A DNA stretch of 64,000 nucleotides from Uranotaenia lowii (taxonomy: Eukaryota > Arthropoda > Insecta > Diptera > Culicidae). The notes beneath the pieces were generated by a model, which had not been told where the DNA came from, searched no databases, and saw nothing but the letters and a program-made list of their open reading frames with translations. The stretch is taken from positions 87,985,361-88,049,360 of the forward strand of contig NC_073691.1 in NCBI RefSeq assembly GCF_029784155.1, written 5' to 3'. A program made the position numbers and the translations under genes. Shown one piece after another: positions 1 through 64,000 of the stretch; the stretch's first letter is position 1; every line of letters begins with the position of its first letter.

Positions 1-2139
1 GAGTTTATAGAGACTTTTGACTTCTTCCATGCTAACTATAATATGATTAAAACAAATTTACAAGATGTTGATTGGAAAACAATATTCCGAGCTGAGAACT
101 CAACAGACAATCAAGTAGAGATTTTTTACAAAATTCTTGGTAATATTCTCAAGGAATTTGTTCCAACAAAATTAAAGCGACGAACAAATAATAACAAAAA
201 TCCGCCTTGGTTCACGAAAGAGCTTGTGCACTTAAGAAATAAAAAGCAGAAGGCACATAAAAACTGGAAAAAGAATCCATCATTAGTCACTAAGTTAGAA
301 CACCAAGAAGCCAGTAATCTACTAGCAATACGCTTAAGTACTTCTTTCCAAGACTATAATATAAAAATTGAGCAAAACATAAAATCGAACCCAAGAAACT
401 TTTTTAGATATGTTAAAACAAAATTGAAAAACAATAGTTTTCCAACTCGCATGCACTTTGGCAGCATAGAAGGTCAAAATTCCGACGAAATTTGTAATCT
501 ATTCGCCGACTTTTTCCAAAATGTTTACACTAGTTTTTCCGAGCAAGATCGTGATACTTCGTTTTTTAGTTATCTCTCTGATTCAACGGTACTTACTGTA
601 GTAGAATCAATTTCCTTTGAAGAAATATGTAAAACCATTTCTTCCTTAGACAGCACTAAAGGGCCCGGGCCTGATGGAATTCCTCCACTTCTTTTAAAAA
701 ATTTAGTAAATGAACTGAGTATGCCATTATTTCTTCTATTTAACTCTTCATTGAAATCAGGTGTTTTTCCTCAAGTATGGAAAGAATCATTTCTTGTACC
801 CATATTTAAGTCAGGAAAAAAATCTGACATAAAAAATTACAGGGGCATTGCCATTTTATCGTGCATACCAAAACTTTTCGAAGCTTTAGTGAATGAAATA
901 ATATATAACCAAATTAAAACTCTCTTTACCGAAAAGCAACATGGATTTGTTAAAGGAAGATCAACAGCCACTAATTTACTGGAGTTTGTTACCTATAATA
1001 TTAGCTGTATGGATCGCGGTAATTCTGTTCAGGCTTTATACACAGACTTCAGTAAAGCTTTTGACAGCATTGACATCCCCATGTTAATTTTTAAATTAAA
1101 TAAACAAGGATTCAGTTCACACCTACTGAAATGGATAAGGTCCTATTTAACGACCCGCTCACAAGTTGTTAGATTTAATGGTTCACTTTCAAAAAGTATC
1201 TCCGTCACGTCTGGTGTACCTCAAGGCTCCCATCTCGGCCCCCTATTATTTATTTTATACGTAAATGATATAACTTGTCTTCTCAAGCAGTCAAATGTGC
1301 TAATTTATGCTGATGATATGAAGCTTTATATGAAAGTAAATAGCGAAGAAGACTTCAGAATCTTTCAAAACGAAGTTAATGTATTTAACAAATGGTGCAT
1401 TAAAAGTCTGCTCAAACTTAACGTGGCAAAATGTTCAAATATTGTATTTACTAGAAGAAAATGTCAATCATATGAAATTGTCAAATTGGGAGATGATCCT
1501 GTCGAGAGAGTCAACAAGATTAGAGACCTTGGAGTTATATTGGACTCAAAACTTACCTTTGTAGATCACTATAACTCAATAATTCAGAAATCGAACAGTA
1601 TGTTAGCATTTATAAAACGTTTTAGTTATAATTTCAAAGACCCATACACAATAAAAACATTGTACACAGCTTATGTTAGATCAATTCTTGAGTATTGTAG
1701 CGTTGTGTGGTCGCCTTTTCAAATATCACATAAAAGCCGTTTAGAATCAGTCCAGAAACAATTTGTTCTATTCGCTTTACGAAATTTAGGATGGTCTCAG
1801 AGAGAATTACCTAGCTATGAATCACGTTGCCTGCTTATTAACATTGAAACATTAAGTGTAAGAAGAGAGTTTGCTGCTATCTGTTTTGTAAACGACATAA
1901 TTAATCAACGCGTTCAGTCTGCTTATCTACTAAATCAATTAAACTTTTATTGTCCTTGCCGTCATTTAAGAACAAGAAATCTTTTCATTATAACCTCTAC
2001 TCGAACTGATTATGGAAAATATAGTCCAATGAATTGTTTAATGTATAGTTACAATAAATATTATGAGAACATAGACTTTACTATGTCAAAACAGCAGCTG
2101 AAAAAAGGTTTTTACGGTAACAGGCACCGAAGACCCTGA
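1..2139 (+). CDS. Non-LTR retrotransposon reverse transcriptase, 5' part outside window
   Basis: The reading frame is open from base 1 through a TGA at 2137-2139 (about 712 residues), so the true start lies upstream and the first in-frame ATG at 43 is not necessarily a start. It encodes the linker and reverse transcriptase (RT) of a LINE protein that copies its RNA at a nicked chromosomal site. Visible RT blocks are KGPGPDGIPP (about 660-690), KNYRGIAILS (about 832-865), HGFVKGRSTATN (about 940-975), the catalytic block TDFSKAFDS (about 1040-1066), GVPQGSHLGPLLF (about 1213-1251) and YADDM (about 1306-1320). The C-terminal part resembles Jockey/CR1-group LINEs, and no RNase H is present. The endonuclease would lie upstream of the window. 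No frameshift or stop is seen, so this copy is fairly young. Exact clade is uncertain. Confidence 0.85.
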   Translation, partial: EFIETFDFFHANYNMIKTNLQDVDWKTIFRAENSTDNQVEIFYKILGNILKEFVPTKLKRRTNNNKNPPWFTKELVHLRNKKQKAHKNWKKNPSLVTKLEHQEASNLLAIRLSTSFQDYNIKIEQNIKSNPRNFFRYVKTKLKNNSFPTRMHFGSIEGQNSDEICNLFADFFQNVYTSFSEQDRDTSFFSYLSDSTVLTVVESISFEEICKTISSLDSTKGPGPDGIPPLLLKNLVNELSMPLFLLFNSSLKSGVFPQVWKESFLVPIFKSGKKSDIKNYRGIAILSCIPKLFEALVNEIIYNQIKTLFTEKQHGFVKGRSTATNLLEFVTYNISCMDRGNSVQALYTDFSKAFDSIDIPMLIFKLNKQGFSSHLLKWIRSYLTTRSQVVRFNGSLSKSISVTSGVPQGSHLGPLLFILYVNDITCLLKQSNVLIYADDMKLYMKVNSEEDFRIFQNEVNVFNKWCIKSLLKLNVAKCSNIVFTRRKCQSYEIVKLGDDPVERVNKIRDLGVILDSKLTFVDHYNSIIQKSNSMLAFIKRFSYNFKDPYTIKTLYTAYVRSILEYCSVVWSPFQISHKSRLESVQKQFVLFALRNLGWSQRELPSYESRCLLINIETLSVRREFAAICFVNDIINQRVQSAYLLNQLNFYCPCRHLRTRNLFIITSTRTDYGKYSPMNCLMYSYNKYYENIDFTMSKQQLKKGFYGNRHRRP

Positions 2140-2264
2140 CTTTGAAAATGTAAAAAAAAAAAATCATTATTATTAAGCCTATTTGAAAATTGTAATCCCT
2201 AGCTTTAAGTTATTATATATGTAGCCTACAATGTTTGGCGAAATAAAAAAATAAATAAATAAAT
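2140..2264 (+). mobile_element. 3' UTR and simple-repeat tail of the first LINE
   Basis: After the RT stop codon there is a short AT-rich 3' UTR that ends in an A-rich tail passing into AAAT repeats (about 2241-2264). Tails of this kind mark the 3' end of many LINEs. It directly abuts the palindromic element at 2265, so no TSD can be read on this side and the 5' end is outside the window. Confidence 0.6.
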
Positions 2265-2739
2265 GAATTCAATTCGATGAAGTCAACTGAATAATAGAGC
2301 TACAGCTTGATTCGGCCTATTGGTAAGGTGTCGGAGAGGTAATCAATAGACTCGAGTTCGATTCCTGTTCGAGGGGAGGTTTTTTTTCACAAACCATTCA
2401 TGATTGATTTTTTTGATTGTTACATCATACGTCTAGCTAGTAGCATCATCCGTCAAACAAAACACCATAAACGTATTGTATGAGCATGTGTTATTTTTTT
2501 GACATCTACAAACACACCTAGATTATTTTGTTATTGCTATGTTTGATGAATCTACGCCTCACCATTTAGTGCAAAATGCATCGATCATGAATGATAAATG
2601 GAAAAAAAATCACCTTGACTAGGAATCGAACTCGAGTCTACTGATTACCTCTCCGACACCTCACCAATAGGCCAAATCGTCAGATGAAACAAGTCAAGCT
2701 GTAGCTCTATTATTCAGTTGACTACATCGAGTTGAATTC
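2265..2739. mobile_element. Palindromic (foldback) element with tRNA-like arms
   Basis: Two arms of about 120-130 bp (about 2265-2390 and 2610-2739) are reverse complements with few mismatches and both begin with GAATTC. They enclose a loop of about 220 bp. Each arm contains a tRNA-like tract: CCTATTGGTAAGGTGTCGG followed 25-30 bp later by GAGTTCGATTCCT, the latter matching the RNA polymerase III B-box consensus GTTCGANNC. The right arm carries the same tract on the minus strand with an extra 15-20 bp near its outer third. There is no ORF. No clear TSD is visible. It could be a SINE/tRNA pseudogene that became an inverted dimer, or a foldback MITE that captured a tRNA-like sequence. The palindrome is directly visible; the Pol III origin is inference. 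Confidence 0.7.
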
Positions 2740-3009
2740 GTTGCTAGATTCCCCGGCAGAAAACGATCATCGTGCCCCGCCCCGATTAATGGTGCTTATA
2801 CTGCCCCAGGGGGGTTCTCATTATGCCCCTACAATGACTGGTTTTCAGCTTTCGGCAAAAATTTTTAAAATGCATTTTTAAACGTTTTTAACTACTTTTT
2901 CAAGTTTCATCCAATTAGGCAATAGACTATTTTAGTGTATGAAGACGAAACAAGGATGTAATTCACATATTATAGCTGTTCTCTATGGTTAAAAAGCGTT
3001 TTCCTTAAA
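2740..3009. other. Unassigned intergenic sequence
   Basis: AT-rich sequence with a short GC-rich patch (about 2770-2830). No coding frame, repeat ends or RNA gene recognised. Confidence 0.4.
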
Positions 3010-3425
3010 GTGGCCATTATGCCCTTATCTCCCCTAGTGACTACTAATCGCAATGAAAAGCTAAACCTTACGGTAAAACCAAGATCTCGTAAGCTGTATA
3101 CGACATTGTTGACAAAGTTTGATTTCGTGGCAATGGACGACGAAACCCACGACAAGACAGATTTTAGACAGCTTCCGGGACAAGAGTATTTTACAGCAAC
3201 CGGATGCCGGATACGTCAGCTTTGGCGTCTAAAACGGCTTGACACTCAAGGATAACATAAAGACCATCGAAAGAAAGCCCGATTCCGAACGGCCGACGAC
3301 CCTGAGCGACAAGAAGCTCAAGAGGAATACCCAAGGAAAATTGGCTACATCGTTATTTGCACTTGGTCGGGAGATCGTAGCAACCGGCTAAACAGTTAAA
3401 ATGACCCGGCCGAACCCGGCCTACC
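3010..3425 (+). pseudogene. Scrambled Tc1/mariner-type transposase fossil
   Basis: In frame from 3010 the translation contains FDFVAMDDETHDKTDF followed by RQLPGQEYFTATG (to about 3207), which resembles the region around the second catalytic aspartate of mosquito Tc1/mariner-superfamily (IS630-like) transposases. Immediately downstream, in a different frame (about 3238-3390), the translation reads IKTIERKPDSERPTTLS then DKKL, GKLATSLFALGREIVATG and a stop. This looks like the N-terminal helix-turn-helix linker region of the same kind of protein (GSGRP-like motif). In an intact transposase the helix-turn-helix part precedes the DDE part, so the order here is reversed. Multiple stops and frameshifts make it non-functional. 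Family assignment rests on motif memory and is moderate. Confidence 0.5.
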
Positions 3426-5300
3426 TGTCAAGAAAATGCATTCTCACCACAGGTCTCGAACCGGCAGTAAAAGTCGCCGAGGCAGAAGATGAATAAAATG
3501 ATAGCACATGGACTCCAAGGTTTTTTGATACACTAGGTTCTCCGACTTTCACAGTAAGTAGGCGAGGAGTGAGCGGGACTCTCAATGAGTTTGTTTATTT
3601 TTTGTTCAGCTTTTCTGTGGTTTGTTGGTAAACAAACTTCATGAGTTCCGCATAGTTGCATAGCCTACATATAAAAAATGGCTGAATCGGGAATTAGATA
3701 TTCGGTAACACCTCCTGTACATATACACACCTTGATGGACTCTATTTAAGCAAAATAAATCAACCAGTATGTCATATTGTTATTATTAGCCTTTTTTTTT
3801 AAACATATCTCGCCATTGTCAACTTTGTTGCTCTAAACAAGTTCCAGCCTGGAGGTAAGACAAAATTTTCAATTTTGCTAAATCGCATTCTTCTACACGA
3901 ATTCCATTTATCACAGAGAGACATTACCGATCAGAATGGCTGCCATAATGTAGGAGAACCTGAACCGTACTTTCCAAAAAATACCACGAAGCATTCGGTG
4001 AAATTAATGTTTGCCAAAATTACAGCTTAAATCAGCATTGCAGCCATTCGGGAGTATTCTGAGTCGACGAGGGTAGAGCAGCACCGTTGAGTGTCCTTAT
4101 TCGGAACGATCAGATTCCGTATCTGGTGGCAAATTTCCGCTCCGACTTAAACTCTCCGCATTGCATTGAAGGGAAAAACCAGGAGAACGTTCTCACAACT
4201 GTCGATATCTAAGTTATTGTCCATATTCCACAATCCGCAAACCTAGTTTCCGGAACCTCGGCAAATTTCGTAAAGGTGAGAGGGGTCGTTGAGGAGAGCT
4301 CGCCCTCCCCTAATTCTCCATCTCCGTCGTTTGGAAGGTGCTGAAAGGAAAAATCGCGGAAGCGTAAAATTCAATAAAATACTGGCATAAAATATGCAAT
4401 TACCTTACGACCGCCCCGCGCGCCGCCCTCTTACGGTACTGCTGCCTGGGGTTCCTCCTTCCTGTCGACACGTGTGGGGATGTCAAAATCCAATCTGGCA
4501 AGTAAGTACCGATTCGGGAAATTTGTAGTGGAAAGAGAACATCCGCCATCAGACCCTTTACAGGAGTGGGAGGGGGAGGTCAAATTGGCAAATACCAACG
4601 ACCGCACAGTTTTACTTGATACACTGTTTTGGGTAGAGGTGTTTTCAGGAAGCGTAAGTAAAAAGGACACCTGGCGGAATCGTTAATGGAATTATAGCCC
4701 CCACAGGCAGTCCACAACATTCGACCAACATCAGCATCCCCATCATCAGCATCATCATCGTCCACGATTTGGGAAAGGGGGCATTCCGAAACCAAAATAG
4801 CACTGAATCATTATAACGGAAGCGCAGTCAAATGCCATTTCCATCCGTCGCCGTCCGGTGGATAAATGATTGCGGGTTCATCTTTACAGCCATCGGTTGG
4901 GAACATCATCTCCTGCCTGGCTGCCTGACCCAGAGACGAAGGTGGTGGCGTGGTGCCGTTGATAAAAAGTCGTCTCCCCGACTTCCGCATTCCGGGTTCG
5001 AGGAAAATGCAACTCGTCCCACTCGGCTAAAGCTGACGGACGACGGAGGATGTTTTTGTCTATAATAAGACCATAATTGCTTAGCGAAATAACCGGTATA
5101 TTATTTCCGCGAAAATATGAGAAACCCGCAATTTGATTTTCAATTTTTGTAAATAGGCAACAACAATTTTCCAACGTTTGGTTCCATTTGCAAATGCATG
5201 CAATGAGATGCTGAGCTCATAATGAAAGTCAAAAATAAATAAATAATTGAATACTTTAAAGCTTGAGTTAAATACATTATAAAAAAAAACCCAAAACATC
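3426..5300. other. Unassigned intergenic sequence with short GC-richer stretch
   Basis: No supported gene. Between about 4260 and 5060 the base composition is less AT-rich and several short overlapping frames appear on both strands, but they conflict with one another and carry no recognisable motif. A CATCAG/CATCAT simple repeat is at about 4731-4762. The rest is AT-rich and featureless by eye. Confidence 0.4.
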
Positions 5301-5304
5301 TATA

Positions 5305-5574
5305 TAGGGAGGAATGGGGATACTTGATCCCCTTTTCTTATTTTCATAATCACTTTTTGGGAAAATTTTGCAACTTGCCGTCTTTTGCAGTATTTTTCAA
5401 AGTTCAATAACTCGAAAATTAAAATTTTTAAAACTTGTTGAAATACAAGCATTTTTGTTTTCTTCTTTTTGGCAAATTTTCCTAAAACATTTGATGTTTG
5501 TAAGACATTCCTGTTTCGAGAAATAGGGAACGAATCATGTATCCCCAGTGATCAAGTTTGCTCATTCTCCCTTA
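5305..5574. mobile_element. Short TIR element (MITE), about 270 bp
   Basis: The left end TAGGGAGGAATGGGGATACT is matched as an imperfect inverted repeat by the right end (reverse complement TAAGGGAGAATGAGCAAACT), both continuing into TTGATC. The ends are flanked by TA on both sides (5303-5304 and 5575-5576), as expected for a Tc1/mariner-type target duplication. Interior is AT-rich and non-coding. A sequence as simple as TA cannot prove a TSD, so confidence is moderate. Confidence 0.5.
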
Positions 5575-5577
5575 TAT

Positions 5578-5834
5578 GAAAATGGATTCGGGTGAAACTT
5601 GGCAGGTGGGGGTATTGGAAGCCGGTGAAGGTTTCTATTATGGTTTGAGACCGCACCCTCTCACAGGGGGGAGAGGAGGCCTCTAAAACAAAAGATAAAT
5701 GTTTGCATAACTCAAGAAACAATCAAGCAAATGGTACTAAATTTGACATGGGAGGGCATTTGGGCACGAGAAATATTTCTACAATTATTTGAGACTCCGA
5801 GGGAGAACTCTCATACATTTTACATATTACCAAC
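5578..5834. repeat. Dispersed insect repeat fragment
   Basis: A block with purine-rich phrases such as GGGTGAAACTTGGCAGGTGG and GGAGAGGAGG, of the type repeatedly seen near the conserved tails of dispersed mosquito repeats (compare 9022-9555 and 24227-27178). No end could be defined. It precedes the decayed LINE; the LINE may have inserted between this fragment and the repeat at 9022, which is inference. Confidence 0.3.
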
Positions 5835-8800
5835 ATGCTATATGCTGTCTGTTCCGGTGTTTCGAATTCGAAATCTCGCTCTAAGACTTGCAACAAGTTG
5901 CAACAGCTTGTCGATTCAGTTTACGTCCGCAATGGAAAAGATTCTATCCTGTTACCTGACGAACAGCACTACATCCATGTCAAAAATATCGACCATTTGC
6001 ACGAGCTGACAGCACAGAACAAAGAGTGCAATAACTCTTCCGTTTTCTTCGACGGTGTTTCGGAACCTCAACTTTTATAACACCACCGCACTACTCACCG
6101 TCGATGAAACCGACAACTCTACTATGACCAATTTTACATCTCTCCGTATTGGGCATCTTAATGTCCAGAGCTTGGAAAAGCACATTGATGGTATTAAAAT
6201 TGCCCACGATCGTTGTCCGTACCATTTCTTTGTTGTGACTTAAACAATGCTCAAACCTTCCTCGCCCCTCGGACCTATACGTATTCCTTTGTACAATTTC
6301 ATCAGTCATCCTCTGCCAACTACCCGTGGACATCGTAGTAGAACCCACGGTGAAGTGGGAATATACGTTACGAAAGGAATCAAGACGACAATTTTGATGA
6401 AATCAACACACAATTCTAACATCCCGATCAATCAAAGGCTTGAGTTTCTCGCCCTCCAAGCTGAAATCAATCTTTGCAAAATTTGCATAGTTGTAGTGTA
6501 CAATCCATGTGGCGCGAACCCACTTTTCGCTCAGGCATACGAGAAACTTCTTTCTGACTTACTTGCGTATGATTCTGATCGTATTTTCTTGGTTGGTGAT
6601 TACAACATCAACGTAACATCTAGCCAGCGCAACAGAAATTTAGAAGCTTTGAACCGCATACATTCCTACTTTAGTCTCACAGCCTTACCTACTCCTGCGA
6701 CTCACATCTCTGACCGGCTTTCGAGCACTATTGATCTCCTTGTAACTGACCAACCCCATCTCATACTCATATCAAAAACAGCGACTGCAAATAGCATACC
6801 CGAACACGAAATCATCTACTAAGTAACTGATTTCAGAGTGTATTAGGCAGCTCCCGAACACCGTATCATTCGTAAAATACTCATAATAATTCAACACGAC
6901 CTCCAAGTTCACTATCTTACAATAGACTTCTAAAGTGTTTATGATGCAGCGGATGCTGACACTAAAGTTAAACTTTTGACATCATCGTTGGTTACCCTCT
7001 TAGATCGACATGCACCTGAACGTCGCATTGTTGTGAAAGACAAAAGAATACCTTGGCTCACAAGTCGTATTGAACAAGCCATCAAATTACGTAACCTGTC
7101 CTTTACTTTGTACTCCCGTAATCCCTATCGATTCAAGAGGGATCCAAACTGGATCGAATATACCAGAGAAAGGAACAGAGTTAATTCGCTTATCCAACAG
7201 TCGAAGAAAAGTTAGGCTCAGAAAAACTTTTCACCTAACCTACTATCGAATCAGTTGTGGAACAACCTTCGCAGGGAAGGAATTCACAACAACTCAAAGT
7301 AAAAAACTAGCAGTGAAAACTTTAATCCTGAACCCCTGAACGAATTCTTCACTGATGGCCATTGGATTTTCTCAACAACCCAAGCAGACCCCAATCATCA
7401 TCAACTACCAACAACAGCAACGCCTACAGAACCACGAAGTGAACATTTCCATTTCGGAAGCTCAGATGTTTCTAGTGTTGCTGGAAAATTTTCGAAATCA
7501 ATTCCAATGCCACCGAAAGTGACGACGTATCTATCGGTTTCATAAAGATGCTTTGTCCTTTCATCCTACCTGTTCTCGTGCACATTTTCAACGCTATCAT
7601 CGATAACGATACTTTTCCACTCACATGGAAAAAGCTGTTGTTACCCCTATCCCGAAATCTCTCAATCCTGTCGAACCCAAAGATTTCCGGCCTATACGAC
7701 TACTTTCAGCTCTATCAAAGATTCTGGAAAAGATTCTACTCGATCAAATCACCGAATATCTGAACACTAGTCTACCGCCTCTGCCTGCACCAAATCAATC
7801 GGGGTACCGTATAAGCTATAGCACCACAACAGCACCATCAGAAGTGACCCACGACATCTACCAAAACATTGATGAGGACAGGTGTACCGTTATGGTTCTT
7901 ATTGATTTTTCACTGGCTTTCAAATATGTGAACCATCACCTTCTACGAACGAAACTTCTTCGTGAGTTCAGCTTTTCTGAAGAGACTGTGATCTGATTTC
8001 ATCCTTCGTAAATGAAAGATCACAAGTGGTTAAATGTGGGCAGCAGTACTCATCCGAGCGAAGACTCAGCAATAGAACACCATAAGGATCTTGCCTGAGT
8101 GCCTTGTTATTCAGTCTGTACATTAACAGCATTGCCAATGATCTCAAATGCCAATACCATCTGTATGCTGATGATTTGCAGATCTATACTTCCGGCTCGA
8201 TCAACCGCCTCGATGACATGATCACTCTAGTCAACGAAGATTTAACCTGCATCGAATTTTGGAGCAGGCTGAATTATCTACATCCTAATCCTAAAAAGAC
8301 CCAAGCTATCATCTACTAGAAAACAGGTTCACTAACAACAAACAACAACATTGTTTTCTGCGGAGAAATAATTCCAACCCAAAGGCACATGAAAAATGTT
8401 GGGTTGACCATGGACGAGCATCTGAACTGGAATAAACATTGAACGAGGTAGTTTCCAAAGATTATTTGACTCTAACGTTTACTAGCTTCAAAGTAGTTCT
8501 TCCCACTGCCACTAGAATGAAGTTGATACAAGCTGTTATCATCCTGATTTTCTCCTACTGCGACGTGGTGTACTACCCCGGTTTGTCTGCTGCGCAGAAA
8601 AATCAACTTCTTCGATGTTTCAAATCAGCGGTACGATTTGTATACAGTCAACGACGCAGAGACAGTACTACAATTCTGAGAAGCAGAATTCTAGGTCATG
8701 ATCTCCCGAATAGTGACCATCAGCGTAAAAGTTGCTTCATGCGCAACTTGTACCACAGAAACTTTCCAGAATATCTAGAAGAAACAGTACAACGCACGCA

Positions 8801-9018
8801 GAGTGAAAGATCCAGATCGTTAATTGTGCCCCGGCGTACCACCACTTCAAGGTCTACGAAACTTCACACTGGAATAGTCTTCCACTTCAATCCAGATCGG
8901 CGGAGTCTATGGCCGTGCTTCGTCAGTGATTCTATTTTACTATCCTTGACCTTGTACAACAGTAACAGTATGTAACTTTGAGGCTACCGTAATTTCGAAT
9001 AATATACTTAAACTTAAA
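5835..9018 (+). pseudogene. Decayed CR1/L2-like LINE (endonuclease and reverse transcriptase)
   Basis: The pieces occur in LINE order on one strand but with many stops and frameshifts. An ORF-like segment at 5835-6080 precedes the AP-endonuclease start IGHLNVQSLEKH (about 6148-6183). The endonuclease continues in the same frame past an internal TAA at 6241-6243 to about 6822, with HGEVGIYVTKG and the catalytic block FLVGDYNINV (about 6589-6618). A linker lies at 6976-7215. RT blocks follow: VVTPIPKSLNP and DFRPIRLLSALSKILEK (about 7634-7735), NQSGYRISYSTTTA (about 7793-7832), VLIDFSLAFKYVNHHLL (about 7895-7942) and YADDLQIY (8164-8187). A C-terminal segment is at 8439-8975. The 3' end shows a short direct repeat ACTTAAACTTAAACTT (about 9007-9022), like the short tandem 3' tails of CR1/L2 LINEs. 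There is no RNase H. Clearly non-functional; exact clade is uncertain. Confidence 0.75.
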
Positions 9019-9021
9019 CTT

Positions 9022-9555
9022 TTGCCGGCCCTTTTACACTAACTTGATATCTGAAGTCAATTGCCCGCACCTCAAAATTCTCGTGTACCAATTTTCATCT
9101 GAATCCGATGCATAATAACGCCAATATCGCAAAAACAGTGAATTCTATAAGGACGGCCCCTTTGGCTGACTCCCGATTTTGCATTTAATACATGGAATTG
9201 AATGTGGAAATTTTCATCTTAATTCAATGTATAATAACGCCAATATCGCAAAAACATTGAACAGATTCTATGGATGACCCCTTTGGCCGACCCCTGTTCC
9301 TAGCTTTGATATCTAAAATTGATTGCTCGTCTTTTAAAACACTCATGTGAAAATTTTCATCTTATAATGACGCCAGTATCGCCAAAACAATATTTTCATC
9401 GTATGGACGATCTCCTTAAAAAGGGGTCATCCAAAAACCTGAAAACATTTTTCATCATTCCTGGTCCTAATGAGTATCCATGCCAAATTTCAGATCTCTA
9501 GCTACTCAGACGGCTGAGCCCATAGAGGACGACAAACAAACAAACATACATTGGA
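9022..9555. repeat. Tandem ~140-bp units of a dispersed repeat with a conserved tail
   Basis: Three degenerate units carry the phrases GAAAATTTTCATCT, ATAATAACGCCAATATCGC and GACC/GGCCCCTTTGGC (about 9045-9175, 9180-9300 and 9305-9435). They are followed by a tail containing CCAAATTTCAGATCTCTAGC and a run of ACAAACAAACA (9535-9555). Such tails terminate many insect dispersed repeats. No coding capacity. Compare the tail at 27050-27178. Confidence 0.5.
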
Positions 9556-10835
9556 CCAACCCCACCAGGTGTTGCTATTTCGATCGGTATTTTAGATGTT
9601 TTGATTGGTTGCATTTATATCTCTTTACTGATTTTCGCACCCATTGTTGCCATCCAGGTTGATATTTGTGTTTGTTTTTTTTTTTTTTTTGATAGCGACG
9701 ACCGGCTGCGTTGCTACCGGGTTGCTACATAAACGCATCCTGTAACAACCTACTCTGCTCGAATGCTATTTCACGGATCAAGTTAGCGACTTTTGGTGCG
9801 TTGATGGGCTGATAGATATGTTGCTGAATGTACTTGATTCGAGGTTTAGCAACCATTGGTCGGCCTGGTCTAAGCAGTGGTTTTGAAATAATCATGTTTT
9901 TCTCATAAATGGACGGGAGTTTTATATCTTTCAGGAAATTGATTTATAGTAAATGATCTTTTCTGCAAGTTTCAATAAGAATTTTCATCTTATGTTTCGC
10001 CGTTAATGAAAGATTCGGAAAGATATGGAAAAAGTGATCTTTAAGAAATGTGTGAGAAAAGCTTCACATTTGAACGCAAGGGGGTCGATGTTCAAAAGTA
10101 CCTCCGAGAAACCGCTAATGAATGAAGATTACCCACCTTCACCAGAATTAAAATTTCATAAAAGAACCATCTTTCGACGAATACTACGACACTCGTAGTA
10201 CGATCCTCGCAGTAATTCTTCGTGTGATCCGACTGTCATGCCATCGTCCTGTAGATGGGCAACATCAAGCCCGAAACTGGTCGACAAAAAAGGTAATTTT
10301 GAATCCTTTTTTTTTTGTTTGTAAGAACGTTAAGTGTCGTGTCCTGTGAATGATACGTCCTGTGTTAAAAATGTAGAAAATAAGAAATTACAGAAGTTAT
10401 GGAATTCATTTCAAGGGCCTACCTTTTAAGAATGATGAAATTTCAATACTTAAATAATGTGCTAATCAAATTCAAATCATTTTTGAAATTTCCATCAAGG
10501 TGTAGCTAAGCATACCGAATCAGCTAGTAGAAATGATAAAATCAAAGGATGGTCATTTTATTATAGGAATTTTAATCGACATTTCTAGGCTTCTTTCAGA
10601 GAAACATGGAAAAATAACTTAAATGGCAAAAACGGAAACAATGTAACGGAAAGAATAATTTTTAGAAATGAATAGAATAACTCCGTTGTACAAAATCCTG
10701 GAGAAAATTATCCTTCTAAGCTATCCACGTTTATTTAGTCTGTAAAACCTAGAACGGTTTTAACTTTTAATGACGTTTTTGATCATTTTTTTTTTAACAA
10801 ATTTATAACCGAACAAGAAAATCAAACGTTGCATT
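9556..10835. other. Unassigned AT-rich sequence
   Basis: Includes a T-rich run at about 9673-9690. No gene, repeat end or RNA gene recognised. Confidence 0.4.
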
Positions 10836-10879
10836 CAATTGTTAACCAAAAACACTGCGATCAACGACGTCATTGCAAA

Positions 10880-11260
10880 TGAGCAAGTCGGAATCGTAAA
10901 CAAACGTATTTTCCCTCATCGATCGAATCGAAGGGAACGAACGAGCAGGCCGGCAGGACGGGACGATGCCGGCCACGCGAACGGCGGAAGGTCCCGCTCG
11001 AGTCAGTCAAGTCGTCCGTCGTCATCGGATCAAGCGAGGGCAACAGATTATGTGGTAAACCGAAGCGAAAAAGTTAAAATCATCCACTCCATGCTAACAA
11101 CAACTTGGGAAAGGAACGGCGATGCTGCGGCGATTACTCGACGAGATGGGGCTGCTGGCTGGATGATGAAGAACTTAACGGAGGGCGATGCAAAGATTGG
11201 AACAACCGAACAGGTGAAGATAGGTGGTCGGTTGAATTCGATAAAGTAGGGATAGGGTTA
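10880..11260. promoter_or_regulatory. GC- and CpG-richer island, possible host promoter or 5' exon
   Basis: In a strongly AT-rich setting this stretch has many CG dinucleotides (for example GGACGGGACGATGCCGGCC) and patches rich in AACGAACG, TCGTCCGTCG and CATCGG. A 136-codon frame crosses it but has no recognisable domain, and its composition (R, S, G, D) is typical of random GC-rich sequence. The island could be a host promoter or untranslated exon. This is a suggestion from composition only. Confidence 0.25.
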
Positions 11261-12637
11261 CTGAAGGTGGATTTCGAAAGGTAACTTTGGATAGTTTTAA
11301 CCTTACATTTTTGCACAATTTTTAAGAAATAAACAACGACTTCTCACCTAATGTGATCTGAAGCTGTAATGTAAGAATCATTCGATAAATCTATGTTTCC
11401 AGATTCAATTTTGCCCAAACTCGGTGCTGTTATTTCTGATCACCACCAATTTGACCGAGTGAAGGGAGGTCATTTTAAAAGTTGAAGACCGAAATCAAAA
11501 ATTGAAAATACACCGAAACGAAACTGATAAAAAAACACCAGCCAAGAAGCTCAACGAAAAGAATGGGGAGGTGAATGAGTGAAAAAAAAACCACAGAGGA
11601 AGGATGAAGAAGATCAAGAGATTCGAGAAAAACCGGTCCTTCTTTATTTTAATGAGCTCAGGTAGTTTTTTTTTCTCTTCTCATTTTGACTTCTTACCTC
11701 TGCAGACTGCCCTGTTCGATTAACTTGTGATGATGCTCCCTATCATCCCAGAAAGCTCAACGATTTCAGAATTATTCGAAACGATGGAATCTTCCTTTGT
11801 CGTGTTTATTTGGATCCCGTGCACACTAGAGTTGAGACCATTTTTAAGCAAAACTTTGCTGACATTTAAGGTCCAAATAATACATAATAATGGTATTAAA
11901 AAGCAAAATCATGATAACTATTTTACATTTTATGGCACAAAGCGTAAAATCGATTACAGATATCTATATAAACTGTTGATTCTTTAAATGTGGCAGATTT
12001 TCAATAGTGTTAATGTTAGCTTAAATATAAGAAAATTCCAGAATTGAGACAATCTCTTAAATAATTACGCTTTCTCAAATGCATTTTTTTCTTATAAAGT
12101 ATATCTTTCCAGTGACAGTCAAACAAATTGCAAAATCCACATTTCAACCCACTGTGAGATGATTTCCTATTTCAAACAGAAGATCAGAAATCAGTGGGAT
12201 TAAATTCTCCAGCCACGAGAAGCTGAGGAAAAAAAATCCAACCTTACAAAGAGAGATGTACGTTTTAAGTTGAGACCAATCGATTCTGACTGCGATTACG
12301 CACCGTTTCGAGAAAAGATTTGTTCGAAGATTGCGGTTGCCGCGCCGCCATCCGTTGATCTCTTCTTTTTTTGGGGCTAGATGGATGGTGGCCAAGAACA
12401 AAGCAAACGGTCCGGTCCGAGGTCGAACCGCCTAAATCCTATCCCAATACCTCCGATGCCGGGGGGATGATGATTCCGGAGTGTAGGCATTATAATTTAG
12501 TTAATAAGCATTACTTTGCGAAAAACGTTTCGGTTGCCCTTCGGTTTAATAAAGTCGTCGCCGAGCCGCGTAAGGTTTGGTGGGGGTAGCATTGGGAATA
12601 CTCGTGTGTTCGCCGTTTGAACTTTGCAAATTCTACA
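11261..12637. other. Unassigned sequence with a second GC-richer patch at its end
   Basis: AT-rich until about 12290. Then a patch (about 12290-12610) contains CG-rich phrases such as GGTTGCCGCGCCGCC and GGTCCGGTCCGAGGTCGAAC. The minus-strand LINE has inserted just downstream of it (TSD at 12638-12650), so the sequence resumes at 18404. No gene could be supported. Confidence 0.35.
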
Positions 12638-12809
12638 TCCGTTCTAATCCTTTTTTTTTTTTTTTAACAATTCTTTATTTGAAACGGCTCATACCTTTAA
12701 GCTTTAAAGAGCCAAAATCGATTTTGTTGTTTACAATTGTTTTCTTAACTTAACACTTTGTGAGAGGAGAAAGGAAGATAGAAAGGGAAATATGAAAATA
12801 AAAAGGAAA

Positions 12810-15800
12810 TTATAGACGAAGGTCGATAGCTTTTAGAAAAAGGTAGATTTCGAACATGTAGTCCAAATCTAGCACAGCTAGTACATCTCTCACTGGAACA
12901 TTAGATGGTTTTCCTCGGGCCCTAAGGGAGTCTATTAAATTCGTTCTGGCGACAAGATGGACCTCACACGACCAAACAATATGCTCGATGTCATGGTAAC
13001 CTTGGCCGCAACTACACAAATTGCTGCCAGCAATGTCAAAACGATAGAGTACCGCGTCTAAGGAACAATGATTGGACATGAGACGGGAAAATATACGAAT
13101 AAAATCCCGACTCAGGTCCAACCTATTAAACCAGGGTTTAAGGCTTACCTTTGGGATAATCGAGTGGAGCCACCGACCATCCTCATCCTCGTCCCATTTG
13201 CGCTGCCAGTTGACAAGAGAGTTCCCTCGTACCAAGAAGTAGAATTCGTTGAAGACGATTTCACGTGGATACGTGTCGCCTTCCGTCGCCCCCACCTTTG
13301 CCAGAGAGTCTGCCTTCTCATTGCCCACTATCGAGCAATGAGAGGGAACCCAAACAAAGGTAATGGGAAAGCGACATCTTGTTAAAGCACTCAAAGTATC
13401 CCGTATCTTCTCTAGGAAGAACGGCGAGTGCTTTCCCGGTCGTATTGATCGTATTGCGTCAACTGAGCTTAGACTATCCGTTACAATGTAGTAGTGCCCA
13501 ACAGGCCGTGAGGCGATGCTGTCCAAGGCCCAGTGAATAGCAGCTAACTCTGCTATATACACAGAGCATGGAGACTGGAGGTTATAAGAGGCGCTAGTTG
13601 TTTCGTTGAACACTCCGAATCCCGTTGATTCCTCAATTAGAGACCCATCGGTAAAGTACATTTTGTCAGCATCGACGTGTCTATATTTAGCTTCGAAAAT
13701 TCTTGGAATCAGAAGTGGGCGATGCGAATCCGGGATTCCACGAATTTCCTGCTGCATAGACAAATCAAACTGGACAGAAGAATTATCGTAGTGTGGGCTG
13801 AAAACACGAGTTGGAGAGTACGAAGAAGGGTTTACCTGCATTGACATGAGGACATAGTATACAGACATAAATCTTGTTCGAAAATTTTGCTCAAGTAACC
13901 TTTCAAAATTAACGATCACCAATGGGTTCATGACCTCACATCTGATGAGGAACCGAAGTGATAGTAGATTGTATCGATCTTTCAAAGGGAGTATTCCTGC
14001 CAAAACTTCAAGACTCATGTTGTGCGTTGAGGGCATAGAGCCCATTGCGATGCGGAGACAACGGTATTGGATACGCTCGAGTTTGATGAGGTGAGATTTG
14101 GCAGCTGACTGGAAACAGAAGCTACCATATTCCATCACTGAAAGAATGGTTGTTCGATACAATTTTAAAAGATCTTCTGGGTGGGCTCCCCACCAGGTGC
14201 CTGTGATTGATCGGAGAAAATTTATTCTTTGTTGGCATTTTCCTTTCAGATACTCAATATGGGCTCTCCAGGTACACTTGGAGTCAAACCAAACCCCAAG
14301 ATACTTAAAACACCTCGATTGAGTGATCGTTCTGCCTAGGAGTTGAAGCTTCGGTTGAGCAGGTCTATGTTTCTTAGAGAAAACAACCATCTCCGTTTTC
14401 TGAGGGGAAAACTCAATCCCAAGCCCCAACGCCCAGGAAGACAATCTGTCTAAAGTATCTTGTAAAGGTCTGTGCAGATGAGACTCGGAAGATCCTGTGA
14501 CAGACACCACGCCGTCATCTGCAAGTTGTCTTAGAGTGCAGCCTTCAGAGAGACAACTATCGATGTCACTTACGTAAAAGTTGTACAAAAGTGGACTTAA
14601 ACATGAACCCTGTGGGAGGCCCATGTAGGAGGTTCTTCTAATTGCAATATCTCCGTGAGCAAAGTTCAGATGTTTCTCACAAAGCAAGCTGTATAAGATG
14701 TTGTTCAATAGTGGAGGCAGACCCCGGGAGTGCAACTTGTCTGACAACACCTCTATTGAGACTGCATCAAAAGCTCCCTTTATGTCTAGAAACACTGAAG
14801 CCATTTGCTCACGTTTTGCGTACGCCATTTGTATCTCTGAAGACAGCAAAGCAAGACAATCGTTTGTTCCTTTGCCCCTTCGAAACCCAAATTGAGTATC
14901 TGAAAGGAGACCATTTGTTTCTACCCATTTATCCAAACGAAACAAAATCATTTTCTCCATCAATTTACGTATACAAGACAACATCGCTATTGGACGGTAC
15001 GAATTCGCATCGGACGCTGGTTTTCCGGGCTTTTGGATAGCGATAACTCTCACTTGTCTCCACTCTTGGGGAACAATGTTATGCTCCAAGAATTGATTAA
15101 ATAAACTTAACAAACGAAATTTGGCGGCGTCCGGAAGGTTTTTCAACAAGTTAAATCTAATTTTATCAATACCCGGAGCTGAATTGTTGCAAGAGAGGAG
15201 GGCAAGTGAGAATTCGACCATCGAAAAACTGGAATCCAGACCACACCTTTCAGGAAGCACATCCCGGATTATTTTTTGTACAGGCGTAGAATCTGGACAG
15301 ACTTTCCGTGCAAAGTTAAATATCCATCTATGTGAATATTCCTCACTTTCATTCGTAGATGATCTATTACGCATGCTTCGTGCCACTCTCCACAAGGTAC
15401 TCAAGGATGTTTCTCTTGATAAGCCACCCACAAAATTCCTCCAATACGCCTTTTTCTTCCCCTTGACCAATTTTTTAAACTGATTTTCAAGGGAAACATA
15501 TACTTCAAAAAGGGCGAGAGTTCCATATTTCCGAAAATCTTTGAATGCTTTTGATTTGTCCTTATAAAGCTTGGAACACTGCTGGTCCCACCATGGGTTT
15601 GGAGGCCTTCGGGGAACTGATGAATCTGGGATGGGTTTTGTTTGAGCGCAAAGTGCACTTTCATGTATTAAACGTGAAAGAAAGTGGTACTCCTCTGCAG
15701 GAGGTAAAACATTCGTAGAACCGATTGCTGATGTTATTTCGTCCGAGTATTTTTTCCAGTCGATGTGTCTTGTAAGGTCATATGTCATATTTATTGTGTT

Positions 15801-16493
15801 TGAAGAGCTAACCCCATTGGTGATTGTAATTTTGATTGGCAAGTGATCACTACCATTGAGATCAGGGATTACCTTCCACTGGCAATCCAATGATAGTGAG
15901 TTTGAGCAGAGTGAGAGGTCAATTGCACTTTGTCTTGCAGGAGGTTTAGGTACTCGTGTTTTTTCACCCGTGTTCAAAATTGTTAAATTGAAACTGTCGC
16001 AAATGTCATAGATAAGAGTAGAACGACTATCGTCAATTTGTTCTCCCCAGACAGTTCCATGCGAATTAAAGTCACCCAGGATCAACCTTGGCTCAGGGAG
16101 CACTGAGCACAGGTCCTCTAGGTGACGTCGATCCACTGCAACTCTATGAGGCCAGTACAAACTGACAACGCATAAGTCCTTACCTCTTATAGTTGTATGA
16201 CATGCAACAGCTTCAATTCCTCCTGATAAAGGGAGGTGGATTCTATAGAAGGAGTGATGCTTATTGATCCCCAAAAGCACCCCTCCATAAGAATCGTCGC
16301 GGTCTAGACGTATGACATTAAAATCGTGGAATGAGATGTTAGATTGTGAAGAAAGCCAAGTTTCGGACAACGCAAAAATATCGCAACTAGTTTCATGAAG
16401 TAAAAATTTGAACGGGTCCAGTTTAGGGACGAGACTACGACAATTCCACTGTAAAACAGTGATATCTCCGACCTCTCGGCGTAAATTAGCCAT
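12810..16493 (-). CDS. ORF2 of I-clade LINE: endonuclease, reverse transcriptase, RNase H
   Basis: Uninterrupted 1227-residue frame starting at an ATG (16493-16491). The AP-endonuclease, which nicks target DNA to prime reverse transcription, occupies residues 1-230 with WNCRSL (16-21), SETWL (43-47), GDFN (140-143) and SDH (215-217). The RT region spans about 440-720 with SYRPIAMLS (498-506), QFGFRRGKGTND (534-545), FLDIKGAFDA (568-577), GLPQGS (625-630) and the catalytic ADD in QLADDGV (656-662). RNase H is at about 945-1070 with all four acidic residues: D949 in FTDGS, E982 in IAELAA, D1006 in VTDSL and D1062 in EKADSLA. A C-terminal cysteine/histidine cluster, CSCGQGYHDIEHIVWSC, closes the protein. 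All catalytic residues are present, so it could be active. It overlaps ORF1 by 8 bases (ATGGCTAA). Confidence 0.95.
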   Translation of the reverse strand: MANLRREVGDITVLQWNCRSLVPKLDPFKFLLHETSCDIFALSETWLSSQSNISFHDFNVIRLDRDDSYGGVLLGINKHHSFYRIHLPLSGGIEAVACHTTIRGKDLCVVSLYWPHRVAVDRRHLEDLCSVLPEPRLILGDFNSHGTVWGEQIDDSRSTLIYDICDSFNLTILNTGEKTRVPKPPARQSAIDLSLCSNSLSLDCQWKVIPDLNGSDHLPIKITITNGVSSSNTINMTYDLTRHIDWKKYSDEITSAIGSTNVLPPAEEYHFLSRLIHESALCAQTKPIPDSSVPRRPPNPWWDQQCSKLYKDKSKAFKDFRKYGTLALFEVYVSLENQFKKLVKGKKKAYWRNFVGGLSRETSLSTLWRVARSMRNRSSTNESEEYSHRWIFNFARKVCPDSTPVQKIIRDVLPERCGLDSSFSMVEFSLALLSCNNSAPGIDKIRFNLLKNLPDAAKFRLLSLFNQFLEHNIVPQEWRQVRVIAIQKPGKPASDANSYRPIAMLSCIRKLMEKMILFRLDKWVETNGLLSDTQFGFRRGKGTNDCLALLSSEIQMAYAKREQMASVFLDIKGAFDAVSIEVLSDKLHSRGLPPLLNNILYSLLCEKHLNFAHGDIAIRRTSYMGLPQGSCLSPLLYNFYVSDIDSCLSEGCTLRQLADDGVVSVTGSSESHLHRPLQDTLDRLSSWALGLGIEFSPQKTEMVVFSKKHRPAQPKLQLLGRTITQSRCFKYLGVWFDSKCTWRAHIEYLKGKCQQRINFLRSITGTWWGAHPEDLLKLYRTTILSVMEYGSFCFQSAAKSHLIKLERIQYRCLRIAMGSMPSTHNMSLEVLAGILPLKDRYNLLSLRFLIRCEVMNPLVIVNFERLLEQNFRTRFMSVYYVLMSMQVNPSSYSPTRVFSPHYDNSSVQFDLSMQQEIRGIPDSHRPLLIPRIFEAKYRHVDADKMYFTDGSLIEESTGFGVFNETTSASYNLQSPCSVYIAELAAIHWALDSIASRPVGHYYIVTDSLSSVDAIRSIRPGKHSPFFLEKIRDTLSALTRCRFPITFVWVPSHCSIVGNEKADSLAKVGATEGDTYPREIVFNEFYFLVRGNSLVNWQRKWDEDEDGRWLHSIIPKVSLKPWFNRLDLSRDFIRIFSRLMSNHCSLDAVLYRFDIAGSNLCSCGQGYHDIEHIVWSCEVHLVARTNLIDSLRARGKPSNVPVRDVLAVLDLDYMFEIYLFLKAIDLRL

Positions 16494-17794
16494 CGAGAGA
16501 GATAAACACTGAAAGAAGGGGCCAAGTTTGCATCAACTGCTTCAAAAATGTCTTAACCATAGGAAGCATTGCACTAACAATGCTTCTTATGGATTCAGAA
16601 ACGTTAAAAAACGTGAAAATTCCATTAAGTATGTCAGAAAACTTGAAAAGTCCCGGTTGATGAGTTGATTCTGACAAATCCGCATTAGTAACGGGAGCTT
16701 TTGAAGTCCCAGCTGCTGTTGAATTATTCTGTGGAGAAAAGGTCGCGCGGAATCCAGGAGGAATTTGTTTTTTCTTGTCTGTAGCAATCACTTTTTTGGT
16801 GATGTTGATTGGAGGGCTGATTGTCGGGATTTTATTCGGAATCTTAGGGGTCTTAGTAGTTGGTTTTGAACGTTTTCGCGAGTTCGCTACAAAAATAAAC
16901 GGGTTCTCCTCATCTGTTGTGTCCTCGTTGTCAACTGGCAGCACTGTGAAAATGTTACTGGACTGCGGTTGGATCGGAGGCGCCGCGCCCTTTAGTATGG
17001 CGGCATAGGAACGTTTTGACCGTTCCTTCAAAGAGCGCCTTTGACTATCCCAGCGGCTCTTAAACGCCTCGCACAAGGAGATGTCATGAGGTGAGCCCCC
17101 GCAATAGATACATTTCTGTTCTATTGCTGAGCATGCTCCATCCCCATGAACCTCCCCGCATTTGGGGCAACGCTTCTTGCTACAACAATGGGAAGCTGTA
17201 TGCCCCAATTTAATGCAATTTTTGCATTCCATCGGGCGAGGCACGAAGAGCCGCACAGGAAGCCTCAAAACTCCGTCAATCAAGACGTAGTGAGGGAGGG
17301 CGGTACCCGCAAAGGTCACTCGAAATGAAGCTGAAGGCGAGTACTTTTTAACTCCTTCTACGACGGTGGTAGTATTGAGTTGGCGGCAATCCAACGTGGT
17401 ACTCTAAATTAATGAATTTGCTGGCAACAATTTCATTAGCGGATTTATGATTGTCCACGACAACGCGCAACTTGTTTGGTCGCACCTTAGTAACGCAGGT
17501 TACGGAGGGCCACCTCGCCAGATCTTTAGTGATCTGCACTACGTTTAGCTGTTTGCCGTTAGCTTTGGGCCGGATGAAAACCACCCATGGCCCAGAAAAA
17601 GACGAACCATCTGTGTAGGTTCGGAGTCGAGGAGCTACACTGTCATCTGTGGGTGATGAAGAATTATTGGACGTACGAGAATGATTAGCACTTGAGGGAC
17701 CAGCATCGTCTGAATCCTCCAAATGCTCTTCATTCTCGTACATGGCTTCCTTTTCGTCCACCGATGACGAGTTTAACCCCCCGCCTTCGTTCAT
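16486..17794 (-). pseudogene. ORF1 (nucleic-acid-binding Gag-like protein) of I-clade LINE, one frameshift
   Basis: The first part starts at the ATG 17794-17792 (protein begins MNEGGGLNSS), is acidic and serine-rich, and includes GPWVVFIRPKANGKQLNVVQ. The frame is lost near 17394, where one extra base (+1) is needed to continue into LDCRQLNTTTVVEG in the next frame. The second part holds three consecutive CCHC zinc knuckles: CKNCIKLGHTASHC, CPKCGEVHGDGAC and CIYCGGSPHDISLC. A basic, proline-rich tail follows and ends at TAA (16488-16486). ORF1 proteins of this clade coat the LINE RNA in the cytoplasmic ribonucleoprotein. The stop overlaps the ORF2 start in ATGGCTAA, suggesting that ORF2 is made by termination-reinitiation. 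The frameshift is probably a mutation, though a sequencing error cannot be excluded. Confidence 0.88.
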
Positions 17795-18390
17795 ATTTTT
17801 GCACGGGAACACGAATGTCGCCCGTGTTTAAAATATGACCGAAGCAACCAAAATTCAAAATATGTACAGGGAAATAAATAGACGAGAGAATAGTGAAAAA
17901 ATGAAAAAAGAGACTTACAAAGGTTCTTGCACTTTTCAATTGCATGTATCTTCTTTTGTTCAGCAACCACGTGGTCCTCTTTGGAAGAAGATGGCGACCA
18001 AGTTGAGTCTTTGCTGCTGATGACGCTCTTGAACGCAAACGACCGATCCACCGAGATGTCCTGTATCCTGCTACCCACGGCAAACAGCACCGGAACCAAC
18101 GGTAACAGCTCCCACGTTATCCACACTCGGGTTTGTCGGGGGAACAATTAACACTTCCCCGATGGCGACAACACTCGCACCGATGATGATGGCCAGATAA
18201 AACTCACGCCAATTTCAATTTCGTGTCTCTGGAATTCGGCAAACGATTTGGTCGGTAGAAAAACAAACCACCACGTTCGGACTAACTGCACTGTCCGATT
18301 TCAAAAAAGCAGCGAGTTATAATAAAACACACTCCGATCGAAACGTTGGGAGAACACAACCGTTCAGCTTGAGCGATTGAGTTGGAATGG
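17795..18390 (-). promoter_or_regulatory. 5' UTR and presumed internal promoter of the I-clade LINE
   Basis: About 600 bp between the TSD-defined 5' end (minus-strand start CCATTCCAACTCAATCGC) and the ORF1 ATG. Short frames occur but have no motif. LINEs of this clade carry an RNA polymerase II promoter at their extreme 5' end; that function is inferred, not seen. Confidence 0.5.
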
Positions 18391-19249
18391 TCCGTTCTAA
18401 TCCTGTATTAAGGAACTTTCCGAAATCAAAGGAAATCAAGCTTGCGTTTGTGCCGATCTCGATAGAAAATTAAATGGCCGATGAATTCATTCCCAGTTAG
18501 TTTGTTATTTAACACTAAACATACCGACACTTTGTATATACCTATTCGTACCGCGAGCGGTCAAATGACGGCAAACACCGTTTTCGCTAAAACTCCCTTG
18601 TTTCTCAACCGATTTCTACCAAATTTATAGTTTTGAAAAGCTTATAATTCGACTCAAATATGCTTCTCAGACAATTTTCAGCTACATCAACAACTTTAAA
18701 GTTATTTACAGTACAAGATAAATTTTATGAAAAAACATGCTTCAGGAAAAAGGTTGTAAATCAGTTATTATGTGCTCGAAAAAATTTCACTTAGTGCCTG
18801 AGAAAGCTGAAGTTAGAAGCTATATGTTGCACATACAGAATTTTTTTTTAAAAACTTTCTAAGATCATGGCCACAAAAAATGTAAAAAAGTTGTGTAAAA
18901 CCCGTACTTTTCAATCAATCAACCGCCAAAGCTGTTCCTGTTACAGTAGAAAATTTTGAAAAAGTGAATTGAAAAGTAGACGTAATTTGTCACATTTTGG
19001 CATCTTTAGATTTTTAAAATAATAAATACATAATTTTTGACGGCTTTTCAAAGGTAGTTGTTTTGCGAACTTTTAACGAATCTGGATATTCTGAGACAAT
19101 CCCTACACCCAAATTCAGCTTTGCATTGGATTTTGAGTACGTTAACGTATAGTTTACGCTAGGCTTGCCAGATACTTTCAGAAAAAAGCGGGACATTTCA
19201 CGACAAAAAAGCGGGACATAGCCGAAAAAAGCGGAACATTTTAGAAACT

Positions 19250-20162
19250 CTTAGCAAAGCTTGATTGTATAGCAAACTTGTAGGTATTTACGTATGTATA
19301 CCATTAGCCAAAGTTGTTCATAGAAAGTACACTAAGTTCAAATTTTCTTACATGACTTCTATTTACATAATTTTTTGCCATATTCACCGTTATTTTCTAT
19401 GGTTCTCACGGATTAACACGTTATTTGAGATAAAATATTTCGAGTCGTACGTGTCAACGGCAGATTTGATACCGCATAAAAAACCTTTGTGTAATTTGTA
19501 TAAAAATTTGTATGTTTTGTAATTTGTTTAAAAATTTGAAAACCCGAGAAAAGGAAACATTCGATTTGTTAAAAAAAATCTTACTCTATTCCCAAAAAAA
19601 TCTAAATCTACTTGCAATCTCGATCCAAATTCAAGTTTATGTTTGAAATTTGGCTCTTAATAAAACTGCAATAATAATTCTAATAGATTTTTACGGGATA
19701 TAGGATACATTTTTCTTTATCCGCAAATACTTTCCGTGAAAATGAGTTCCTTAAATGAAATCCTGTGGATGATGTTTTTTTTCTAAAATAAAAACTGACT
19801 GAGTTTGATTAAAAACTTGAATATTTTAAAAATGAAATAACACTCAAAATTATAAGTATGCAATCTCTTGCAATTTGTAATCTGATTTTTGAATGTTTAT
19901 TTTGTATCTGAATTCTGAACCTGAATATGAATTCAGGTTCGTGATTCAGCATTAATATTCAAAATTAATATTAAGCTCATGAATGAGTAAACATTGTCAA
20001 GTTTGCTTATTATGAAATTGATTTCAGGATTTTTTCCGAGTTTCCAATACGATTTCAGGAATGTTAAAAAACTAATTTTGATTTCAGATTTCAGATCAAT
20101 ATTTTGATACGAGCCAAGAATTGAAGTCTTTTTCAGAGCCCTCAATCTTTAATCCAGTATTT
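19250..20162. other. Unassigned AT-rich interior of the hAT-ended segment
   Basis: No gene. From about 19800 to 20130 there is a degenerate low-complexity tract built from phrases such as GATTTCAG and GAATTC. A similar tract occurs near the other end at about 32880-33700. Confidence 0.4.
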
Positions 20163-20599
20163 TATATTTGATGTCTTCCCGAGCAGACTTTTATGGCAAA
20201 ATTATAGCAAATTTTGCTATCACGCCCTGAGAGCCGAATGTGCTCTCATTTTGCTTGACATAAGGTGGTACACAGCAAAAATGAGAGCACAAATTTCCAT
20301 ACATGGTTAGCAAAGTGATGCCTAATTTTGCTAAAACTGAGACCTTAACTACAGCTCATTTTTCGAGAGCTTGGAGAGCAAATTGATGCCTATATAAGGT
20401 ATTGCGTAATTTTCAGTGACAGCAAAATTTGGCAACAATATGCTTTCAAAACTTTCGAAAATCGAATTATAGTTTGGGTCTTTGCTTAATAAGTATAGCA
20501 ACTTTTGACGTCATTCTAGCTGTGTATCCCCTTATTTCGAGTAAAATTAGAGCAAATTTAACTTCCAAGACGTGATAGCAAAATTTTATATAATTTGCA

Positions 20600-21287
20600 T
20601 ATATTGTAAATTTCTAAGCTTTAGAATTAATATCACGAAAGCAGATACTGGCCAGAACATAAAGTAAAATATTGTTTACTAACTTACCTGAATTTCTTTC
20701 AGTTTGGATCTTGTCATTTCTCAATGCGTGCAATTTCCTAACATCCAACCAATAATTAGCAGTCGTTTGGAATTGGAGACTCTTGGTCTTGCAGAGCACT
20801 AAAGTTCAACATATCTAGAAAAAAAACATGAAAAAAGCAATTAAAATATTTAACATTTTCCGTTTAACTGTTTTGTTACCATATTGAATCCAAAACAAAT
20901 TTGGAAATTGGAATTCAGAACATTTATTATTCTGTTATAAATTCGATTAAATATACATTTAGGCGTTTAGAACATGTCCGAACAGAACTGGAATTCGTTT
21001 TCAAAAAGGTGATTACAATATTCAATGTTCTGTGAATAGGAGCAAGTAATCAGAAAATTTACAAAACTGTAATCACATTCTTAAAACGAATTTTAAATTG
21101 TTTCATACATGCATGTTTTAAACGCCTGAATATATACCGATCTCCTTGATTTCATAGAATGATTGTTGATGGGAGAAAAAATCTACAATTACAATGCGGT
21201 AGGCAGAAATTGAAAAAGAATTCTAATGTCATTATAATGAGAATATACAAAAATTCAATTTTGAAAAATAGGATTAGCAATAGGTTA
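20600..21287. other. Unassigned AT-rich sequence between nested ends
   Basis: No ORF, repeat end or RNA gene recognised between the CCCGAGCAGAC-type subterminal array and the TTGAGG-type end. Confidence 0.4.
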
Positions 21288-22660
21288 ATTGAGGCCCTCA
21301 GAATCAGATGGGGATAAATTCCTAAATGATAGTTTTGAGAAAACGCGATTTATAGTTGTCAAGGTACTCGATTTTTCATATATATATTTTCATTCGAGCA
21401 GTTGCAATTCAAGCGTATGTGTTATTTTTTTTTTTAAATCTAGATAAAGAAGAAAAGAAACTTAACTCATAATCGATCATTTTGGTACTTGTTCCTTTCG
21501 TCTTCAAAAACCGCCTATAATTATGCACTGGGCAAAATTGCAAGATGGCAATTTTCAATGGTGTACAAACAATGATCTTGCCAGTATTTTTATATCATGC
21601 TTCAGTCTTTAAAAGCATTATTTATTTCCATTGATTTGCAGGAAATTTAGATTAATGATTGAAAAACAATAATTGCTAATCCGTATCACTACCAAATTGT
21701 TCGTTTTGGTATTGAACTATTTATTTCATTTCATGCAGACCAATAAAGCGACAGATTTTAAGCAACGTTAAAACTATAAATAACGTAAAACTCGATTTCT
21801 AGTACCATACTTAGATGTTTCAATCTAGAATAGCAATATAGTATCAATAATAAAACTATGAAATTTATTCAAAACTATGCTACGCAAGAAATGTCGAAAA
21901 ATCACGTTCATGAAGTTGTTTAGTGCACATGTTTCGTGAGTTAGGTGCATTTGGTTGGGAATTCCCAATCAAGTCGACATCTCATTGAACCGCGTACCAT
22001 GCTGCATAATATTCTTGATTCTTAAGCGTTGGATGCTTTTATAAATTTCTGAGCGTGTTCCTTTAAATTATTTATTTCTTAATCTATTAGGTAATTTTTT
22101 ATTATCTAAACGAGCCTAAAAATTAAAATCACCAGTTTCCAATCTAACAGTTGAAGCTCTTATGAAATTTATAGTATAATTTCTGGCGTTTTTTTATAGC
22201 CAAGTTTTTTTGTGCTAGGTAAGAAGTTCAATAACTTAAAAGTGAATTAGCTAAATTTTTTTAGCATTTTCAATAGAAATCTAGGTTTTTTAAATTGTAC
22301 TGCAGTAAGATAGCATTGAGGAAAACTAAAAATATGTAAATAGTTCGAGGTGTCTACGAAAATAGTTCAACAATTAGTAAAGTTACAATGCTACATAATT
22401 GAAGAATATGTACTTACTTCCCCTCGTCGATCGTTTCGGACTCTGCGAGAAATTTTTAGTTGAGAAGGCTGAGGGCGATGTTTGTCGAAAGATAAACTTA
22501 GGCATCTCGGGTTGAACTCTCTTGGACACCGCATTGAGGGTCTAAAAGCAGAAAATTAATATCAGTTTTAAACAGCATAATTCATTTTAACGAATTCTGT
22601 TTACTCAACTGAAAATCTGGCATTTCATAAAAATTTATAATTTCATATTAGGCTTTAGAA

Positions 22661-22683
22661 CTTAGCTTAGCTTAGCTTAGCTT
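22661..22683. repeat. (CTTAG)n microsatellite
   Basis: Four CTTAG units plus a partial fifth. The downstream text (TTGGTTGACTACTCATATCC onward) resembles a recurrent mosquito repeat. Confidence 0.8.
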
Positions 22684-24226
22684 GGTTGACTACTCATATC
22701 CACCTTAAATCATTGAACTTGAAGTGCTTGTATATGATGATTCATTTAAAATTTCAGATAACATATTTGATTAGGCTTTGCGCAACTTACGCACTTCAAA
22801 TTCCATGATCGCTGGCGTGGCTAAGCAGAACAAGTTCTACCTCGCCAATGGTTGCTACTCCGTGATTGATCGAGGCCATCAATTTTGTGCAAGGGCCAAA
22901 AGAATGGTGCTTGGGATGAGCAGTTCATTCACAATGCACAAAACTCATGCTCTCCCTTTGAAAATGATCAATAACGGCGCCGGCCACGTCCTAGTAGTCA
23001 ATGAGGAATGAAGGAAGGATTGTTAGTAGAATACTTTCTAGGATCAATCAACAACCTTTTGCCCCTATATATCCCAAAAACTAATTTTGAAAACTTCAGG
23101 AACAAAGGTAAGTCAATATCACCAACTATAGAAACCGTCTGTACGTCTGCGAATCTATATTCAAATATCCAAGGAAAGGTTTGTGTTAGTAGGGGAAAGG
23201 TTATAGATCAGGAGCCATTTTGGTGAATGGTGCGATCGAGTCCTACACCTCCTATGATCCTAGATTTTTCCTAAGGAAACTCCTATTTCTATCTTTGAGG
23301 CAATGATAAGAAGTTTAGTAGTAAGGTTAATATGTGTTTAAATTTTCTTCAAACTAACTTGTTTTCCTAATTCTTTTTCCTGATACACTAATGAATTTTC
23401 AAAAACGACCCTTTAGTGTAACCAAATTACTATAAAACTACTAAGAATATTTATAAGGAGATATTTAAAATATTTAAGTTTCATTAATGGGTGAAGGTTC
23501 TCCTTTTTGTTCCTTTCAATAGTTATTTGTTATACATATTGCTTGTGAAAACTGAATAAGATCGTTTCTGGAAACTCATCAGTGCAATGCAACTCTTTGC
23601 CTCATATTGATTTCGCGATTGCATGGACAAAACGAATCAACCAAGAAAGTTGGTTATCCACAGTTTATGTACAAGTGAGATATTCGCTTTCAAGTAGCGG
23701 ATTAAGATTTACTTTTAACATATGTTACAAGACTTTTTTTGTTTATGGGCCTATGAGCGCCTGGCCGAGCCGGAAGTGAAAAACAGAACGGGGGACAGAA
23801 GAGGGAAATTAACATTGGTAAATTGAAACTATTGTAATAACACATTATTGACTTCAGGATGAGTAGTAAAGTCTAAAAGCTTTGACAAATAGTTATAATT
23901 TGTTTAATTGTAAACCTGCAAATTTTACTTGTTATTGAAATTTTTTGTATCAATTTTTTCCATTAGATTACTAAACAGGCTATTAAATTTACTTTATTTC
24001 AAATTTCAGATTTCGAATGGTAAAGCAATAGACTACAAAAACTTCAAGTACTTTCTTAAACTCCCTGTTAAAAGAATACCACAAAGAAAAGTTATGAAAT
24101 GTTTCACACGAATGTGAACTTAAAAGTATAGTCAAAATTCATTTGGTCAAATTACTATTTATGATCGAAATCAATTTTAAGATAGTAGGTCATGATCACA
24201 TAACAATTAACAAATGTTTATAATAG
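22684..24226. other. Unassigned sequence, probably old repeat
   Basis: A less AT-rich block at about 22770-23010 has one 77-codon frame without recognisable motif. The remainder (23011-24226) shows no gene or repeat ends. Confidence 0.35.
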
Positions 24227-27178
24227 ACTAGCTGCCCCGTTGTGCTTTGCTACACCTTCCGAAAATAAATGTAATTTGTAAAAATTTATTCAAATTAGAT
24301 TATAGAGAGCATTTTTTTAAATCAAACCTCATCATACTTCAGAACCAACAACTTTGAAATGAGAGCTGCAGCTGCAGTTCTGAACTGCAATTCAAAGACG
24401 GTATATATTATTTACTGAAACTTGATCTCTAAACTCGTTTTTCAAGATCTGAAATTTGTACTCTGTACCCAAAAAAACCTTTTACATGGTCCCTTTTTTG
24501 AAAAGCTCTTTATCTTAAATTTATATGGAAGCTCCCCCATCTTTTCCAATTTTGTCCCCCACTGCTTGAAGAAGGTGGGCAAATTTGACCGGCTCGAGAT
24601 TACATAAATAACTTGTTCGAAATATTGGAATTGGAATTCGAATATTGGAATTTATTGCAAATTGTACTTTATGGAGAATTTTAAAAACCGATGAATAGCG
24701 TGAATCGGGACGGTTTTTTAGTATATTTCTAATATTCTGTATTATGAGCACTTCCAGCTCCTGATAAGCTTTAGATGGGGTATTTTTTGGAAATCAAAAA
24801 ATAAGCTATAGAAATTTGAAAAAAGAACGTTGAAAAGGATTTTTTATAACCATTTTCAAACAGCTTTTTTCACCATCCTCGCCTACGAAGGAGTTTGAAT
24901 ATCTATCCTTTTTGCGCCGAAATTATGTTAAAAAAATGTTTCGCCATAATTCAAACTCGTGGACATGAGACATTATAGCTTGAAGTTTTCCCAAACAGCA
25001 CTGATCATGGTAATGAAAAATATATTAAATTAGTTATTTTTTAAATACATTGCAAAATTTTTTTTTAAATAAACTTACTGCGGCAAAAAATATAAATATT
25101 TAAAAAAATATCAGTTGCATCAATTATAAATTCTCAGCGTTTTTTATTTTCTCTTTAAGAGTCAAATATTCCAAAAATGTTGGCAAAAACAAATTTCTAA
25201 ATAAACATTTGTCTTGGGGGCAAGTGTCAATGCAAAGCTTATATTCAGATGCGTCAGAGTAATGGCTTTAAAATGGATTCAATACATATTCCTGTTTGTT
25301 TGTTTTATCAAGTTTCATTGATATATCTGCAGTATTCCTGCAGTATAAATTTATGTTTGTTACTTCTTTTCTAACCAATGCTGTTCAAAGCAAATGGCCT
25401 TCAAATGAATTTTCAATATCCGCTTCAGTTTCAACATTCAGAATACCCCTTTTGGTCTTTCCAACATATTGAATCATTTTGAAGATGAATTTCTTAAAAG
25501 TTCGACGTTTGCCCTTGCCCCACCGTGTAAGTTGACAGGAGGGAATATTATTTTTAACACTTTAAGGGTATACTAAAAATTTCTCATAACAATTTTGCTT
25601 TCAGTTGAGTTCTAAAGTCTCACTTTTCAAAAAAAAAAAAATCAAAAGTCTCTTTTATGCAGCCATGTAACACAAAAATACTTTTCATGTTAAGAACGTA
25701 CTTGAATTGGTATGTAGGCAAAAAGTAAGATGGTTTTTCAGAATTATTTAAAATAAAAAGCTCCCATTTTCATTTCTAAGTTCGTTTCAGTTGTGTATTT
25801 GGGCCGAAGTAATAATTTCTAAAAGAAAACATAATTTTTAATATTTTTTAACACAAAAAGTTGAAATGAATGAAAAGTCGAATGCTACCTACATTAACAC
25901 GAACTAAATATGGAAGTATTTTCGCAAATCTTTAAATTGGTTTTGATTCGATTGTAAAATACCAATCCGTGTCACATCTAGGCGTTATTTATTACCACGT
26001 GCAATTAAGCAAGAAAAAAACACATCTAAGATGCATGTCGCCCCCACCAAGGTTGCTGAAACCACAGAAAAATCTGTAATTCCACAGAAAAATCTGTAAC
26101 TCCACAGAATTTTGAGCAACTTTTTATCACAGAATCTGTGTCACAGAACACAGAAATTTGAAATTTTCACAGATTTCACAGAATTTTTAAATTTTGAATG
26201 GATTTCCGAAATGATAATTTTTCGGACAGTATCAAATTTCAAATTCTTACTTAAAACATACTTACTTACTAAATAAAGTATGATAAGATTGGTAATGCTA
26301 AATGATTTTTTGCAATTTTATTGTGAAAAAGACCCAATTTATAATGAATTTTCTATGAAATTCAAGGAAATAGCATAACAGAAATCCATCACAGAATTTT
26401 TGGGTAAAATCACAGAAAGTCAGAATTATTTTTCTCAAAAACACAGAATTTTTTTTCGGCAACCTTGGCTCCCACGTGCATAAGAAACATAGGTACTTGG
26501 TTGAGAAACAGGCGCCTGATTGTTAAATTTTTCCAGCGATCAATGAACAGTATGCTTCGGTATTCACTTGCGACGACGTTTGCTTGACCATAGAGACGAA
26601 AAACAAAACAAAAAAAGAAAATCTCTAAAAATGGATGCCATGACTTTTCAATTTCAGATTTTGGCAAAAAAATGTATATGTTTTATTTGATCGGCAAAAT
26701 GTTAATCTAGGTCTCATCTAGGCGTCATTCATAACCATGTGCTGTACAAATGAGCTAGGAATCAAGTAGAAAAAAAAATCACATCAATGCTTCATATTAC
26801 CACCCCTTGCATTGAAAATATTCTTGGTTGAGAAATACGCGCCAAAATATTCCCACTGATCAGTATGCTATGCTATGGTTACTATCCTTTCGCGACGTTG
26901 GCTCGCGACGCCTCGACCATGGAGACGAAAAACAAACCGCCCAAAGGAAGAAAAAATCTCGAGAAAATGGATGTCATGACTTTAATTTGTTTCGAAAAAC
27001 TACAAATTTTGTATGGAAGCCCCCCCTCCCTTAAGTCGGATGGAGTTTTGACTATTACAGAAACCATCCCCGGCCTCAAAAACCCTCAGATGCCAATTTT
27101 GACCATGATCGGTTCAGTAGTTTCCGAGTCTATAGGGAACAGACAGACAGACAAACATTCATTTTTATATATATAGAT
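24227..27178. repeat. Dispersed insect repeat with conserved 5' and 3' ends
   Basis: The 5' end ACTAGCTGCCCCGTTGTGC and the 3' end, with GGTTCAGTAGTTTCCGAGTC, an ACAGACAGACAGAC run and TTTTTATATATATAGAT, are the hallmark phrases of a dispersed repeat common in insects. Inside, a unit of about 260 bp is present twice (about 25970-26660 and 26710-26985), sharing CATCTAGGCGT, ACCA(C/T)GTGC, TTGGTTGAGAAA and CATGGAGACGAAAAACAAA. The first copy is interrupted by a small hAT MITE. No protein is encoded; the class of the parent element is uncertain. Confidence 0.6.
26048..26467. mobile_element. 420-bp hAT-type MITE
   Basis: The ends CAAGGTTGCTGAAA and the reverse-complement match CAAGGTTGCCGAAA form TIRs. 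The flanks GCCCCCAC (26040-26047) and GCTCCCAC (26468-26475) make an 8-bp TSD with one mismatch. The interior is a low-complexity series of CACAGAATT/CACAGAAA phrases. No ORF. It interrupts one unit of the duplicated repeat described at 24227-27178. Confidence 0.75.
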
Positions 27179-28372
27179 AACAGATTTAGAATAATCATAT
27201 TTCAGCATACATTTTGGAAAAAAGGAAAAAGGAATGGGGGCGTTTCTTTTAGTTGAACGTGGTATTAGAAGTTTTAATCACCTATCTATAAGTACAACCT
27301 GCTGTATTTTTTTTTTTCCTTAATACATCCTTCTCTCTTTTTTAGTAAAATAAAATGGTTCAGATCAACGATCGCCAAACCCCTCAACCCAACACAACGG
27401 GTTAAATTTCCAACAGAATGAAAAAAAAACTAAATTTCTACCATAACCTTAAGACTATCTCAAAAGTTATTTAATTAAAATCAACAATAAGCGCACTTTT
27501 TGAATCAGATTTAAATGATGAGAAAAATTTGCACACCCTATCTTTCCCGAATCTAAACAAACTTCATGCGTAGGCGCGTTTTTGAACAATCTACTCTCTC
27601 TCGCTTTGACCTATGCTGACAGAATAAAAAAAAACACACCCATCCACGCATCACTCACTCACACACCATAATTCCAAAAACAACTTGCTGAAATTTCGGC
27701 CCATGTTTTACACGTTCCACAATCCATATGTTCCAATACTCTCCGTTCCTGTTCTACTTTCTCTTTCACTAGCTGGTACTCTCCCGAATATCGGAAACCT
27801 CACCCCACCTCATTTCGCCACCAGCGTAATCGACTCAACTTGAAGATGCAATAAAAAGAACCTCCCTTTCGAAAATGTTCGAAGCCTTGTTGGATGTACT
27901 TATGCTGCAATAATACTACCTCTTACCTCGTTTCTGGTTCCATTCATCAACACACGCACACCATATAAGAAACTAGTACCTGAAGCTCCCGTTAATTTGG
28001 GGAGAAAAAAACAAATTGGCGCTACCAAAAAAATCACTTTCCGGCATCTACTAAGTCATATAACTGCTATTATGAATCAAATACCAACCACTATTAAATG
28101 AAGCAAACATGTGAACCATACGAGACCGTTCTTTTTAAGATTATTATAAGTATAAATCAGATTGATCTCACCAAAATTTCGATAGCTGCTTCCCGTCTGC
28201 CTCATTTTGGGACCAGAATTCATTTTCCGCTTTCTCACTGTACCGGCGTATCGCTCATTTCACTTCACACCACACTCAGGCAGCCATATTGTTGAAAATA
28301 TTGAACCGATTTTCAAAGTCCCCTTTTCTTCCTTTCAGTCGATAAATTTCGATTCTTCTCTATTTCTAATAC
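27179..28372. other. Unassigned sequence
   Basis: AT-rich to about 27540, then a more pyrimidine- and CA-rich stretch (27590-28000) with ACTCACTCACACACC. No gene recognised. Confidence 0.4.
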
Positions 28373-28436
28373 AGTAAGTACACAGTTCTAAAGCCTAATA
28401 TAATTTCATATTAGGCTTTAGAACTGTGTACTTACT
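28373..28436. repeat. Perfect 29-bp inverted repeat (hairpin) with 6-base loop
   Basis: 28373-28401 is the exact reverse complement of 28408-28436 with AATTTC between. The loop and most of the right arm (28399-28425, 27 bases) also occur unchanged at 22636-22662. It could be a foldback terminus or a product of template-switch repair. Confidence 0.85.
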
Positions 28437-28549
28437 CATAATCTGCAACCGAACTGTCAGGGCTGCAATCTGATGGTAAATAGTCTATCAACTCAAAGTT
28501 CCGGTTGACATCTTCCGGTACCTCTCTCTTCTTTTCTTTCGATTAGTGT

Positions 28550-28656
28550 AAACAGGTTCACTCGTTTTACGACCACCACAGATTTTCCAGTTGACGCCTG
28601 CTGATGATGAAATGATGCAGTTGGTTATCATTCAGCTTAGTTTTTCACATTCGCTA
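28550..28656. repeat. 107-bp direct repeat, left copy
   Basis: Appears identical to 30531-30637. The two copies flank a 5'-truncated LINE precisely, so the pair behaves as an unusually long TSD. Confidence 0.85.
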
Positions 28657-30336
28657 TTCGCATTCGTCAATGACCGTGGAATACCAACCTATGGATTCGC
28701 AGATGATTATCTTCTGCTGGTAAGAGGTTTGTGCATAAGCACATTATTTGATATAATGCAACAAGCTCTGCGCTCTGTTGAACGATGGTGTTCTCATGTA
28801 GAACTTTCAGTTAATCCTCTAAAAACTAACATTGTTTTATTTACTAAAAAACGTATCACCCGCGGGGTGCGCCCTCTGCTGTTTTATGGTTCCGAAATCA
28901 CCGTGTCTAATCAAGTTAAATATTTGGGTGTCATTCTTGACTCCAAATTAAACTGGTCTGATCACATCGAATTCAGAATCAAAAAAGCATGCATGGCCTT
29001 CGGACAATGCCGACGTGCAATCGGAAAAAACTGGGGACTCAAACCTAAACATATTCACTGGATTTATTCCACAATAGTAAGACCAATTCTGGCCTATGGG
29101 TGTCTAGTGTGGTGGCAGAAAGGAGAAGTTGCAACAGTTCGGACTAAACTAAATCACCTTCAAAGAATGTGTCTTTTGGGGATGTCCGGATCGTTCACTA
29201 CAACTCCTACTGCAGCACTAGAGGCTCTGTTTTCTATCAAACCTCTACACTTGTTCCTAAAACAGGAAGCCTTCTCATGTGCTTTTCGTCTACAGGCAGT
29301 TGGTCTCTGGCTGTCAGGAAATATCGAAAGATCATCGAGTCATACAAATGTGTGGCCTGAATTAGTTAGATTAAACAAGTTCAATCTAGCGCCAAACGAT
29401 TTAACACTCTCGAGTAGTTTTCCCTACATGGGGTTTAAAGTCAGATTTCCTTCTCCTCAAGAATGGTTATCAGGTTTCGTAGAGGACCAAATGTCCTCTC
29501 ATATTGTATTTTATACTGACGGTTCATTATCAAACGGCCGTGCAGGTGCAGGAATTTACTGTCACGAGTTGAACATAGAATATGCTCAACCTCTAGGAAA
29601 ATATTGTACAGTCTTTCAGGCTGAGCTATATGCTATTATGTATGGAGTGCAAATTGCACTTCAAAAGAAGATTATGTTCAGAACAATTTATTTCTGTTCA
29701 GATAGCCAAGCAGCTATCAAATCACTCAGTGCTTCCAGTTCTAGATCAAAACTGGTAATCGCATGCCGGAAAGCAATCGAAGAACTTGCTGAAGGCAATG
29801 GATTAAACCTTCTATGGGTACCCGGACATAAGGGAATTTTTGGAAACGAATGCGCCGACGAACTCGCTAGAGCTGGGTCGGAAAAGGAATTTTACGGACC
29901 AGAGCCGGCTGTCCCAATATCACCATGTTGGTTCAGAAACCAAATTCAAACTTGGTCCTCTAACCAGCATGAACGATACTGGGAAGAGTTGGACACTTGT
30001 CGTCAAACTAAATTATTTTTAGAAAAACCATCTCCAATCATATCGAGTTACTTATTAACTTTAAATAAATCTCATTGCAGCATCTTGATCAGAGCACTCT
30101 CCGGTCATTGTAAACTCAACTATCACATGCACAACATTCAGCGTGCTGAATCTCCAGTATGTGGTAGTTGTGAATCAGATGTGGAAGATCCCTTCCATCT
30201 TATATGTAACTGTCCCTCATTTGCCAGACTACGTTTTCGTACTCTGGGATCTTACGCTTTAAGCGATTCTGAGTTTAAGAAATTAAACTTAAAAAACATT
30301 CTATCATTCCTTACCGAATGTAGAAAAGAGCTTTAA
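28657..30336 (+). CDS. Truncated LINE ORF2: end of reverse transcriptase plus RNase H
   Basis: An open frame of 559 codons remains, but no native start. It begins at FAFVNDRGIP within the RT palm. The catalytic block is GFADDYLLL (about 28693-28719). The thumb/connection includes VKYLGVILDSKLNWSDHI. RNase H has all four acidic residues, in FYTDGSLSNG, FQAELYAIM, FCSDSQAAI and GNECADELARAG, with the motif WVPGHKGIFG. A C-terminal zinc-finger-like CGSCESDVEDPFHLICNC follows. The frame runs on upstream into the flanking direct repeat (to about 28591), which adds residues that are not part of the LINE. Non-functional as an element because endonuclease and most of RT are missing, although the remaining frame is undamaged. 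Confidence 0.9.
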   Translation, partial: FAFVNDRGIPTYGFADDYLLLVRGLCISTLFDIMQQALRSVERWCSHVELSVNPLKTNIVLFTKKRITRGVRPLLFYGSEITVSNQVKYLGVILDSKLNWSDHIEFRIKKACMAFGQCRRAIGKNWGLKPKHIHWIYSTIVRPILAYGCLVWWQKGEVATVRTKLNHLQRMCLLGMSGSFTTTPTAALEALFSIKPLHLFLKQEAFSCAFRLQAVGLWLSGNIERSSSHTNVWPELVRLNKFNLAPNDLTLSSSFPYMGFKVRFPSPQEWLSGFVEDQMSSHIVFYTDGSLSNGRAGAGIYCHELNIEYAQPLGKYCTVFQAELYAIMYGVQIALQKKIMFRTIYFCSDSQAAIKSLSASSSRSKLVIACRKAIEELAEGNGLNLLWVPGHKGIFGNECADELARAGSEKEFYGPEPAVPISPCWFRNQIQTWSSNQHERYWEELDTCRQTKLFLEKPSPIISSYLLTLNKSHCSILIRALSGHCKLNYHMHNIQRAESPVCGSCESDVEDPFHLICNCPSFARLRFRTLGSYALSDSEFKKLNLKNILSFLTECRKEL

Positions 30337-30530
30337 TGCTAATAATCCCTAGTGGAAAGGCTTTATGCCATCTTAAATAGATTGAATTTATTTCTTCCTT
30401 TTATAGGTTTTTCAGGTTTCTCAGGTAAATGATGAAATCTTGGATAAAAAAAAGGCTAGGCACAATTTTCCCGTATGTTTGGATAACGTGCCGCTATTAA
30501 GCCTACCCCCATTCTGATACCTGATACCTG
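28657..30530 (+). mobile_element. 5'-truncated LINE with RT thumb and RNase H
   Basis: The insert begins inside the RT domain and ends with a short 3' repeat (CTGATACCTGATACCTG, about 30514-30530). It is bounded on both sides by the 107-bp direct repeat. The 3' UTR runs from the stop at 30336 to 30530. Presence of RNase H places it in the I/R1/LOA-type group rather than CR1 or RTE. Confidence 0.8.
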
Positions 30531-30637
30531 AAACAGGTTCACTCGTTTTACGACCACCACAGATTTTCCAGTTGACGCCTGCTGATGATGAAATGATGCA
30601 GTTGGTTATCATTCAGCTTAGTTTTTCACATTCGCTA
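30531..30637. repeat. 107-bp direct repeat, right copy
   Basis: Second copy of 28550-28656, starting directly after the LINE's 3' repeat and ending at TTCGCTA, where the two copies diverge. Confidence 0.85.
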
Positions 30638-31480
30638 CTGGAAAAATGTTAGGAGTAACCTATAAACAAATTAGCAGAACGATAGAAATTTATCTTGGTA
30701 TACTTAATTTTCTGAAGCGGCATAAACTTTGTTACCTAACAAATTCACTGGAACAACCGAATTGATTTCCGGATACATCCGGATACACGTAATGGTCCGG
30801 AATTAACATTGACGGAATTTAAAAACAAACAACAAACTGCTTGACAGGCACAGGCAGGGCGTGTACAGCGTCGGGTGTGTTCTTATACCAATACCAAAAT
30901 CGCCCATCTTGTGACAGGCAATCGTAACAGTAGGCATGGTAGGCGAACAATTCGCAGTCAAAAAGCGCTCCGTCTCCACCCCCCCCCCCCCCCCCCAATG
31001 AGAAACTTTTGGTACCCCTTGCCTACTTTCGCTCAATATGCAACCACCCGTAGCTGTAGGCACGCTGGGCACAGGAGAGCAAGTACACACTTAAAAAAGT
31101 TGAGGGATGATAATTACGTTTCTGCGTGCTTACGTTTTTCAATTTCGTTTCGTATTGGGATTTAAAAAATAAATAAATACAACTGGGTGGGTGGGTTTGG
31201 CCGATAATATATTACACGCAAACAATTATGAACGCGAACGCGAAGCGAACGGCGATGAAGCTGTCAAAATTTATTCCCATTTACGTATCATTGAAAACGC
31301 TTTGCGCTGACATACTGAACGTGGCGAAGTAGATGTTAATTCTCATCGCTTCGCTTTCACTATGTCATCGACCATGAAATTGGGATGATGATAGAGTGAG
31401 AGTGAAGCGATGCGAATTGGCAACCAATTGAAAAAAATGAACTTTTTTGATAGAATGAAAATTGTTTGAATTAAAAAAAT
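30638..31480. other. Unassigned sequence with poly(C) run
   Basis: Contains an 18-base C run at 30979-30996. A stretch at about 31225-31420 has repeated GCGAAGCG/GCTTCGC-type phrases in both orientations. No gene recognised. Confidence 0.45.
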
Positions 31481-31900
31481 ATATATATAGGTATATGATA
31501 AATCAAGCACCTAGACAGCATTGAAGCACGTTTTCTCTAAACTCATTTGGGTACTTATCTACCTCTGATTCTGAGGGCCTCAACTAAGAATTGTTGATAG
31601 ATTAATATCGTATTTGTTGTCATCTGGTGACCAACCAGTTATGCACTAACTGCTGTCATCTTCATATAAACAAATTCTTTGACAGAACTTAGTGCATAAC
31701 AAGTGGGCCACTAGGGTAAAAACAAATACGACATGATCAAATTAAAAAACATCAAGATACCTATATCTTTTGCTTGGTTTGAAGCTGTTTGAAGTAGTCC
31801 GAAAAAACACCAAAATAAGCTCCTATCATGGAAAATTGATAGAAAATAACGTGTAATTGATTGTTTGTTGTTCCAAATTGAATTTTTTGAGATAACAATC

Positions 31901-32541
31901 ACTGTCAATTCTACTAATCCCCGTTTTGGTCTCAGTTGGCTTTTGTATAAAAAATAAGATGTTTTTTTTTATAAGGATCGGTAAATTATTTTTTTTATTG
32001 TGTTTTTTTCATCGAAATGAAAATTACAGATTAAAATTAATGAAACCTTCATGATGCAAATCAGATTTTTATTATTAGTGTCAAATAAAATGATTCCACT
32101 TAGTTGTACTTTTAAAAATTGATGCCTTATTTATAAATAAATTATTTTAATATCAACAAATTTTATTAAAAAATACTGAAGCTAGGTTTGCTATTAAACA
32201 AAAATCTATATAAGATTCTACTAATACTGTCAATTCTACTAATCCCCGTTTTGGTCTCAGTTGGCTTTTGTATAAAAAATAAGATGTTTTTTTTTATAAG
32301 GATCGGTAAATTATTTTTTTTATTGTGTTTTTTTCATCGAAATGAAAATTACAGATTAAAATTAATGAAACCTTCATGATGCAAATCAGATTTTTATTAT
32401 TAGTGTCAAATAAAATGATTCCACTTAGTTGTACTTTTAAAAATTGATGCCTTATTTATAAATAAATTATTTTAATATCAACAAATTTTATTAAAAAATA
32501 CTGAAGCTAGGTTTGCTATTAAACAAAAATCTATATAAGAT
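31901..32541. repeat. Near-identical tandem duplication, 325-bp period
   Basis: 31901-32216 recurs at 32226-32541 with no difference seen by eye, separated by the junction TTCTACTAAT, which also lies near the start of each unit. The short homology suggests a recent slippage or unequal-exchange event. It lies in the subterminal array of the CCCGAGCAGAC-type right end and shares phrases such as TTTGGTCTCAG and GATGCCTTA with the flanking degenerate units (32545-32835). Confidence 0.9.
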
Positions 32542-32849
32542 TGGGTTAACTGTTTGCTGTTGATAGCTTATTGTGGTTTCAGCATGCATTTCAATTAAAA
32601 CTATTGACGCCTTAATAATGCCTAATGTTGCTTTCACGGAAAGCTAACAGCAAATGTTGCTCTAATTTTGCTGTTGACAGCTGTTTTTGGTCTCAGCATG
32701 CCATTAAATGAAAATTTCTGAAACCTTAATGATGCCTTATTTTGCTATCATACAAAAGACAACAGCAAATTCTGCTGTCATTTTGATGTTGACAGCCTAT
32801 TTTGGTCTCAGTTTGCTATCGTTTTGGGCATCAATGTCTGCTCGGGTTA

Positions 32850-33890
32850 GGTTTCAATCTGAAATCATTATGTCATTTTTATATTTTTAATCTGAATAAA
32901 AAAATAAACTTCGAATGATGAAATTAATTTAAAGTTTTCAATTCTGGATTGCCATTTTGAAGTTTTGGATTCTGCAAAAGAATTTAGTTTAAGAACTTCG
33001 AATCTGAACATGAAACAAAACTCAGGATAATTTCTAAAGCTATGATAATTTAGAGTCTGGGCACTTCATTTCAGCGATACCTACATTCCTAGATTTCGGA
33101 TATGCAAAATTTTGGCAGCGTTGTGTTGGTTATGAAAAGGGCTACCTTGCCTTTTTTCAGATGACTGAATTACGTGTATTTGAGGAATTTAAAATGAGAA
33201 AGGATATGGTAAAAATATTTTTACACAATCACCTCGAAAATCTTTCTTTGTCGTCTTGAAAACTAATCAACAGTTGCTTTTTCTGATTTTTTTTTGGCTC
33301 AATAAGATCAGAATTATAAGGAGACTCACTAGAATTCTCACGTTTTCCGATCAAACGTTTTTAAAAAGTTTTTTAAAACACACGTTTGTAACAGCGTGGA
33401 TTCCAGATGATCATAGCCTTGATTGTGTGTTTTTTTCACATTCGGATAAAAATGTATTGTCTATAAGTTACAAAAATTATGAATCAAATTTTTAATGAAA
33501 TGCGATCTGAAAATCAAGAATCCTAAACCAGATACATAGTGCGAAATATGAAAACAAAAAAACGATTTAGATTTTGATAACAGGGAACCAGAACCCTGAA
33601 ATGATTTTATGATATTAAAATATAGTATTTAGAAATGTATTTCTATCATCAAGTGAGAAAATTTTGAAAATCTATGGCAGAATTCTTCATACATTGGTTG
33701 AACGTACTCCAAGCACGCTAAACTAAATCAGAATCATACTGTAATGCTAAAAACTTTAGAGTTAGTCAGTTTTGTCTTTTATTAATAAGGAAAGATGCTG
33801 CTTATTTTAAGAAAAAGACGTATTTGAAAGATTTTCTGTGTTGAACCAATAGTCAGTGAAGTCAGTGAACTTTGTAAAAAAAATTCCAAG
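32850..33890. other. Unassigned low-complexity AT-rich sequence
   Basis: Degenerate GATTC/GAATT-rich tract and AT-rich sequence between two nested right ends. No ORF of note. Confidence 0.4.
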
Positions 33891-35159
33891 AAAAAAAGCG
33901 GGACATTTTGAGAAAAAAGCGGGACAGCGGGACATTCAACAAAAAAGCGGGACATGTCCCGCTTTTGCGAAACGGATGGCAACCCTAGTTTAGGCAATAA
34001 ACTATATGCAAAAGAAAGCAAATTTCATGCCGGTTTTAGTGATGTAACTGCATTGGCGGTGCAATGCTTTACAAAAATATAATAAATATATTTCTGAAAG
34101 TAAAACCAGAAAATTTGGGCTAGTGCTTGTTTGTTTTTTCGTTTCTTTTCATTCGTCTTCGTGTGCAAAATAGCTTTGAGATATTACCACCCACTGCGTT
34201 CGTCTGCCAAGCAAGAATTTGTGCGGACTTCTCAAAATTCAGAAACTAGTTCACTGTTTTATTTATCATATTTTTGCCAAGCATTGCACCGCCAATGCAG
34301 TTACACCACTAGAACCGGTATGAAATAAGCTTTCTTTTGCATCAGTTTTATTGCCTAAACTTTACGTTAACGTACTCAAAATCCAGTGCAAAATTGAGCT
34401 TAGGTGTAGGAATTGTCTGAGAAAATCCAAATTGATAAAAAGTTCGAAAAACAGCTACCTTTGAATAGCCGTCATAAATTATGTATTTCGTCTTTCAAAA
34501 ATCTAAAGATGCCAAAATGTGACAAATTACGTCTACTTTTCAATTCACTTTTTCAAAATTTTCTACTGTAACAGGAACAGCTTTGGCGGTTGATTGATTG
34601 AAAAGTACGGGTTTTACACAACTTTTTTACATTTTTTGTGGCCATGATCTTAGAAAGTTTTTAAAAAAAATTTCCGTATGTGCAACATATAGCTTCTAAC
34701 TTCAGCTTTCTCAGGCACTAAATGAAATTTTTTTTCGAGCACTTAATAACTGATTTACAACCTTTTTCCTGAAGCATGTTTTTTCATAAAATTTATCTTG
34801 TACTGCAAATAACTTTGAAATTATTGATTGTAGCTGAAAATTGTCTGAGAAAAATATTTGAGTCGAATTATAAGCTTTTCAAAACTATAAATTTGGTAGA
34901 AATCGGTTGAGAAACAAGGGAGTTTTAGCGAAAACGGTGTATGCCGTCATTTGACCGCTCGCGGTATGAATAGGTATACCACATGCGTTATTCGAAAACC
35001 GTAACACTTAAAAAAAAATTAAAAACGCAAAAATACTTGCATTTCAAAAACAAAAATAGTCCTGTCGTTAAATTTGCTAAAAAACAATTATATAAGGCGT
35101 AATCATCGTTTAAAGTTCAAAAACCGTCATTTGACCGCCTCCGGTACGTTTAGTGTTAA

Positions 35160-36160
35160 ACTCCTCATACAGGATTTCAATTTATCAAGGTTCTTGATAA
35201 TATTTTATATGTAGATATGTTGGTACTATTGCATTTAAAAAGCATACAAGATCCTGCAGAAAATGTTATACTGTTGTGCCAGAAGGCCGCTCACCCCGTC
35301 CTCTTTTTTCGACAGCAAATTTATTTACACTATTCTAAACAACACTAAATTTACCATTTTCAGAACGACTTAAACTAATGATTTGTACAATATTTGTTAA
35401 ACATTCTGAAACGTTTTTGTACTCGAAAAAACATAACATTTTTTGTGTATAACTTATGATTGTCTGGATTGAAATTCAGAATTGTTTTAGCAAAACTGAG
35501 TTCGAGTGTTATGTTTACAAGTGCTTTTTTTTATTCTGTCAAGTTAAATTTGAGATATCCTTACCAAAAACAATTGTTTCAATTAAGGCCTGTTCCGACT
35601 CAAATTGCATCACGAGAAAAACGCTGTAGAAAATAAACTAGTTGACCGATACTTTTTAAAGTTTCAGACATCGAAATGAAACGCATTAATGAGCTTTGAG
35701 CATACTTAATTATAATTGAATAACGGGTGGCAACTAAAATTTTGAAGTTTCTCTTTCAAGCTGTAAAAAAAGTCAACTGTACTTGAAGAAGATTTGATTA
35801 ATTGGAATCAAAGGTACATTGTCCCATGTTGAAAATAAAATTAGAGAATAGTTGAAAACGGTTCATAATCGACTGTTCGGCTAAGCTTCCGTTTGATTTC
35901 GGAACAGGAGCGTTGTACGGCCTTTATGTCAACTTTGTGAATACATCTTTTGATTCTACTAATCAATTGTTTGCAGTTCTTGGCTTGGCTCCAATTACTT
36001 TTGTACACCAAAGAGCTCAACCTTCCGAAAAAATCTTCGATTGGGCGTCACTGAGGCAGATTTGTCGGTATGTGGTTGTGGTCAAAAAAGGGAAGTAACT
36101 TTCCTCGTCCAAAACAAAACATTTTCCGGAATTTTTTTTATCATCTTGCGGCATTGGGAT
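35160..36160. other. Unassigned sequence flanking the foldback
   Basis: Resumes the sequence interrupted at 18512 (after the TTAA). A phrase GGGTGGCAACTAAAATTTTG at about 35726-35745 recurs inverted at the end of the element at 42944-43228. No gene recognised. Confidence 0.4.
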
Positions 36161-36164
36161 TTAA

Positions 36165-36380
36165 CACGTTCGTCGCCATGATACACATAGTCGAGTGACG
36201 GGTGTATTTCCTGTGAGGCCCCGTCATATAAAAAACGTGTGACGCTCTCTTACTCAAGTTAGCCGCTCAGTTAAGCCGCACGTTGCAAAGCTTGGAGATC
36301 TCCTTTTTTACTTTCTCGCTCCGAGAATTTCTTTGGGCCCGGTTAGTAAAACTACCAGAATGAACGCAGCGACGAACGTG
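36165..36380. mobile_element. 216-bp piggyBac-like MITE
   Basis: The TIR CACGTTCGTCGC at 36165-36176 is matched by GCGACGAACGTG at 36369-36380. The left flank is TTAA (36161-36164); the right flank is TTCA, one change from TTAA. No ORF of its own. It directly abuts a LINE tail. Confidence 0.6.
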
Positions 36381-36760
36381 TTCAAGAGTCAAAATCTGAT
36401 CCTCAGTCTTGTTTTCTTACGGCACTTAATTCCAAGTTTTTTAAATGTCTTGCCAATACCCAAGCAACATTTTAAACGCATTACCAGACCTGTGTGTGAC
36501 TGCTGTGGCGTATCTTTGACCGTGCAACACATCCTTATTGAATGCAGGAAACATGAAAAAGTGAGACGTGAATGCGGAATTGATAGATCCCTGGAAGTTG
36601 CCCTTTCCAATAATGAACAGGAAGAAAAAAAGTTGCTTTGTTTCATTTCCAAATCCGGACTGACAAAAAAAATTGTAAAATAGGTTAAGTTAGTTAATAA
36701 AGTTACAAGACACGAACGCCACAAACGTGGTAAAGTGTCTATAATAAGAGAAAAAAAAAA
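36381..36760 (+). pseudogene. C-terminal remnant of an RNase H-type LINE with poly(A) tail
   Basis: The frame (ending at 36683) reads through the MITE boundary into PKQHFKRITRPVCDCCGVSL, then VQHILIECRKH and a short C-terminus. The CDCCG...LTVQHILIEC pattern is the C-terminal cysteine/histidine finger that follows RNase H in I/R1/LOA-group LINEs. A short 3' UTR with AATAAAG follows, then ten A residues at 36751-36760. Everything upstream of the finger is missing. Confidence 0.65.
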
Positions 36761-38532
36761 TTTTAAACGCATGATGGTTTTATAGGAAAGTATGGCAGTT
36801 TTATAACGATATTGTAAAAGTCTTGATAGCCGTGAAGCGTATTTCAACAAGACCATTAAAAAAACCTTCTCCAGGGTATCTACACACCGTTTATAAAACC
36901 TGTTTCGAAAACCTCAATCAATTTCAAGAATATTTTATCCTCCGTGTATATAGCGGGTTTGAAGGCCGCTATTAAGCAATTTCAAAACCTCGCTATAAAA
37001 CCCTGTCAAAATGTCATAAAACGTCAAGTGTCAAACAAACATACAGCTGATCGGATTGATTTGGAAACAAAAACGAGAAGAAAAAACGAGAATTTTGCGT
37101 TTGATTTTTGCAATCAGAAGGTAAATATTCCATCGATATCCTAATCTTGTAGCTAATATATATTTTTTGACTGCTATAGTCCTATTTGCCGCTGGTAGTG
37201 TTCGTGATAATATGCTGGTTGTTTCACCAAGCCTTTTCAGTTTTGGGACAATTAACCTCAAAAACGATCATGTGTGTCGACCGGCTGTTCGTTTTTTGTA
37301 CCGAGAGTTTTTGAGGTTAATTGTCCCGTCTCATCTGAACACGCTCAGCAAGTGTGCGTAAGAAATGTCAAAAACAACTCTATAGGAAATATCCGGAAAT
37401 ATGCCCCGCCAGGCCTGGTCATTTGCCGGTACCGGATGGTTTTTCTTACCAGCAACACATCCAGAAAAAAGCGACTATTCCATAACATTCGCCGTCGGAA
37501 TTGCTGCGCAACTTTGCGACATGTGGCTGGAAAAACAACCTGGTCCATTTTTTCGGAGCTGCTACGGCTGGATCCGGATTAAAAGTAAGTGTAATATAAA
37601 TATAATTTGAATAAAAAGTTAATAGAATTCTAGTGTTTTTTGTATTATTTCATGGGATCACGAAACGCCATTTTCTGATGGATTATTGAAAAATTTGAGA
37701 AAATAAATTTCATGAATTTCGATATTATGCAGCAAAATTTGGGAACTAACACGTCTTATTCGCACAAAAATTGACTAAAGTAAAGATAGATACATAAAAG
37801 AGCGTCTAGGATAGAAATTTAGAAGTATTTCTCATGTTTAAGAATATAAATATATGTATTGAAATCTTTAATTCCGCAAATCTATGATGGGGCGCGTTTT
37901 TTCACATTTATTTGATAAAACCAATCGATATATTTTGAAGCGCATCAGCTTTGTGAATGAGATAGCGATTACCATCTTACAATTAAATTGTTCAATTATT
38001 TTATTATTGTCGATCCTTGACAAAATGGAAGCATCCTATTTTATTTCGACTCAGTCAGAATATTTTTTCATCAATTCAATTTCATAGCCGCTGTCAAGAA
38101 ATTTAATTTTCACTCAAAAAAATTTTCACTCAAACTAAAATTTGACAATCTGAATCAACTCTTCACAAAACCCCTCTGGTTGTATAAGGTACTTGTAATG
38201 TGTTCTTCAGAACCTCCTGTAGGTGGACCCTTTTACACTTGTAAGTGTTTTAAAGATGTTTTAATGGTTGTTGTTTTATAGTTTTATAAACGTTGTTTTA
38301 TAGTGAAGTTTGGAAGTACCCTTCCAGTTTCTTTTTAAACTAAAATTGTTACTTGGGATATACTGGTGAGAACAATTGAACTTTTTGGCGGCATCTCATT
38401 GGCCCAGTGAATCCTTGTTGTTGAAAGTATGAGAAAGAGAACACAGTCCTTTTGCGTCCATACTTTCGCTTGTCTTCCACTACCTTGCTTGTGAGTAGTT
38501 GTTGGAGATTTTAGGATATGGGTCATATGGAC
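36761..38532. other. Unassigned sequence with one hairpin
   Basis: A perfect 21-bp inverted repeat (37245-37265 and 37307-37327, GGGACAATTAACCTC at its core) encloses a 41-base loop. Downstream, 37401-37592 is an ATG-initiated frame of about 64 codons that ends at a donor-like AAAAGTAAGTG. It could be a first exon, but has no recognisable motif and is not called as a gene. About 95 bp at 38430-38525 is repeated in the same orientation at 42855-42945. Confidence 0.4.
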
Positions 38533-39353
38533 TAGAGTGTCCGTCTCGGGATTTCCCGGGAATTTCAAAAATTCGAGAATTCCCGATTCCCGGGAATCAT
38601 AGTTTCATTCCCGGGAATTTCCGACATGGATGAAATTATTACTTTGGAAAAGCCTGATAGCCTACGGAACTATTCTTATTGATCTTTTTGAAAATGTAGT
38701 CATACAAAACTCATTGAGAATATGCCGATTTCTGTAGCAGTAGACGCTTTGGAGCCACTTGGTGCTCCAAGATAAGTTTAAAAAGATAATATGTATTTCC
38801 ACACCGTTTTCATTGAACGAAAACCCACTACACTTCGAAAAATATATGAAAAATTGCGCAGCAGGTAGGCAGATTGTGTTTTCTCCAAAGTAACATTTAT
38901 GCACTTGTTTCCCTCTGGCTTTGAAAGCCCGATGAATTTCAAAACTTAAAAATGAAGAAGACATCGCTTTCTTAATATGAAAACCAAATTTGTAAAGTGT
39001 TCAGAAAAACGAAAAAAGGTTAGAAAAATCAAACAAATGAATTTTTTTCACTTACCTCTAGTTGCATGAATGAATTCTTCATTTGACTTATTTAGGCTAT
39101 TTTATAGTTCGTTTGACTGTTTTCAATGTATCATTGTTGAAAACAGATTGAGATTAAAAATAAGTTGAAAAACATTATGAAGAGTACATTTTGAACAAAT
39201 TATGGGCTTGTATGCACTACAGGTTTGAATCGAATAGCATATATACCTACATGTTTTTGAATATTTCCCGGGATCCCGGGAATTCCCGGGAAACAGGCCA
39301 CCAGATTTCCCGATTCCCGGGAATGGGAAAACTGCCGGGAAATGGACACTCTA
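38533..39353. mobile_element. 821-bp hAT-type MITE with perfect 8-bp TSD
   Basis: The TIR TAGAGTGTCC at 38533-38542 is matched by GGACACTCTA at 39344-39353. ATATGGAC flanks both ends (38525-38532 and 39354-39361) without mismatch. Just inside each end are dense copies of TTCCCGGGAA. The interior is AT-rich and non-coding. Confidence 0.88.
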
Positions 39354-39458
39354 ATATGGACCCTTATTCTACGCTGCGCGGGAGGTGACGATAGTCAAGT
39401 AACCCAGTAGTCACTTTAGGTGAGGAACGTCTCTTTGGTTGAACTTTATGAGTCCTTA

Positions 39459-41465
39459 CACGCTCATTTTTTATTAACCATTTATGATTAAAAAGTAACC
39501 ATTTTATGGGTTTCGCTGTAGAACTGCCAATATGGTTACTTTTTAACGATTTTTCAAAGCGCATTTCTAACCTTATCACAAGTTCCCATGCAATAACCAA
39601 AAAAATGGTTAAAAATTTGATCAAAAACGGTGTCCGCCATTTTAACAACAATCTTTGACGTAGCCACATTTTTTTTGTTTAGTTTCCAATTATTAAGTTT
39701 TATCATCAAATTGACAATATATGGTTTTCGCAAACTTAATTTCTATTGCCCACTGGGTACTGTAAATCGGCCAAAAACCGATTCCGTCGAAAAGCAGTTT
39801 TAGTACCGATCCAACTACTTGCCAGGTTATCGTTGTTGGATCCAGCCCGAATACACCGGTTCCAAATCCGGTCCCTCGATGACAAGAGAAGTAGCAGACA
39901 TCGGCCAACAAGGTAAGCGCCGACAAGTTAATTCAGTTTAGCTATCTAAAATCTAAAGATTCGTTTCGATATTTTTTTTTTAAATCTAAATCAGGATCAT
40001 CTCCAAGGAACAACTCCAGATTTAAGCCAGGGGTCGAGTGCGAGCATTGGCGTTATTGGTGGTCGGACGCTTGTGCGGTAGTTATGATCGGATTTTTGTG
40101 AAATTATCTCAAAAAGAAATACTGGTGATACAACAGTTCGATCCGGGAAGAGACATTTCATTGAAAGGTTACTTTTTTTTAATTGATTCGATTAACAATT
40201 ACTGCCGGAAGATTTTCCAAATTATGTAGGATCCTTTCTTTCTGTTTGTTCACGCTCTTACTGCATGCTCCCAGTCGCTAGTAGCATTTTTCTATTTACG
40301 TCATCTTCTGGCAGTATAATTCTATAAATTTATTCTATTTCAGAATTACAATGCATATCAATAAGATTCCTACCGAAAAATATACCGGTTGGAATCTTGT
40401 AATCTGAAATAAAATAACGAGCACTCGTAGTTTCATTACCAGTTTTGAAGCAACGCAATTTGCTCTAAATTTACGAAATTTCGTTTTGTTTTCAGAATGT
40501 TCAACGAGGATCAAGAGAACATAAACGGTTGATGGCGGAAACAACTCTAATTCATCGGTTCCAAGAACGCCTCCTACTCTCGCCATTATCCTAAAACCGT
40601 AAACAGTTTGGAGCACCATCATAGAGGTGTAATTCGAATGTACATTCATGATCCAGATTTAGTCCAGGAACACAATTATCAATATGCGACAGCAGCAACA
40701 ACATGGCACGCTCCTGGTTCGAAGGCAAATGTACCAGAACTGGCAGAATTGGGAAATAGAAATTTTCAGTCGATAAGATTCGTAGAGGCAGACTACATGC
40801 TACAAGGAACCTCTTGATTCTTAGCAGCGGGCCGGGTTAGGAGAGGGAAAGTCAGGACTGGTAAACTATCCTGTTTTTTGGATAAATTTTGAACATTTTT
40901 TTAACAATTTCATTTTACTTTTAAGGTTGTTGAAACACCCCCTTGTTACTGGCCGCCCGCTTAAGCAAGGATCAACAGATGGTTATCATACCATTTCACA
41001 ATAACACCCACTTTCACAGGAACCGTCGTTACCGTCGTTACGCTTTTTGGTTTCGGCCGTGGAACCACCTTTGTATGAGCGATGAGTTTTGGTTCCACAG
41101 CGAATAAAATGTATGAAAATTTCAACATACTGAAAACAGGAAGATTTCAAAATGATGAAAAAATTTGGTTTTTATCTCTGCTCAATAAAATTGCAATTAA
41201 AATTTGTTGGTTTAATTCTATGTCTTCCGAATTCATTCGAAATAATTATTTTTCCATTTTAACGAATCGAAATTCCTCTCTGTAAAAATAACCATTTTCT
41301 TACTTATCTGCTAATATCGACTGCGGTTCAAAAGTAACCATATTTCCACTTCTCAAGAGAAGTCAAAAAATGACTTCTATGGAAGAAACCAAAAAATCAC
41401 TTAACGCGGAAAGGTGTGAAAATGGTTACTTTTTAACGATAATTGGTTAATTAATTTCGAGCGTG
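39459..41465. mobile_element. 2.0-kb TIR element with TA flanks and exon-like interior blocks
   Basis: The left end CACGCTCATTTTTTATTAACC and right end (reverse complement CACGCTCGAAATTAATTAACC) continue into a shared GTTAAAAAGTAACCATTTT/ATTAAAAAGTAACCATTTT for about 46 bp in total. Both are flanked by TA (39457-39458 and 41466-41467). Internal copies of TGGTTACTTTT in opposite orientation lie near each end. The interior (about 39740-40830) has blocks of more balanced composition bounded by donor-like and acceptor-like signals (see findings). No transposase was recognised. Confidence 0.65.
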
Positions 41466-41467
41466 TA

Positions 41468-42943
41468 CCCTATAAGGCATCCCCACTTGTCAAACGAACA
41501 GCTGATTTCTCATGTTTACATTTTCTCGGCATATCGTGGTAGGGTTAACATAACAACAAGATTACGCATGTTCAATGACCAGATAATAACGAAATGAAAT
41601 TAGCCATGCAATTGTTGTGGTTTTGCAAGCGCACCTTGTTAAGGAGAATATAAATTCTTTATTTAATTAATTGCAAATTCATAATTAGGTTAGACATGAA
41701 GGTATGTAAATGATAAAAAGTTACCCTGATATAATCTGTCTCAGGAAATACACTATTCTCGTAGACACCGTAGGCGAGAAATGTCATGTCGGGTGACGAT
41801 TTTAGCTGAGAATTGTCGGTACCGTTTCAGGTGGTGACGAAGCAAAACTTTAACCAAAATACATACTTTGCAAGGTTTTTCAAAATAGTAATAGTAAGAT
41901 AAATTTAAACCTGAATGAAAATGATTAATTAGTTAATTTTTTTTTTAGATTTTCCAGCTTTACTATAAAAAAATGCTGATTTTTTTTTACTTTTTGTTTT
42001 AAAACTGAAAAATCTAATCTGAATGCTAGATTAGAATTCTCGAAACGAAAATATTTCCAGCGCAATCAAAAATATTCTAACCATATGATTCAATAAGTTT
42101 TCAATGATTAATAAATTACGATTACTGAAAAGTTTATGAACTCAATTTTTCGTCTTTATTTCAAGCATTTTAAAACACGATTTTAAAAAGAGTATTCAAA
42201 CAAATCCTGCACAGACAAGCACTAGGCAGGTTATAGGTCCTCCTGGAACAATTGATAATGTATGGTCAGCCGATACACTTCCGGAAAATGTTGGCTCTAA
42301 TGAAAGCTCCTCCACCGGAAGGTTCCTGTCAGCCGCACGTTACTTATGGAGCCAGTGATATCATCACTAATGGCGTTTTTTTTTTTTGATTCTTGATTTG
42401 GCTCGGGACCCGTCCGAATAAAAAAACGACTTTCGGTTTTCGAATTATTCCCCACATAGGTGTGCGTGAGAACGAGCGCAATGTTTACATCCAGCTGTCA
42501 TTTTGTTCTCCCTTCTGGATTTCTTCACTCAGTTCTTCACATCCGGGTTGCCTTTTTTCGTGTCTGGATTGCTCTGGACAGCAAATAGTACGATTTTTCT
42601 TGGCTGAGAGGTTTAAATTCGCGGCATTAATCATTTTCCCGTTCATTATTTCAACTGTTTTGCTTTCAGCCACAAACAGCTGTTTAATGTTTTGACAACA
42701 GCGTTGAGAATATTGGTGAACTTCTCGCAAAACTGACTTTCTTCTCAGGGTGACTCCGTCCGTTTTTCGAGCGAAACTAGGTAAATGAGCATGATGACAG
42801 CAGTTAGAGCGAACCTAGGTTGCCCCTAGGTTTGCCTCCAGGTGATAAAAATACGGTATAAGAGAACGAAGTCCTTTTGCGTCCATAATTTTTGCTGGTC
42901 TGCCAAGCCCTGGCTTGCGAGTAGCTATTGGGGATTTTAGGAT
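41468..42943. other. Unassigned sequence
   Basis: AT-rich with a T run at about 42376-42388. Short conflicting frames occur at 42390-42730 without recognisable motif. Near 42820 there is a short imperfect palindrome (AACCTAGGTTGCCCCTAGGTT). Confidence 0.35.
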
Positions 42944-43228
42944 ATGGTAAACAGTGGAAGCCGCCACATTTTCTCTTTAAAAATGTTGTTCTGTATACTT
43001 TTTGCAGAGATTTTTGTGCAGTTAGTATAACTGTCTAACGCGATCGCTAAACGCTTCTTCTTTCGATGACATTTAAAGCAAAACTGGGTAAACATAAACA
43101 AAACAAAAAATAATGGCGAAAAGAGGAGAAGAAGAGCTAACACATACGCACTCTCATTATTCTCTGAGCTCGTTCAATATTGGGGCCATGAAAAAAAATC
43201 CAAAATTTTAGTTGCCACCTGTTACCAT
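42944..43228. mobile_element. Possible short TIR element, about 285 bp
   Basis: The left end GGTAAACAGTGGAAGCCGCC and right end (reverse complement GGTAACAGGTGGCAACTAAA) are imperfect inverted repeats. The outside bases GGATAT and ATATCC could include an ATAT duplication. The right-end phrase is also present at about 35726. Non-coding. Confidence 0.35.
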
Positions 43229-43499
43229 ATCCATTTGCCTGGCGAATGGTAGACAATGTGCAACTCGAGACCTTCGGGAAGTGGTCATATCATCCCATGT
43301 CTTACCCCTTCGTGGTGCTAGCTGGGGTGTGAACAACCTTAGCGGAGATTAGGTACCCAACCACGGTGGATGCTATGGTCGCATGCTGACTGAGACGGGG
43401 GCTCCGTACGCGTCTGTTCTTCATGTGAGGGGCAGCGTGCGCAGTGCAACAACGTCCTGGTGGTGTTCGAGACCCAAACAGCAACATCACGACGGTCCT

Positions 43500-44120
43500 C
43501 CTGCGAGATAGTGGGGTTAGCTGCGAGCATTGCGAGCCCGTGACTGCAAAAAACAGGAAGAGGATTTCGAACCGACAATTGGCAGGTTCAGCACGCACCA
43601 GCTGACCAACAAAAACGGCCTTAGACTAATAGATTTCGCCGTCTCCAAACGAATGACCGTACGTAGTACCTTTTTCCAGCACCGCCTCCCACACAAGTAC
43701 ACCTGGAAATCACAGTACCAAAAGCAATCATTGATCGACCACGTTTTGATGGACAGCCGGCACTTCTCGGACATCATCGACGTCAGATCCTGTCGAGGCG
43801 CCAACATCGAGTCAGACCATTATCTTATGATGGTGAAGATGCACCCAATACTATCCGTAGTGAACAACAAACGAAACCGACGCCCGCTTTGGTTAAATAT
43901 CACACGACTTCAGCAATTTGAGGTCGTGACAGACGACGCTTAATTGCTCGAAGCAGCGCTGCCGGTAGAGGGCGAAGGGACGCGCGGCACTAGTGCAGAG
44001 AAACGTCGAAACGTATGTATATCACCGACAGCGGAAGAGGCAGTGAATTAGAATTTCCCAGGAGAAAATGCGCCGCCTGGAGGAGGAGAAACTCGTGAAG
44101 TTGGAGCTGGTGCATCGTTC
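43500..44120 (+). pseudogene. RTE LINE fragment 1: C-terminal endonuclease and linker
   Basis: The translation contains TIGRFSTHQLTNKNGLRLID, FAVSKRMTV, FFQHRLPHKYTWKS, SLIDHVLMDSRHFSDIIDV and RGANIESDHYLMMVK. These are the distinctive blocks of the AP-endonuclease of RTE-clade insect LINEs, including the terminal SDH. A frame break follows at about 43940, and the linker (MRRLEEEKLVKLELVHRSQ) runs to 44125. There it is cut by the LTR dimer and resumes at 54503 (ETRKF...). The sequence just upstream (43250-43500) may be 5' RTE sequence but shows no motif. Confidence 0.8.
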
Positions 44121-44125
44121 CCAGG

Positions 44126-44534
44126 TGTGGTATATAGGAGTAATGGTCTTTAATATAAATAAAAAATATCATGGTGAACAAATATAAGAAAAAAATCCAA
44201 TGAAAAATAATTGAATCACAAATTTGATTCAGTGTGTAAAGATATTGAACAGTGCGATACTCCAACTGAACGAACCCGAGTTGAAAACTTCGTTCATTCT
44301 TCTCGTGAAGTTAATGCTCTCTTTTACTGCTACACGTGGTATAACAAGAGTGGAAAAGAGAGGAGACTTCTTTGCCTGGCGCCTGTCTGATAAACGGCTG
44401 ACTTAAACAGAAGATTCAGTTTGTTGAATATTGTTCGAGAGCACGCACGCTTTAATATATCGTGCGACAGCGGGTTTAGTATTCAGCGCTAAACGACCCT
44501 ACATCATGCTGAAATGGGAGCGTAGGTTACGACA
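44126..44534 (+). repeat. LTR 1 (409 bp)
   Basis: Begins TGTGGTATATAGG and ends GTAGGTTACGACA. It appears identical to LTR 2 by eye. A 60-codon frame is shared by all three LTRs but is most likely incidental. The outside flank is the TSD copy CCAGG. Confidence 0.92.
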
Positions 44535-44549
44535 TGGCGCAGTCGGTAG
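44535..44549 (+). promoter_or_regulatory. Primer-binding site, internal region A
   Basis: TGGCGCAGTCGGTAG starts immediately after the LTR and is complementary to a tRNA-Ser 3' end reading CTACCGACTGCG plus CCA. The tRNA identity is recalled from the Drosophila serine tRNA, not searched. Confidence 0.8.
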
Positions 44550-47500
44550 TGCGCGGAACGCTGCACTTAGTAAGTATAAGCTTAAGAGGTAGAAATTAAA
44601 AGAATGGAAAGTATAGAAAAAATAATCGAGAGAAATGCTAATGGCGGATGGAAAAATTTGTGCACGGTGAAAAAAAAAAATGAAAGATGGAAAACCAAAT
44701 AACTTGTGTGGAAAAAAAAGAAAACGATTGATGAGAGAAAATTAAATGGTTGGCGAAAAAAAATAAATGAACGTCAGAATAAAAACTGTTTTAAAAAGTG
44801 AAAAGTAAGCAAGGAAAAAATAAATGTCTTGCCAAGATGAAGCCAAGAAAAAATAAAGGTACGGCAAAGATAAAGAGAAAAAGCAATGAAAAAATAAATG
44901 TGTTGCTATGATGAAGCCGAAAAAATAAACGTACGGCAAAGATAAAACAAATTGAAACGAGGATGAAAAAAAAATTGTTTGGGAAAAAAGGCAATGGAAA
45001 ATGTGAATGAAATAAGGAAGACGGAAAATTAAAAAAAAACAATGAAAAGTTAAAAAAAAACCAATTTAGAAAAATGCGAAAAAAAAAACAAAACAGAACT
45101 TTAAAAAAAAGTTTATAGATAAATGATGAAATAAGGAAGGAGAGAAGTACAAAAAAAAAAGTTGAATATAGGATTAACCGAAAAGACGAATTAGCCTGAA
45201 AAAAAACGAAAAAGTAAAAAAAAAGTTGAGCATATGGCAAAAAAAAAGATTGAAAAATACGTGTTGCGAAAAACAAACGAATAAAAGTTGACATAAATCA
45301 ACAAATATGGGAAAACAGATGATGACTAAAAAAAAAACAAAATGAATTCCTCTGAAAAATCAAGAAAATAGAATGAAAACGTCATAAAATAGAAAAAGCG
45401 ATGAAGGAAATAAGTAAAAAAAAACAAAAGTAGGTAGGAATGGGAAAAATATGGTGAATAGATATTTCTATAAGATCAATTAGAAAAAAATGGATGAAGA
45501 AAAATAATTAGTTAAAAAAAAAAAGATAGTGAAAGAAGAATTTGATACAAGTTCAACAGTTGAAAACTTCTTAAATATATATGGGAGAAGGAATATCACT
45601 CAAAAAAAAAAAAAACCAAGGTGAGCAATAAAAAAAACGATAATTAAGGAAAATAATGAGGCAGAGAAAATGAGAAGGTTGGTAATATGAAAATTTAATA
45701 CAAATTGAAAAGTTGAAAATTTCTTAAATATATAAAGGAGAAGGAAAATCACGTAAAAAACCAGAGGTGAGCATGCAATAAAAAAAAACGAAAAGAAAGA
45801 TTTGTTAAGAAAAGAATTAAGCAGCGAAAATAAGAAGGTTTGTAATATAAAAATAAACTTTATGAAGTATGACTGAAAATGCCAGAAGAAATGTTAAACT
45901 GATAAAAAAAATAAAAGAGAATATCCAAAAAAAATCGTCAAAGGAAATAAAACGAGAATGGTGAACACAAAAAAAACAAAAGTTAAAAAGAAAAAGAAAA
46001 GAGGGAAACAAAGTTGACAAACTAAAACAAAACAAGATATGATAAAAAAAATTTAAAAAAAAAAAAGATAAGGTTGATTATAAGATCATTTGTGAGAACT
46101 GAATTCACTGAAAATGCTTGAAAGGGATATAATATAACAGAAAAAACGAAAATATCATTGTAAACAGAAGCAACCAAGACAAAAAAACAAAAAAATTAAA
46201 AGATTGATATAAATGTATTGCGAAAAAAAACGAGTAACAGTGAAAATAAATCAATATGGGAGAAAAGATGGTGACTCCAAAAAGTTATAGAATAAATAAA
46301 GCAAAAAAAAAGCGATGAATTCATAAAAAGAAGTCAAAATAAAAAAAAAACGAAAATCCGAACCAGACCAAAAAAAAAAATTAAAAATGTGAAAGAAGGA
46401 TTCAATTCAAGTTCAATTAATGATTTTAAAATGCATATGGGAGAAGACTTATCACGTTAAAATAAACCAATGAGAAAAAAAACAAAATTCAATTATGAAA
46501 AGAAGAGGAAAATCAGTAGCTGAATAATAATAATAATAATAAAAAAAACTTAATTAAGTATTACTAATGCCAAAAGTTGAGTTTTATAGAGAATTGGAAA
46601 AGGCAAATATACAAAAAAAAACCATCAATGGGAATAAAACAAAAATGGCGAAAGAAAAAAAAAATAGGAAAAGGAACAAAGTTGGCAAACTTAAAAAAAA
46701 TGTTATAAAACTAAATAACATATGATAATAAATAAATAAAAGAAAAACGGAAAAGCTGACATTGGATCATATGCTAATATGGTATGATCAGAATGTACTG
46801 AAATTGTTGAAAGGGATATAACAAATAAAAAAAAACAGACTACGCAAAATCAAAATATAAGCATCTTAAGAAAGTAGATGATTTAGTAAAAAAAGAAAGG
46901 GAAATTAAAAAAAAATGAAAACATCCTTAAAAGGATTGAAAAGACAAATAAAAAAAACTTGAGTGAGGAATAGAAAAGTGAAAAAAAAATGACAAGCAAA
47001 AAAAGAGAAGATCGTAAATGGATTAATGCAAAATGAAAAAAGAGGAATTTTGAGAAAATAAAATAATTTTATGATGTTATGCACAACAAAAACGATACAA
47101 ATTAAATGTGGAGCAAGCAAAACTAGCGGTTGATATAAGATGGAATTTAAGATAAAAGATTTTAATCTCAATTCAAAGGCTATTACAAAATGAAAATTAA
47201 AGGTTACATGATTTGGGTTCAATATTCATTACTCATTCGCTTGATTGGATACAACGTTCCATATTCAAATTGAATATTATGTTTGTGTTTCAAGATTAAA
47301 TTTTGTATCCAGAATCACACTTTGAGTTTCAACTGCATTGATGAATTGACGAAAAAAAACAGATTTAAAACGCATATTCAGAAATCTGACTCTGAAATTG
47401 TGAGTCACAATTAAGATGAACTGAAGTTTCGACCCTGACCAAACAATGATGACTTAGTTTATAAATCAAGTTCGGATTTATGATTTAAATTGAATTAACA

Positions 47501-48414
47501 TAAACGAGGTCAATACACATGACTCAAGATTCAAAAGGAAATTAAGATAGTCAAAGTTGCGTTAAAAAAAGGAAGATACAACATTCAAAATTTATATTTA
47601 ACTGATTTCAATCAGTTTTCGTTGAGGATTCGGTTATACAATGATAAACTAAGATTATTATGTGTGTTCAGGATTTTCATTGTGAAAAACTAGATTAAAA
47701 AAAAGGATCATCATTCCAAATTGCATTCCGATTTTAAACTTCAAGACTGTGATTTAAGATTGAAACTGATCTATCTATCTGATTAATATAGATAATAATT
47801 ATTGTATATTTTATATTCGTAACTAAGATTGTTTAAAAAAAAAAAGAAACTCAATTCATTATCCAGTTTCAAAGCGTAACTGTGGGCTAAGCACTCATCA
47901 AATCAGATTCAGAATGAAGGTACTGATTTTGTATTCATATTGCAATTGATACCTAAGATTCAGATTTGAATCAGTAAAAAATCCAGATTGGTATATCATA
48001 TCATATATCAAGGATTCAAAGTAAAAATTTGTGACTCTGTTGCAAATTCGTTAGGATAAGGAATTTTAAAATTTAAGAATCAGATTCAAGATTAAAATAA
48101 TGCATTCAGGTTCAGTTAAGTTTCAGGTTCAAGAATGTTACTTAAGATTCAGACTTAACTTTGAGTTCATGTTTAAGCATAATTCAAAAAAAAATATGAT
48201 TGATATTCAAGGACCAGATTCGAAGATTGATTTCCAATTCATATCCTACATTAAATTGCATCAATAAGATATAAAATCAAGCTTCATGACTCAAACACAA
48301 GATTTCAAAAAAAAGATTTGGGCTCAAGATTCAGACACTCTCTCACAATTTATTTTTGAGATACAGATAAAGCTCAGCATAAAAAAAAATGGAAATAAGG
48401 TTTAAGTGGCAAAT
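44550..48414. other. Internal region A: purine-rich then AAGATTCA-rich low-complexity sequence
   Basis: From about 44560 to 47190 the plus strand is strongly purine-biased, with A runs of 6-11 separated by short GA-rich words. From about 47230 to 48414 the sequence changes to degenerate repeats of words such as AAGATTCAGATT. Long minus-strand frames in the first part (rich in Phe, Leu, Ser) follow from the A runs. No retroviral domain is present on either strand. Confidence 0.7.
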
Positions 48415-48428
48415 TTAAGACTAAGATT

Positions 48429-49049
48429 ATTTTTATTTACATATTATTCCGTCTCACGACATAACTTGACGAACATAATTCCTAAAATTCACTCGGTTCA
48501 TAGCCACCGTTCTCCAATTTCTCGGGCACCCCACGTTCGCCAGATCACGCTCCACTTGGTCTAACCACCTCGCTCGTTGCGCCCCCGCTCGTCTTGTTCC
48601 TACCGGATTCGTAGCGAACACCTGTTTTGCAGGACAGTCGTCCGGCATTCTCGCAACATGTCCCGCCCAGCGTATCCGGCCAGCCTTCACCACCTTCTGG
48701 ATACTGGGTTCGCCGTAGAGTCGCGCGAGCTCGTGGTTCATCCTTCGCCTCCACACTCCGTTCTCCTGTACGCCGCCAAAGATGGTTCTTAACACTCGTC
48801 GCTCGAATACTCCGAGTGTACGCAGGTCCTCCTCGAGCAATATCCATGTCTCGTGCCCGTAGAGAACAACCGGTCTAATAAGCGTCATATGCAGGTTACA
48901 CTTCGTGCGAGGGCTAAGTCTTCTCGACCGCAGTTGCTTGTGGAGTCCATAGTAGGCACGACTTCCGCTGATAATTCGCCTCCGGATCTCACGGCTGGTG
49001 TCATTTTCTGCGGTCACCAGTGAGCCGAGATAGACAAAGTCTTTTTTTT
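48429..49049 (-). mobile_element. 5'-truncated RTE LINE inserted in internal region A
   Basis: TTAAGACTAAGATT occurs on both sides (48415-48428 and 49050-49063) and once at the matching place in internal region B, so the insertion and its 14-bp TSD can be read directly. On the minus strand the insert starts in the RT C-terminal domain and ends with ACGGAATAATATGTAAATAA and AAAT. At its 5' junction there is a run of about nine A that is absent from the related RTE copy at 57206-57230. Confidence 0.92.
48454..49017 (-). pseudogene. RTE LINE C-terminal coding fragment
   Basis: A 187-codon minus-strand frame with the blocks GSRAYYGLHKQLRSRRLS, KCNLHMTLIRPVVLYGHETW, LEEDLRTLGVFERRVLRTIF, RIRWAGHVARMPDD and RARWLDQVERDL, ending FRNYVRQVMS. 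This is the typical C-terminus of insect RTE-clade polyproteins. It lacks endonuclease and catalytic RT, so it is a dead 5' truncation, but its frame is undamaged. It closely matches the decayed copy at 57240-57800. Confidence 0.88.
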
Positions 49050-49413
49050 TTAAGACTAAGATTTTAAACTATGACTTAAGACTCAAAATCAAGCTTCATA
49101 TGAAAATTTTCAGATTTACTTTTTTAAAATTATAATTTTTTTCAGTTACAAATACCAGGTAAAATGCTGAATTCTAAATTTGACTGAAAATTGTGGTTCA
49201 TCATGGAATTTAAGATTAAAAAAAATCAAATTCTGAATTGAATTCAAAAGAGTTTGGAAAAAACATTCAGATTTCAATTTATTTCGGATTGAAAATTTAA
49301 ACAAGAGATTCAATGAAAAAAAATGTTGAAGGTTATGATCAAATTTTAAGATAACAACGAGATTCAAAATTACTCAATCAAGCATTATTCATAAAATCAA
49401 CTAAATCAAGAGT

Positions 49414-49428
49414 AGAGAAGAAGGGTAA
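49414..49428 (+). promoter_or_regulatory. Polypurine tract before LTR 2
   Basis: AGAGAAGAAGGGTAA abuts the TGTGG start of LTR 2 and is repeated exactly before LTR 3 (54075-54089). Position and composition fit the plus-strand primer of LTR elements. Confidence 0.65.
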
Positions 49429-49837
49429 TGTGGTATATAGGAGTAATGGTCTTTAATATAAATAAAAAATATCATGGTGAACAAATATAAGAAAAAAATC
49501 CAATGAAAAATAATTGAATCACAAATTTGATTCAGTGTGTAAAGATATTGAACAGTGCGATACTCCAACTGAACGAACCCGAGTTGAAAACTTCGTTCAT
49601 TCTTCTCGTGAAGTTAATGCTCTCTTTTACTGCTACACGTGGTATAACAAGAGTGGAAAAGAGAGGAGACTTCTTTGCCTGGCGCCTGTCTGATAAACGG
49701 CTGACTTAAACAGAAGATTCAGTTTGTTGAATATTGTTCGAGAGCACGCACGCTTTAATATATCGTGCGACAGCGGGTTTAGTATTCAGCGCTAAACGAC
49801 CCTACATCATGCTGAAATGGGAGCGTAGGTTACGACA
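49429..49837 (+). repeat. LTR 2 (409 bp), shared between the two units
   Basis: Same ends as LTR 1 and no difference seen by eye. It serves as 3' LTR of unit A and 5' LTR of unit B. No CCAGG lies at either of its edges, so the middle LTR was not created by a separate insertion into the RTE. Confidence 0.92.
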
Positions 49838-49852
49838 TGGCGCAGTCGGTAG
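49838..49852 (+). promoter_or_regulatory. Primer-binding site, internal region B
   Basis: TGGCGCAGTCGGTAG again directly follows the LTR, matching the tRNA-Ser 3' end as in unit A. Confidence 0.8.
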
Positions 49853-52800
49853 TGCGCGGAACACTGCACTTAGTAAGTATAAGCTTAAGAGGTAGAAATT
49901 AAAAGAATGGAAAGTATAGAAAAAATAATCGAGAGAAATGCTAATGGCGGATGGAAAAATTTGTGCACGGTGAAAAAAAAAATGAAAGATGGAAAACCAA
50001 ATAACTTGTGTGGAAAAAAAAGAAAACGATTGATGAGAGAAAATTAAATGGTTGGCGAAAAAAAATAAATGAACGTCAGAATAAAAACTGTTTTAAAAAG
50101 TGAAAAGTAAGCAAGGAAAAAATAAATGTCTTGCCAAGATGAAGCCAAGAAAAAATAAAGGTACGGCAATGATAAAGAGAAAAAGCAATGAAAAAAATTA
50201 ATGTGTTGCTATGATGAAGCCGAAAAAATAAACGTACGGCAAAGATAAAACAAATTGAAACGAGGATGAAAAAAAAATTGTTTGGGAAAAAAGGCAATGG
50301 AAAATGTGAATGAAATAAGGAAGACGGAAAATTAAAAAAAAAACAATGAAAAGTTAAAAAAAAGCCAATTTAGAAAAATGCGAAAAAAAAAGCAAAACAG
50401 AATTTTAAAAAAAAGTTTATAGATAAATGATGAAATAAGGAAGGAGAGAAGTACAAAAAAAAAGTTGAATATAGGATTAACCGAAAAGACGAATTAGCCT
50501 GAAAAAAACGAAAAACTAAAAAAAAAGTTGAGCATATGGCAAAAAAAAAAGATTGAAAAATACGTGTTGCGAAAAACAAACGAATAAAAGTTGACATAAA
50601 TCAACAAATATGGGAAAACAGATGATGACTAAAAAAAAAACAAAATGAATTCCTCTGAAAAATCAAGAAAATAGAATGAAAACGTCATAAAATAGAAAAA
50701 GCGATGAAGGAAATAAGTAAAAAAAAACAAAAGTAGGTAGGAATGGGAAAAATATGGTGAATAGATATTTCTATAAGATCAATTAGAAAAAAATGGATGA
50801 AGAAAAATAATTAGTTAAAAAAAAAGATAGTGAAAGAAGAATTTGATACAAGTTCAACAGTTGAAAACTTCTTAAATATATATGGGAGAAGGAATATCAC
50901 TCAAAAAAAAAAACCAAGGTGAGCAATAAAAAAAACGATAATTAAGGAAAAGAATGAGGCAGAGAAAATGAGAAGGTTGGTAATATGAAAATTTAATACA
51001 AATTGAAAAGTTGAAAATTTCTTAAATATATAAAGGAGAAGGAAAATCACGTAAAAAACCAGAGGTGAGCATGCAATAAAAAAAAACGAAAAGAAAGATT
51101 TGTTAAGAAAAGAATTAAGCAGCGAAAATAAGAAGGTTTGTAATATAAAAAAAAACTTTATGAAGTATGACTGAAAATGCCAGAAGAAATGTTAAACTGA
51201 TAAAAAAAAATAAAAGAGAATATCCAAAAAAAAATCGTCAAAGGAAATAAAACGAGAATGGTGAACACAAAAAAAACAAAAGTTAAAAAGAAAAAGAAAA
51301 GAGGGAAACAAAGTTGACAAACTAAAACAAAACAAGATATGATAAAAAAAATTTAAAAAAAAAAGATAAGGTTGATTATAAGATCATTTGTGAGAACTGA
51401 ATTCACTGAAAATGCTTGAAAGGGATATAATATAACAGAAAAAACGAAAATATCATTGTAAACAGAAGCAACCAAGACAAAAAAACAAAAAAATTAAAAG
51501 ATTGATATAAATGTATTGCGAAAAAAAACGAGTAACAGTGAAAATAAATCAATATGGGAGAAAAGATGGTGACTCCAAAAAGTTATAGAATAAATAAAGC
51601 AAAAAAAAAAGCGATGAATTCATAAAAAGAAGTCAAAATAAAAAAAAAACGAAAATCCGAACCAGACCAAAAAAAAAATTAAAAATGTGAAAGAAGGATT
51701 CAATTCAAGTTCAATTAATGATTTTAAAATGCATATGGGAGAAGACTTATCACGTTAAAATAAACCAATGAGAAAAAAAACAAAATTCAATTATGAAAAG
51801 AAGAGGAAAATCAGTAGCTGAATAATAATAATAATAATAAAAAAAACTTAATTAAGTATTACTAATGCCAAAAGTTGAGTTTTATAGAGAATTGGAAAAG
51901 GCAAATATACAAAAAAAAAACCATCAATGGGAATAAAACAAAAATGGCGAAAGAAAAAAAAATAGGAAAAGGAACAAAGTTGGCAAACTTAAAAAAAAAA
52001 TGTTATAAAACTAAATAACATATGATAATAAATAAATAAAAGAAAAACGGAAAAGCTGACATTGGATCATATGCTAATATGGTATGATCAGAATGTACTG
52101 AAATTGTTGAAAGGGATATAACAAATAAAAAAAAACAGACTACGCAAAATCAAAATATAAGCATCTTAAGAAAGTAGATGATTTAGTAAAAAAAGAAAGG
52201 GAAATTAAAAAAAAATGAAAACATCCTTAAAAGGATTGAAAAGACAAATAAAAAAAACTTGAGTGAGGAATAGAAAAGTGAAAAAAAAATGACAAGCAAA
52301 AAAAGAGAAGATCGTAAATGGATTAATGCAAAATGAAAAAAGAGGAATTTTGAGAAAATAAAATAATTTTATGATGTTATGCACAACAAAAACGATACAA
52401 ATTAAATGTGGAGCAAGCAAAACTAGCGGTTGATATAAGATGGAATTTAAGATAAAAGATTTTAATCTCAATTCAAAGGCTATTACAAAATGAAAATTAA
52501 AGGTTACATGATTTGGGTTCAATATTCATTACTCATTCGCTTGATTGGATACAACGTTCCATATTCAAATTGAATATGATGTTTGTGTTTCAAGATTAAA
52601 TTTTGTATCCAGAATCACACTTTGAGTTTCAACTGCATTGATGAATTGACGAAAAAAAACAGATTTAAAACGCATATTCAGAAATCTGACTCTGAAATTG
52701 TGAGTCACAATTAAGATGAACTGAAGTTTCGACCCTGACCAAACAATGATGACTTAGTTTATAAATCAAGTTCGGATTTATGATTTAAATTGAATTAACA

Positions 52801-54074
52801 TAAACGAGGTCAATACACATGACTCAAGATTCAAAGGAAATTAAGATAGTCAAAGTTGCGTTAAAAAAAGGAAGATACAACATTCAAAATTTATATTTAA
52901 CTGATTTCAATCAGTTTTCGTTGAGGATTCGGTTATACAATGATAAACTAAGATTATTATGTGTGTTCAGGATTTTCATTGTGAAAAACTAGATTAAAAA
53001 AAAGGATCATCATTCCAAATTGCATTCCGATTTTAAACTTCAAGACTGTGATTTAAGATTGAAACTGATCTATCTATCTGATTAATATAGATAATAATTA
53101 TTGTATATTTTATATTCGTAACTAAGATTGTTTAAAAAAAAAGAAACTCAATTCATTATCCAGTTTCAAAGCGTAACTGTGGGCTAAGCACTCATCAAAT
53201 CAGATTCAGAATGAAGGTACTGATTTTGTATTCATATTGCAATTGATACCTAAGATTCAGATTTGAATCAGTAAAAAATCCAGATTGGTATATCATATCA
53301 TATATCAAGGATTCAGAGTAAAAATTTGTGACTCTTTTGCAAATTCGTTAGGATAAGGAATTTTAAAATTTAAGAATCAGATTCAAGATTAAAATAATGC
53401 ATTCAGGTTCAGTTAAGTTTCAGGTTCAAGAATGTTACTTAAGATTCAGACTTAACTTTGAGTTCATGTTTAAGCATAATTCAAAAAAAATATGATTGAT
53501 ATTCAAGGACCAGATTCGAAGATTGATTTCCAATTCATATCCTACATTAAATTGCATCAATAAGATATAAAATCAAGCTTCATGACTCAAACACAAGATT
53601 TCAAAAAAAAGATTTGGGCTCAAGATTCAGACACTCTCTCACAATTTATTTTTGAGATACAGATAAAGCTCAGCATAAAAAAAAATGGAAATAAGGTTTA
53701 AGTGGCAAATTTAAGACTAAGATTTTGAACTATGACTTAAGACTCAAAATCAAGCTTCATATGAAAATTTTCAGATTTACTTTTTTAAAATTATAATTTT
53801 TTTCAGTTACAAATACCAGGTAAAATGCTGAATTCTAAATTTGACTGAAAATTGTGGTTCATCATGGAATTTAAGATTAAAAAAAATCAAATTCTGAATT
53901 GAATTCAAAAGAGTTTGGAAAAAACATTCAGATTTCAATTTATTTCGGATTGAAAATTTAAACAAGAGATTCAATGAAAAAAAATGTTGAAGGTTATGAT
54001 CAAATTTTAAGATAACAACGAGATTCAAAATTACTCAATCAAGCATTATTCATAAAATCAACTAAATCAAGAGT
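49853..54074. other. Internal region B, low-complexity and non-coding
   Basis: Colinear with internal region A apart from homopolymer length changes and isolated substitutions. The RTE insertion is absent: the uninterrupted target reads TTAAGACTAAGATTTTG at about 53710-53726. No gag-pol domain. Confidence 0.8.
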
Positions 54075-54089
54075 AGAGAAGAAGGGTAA

Positions 54090-54497
54090 TGTGGTATATA
54101 GGAGTAATGGTCTTTAATATAAATAAAAAATATCATGGTGAACAAATATAAGAAAAAAATCCAATGAAAAATAATTGAATCACAAATTTGATTCAGTGTG
54201 TAAAGATATTGAACAGTGCGATACTCCAACTGAACGAACCCGAGTTGAAAACTTCGTTCATTCTTCTCGTGAAGTTAATGCTCTCTTTTACTGCTACACG
54301 TGGTATAACAAGAGTGGAAAAGAGAGGAGACTTCTTTGCCTGGCGCCTGTCTGATAAACGGCTGACTTAAACAGAAGATTCAGTTTGTTGAATATTGTTC
54401 GAGAGCACGCACGCTTTAATATATCGTGCGAAGCGGGTTTAGTATTCAGCGCTAAACGACCCTACATCATGCTGAAATGGGAGCGTAGGTTACGACA
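54090..54497 (+). repeat. LTR 3 (408 bp)
   Basis: Matches LTRs 1 and 2 but lacks one base (GTGCGAAGCGGG instead of GTGCGACAGCGGG, near 54427). Followed directly by the second TSD copy CCAGG and the resumed RTE linker. Confidence 0.92.
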
Positions 54498-54502
54498 CCA
54501 GG

Positions 54503-54834
54503 AAACACGAAAATTCTAACAGAAGCTCAACGCATCTTGCTAAGGCTTCATGCCGCAAGCCGAAATGCGCCGGGATAAGTTCAGAGGTTTCCTGACGGAC
54601 AATAGTGAAGTGATCAAAAGGTGGAAGCAGCACTTCGATGAACTCCTGAACGGCGCACATGCAGGAGATCAAGACGATAGGGAAAGATACATCGTCGGCG
54701 TAGCCAAGAACGAGAGAAGCAACTCCCAACGATGAGTGAAGTTAAGGAAGTCCTTCGCCAGCCGAAAACAAACAAATCGGCTGGAAAGGATCTGACTGTA
54801 ATTATCAAAATGGGGCCGGACAAGTCGGCCGATT
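54503..54834 (+). pseudogene. RTE LINE fragment 2: linker and N-terminal RT region
   Basis: Resumes the linker interrupted at 44125. Readable blocks are GFMPQAEMRRDKFRGFLTDN, SEVIKRWKQHFDELLNGAHA and, in a shifted frame, MSEVKEVLRQPKTNKSAGKD. These precede the RT core in RTE proteins. At least one frameshift is present. The fragment is cut by the SINE at 54835. Confidence 0.8.
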
Positions 54835-55208
54835 TTTTTCCCTGTAGGGGCGAGAGTCTACTGCGACCATTTAGTTGATCTATTGTTGTATTATCCCGCG
54901 TTACTATTTTCACTTTGCTATGCTACTTCACACCCCTGCACTATTGGTTAAAATTTCAGTTGTTTATCGGGAGCACTATGAACACACACACATCTAGGTA
55001 GGATCTCCAAGTGCCATCTAAGCTAAGTTCCCTTGAAAAGATCCATCCACATGCTGCATCATTGAGGCGTACAATTCCAAGGTATACACTGCTTAAACCG
55101 CCAACCTTCATCTTACTATGTGTGCCAGGTTATGTCACGACCGGGATTCGATCTTATGAACGTTGGCTTAGAAGATAAGGATGCTATCTTCTAGGCCACG
55201 ATCTGCTG
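54835..55208 (-). mobile_element. tRNA-derived SINE, about 374 bp
   Basis: A direct repeat of 16 bp (GACAAGTCGGCCGATT at 54819-54834 and GATAAGTTGGCCGATT at 55209-55224, two differences) marks the insertion. On the minus strand it starts CAGCAGATCGTGGCCTAGAA, where TGGCCTAGAAG resembles an A box. About 40 bases later AAGATCGAATCCCGG gives a B-box-like motif. An unrelated body of about 290 bp follows, then an A tail (T run at 54833-54839 on the plus strand). The size and layout are like mosquito tRNA-related SINEs such as Feilai, but identity is not established. Confidence 0.82.
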
Positions 55209-55224
55209 GATAAGTTGGCCGATT

Positions 55225-55675
55225 GCCTACACCGGTTGTTGGTCCGAATCTGGGCCACATAACAGCTACCGAAGGAGTGGAAGAAGAGAATAACAAGCCC
55301 CTTCTACAAGAAGGGAGACAAATTGGACTGTGGGAACTACCGAGCGACCCCTGTCTTCAATGCCGCCTTCAAAGTGTTGTCTCGCCACGAGCAAACAGAT
55401 TCGTGGGAAGTCATCAGACCGCTTCATGGAGGGACGGTCAACGACGGACCAGATCTTCATATATCGGTAAATCCTCCAAAAATGCCGTGAACCCCATGTC
55501 CCTACGCACCATCTATTCAATGACATCAAAGCCGCATCAAGCCACGATCGACCGTTACAAGCAATGGAGAATCATGGACGAGAACGGCGACGATGGATGG
55601 AACGCAGTGCTGTGTGCGGATTTCGGGTTAATTTTCGAGTTCATTCGAATCACGCAGCGGGTTTCGACAAGGCGA
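55225..55675 (+). pseudogene. RTE LINE fragment 3: central reverse transcriptase
   Basis: Blocks readable across frames are ADCLHRLLVRIWAT, PFYKKGDKLDCGNYRAT (about 55297-55350), MEGRSTTDQIFIY (about 55427-55465) and RSGFRQGDP (to about 55677). Frameshifts and stops separate them. This covers RT from the finger blocks to the QG block. It is interrupted at 55676 by a TIR element. Confidence 0.75.
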
Positions 55676-56892
55676 CCCAGACAACCAGAAGTTGTATTTT
55701 ATTTTACAGATTACATCGTATAGAATGTTATTTATACTCATTTTCGTATATCTGCATCTAAAATGTGCGGTCCATTCGTATTCTTTATCATATTTAAATG
55801 CATTGCATGATTTCATTACGACAAGAAGAGAGTCTTGTATTTATGTACATATGAACTCGACCTTTGTGTACGACAATTCGCAAAAAATCCGTGAAACGAC
55901 CGATATACGGTGATCAGCCGTGACTGAGAGATTGTGTCGTGCTATGCATAAAATAATTCGAATTAAAAAACCTAATACCTACACTGCATTGATTCGTAAT
56001 AATGTGCATGCAATCGTATACCTTTGCAAATTAATTCGCATGTCTGATTTTCGTAAAACGTATTTGGTGGCAATCGTAAAAGAATACAAAAAAGTTCAAT
56101 AAAATCGTTTATGATAATGAGACATCGATGATTGGAATCGTATTAAAGGAGCCTTCAAAATGTTGGTATATTTTTAGATCATCGATGACGTATTCTACGA
56201 TTTAAAAGATTTTAGTTATGGAAATATACGATTTGCTTTTGGTTTAATGCCTTTGAAGCAAATCCCCTTAAATTTATATATTCCAGATAGCGTCGAGGAA
56301 CCATCATGAGCTGTAGATCGTATGGTCAGGGGATCAAGTCCAGGTACTACAATAACTTCTTGAACGTTGAAATTGAATTGTAGGATATACACTTGAATTT
56401 GCTTATTTTTTATTTTATGCTAGTTTTAAAAGAAATTTGAATTTGACAGCAAAAAACGCATTTCTTTGAAATATTTTTTTTCTATTAAACTGACCGAAAA
56501 TGAGATCCCTGCACTCAAGTCGCAGAAGACGACCAAATAAGTCGTCAAACTTTCCATATTGTTACGAAAAATGTCGTATATAAAGATATTCCCAATCGCA
56601 TATTGAGCAAAGACCTTCAAGATTACAACCGCAATCATCTATATGATGATGTAAATTGTCATAGTATATTCCAAAAAGAATCATGGTAGTCGTAAATGAT
56701 TCGCATGACAAATCGTGCAAATCGTAATTCAATACAATCCAAATCAAGAATATGTGTGCTAATGTTCCTATATGGCCTCCAAAATGATACGTATATACTG
56801 GTTTTGTTGCATTATATACGATATGTTTACACGTATATCTGCACTTATATTTGTGTTGCAAATTCAAAATACCCACCAAATGGTTGTCTGGG
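55676..56892. mobile_element. 1.2-kb TIR element with CCCAGACAACCA ends
   Basis: CCCAGACAACCA at 55676-55687 is matched by TGGTTGTCTGGG at 56881-56892. Coding blocks of the RTE RT stop at the left end and resume right after the right end, which supports an insertion. The interior is AT-rich with many TCGTAT/AATCGTA words and no significant ORF. The TSD could not be determined. Superfamily unassigned. Confidence 0.7.
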
Positions 56893-57832
56893 AATGGTCT
56901 ATTCTGCATGATGTTCCAAATGGCGCTAGAAGGTGTTATTCGACGAAAGCGGTGGGCGAAATGCCAGGGACGATTTTCAACAGATCCAGTCAACTTATCT
57001 GCTTTGCCGACGACATTGACATAGTCGACAGATCATCTGCGACGATGAAGGAAATCTATCGCAAATTGAAACGCGAAGCTGGAAGGATTAGGTTGACGAT
57101 TAATACGCCTAAGACGAAGTATAGGCTGGCCTGTGGATCCGAGACCACCCGAACCCGCACGTCTAGTTATAATAAGGTCTCGATCAATGGCGACGAGCTG
57201 GAGATAGCCGAAGACTTTGTCTATCTCGGTTCACTGGTAATTGCAGACAATGACACCAGCCGTGAGATCCAGTGGGGAATGATCAGCGGAAGTCGTGCCT
57301 ACTATGGACTCCACAAGCAACTGCGGTCGAGAAGACTTAGCCCTCGCACGAAGTGTAACCTGTATATGACGCTCATTAGACCGGTTGCTCTCCGCGAGCA
57401 CGAGACATGGATATTGCTCGAAGAGGACTTGCGAACACTCGGATTATTCACGCGACGAGTGTTTAGAACCATCTTTGGCGGCGTACAGAAGAACGGAGTG
57501 TGGAGGCGAAGGATGAATCAACAGCTCGCGCAACCCTACGGCGAACCTAGAAACCAGAAGGTTGTGAAGGCTAGTTGGATTCGCTAGGCAGGCAAGGTCG
57601 CGAGAATGCCGAACAACTGTCCTGCAAAACAGGTGTTCGCTGCGAGTCCGGTTGGACCGATGTAGGTAGGTGGGCGCAACGAGCGTGGTGGTTAGACCAA
57701 ATGGAGCGTGATCTGGCGAATGTGGGATGCCCGAGAAGTTGGAGACCTGTTGCTATGGACCGAGTGAGTTTTAGGAATTATGTTCGTCTAGTTATGTCGT
57801 GAGACGGAATACTACGAAAATAAAAATAATAA
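56893..57832 (+). pseudogene. RTE LINE fragment 4: RT catalytic block and C-terminus
   Basis: The frame resumes with LFCMMFQMALEG, then LICFADDIDIVDRSS (catalytic ADD at about 57006-57014), DFVYLGSLVIADNDTSREIQ, GSRAYYGLHKQLRSRRLS and further C-terminal blocks. A stop is at 57585-57587 and a frame change leads into the final FRNYVRLVMS (to 57802). The 3' end reads GTGAGACGGAATACTACG followed by AAAATAAAAATAATAA. The same terminal block closes the copy at 48429-49049. Together with the three upstream pieces this is one RTE element of about 2.6 kb net. Confidence 0.85.
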
Positions 57833-60690
57833 TCGAGTACCTGTGCAGTCGTAATAAATTTCATCCCAAAGTTTAAGAGAAATGAAACGTCCCGAGATTC
57901 GAGAGAAGAGGTAGTATCTCCATTCGAAGTTCCTATACCAATTACTCTGTGGTTCGGTTCGGAGAGTCATTATACCGAGAGGAAAATTGCATTCTTTGTG
58001 TGTACAATTTGGTATGCAAGAACTATGAAATTTGCGTACACCAATGAGTGTCGATATTATATTTTCTGCAATAATTGTCATCTACCAAACATGATAGGAA
58101 AAACAGGAATTTATCGTTACTATATATTCTTAACTGTAGAATGTTCCTTCTGTTGGCGAAACATAAAACTTTACTCTTCCCGTGGATTACGACACACATA
58201 ATGTTCACTCGATAATCCCAGTCCAGAATCGGTAGGGCCTACCGCAGGGCCCAAATAAAGTCGTAAAGTATATCCTGCTGCAGTAATTTCGATGATAAAT
58301 TTATTACTTCCAAATTGATCCATTGGATCCAGAGCTCGAAACCTGGAACGGAAGAACGATGAACGCAAAAAACATGCATAAGCTCACTCATTCGTTAAAA
58401 GGTAACGAGGAAGAGAGCTAGCTTCGGCACCGCAATAGACATGTCTAAAAAAAGGTGCCAACGCTAGGTAATTACAACCGAATAGATCAGGAAGGGAAAA
58501 GGGAAGAAAAAAAAATCAAATAGTAGGTAGGTACCACCATCATGCAGACATTTCGTTGAAAAAAACGAAAAAAAAAATTTAGTAGCTGTTTTATGATCGT
58601 AAATAATGCACTGAGGGAATCAGAATTTATTCAACTTTAATCATTTGGATGATTTTTCTTTAAATTCCACCAATACATGGTCTAAATTAGTTAAACAAAA
58701 CCAACATAGAAGTATTCAAATTTCAGGTATCTGGAAAAAAAATATTACTTATGTACATTTCCTTACTTTTGTTAGAAACGGAAAATTAAAACATTTCAAA
58801 ATCGGATTCAGGAGCCCATCTTAGATTTAGATGCAGACCTTGAGACCAATTTCAAAGAAATAGGCAAACATTATTTGGCAAACCAGCTAGGACTCGAGTT
58901 CAAAGGCTTACATGAAGATCAAAGTTCCTCCCTGACCGCGTGAACCAAAGCATCGAGATTAACCGGAATAGTTTATTCGACCGTAAATTATTTTACTGCC
59001 ATTTCTCGCCTCAGCAAAAGACTGCACCCGACCCTCGACATAAAAGAACTAAACGTGATAAGATCTCATTTGAAACGATTGAGCCACGCTCGAATTAGTG
59101 AAAAAAAGTAAACCCCAGAAAACGTCACAACGCAGATAACATATCAGTGATCCGCTCGTAAAAGCTGTGAAACCACTGATAGGATTTTGGTGAGCATGGT
59201 TTTATTAGTTAGAGGGAAACATTAACTGCTGGCTTTGATTGGCTAAGTCCTGGAGTTTTGGGTAAGTAATGCTGCCGTCTTCTGCTGTATACCTTCAAAG
59301 GGTACTTTCTACAAGTCCTTAGCCTAATGACTTACGACGAAGGTTTTTCCTTACGACTCATTTGGTAGCAATTAACAATTCCAGGCCTTTCGAGAATTAA
59401 CCGACTGAGGACAGAGCCAATGATGTCGGTAAACAGAAATAGCAGTTATGAAACGTTTAGATATGAATTAATTATTGGCCAAGGAGACATTCCCAGTTGA
59501 GGACGGACCGGTTTTGTGGGCGGATAACTTAACGTGTTACAACAATTTTCAAACTATACTTCTAGCTGCCATGTTAGCGTCTTTAGCAGGACCTGATACG
59601 TTAAAGTTTCCGTTCTGCTACATGGTCTCAGGCCACCACACCGATAGGGATAACTCCGGGCCAAACAATATACAAGGTGAATTTCTACCCGGGGCGGTCT
59701 AGCCTCTGTTCATTCTTCTTGGCCCCCGTCCAGCTCCAGTCAAATAATTGCGCACAATGGTTTCAGGTGCATCTGACCAGCAAGATTTATGCGTCTATAA
59801 TGTTTCTTGAGCAGTTTGCTGCCTCACGAGAAGATGTATGCTGCACCGACCGCAAAGGCTGCCTCCTGGAGAAAGACAGACTTCAACTGTCCTCCGCAGT
59901 CGTCTCCTATCTGCGCCTCTGCTCTGCGCCATGAGGTGTGGGTGTAGGTGAAAACTGCTCCAAGATACCGTACCATCTTTCTGGCAACTGTGCTACTAAG
60001 CACTAAGAGGTACCTACTTACTCGGCTGATGGCTCGTTGCCTAGCTGGCTGGCTGGCTGGCTGGCTTCTGGTAACAATTTCGTCGGCGATGGTGGTGGTT
60101 TTAAGAGTAACTACTTCTGTGGGGAAGTCAGAATTAATAATAGCTATTTGCTTTATTGGGAGCTCCTCGTGGCCCCATAGATGGGCCATTATTCCTATTG
60201 GTTTGACTTATTGAGGTTTTGTATACTGGTTGAGAACACTTTTGCGGACAAGGATCGGCCACGGAAGACGACATTGCTGAGAAGATTTTCCACTTTTTCA
60301 ATATAACCATAAAATTTTAATTTGATTGATAAATTTAAATCGAATTGTAACTAACATTTAAGATTCAGTTCTAAAAGATTTCAAATTTACGATGAAAATC
60401 TACTGCCGATTAAAATTTAAAAATGTGCTGGATGTATCTAGGAAAACAACGTAAAAACAAATATTCAATGCAGTAAAGATGCCAAATTTTTCAAATTTTT
60501 TAATGTACCGTCAATTGAAACATTTTGGAACTTCAATGGCTTCAAAAACTTAATGTTCACAGATAATCATACCGCTTGCTCATCGAAAGTTTTAAGGTTG
60601 ATGAGATATAAAATTGACGTAGTCAGAAAATTATTGGTTTCATCAGATATTTTAAAATTACAAAATCATGCAATTTTCATCTTACTTAGG
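57833..60690. other. Unassigned sequence with a GC-richer middle
   Basis: No gene recognised. The block at about 59480-60200 is less AT-rich and holds several short conflicting frames on both strands, plus a GGCT microsatellite at 60044-60066. It could contain a regulatory region, but nothing specific is visible. Confidence 0.4.
60044..60066. repeat. (GGCT)n microsatellite
   Basis: About five and a half GGCT units in a row. Confidence 0.85.
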
Positions 60691-60694
60691 ATAA

Positions 60695-62956
60695 AGCAAT
60701 TCTAGAATAGATTTGGTTTTCACAAATGTGGAAAGAGCTGAAGCAACACCCATTTCTGATTTTCGTGTATCAGATCATGAGACAGTTAATATTGTTGCTG
60801 GATTTGGACTCGATGATGGCGGACCCGAAATCTATCATATGGTGAACGACTGGAGTCGATATAATAACATTGTATTTAGTCAACTTCTTGAGGCAGGTAT
60901 TCAAACCTTAAGATGCGCAGACTTTAATGAGTTGGTAAGACGTATCGATCTTTTACTTAAAGATAGTGTTAATGCACTTGTTCGTAAAAAACTAGTACTA
61001 AATGGTACTGGGTTAGATACTAAATGGTATTCCCGAACCCTTAGTGAAATCAAAAAACGTAGAGACAATCTTTACAAACAATTTTTAAGAACGAAATGCG
61101 AAAGAAATTGGCAAAAATACAAAGCTGTCAGGAACGAATATTTACGAAAAATCAAAGAGGCTAAAAATAAATCGATTCAAGACGAGCTGGAGAGAAACAA
61201 ATCCAATGGAAAACAATTATGGAAAACAATAAAACGATTAATGAAGTCTAATAGTACAATTGCTAATTCGGTCACATTTAACGGAGTGGAAATCACAGAC
61301 GAAAAAGACATTGCAGAGAAGTTTAATGACTTCTTTATTGATAGCGTCATGGAAATTCATAACAGCATTCCGACAAGCTCAAATGGCTGCGTGAATCAGA
61401 TTTTGTACAATACTGGAATTTTTCACACATTCGAAACAATTAGTAGCCAAGATTTTGATGAAATAGTGAACGATATGAAACCTACAGCAGGTATCGACAA
61501 TGTATCTCTAAGAGTTTTTAAGGATTCTTTACCGACATTAGCCAATCCTTTGAGATATGTTATAAACACTAGCTTGCAGTTAGGAATAATACCTAATACG
61601 TGGAAGTGTTCAACTATAGTTCCTATTGAAAAACAAAAAAATGCACGGGAGGCGACGTTATACCGACCCATAAACATGTTGGAAATTCAAGAAAAGGTGC
61701 TAGAACTGGCAGTAAAAAAGCAATTCGTTCACTTTATTGAGTGTGAAAACATATTGATTGCTGAACAGTCTGGATTCAGAAAGCAGCATTCAACAGAATC
61801 CGCAGTGAACTTTATACTCCGGAATTGGAAGATAAACATCGAGAACGGAAACTACACAGTCTCTGTGTTCCTAGACTTCAAGAGAGCATTTGAGACAATT
61901 GATCGGCTACAACTCTTAGAAGTTTTGGTTAGAATTGGCATCAATGGTACGGTTCTAAATTGGTTCAAGAGTTATTTGGATAACAGAATGCAACGAACAA
62001 AATATGGTTCATCGTACTCACGATACAGGGAAAACAATTTGGGAGTTCCCCAAGGAAGCGTATTAGGCCCTTTGTTATTCATCCTATACATCAATGACAT
62101 GAAAAGGTGTTTACATCACGGACATCTAAAACTTTTTGCAGATGATTCAGTCTCCTATTGGAGTGGAAAGGACATAGGACTCGTTATTCAAGAAGCAAAT
62201 GCAGATTTGAAAAATATAGCTGATTTTTAGAAACAAAGAAAATTGTGCCTGAATCTCGATAAAACCTGTTGGATGATTATTGGGAATCGCAAAATAGGAG
62301 TTAGTCCAAAGTTGCTCATTGATGGATGTGAGATCGAAAGAGTTCGTCAAGTCAAGTACCTAGGAATACAAGTTGATGAAAAATTGAACTTCATAGCCCA
62401 CATAGACTACATAATCAAGAAAATTGCTGTGAAATATGGCGTACTTTGTAGAATAAACAGATATATGACTTTCTGGTCAAAAATAATCTACGTGAAATCT
62501 GTTATTATGCCGCACTTCGATTACTGTGCTACAATATTACTTCATGCATCAGATACACAAACGAAACGGCTGCAGAGAATTCAAAATAAGATAATGCGAG
62601 TAGTGATACGATGCAACCGATACACCCCAAGTGCACTAATGCTCGATATTCTCCAATGGTTGTCAGTCAAACAGAGGATTGCATATAACAGTTTGATTTT
62701 TATTTATAAAATGAAGAGCGGAATGTTACCATCCTATCTACTAGACGGTTTGCAGTATGGCAATGATGTACATAGCTACAATACAAGAAGAGCTCAAGAT
62801 TTCAGACTTCCAAGTGCGAGAAAGGATATGACTAAACGATCAATTTTCTACAACGGACTGAAAATGTTTAACAGCTTACCACAGAGCATCAAAGATAGTG
62901 CAAACATAAATACTTTCAAGAAACAGGCGATACAACACGTTAAGCAGATATTTTGA
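60695..62956 (+). pseudogene. 5'-truncated LINE: endonuclease end plus reverse transcriptase, one internal stop
   Basis: The frame opens after a TAA at 60692-60694 and starts in the endonuclease C-terminus (SRIDLVFTN, then FRVSDHETVNI). RT blocks are TAGIDNVSLRVFK, LYRPINMLEIQEKVLE, EQSGFRKQHSTESAVNF, VSVFLDFKRAFETIDR, GVPQGSVLGPLLFILYINDM (62041-62100) and LFADDSVSYW (62131-62160). An in-frame TAG at 62228-62230 breaks the protein. The frame then continues unchanged (KQRKLCLNLDKTCWM...) to the natural stop at 62954-62956, so a single substitution, probably from Trp TGG, is the only coding lesion seen. No RNase H, and the C-terminus is of the Jockey/CR1-like kind. Confidence 0.88.
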
Positions 62957-63197
62957 AATAATGACAAATCCTAAAAAGGATCATATAAAAGTGATGAAGA
63001 TCTGAGGATACATCAGATATAAAATTGTACGGTGATGGACATACGCGGGAGTTAGACGAACAAGTCGTACTGAAATTGAATAAACTAATGCAAACAAAAT
63101 TATCCATAGGATAAACAGTCCCTCCCACTTCTAAAGATGCGTATGGGGTGGAGGAAGGACCCAAATGGGCCTAAGGGACCATCACAGAAAAAAAAAG
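62957..63197 (+). mobile_element. 3' UTR and poly(A) tail of the last LINE
   Basis: About 230 bp of 3' UTR ends with GGGACCATCACAG and a run of nine A (63189-63197). No TSD pair could be identified around the presumed 5' truncation near 60690. Confidence 0.6.
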
Positions 63198-64000
63198 TGT
63201 AAGTTGCAACAAACTTTGTTCTTAATGAAAAATTAAATGAAATCATTTGAATATTAATAATTGTTTTATTTATTTCTGATGTCATAACGCATAAAGCACC
63301 GATTGCAGTAGTTTTGGTTTGATAGTTTGGAAAAAAGAAAAAAAAATATGCGAGCAAATTTTACTCATGCTGAGAACTCAAAATTTTAATGAATCGCGAG
63401 GATATTTGAAGAATACTATTTAAACTAACTGACACTGTGAATCTCAATGGGAAAAGATTTCCTTTGAAGAGATGCATGTTTGAGACAAACAAAATTTAAA
63501 CAAAAAAGATTATACTACATTTAAAGATATTTTACATTTTAAGATTAAGGTTACCCTTAATTAAAGCTACATAATTGAAAATATATTAAAAGCTTGCTTT
63601 GTTCAATTTATTTAACGACTAATTTTTTCCTTAAATATTGGATCTACTATTTATTTCTTTAAGATCATTGGGTAAGATATTCCCAGCAAACATAAAATCG
63701 TATAAGAAATGATAACTCAAGTCATTAAAAACGTTACTGTGAATCGTAATTCCAACTAACGCAAGTAAAAGGTTGTAAAAATCGTTACTCGTGGTCGAAT
63801 TAAATGGTTTAAATCGGATATGATAAAAGATCCGCCATGTTTGCAGATTTGAAGATGATTGCGCTTTTTTTTCTCCCGCATGGGTCAAGTGAAAGAACAA
63901 CTTTGTTGTTCTCTGTGCGACCATCAGTGCAACCAGATTGCTAAAAATCAGGTGGTGAATTTGCAAGAATTGCCCAATTACAGAGGCAGCACATATTGTC
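63198..64000. other. Unassigned AT-rich end of window
   Basis: No gene or RNA recognised. A 111-codon minus-strand frame at 63631-63966 has no motif. The phrase CCCAGCAAACATAAAATCGT (63681-63700) recalls the CCCAGACAACCA and TCGTAT words of the element at 55676-56892 and may be a relic of a related element. Confidence 0.35.

Follow-up and report, generated by a model that had tools for sequence, protein, structure and literature searches.

A gag-pol-less LTR element forms a tandem dimer inside a single target-site duplication in Uranotaenia lowii

The window analyzed here, a 64,000-nucleotide stretch of the genome of the culicine mosquito Uranotaenia lowii, holds an LTR retroelement that lacks gag and pol and is arranged as a tandem dimer with a single outer target-site duplication (TSD), matching the initial annotation. 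We recomputed the repeat structure from the window sequence and reproduced three LTRs alternating with two internal regions at 44126-54497, all on the plus strand; in the assembly the dimer occupies C1:88029486-88039857. LTR1 (44126..44534, 409 bp) is followed by the internal region of unit 1 (44535..49428), by LTR2 (49429..49837, 409 bp), which is the middle LTR shared by both units, by the 4252-bp internal region of unit 2 (49838..54089), and by LTR3 (54090..54497, 408 bp). Each unit has 4.2-4.3 kb of internal sequence of its own; that of unit 1 additionally holds a nested RTE insert. All three LTRs start with TGTGG and end with ACGACA, giving TG...CA termini. LTR1 and LTR2 have the same sequence, with zero differences in the LTR alignment, and LTR3 is minus one C at column 343; the outer LTRs therefore show 0 substitutions in 408 aligned positions and one 1-bp deletion. 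Read directly from the sequence, CCAGG abuts the dimer on the left (44121..44125) and on the right (54498..54502) and is duplicated at these outer edges only. At the unit junction (49428/49429), the polypurine tract is joined directly to the LTR, and neither CCAGG nor any other target duplication is present there. The tandem dimer arrangement is real in the assembly.

Both units carry the priming signals of an LTR element. The primer-binding sites (44535..44549 in unit 1 and 49838..49852 in unit 2, plus strand) are complementary to tRNA-Ser(AGA), and in both of them 15 of 15 nt pair with the 3' end plus CCA of this tRNA from the same genome, whose identity was called by ARAGORN in all six loci examined out of 15 pattern sites. 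The polypurine tract, AGAGAAGAAGGGTAA, lies on the plus strand at 49414..49428 in unit 1 and at 54075..54089 in unit 2, and the annotated presence of both signals in both units was thereby confirmed. The longest open frame in the internal region of unit 2 has 62 codons on the plus strand and 106 on either strand. We also ran tblastn with gag and pol frames taken from two elements of the same genome, L048 (Ty3/gypsy) and L039 (BEL/Pao); neither set gave a match at E<=1, in a database without a positive control. No gag-pol frame was found in the internal region of either unit, in agreement with the earlier claim that neither encodes gag or pol; an element without genes leaves neither unit able to supply proteins. 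By the same tblastn comparisons, the dimer shows neither the DUF1759-type gag and Pao-type pol of BEL/Pao elements nor the gag and RT-RH-IN of Ty3/gypsy elements, and a 5-bp TSD is by itself not diagnostic of BEL/Pao. What the element does have, LTRs, a primer-binding site and a polypurine tract around a kilobase-scale core without proteins, makes it LARD-like. The first ~2.5 kb of the unit 1 internal region is A-rich, and in unit 2 the first 2.5 kb is ~55% A, the remainder being ~40% A. This part of unit 2 contains 50 A-runs of at least 6, whereas 200 composition shuffles contain 31 on average and 45 at most. Scans of the window for tRNA genes and Rfam families came back empty.

The two internal regions are 99.7% alike, with 13 substitutions (0.3%) over 4,259 compared positions and 19 indels of 1-3 bases, every one of which falls in an A-run. 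They also differ by the nested insert, a 620-bp RTE 3' fragment on the minus strand that is present in unit 1 only (48429..49048; 88.9% identity to 57211-57830) and had been missing from the earlier description. It is flanked by the left (48414..48428) and right (49049..49063) plus-strand copies of a 15-bp duplication, TTTAAGACTAAGATT, and unit 2 has a single copy of this target at 53710-53724, without the RTE fragment. The 13 substitutions are not significantly clustered (scan p=0.25), and on this ground we rejected the idea that clustering of the differences betrays mixed templates. Given 13 substitutions in the internal regions, finding zero in the LTRs is unremarkable (P=0.17). The differences between the units speak against a plain duplicate of the same reads in the assembly.

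Both flanks of the dimer belong to one RTE copy. We joined the flanks into a 303-nt query in which one CCAGG was kept and scored 40 candidates out of 679; all 40 of these match across the junction at 84-86% identity. Of these matches, 38 begin at query base 21-25 and reach its end, one begins at base 45 and one stops 2 bases short. In the three copies that we read (L056, L057 and L058), there is no gap at the junction, and CCAAG stands where the window has CCAGG. The initial annotation had stated that removing the 10.4 kb restores the RTE reading frame. The register is indeed continuous over the junction; however, the RTE copy in the window carries in-frame stops, so no intact frame returns. 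Taken together, the TSD, the empty site and the LTR identity indicate one net insertion, and the empty-site comparison strongly supports one insertion into an old RTE copy with a 5-bp duplication.

We then looked for copies of the element elsewhere; these and all other genome-wide results refer to one U. lowii assembly. The 409-bp LTR gave 12 matches (9 of 9 candidates scored), three of which are the dimer's own LTRs. The others include a solo LTR of the same family on C2, which is 97-99% identical, split by a ~225-bp insert and flanked by the TSD GTGTT, and older relatives at 67-86% identity to the 409-bp LTR. One older relative is a solo LTR with the TSD TTCAC (L015); another (L014) is a 3' LTR preceded by a similar polypurine tract and an A-rich stretch, and no 5' LTR was found for it. 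No second copy of the dimer's element was among these matches. The 3' part of the internal region (52300-54089) gave at least 41 matches (16 of 16 candidates scored), three of them within the dimer; the other 38, at 66-69% identity, are confined to query bases 1063-1333 and are taken for repeat-like sequence. No further copy of this part was found in the assembly among the 16 of 16 candidates scored, all counts being lower bounds, and therefore no second donor is visible.

A wider group shares the LTR end and primer site. The LTR end TTACGACA followed by the primer site, with at most 2 mismatches, was found 18 times, including twice in the window, as opposed to 0 in a reversed control, and the polypurine-tract pattern occurs at 122 sites versus 13. 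The 12 tracts with at most 1 mismatch comprise 2 in the window, 6 that are paired and 4 that are unpaired; each paired tract has one primer site, from among the 16 outside the window, 2.4 to 5.9 kb upstream, and a 3' LTR was confirmed in two of the six (L023 and L024). Of the 16 loci outside the window, L022, L024, L030 and L036 were covered for several kilobases and the others for 1.5 kb. At 10 of the 18 sites (8 of the 16 outside the window), A makes up at least 49% of the 500 bases that follow the LTR, and at the other 8 it makes up 28-40%; the A content is ~53-56% over at least 2 kb in all three sequences read that far (the window, L014 and L038). L024/L038 is a complete single-unit relative with 416-bp LTRs that are 100% identical and the TSD CAATG; it contains no plus-strand frame of 100 codons, and its LTR family gave 8 matches (8 of 8 candidates scored), with no shared-LTR array among them. 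An ankyrin-type open frame with 46% identity to a U. lowii protein adjoins L038.

The interiors of the group are a different matter. Seven primer-site relatives, each over its first 1.4 kb, and an A-rich piece of L014 were aligned with the same part of the dimer; L022 and L025 were left out. Seven of the eight alignments were not above dinucleotide shuffles, and L027 was above all 60. L022 aligns with the window in parts, at 73% over 185 bases and 84% over 57, within its first ~390 bases, after which a nested non-LTR element follows. As seven of eight are at shuffle level while L022 aligns in parts, the interiors are mostly, not wholly, unalignable. L025 and L026, 28 kb apart, were considered as a second dimer and rejected: they share only 137 bp upstream of the primer site, the L026 LTR has no preceding polypurine tract, and each primer site has a tract of its own. 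The LTR-end and primer-site patterns gave 0 matches in viral contigs and prokaryote genomes.

The initial annotation also suggested looking for an autonomous partner with the same LTR and tRNA-Ser site; a genome search did not find one, and both coding candidates were rejected. L030/L039 has the LTR end and primer site of the group, and a BEL/Pao gag-pol begins 4.9 kb downstream. These genes sit between a mutually identical LTR pair of their own (C3:221855432 and C3:221863839) and for this reason represent a nested element. The other candidate, L036/L048, belongs to Ty3/gypsy and encodes gag and RT-RH-IN; all that it has in common with the group is TACGACA and the 12 nt with which the primer site begins. 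Its repeat lacks a TG start, and no TSD was seen. L033 has a similar gag-like frame.

How did the dimer arise? The origins put forward in the initial annotation (LTR-LTR recombination, integration of a concatemer, and recombination with a circular copy) are, in our judgment, the right candidates. We lean toward a non-coding, LARD-like element that inserted once and whose unit was later duplicated by a misaligned LTR-LTR exchange, an account to which we give somewhat better than even standing. The LARD-like retrotransposon would have entered the old RTE copy once, presumably with reverse transcriptase and integrase provided in trans by another element, and produced the 5-bp duplication. The 3' LTR of one chromatid may then have misaligned with the 5' LTR of the sister or homologue, and an exchange between them would duplicate the LTR-internal unit, giving LTR-internal-LTR-internal-LTR within the original TSD. 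The RTE fragment in unit 1, the ~0.3% substitutions and the A-run length changes would have come afterward, and the unclustered distribution of the 13 substitutions is as expected for accumulation after one duplication. We prefer unequal exchange because solo LTRs with intact TSDs (GTGTT and TTCAC), the deletion counterpart of LTR-LTR exchange, occur in the family and its kin, because no second donor is visible, and because the six paired relatives show one unit each. Against it, solo LTRs can also arise by within-strand exchange, which yields no dimers.

A dimeric cDNA, formed by template switching between co-packaged RNAs or by cDNA joining and integrated once with both units, would equally account for the near-identity of the three LTRs, for the two cores and for the single TSD around them. 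The zero LTR versus 13 internal substitutions would also suit two slightly different template RNAs, and the LTRs hold no informative variants, which leaves this origin inseparable from unequal exchange at the locus itself. Dimeric cDNA integration is probably rarer than LTR-LTR exchange. Moreover, no other source for the 3' part of the interior was found in the assembly, and the six paired relatives carry one primer site and one tract each; we therefore regard a dimeric cDNA as rather unlikely, even though it has been proposed for cereal elements of the same anatomy (PMC1950507). An assembly artefact, in which the LTRs served to stitch together the two alleles of a single element, we consider unlikely as well and rank just behind. 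We keep it as a rival because the unit differences (0.3% substitutions, A-run lengths and one insert present or absent) match in size and kind what is possible between alleles and look allelic. L030 and L031, which lie 829 kb apart on C3 and are 99.3% identical over 3 kb, may be a retained haplotype; the LTRs of the nested BEL element number two at one locus and one at the other (among the 40 of 76 candidates scored). On the other hand, neither another copy of the element nor a near-identical empty site was found elsewhere in the assembly, although a collapsed allele would show neither, and 409-bp LTRs are easily crossed by long reads, if such reads were used. Finally, an integrated single copy might have recombined with a one-LTR circle, or with extrachromosomal cDNA, from its own family, which would also leave one outer TSD and a shared middle LTR; this requires a source copy that is active, the assembly yielded none, and we hold it to be very improbable.

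By its arrangement, the dimer belongs to a kind of element known from plants and humans. The dimer had been presented as a departure from large LTR derivatives that are normally single units; it is indeed present, but the surprise was overstated, as an anatomy of three LTRs, two cores and one TSD is already published for cereal elements (PMC1950507), with related multi-LTR cases in PMC4528315 and PMC11807958. Complex insertions of Triticeae, rice and maize have an internal LTR and two cores, with flanking 5-bp TSDs in four named cases, for which template switching was proposed (Sabot and Schulman, 2007, PMC1950507). The dimer likewise has an internal LTR between two complete cores, a flanking TSD and similar outer LTRs; unlike these plant insertions, of which two are Angela-like Copia elements, it is a non-coding element in an insect. 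Among 89 intact Wukong TRIMs of maize, 8 have three LTRs and others four, six or seven, the majority of the multi-LTR elements have TSDs, and unequal crossing-over and recombination between adjacent elements were invoked (PMC4528315); the latter fits one outer TSD less well. Cassandra arrays, for which unequal crossing-over was proposed, are reported alongside LARDs and TRIMs in PMC7215508. Like the dimer, Wukong and Cassandra have several LTRs in tandem and no gag-pol; however, as TRIMs they are almost without internal domains, whereas the dimer units hold 4.2-4.3 kb each. The human-polymorphic HERV-K (HML-2) tandem proviruses at 7p22.1 and 6q14.1 also combine, at one site, three LTRs with two internal regions (PMC11807958, citing Reus, 2001), but they are coding, and the available part of that report does not discuss TSDs, in contrast to the non-coding dimer with its CCAGG. 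Also from a mosquito are the 38 non-coding cqUNK LTR families of Culex quinquefasciatus, for which no master copy was found (PMC3286476). They share with the dimer the LTRs, a primer-binding site (tRNA-Ser in several) and a polypurine tract, a likeness at the level of description; their TSDs are mostly 5 bp where given, they have internal tandem repeats, and the available part of the report mentions neither dimers nor A-rich composition. By title or the start of the abstract, the literature yielded no A-rich non-autonomous LTR element of this kind and none from U. lowii. No insect shared-LTR dimer appeared by title, which is no evidence that none is in print.

The dimer would be a further clear example of LTR-LTR duplication, here in an insect and in an element without genes. 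The wider point of interest is the A-rich, protein-less LTR group of U. lowii, in which the ends are shared and the interiors largely are not. As a speculation that we consider quite doubtful, the dimer may belong to a mosquito lineage that keeps its LTR end, primer site, polypurine tract and high A content while most of the interior is replaced beyond recognition, so that base composition, and not sequence or protein, would be what is retained, perhaps because it serves packaging or helps to evade silencing. A partner, if found, would reveal which features such an element needs to retain if another is to carry it. Since L014, L015 and L038 share only 5-6 nt with the T-arm of tRNA-Ser(AGA), we built no mechanism on a similarity noticed post hoc at the LTR end of the dimer, a 14-nt identity to this T-arm, a length that 0 of 20000 shuffles reach.

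We observed a 14-nt sequence near the 3' end of the first LTR of the tandem dimer, TGGGAGCGTAGGTT (44515-44528), that is identical to the sense strand of the tRNA-Ser(AGA) T-arm. None of 20,000 shuffles reached a match of 14 nt, a comparison to be read in light of the match having been spotted post hoc. None of the three relatives compared, namely a 3' LTR with an A-rich stretch (L014), a solo LTR (L015) and a complete single-unit relative (L038), has this identity. The T-arm-like 14 nt lies beside the primer site that binds tRNA-Ser(AGA).

Elsewhere in the Uranotaenia lowii assembly, the related loci L021, L023, L024, L025, L026, L027, L028, L032 and L014 are LTR elements without proteins, or fragments of such elements. 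Their ends and composition are kept, their sequence largely is not, and A content near the 5' end is mostly ~50% or higher. Two further loci, L030 (C3:221852964) and L031 (C3:222681507), lie 829 kb apart on one contig and are 99.3% identical across 3 kb, possibly representing a retained haplotype or a 0.8-Mb duplication. A tRNA-Ser(AGA)-type site lies ~97 kb upstream of both, and a BEL/Pao element has two LTRs at one locus of the pair and, among the matches listed, a single LTR at the other.

The window also holds minus-strand frames resembling a non-LTR retrotransposon (12810-17827), one with 1240 open codons; judged by eye, they look like a putative endonuclease, reverse transcriptase and RNase H. 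We also observed inverted repeats of ~620 bp (18537-19159 and 34353-34978; 94% identity, 15 kb between them) and a ~321-bp direct repeat, almost head to tail, with 99.7% identity (31897-32542).
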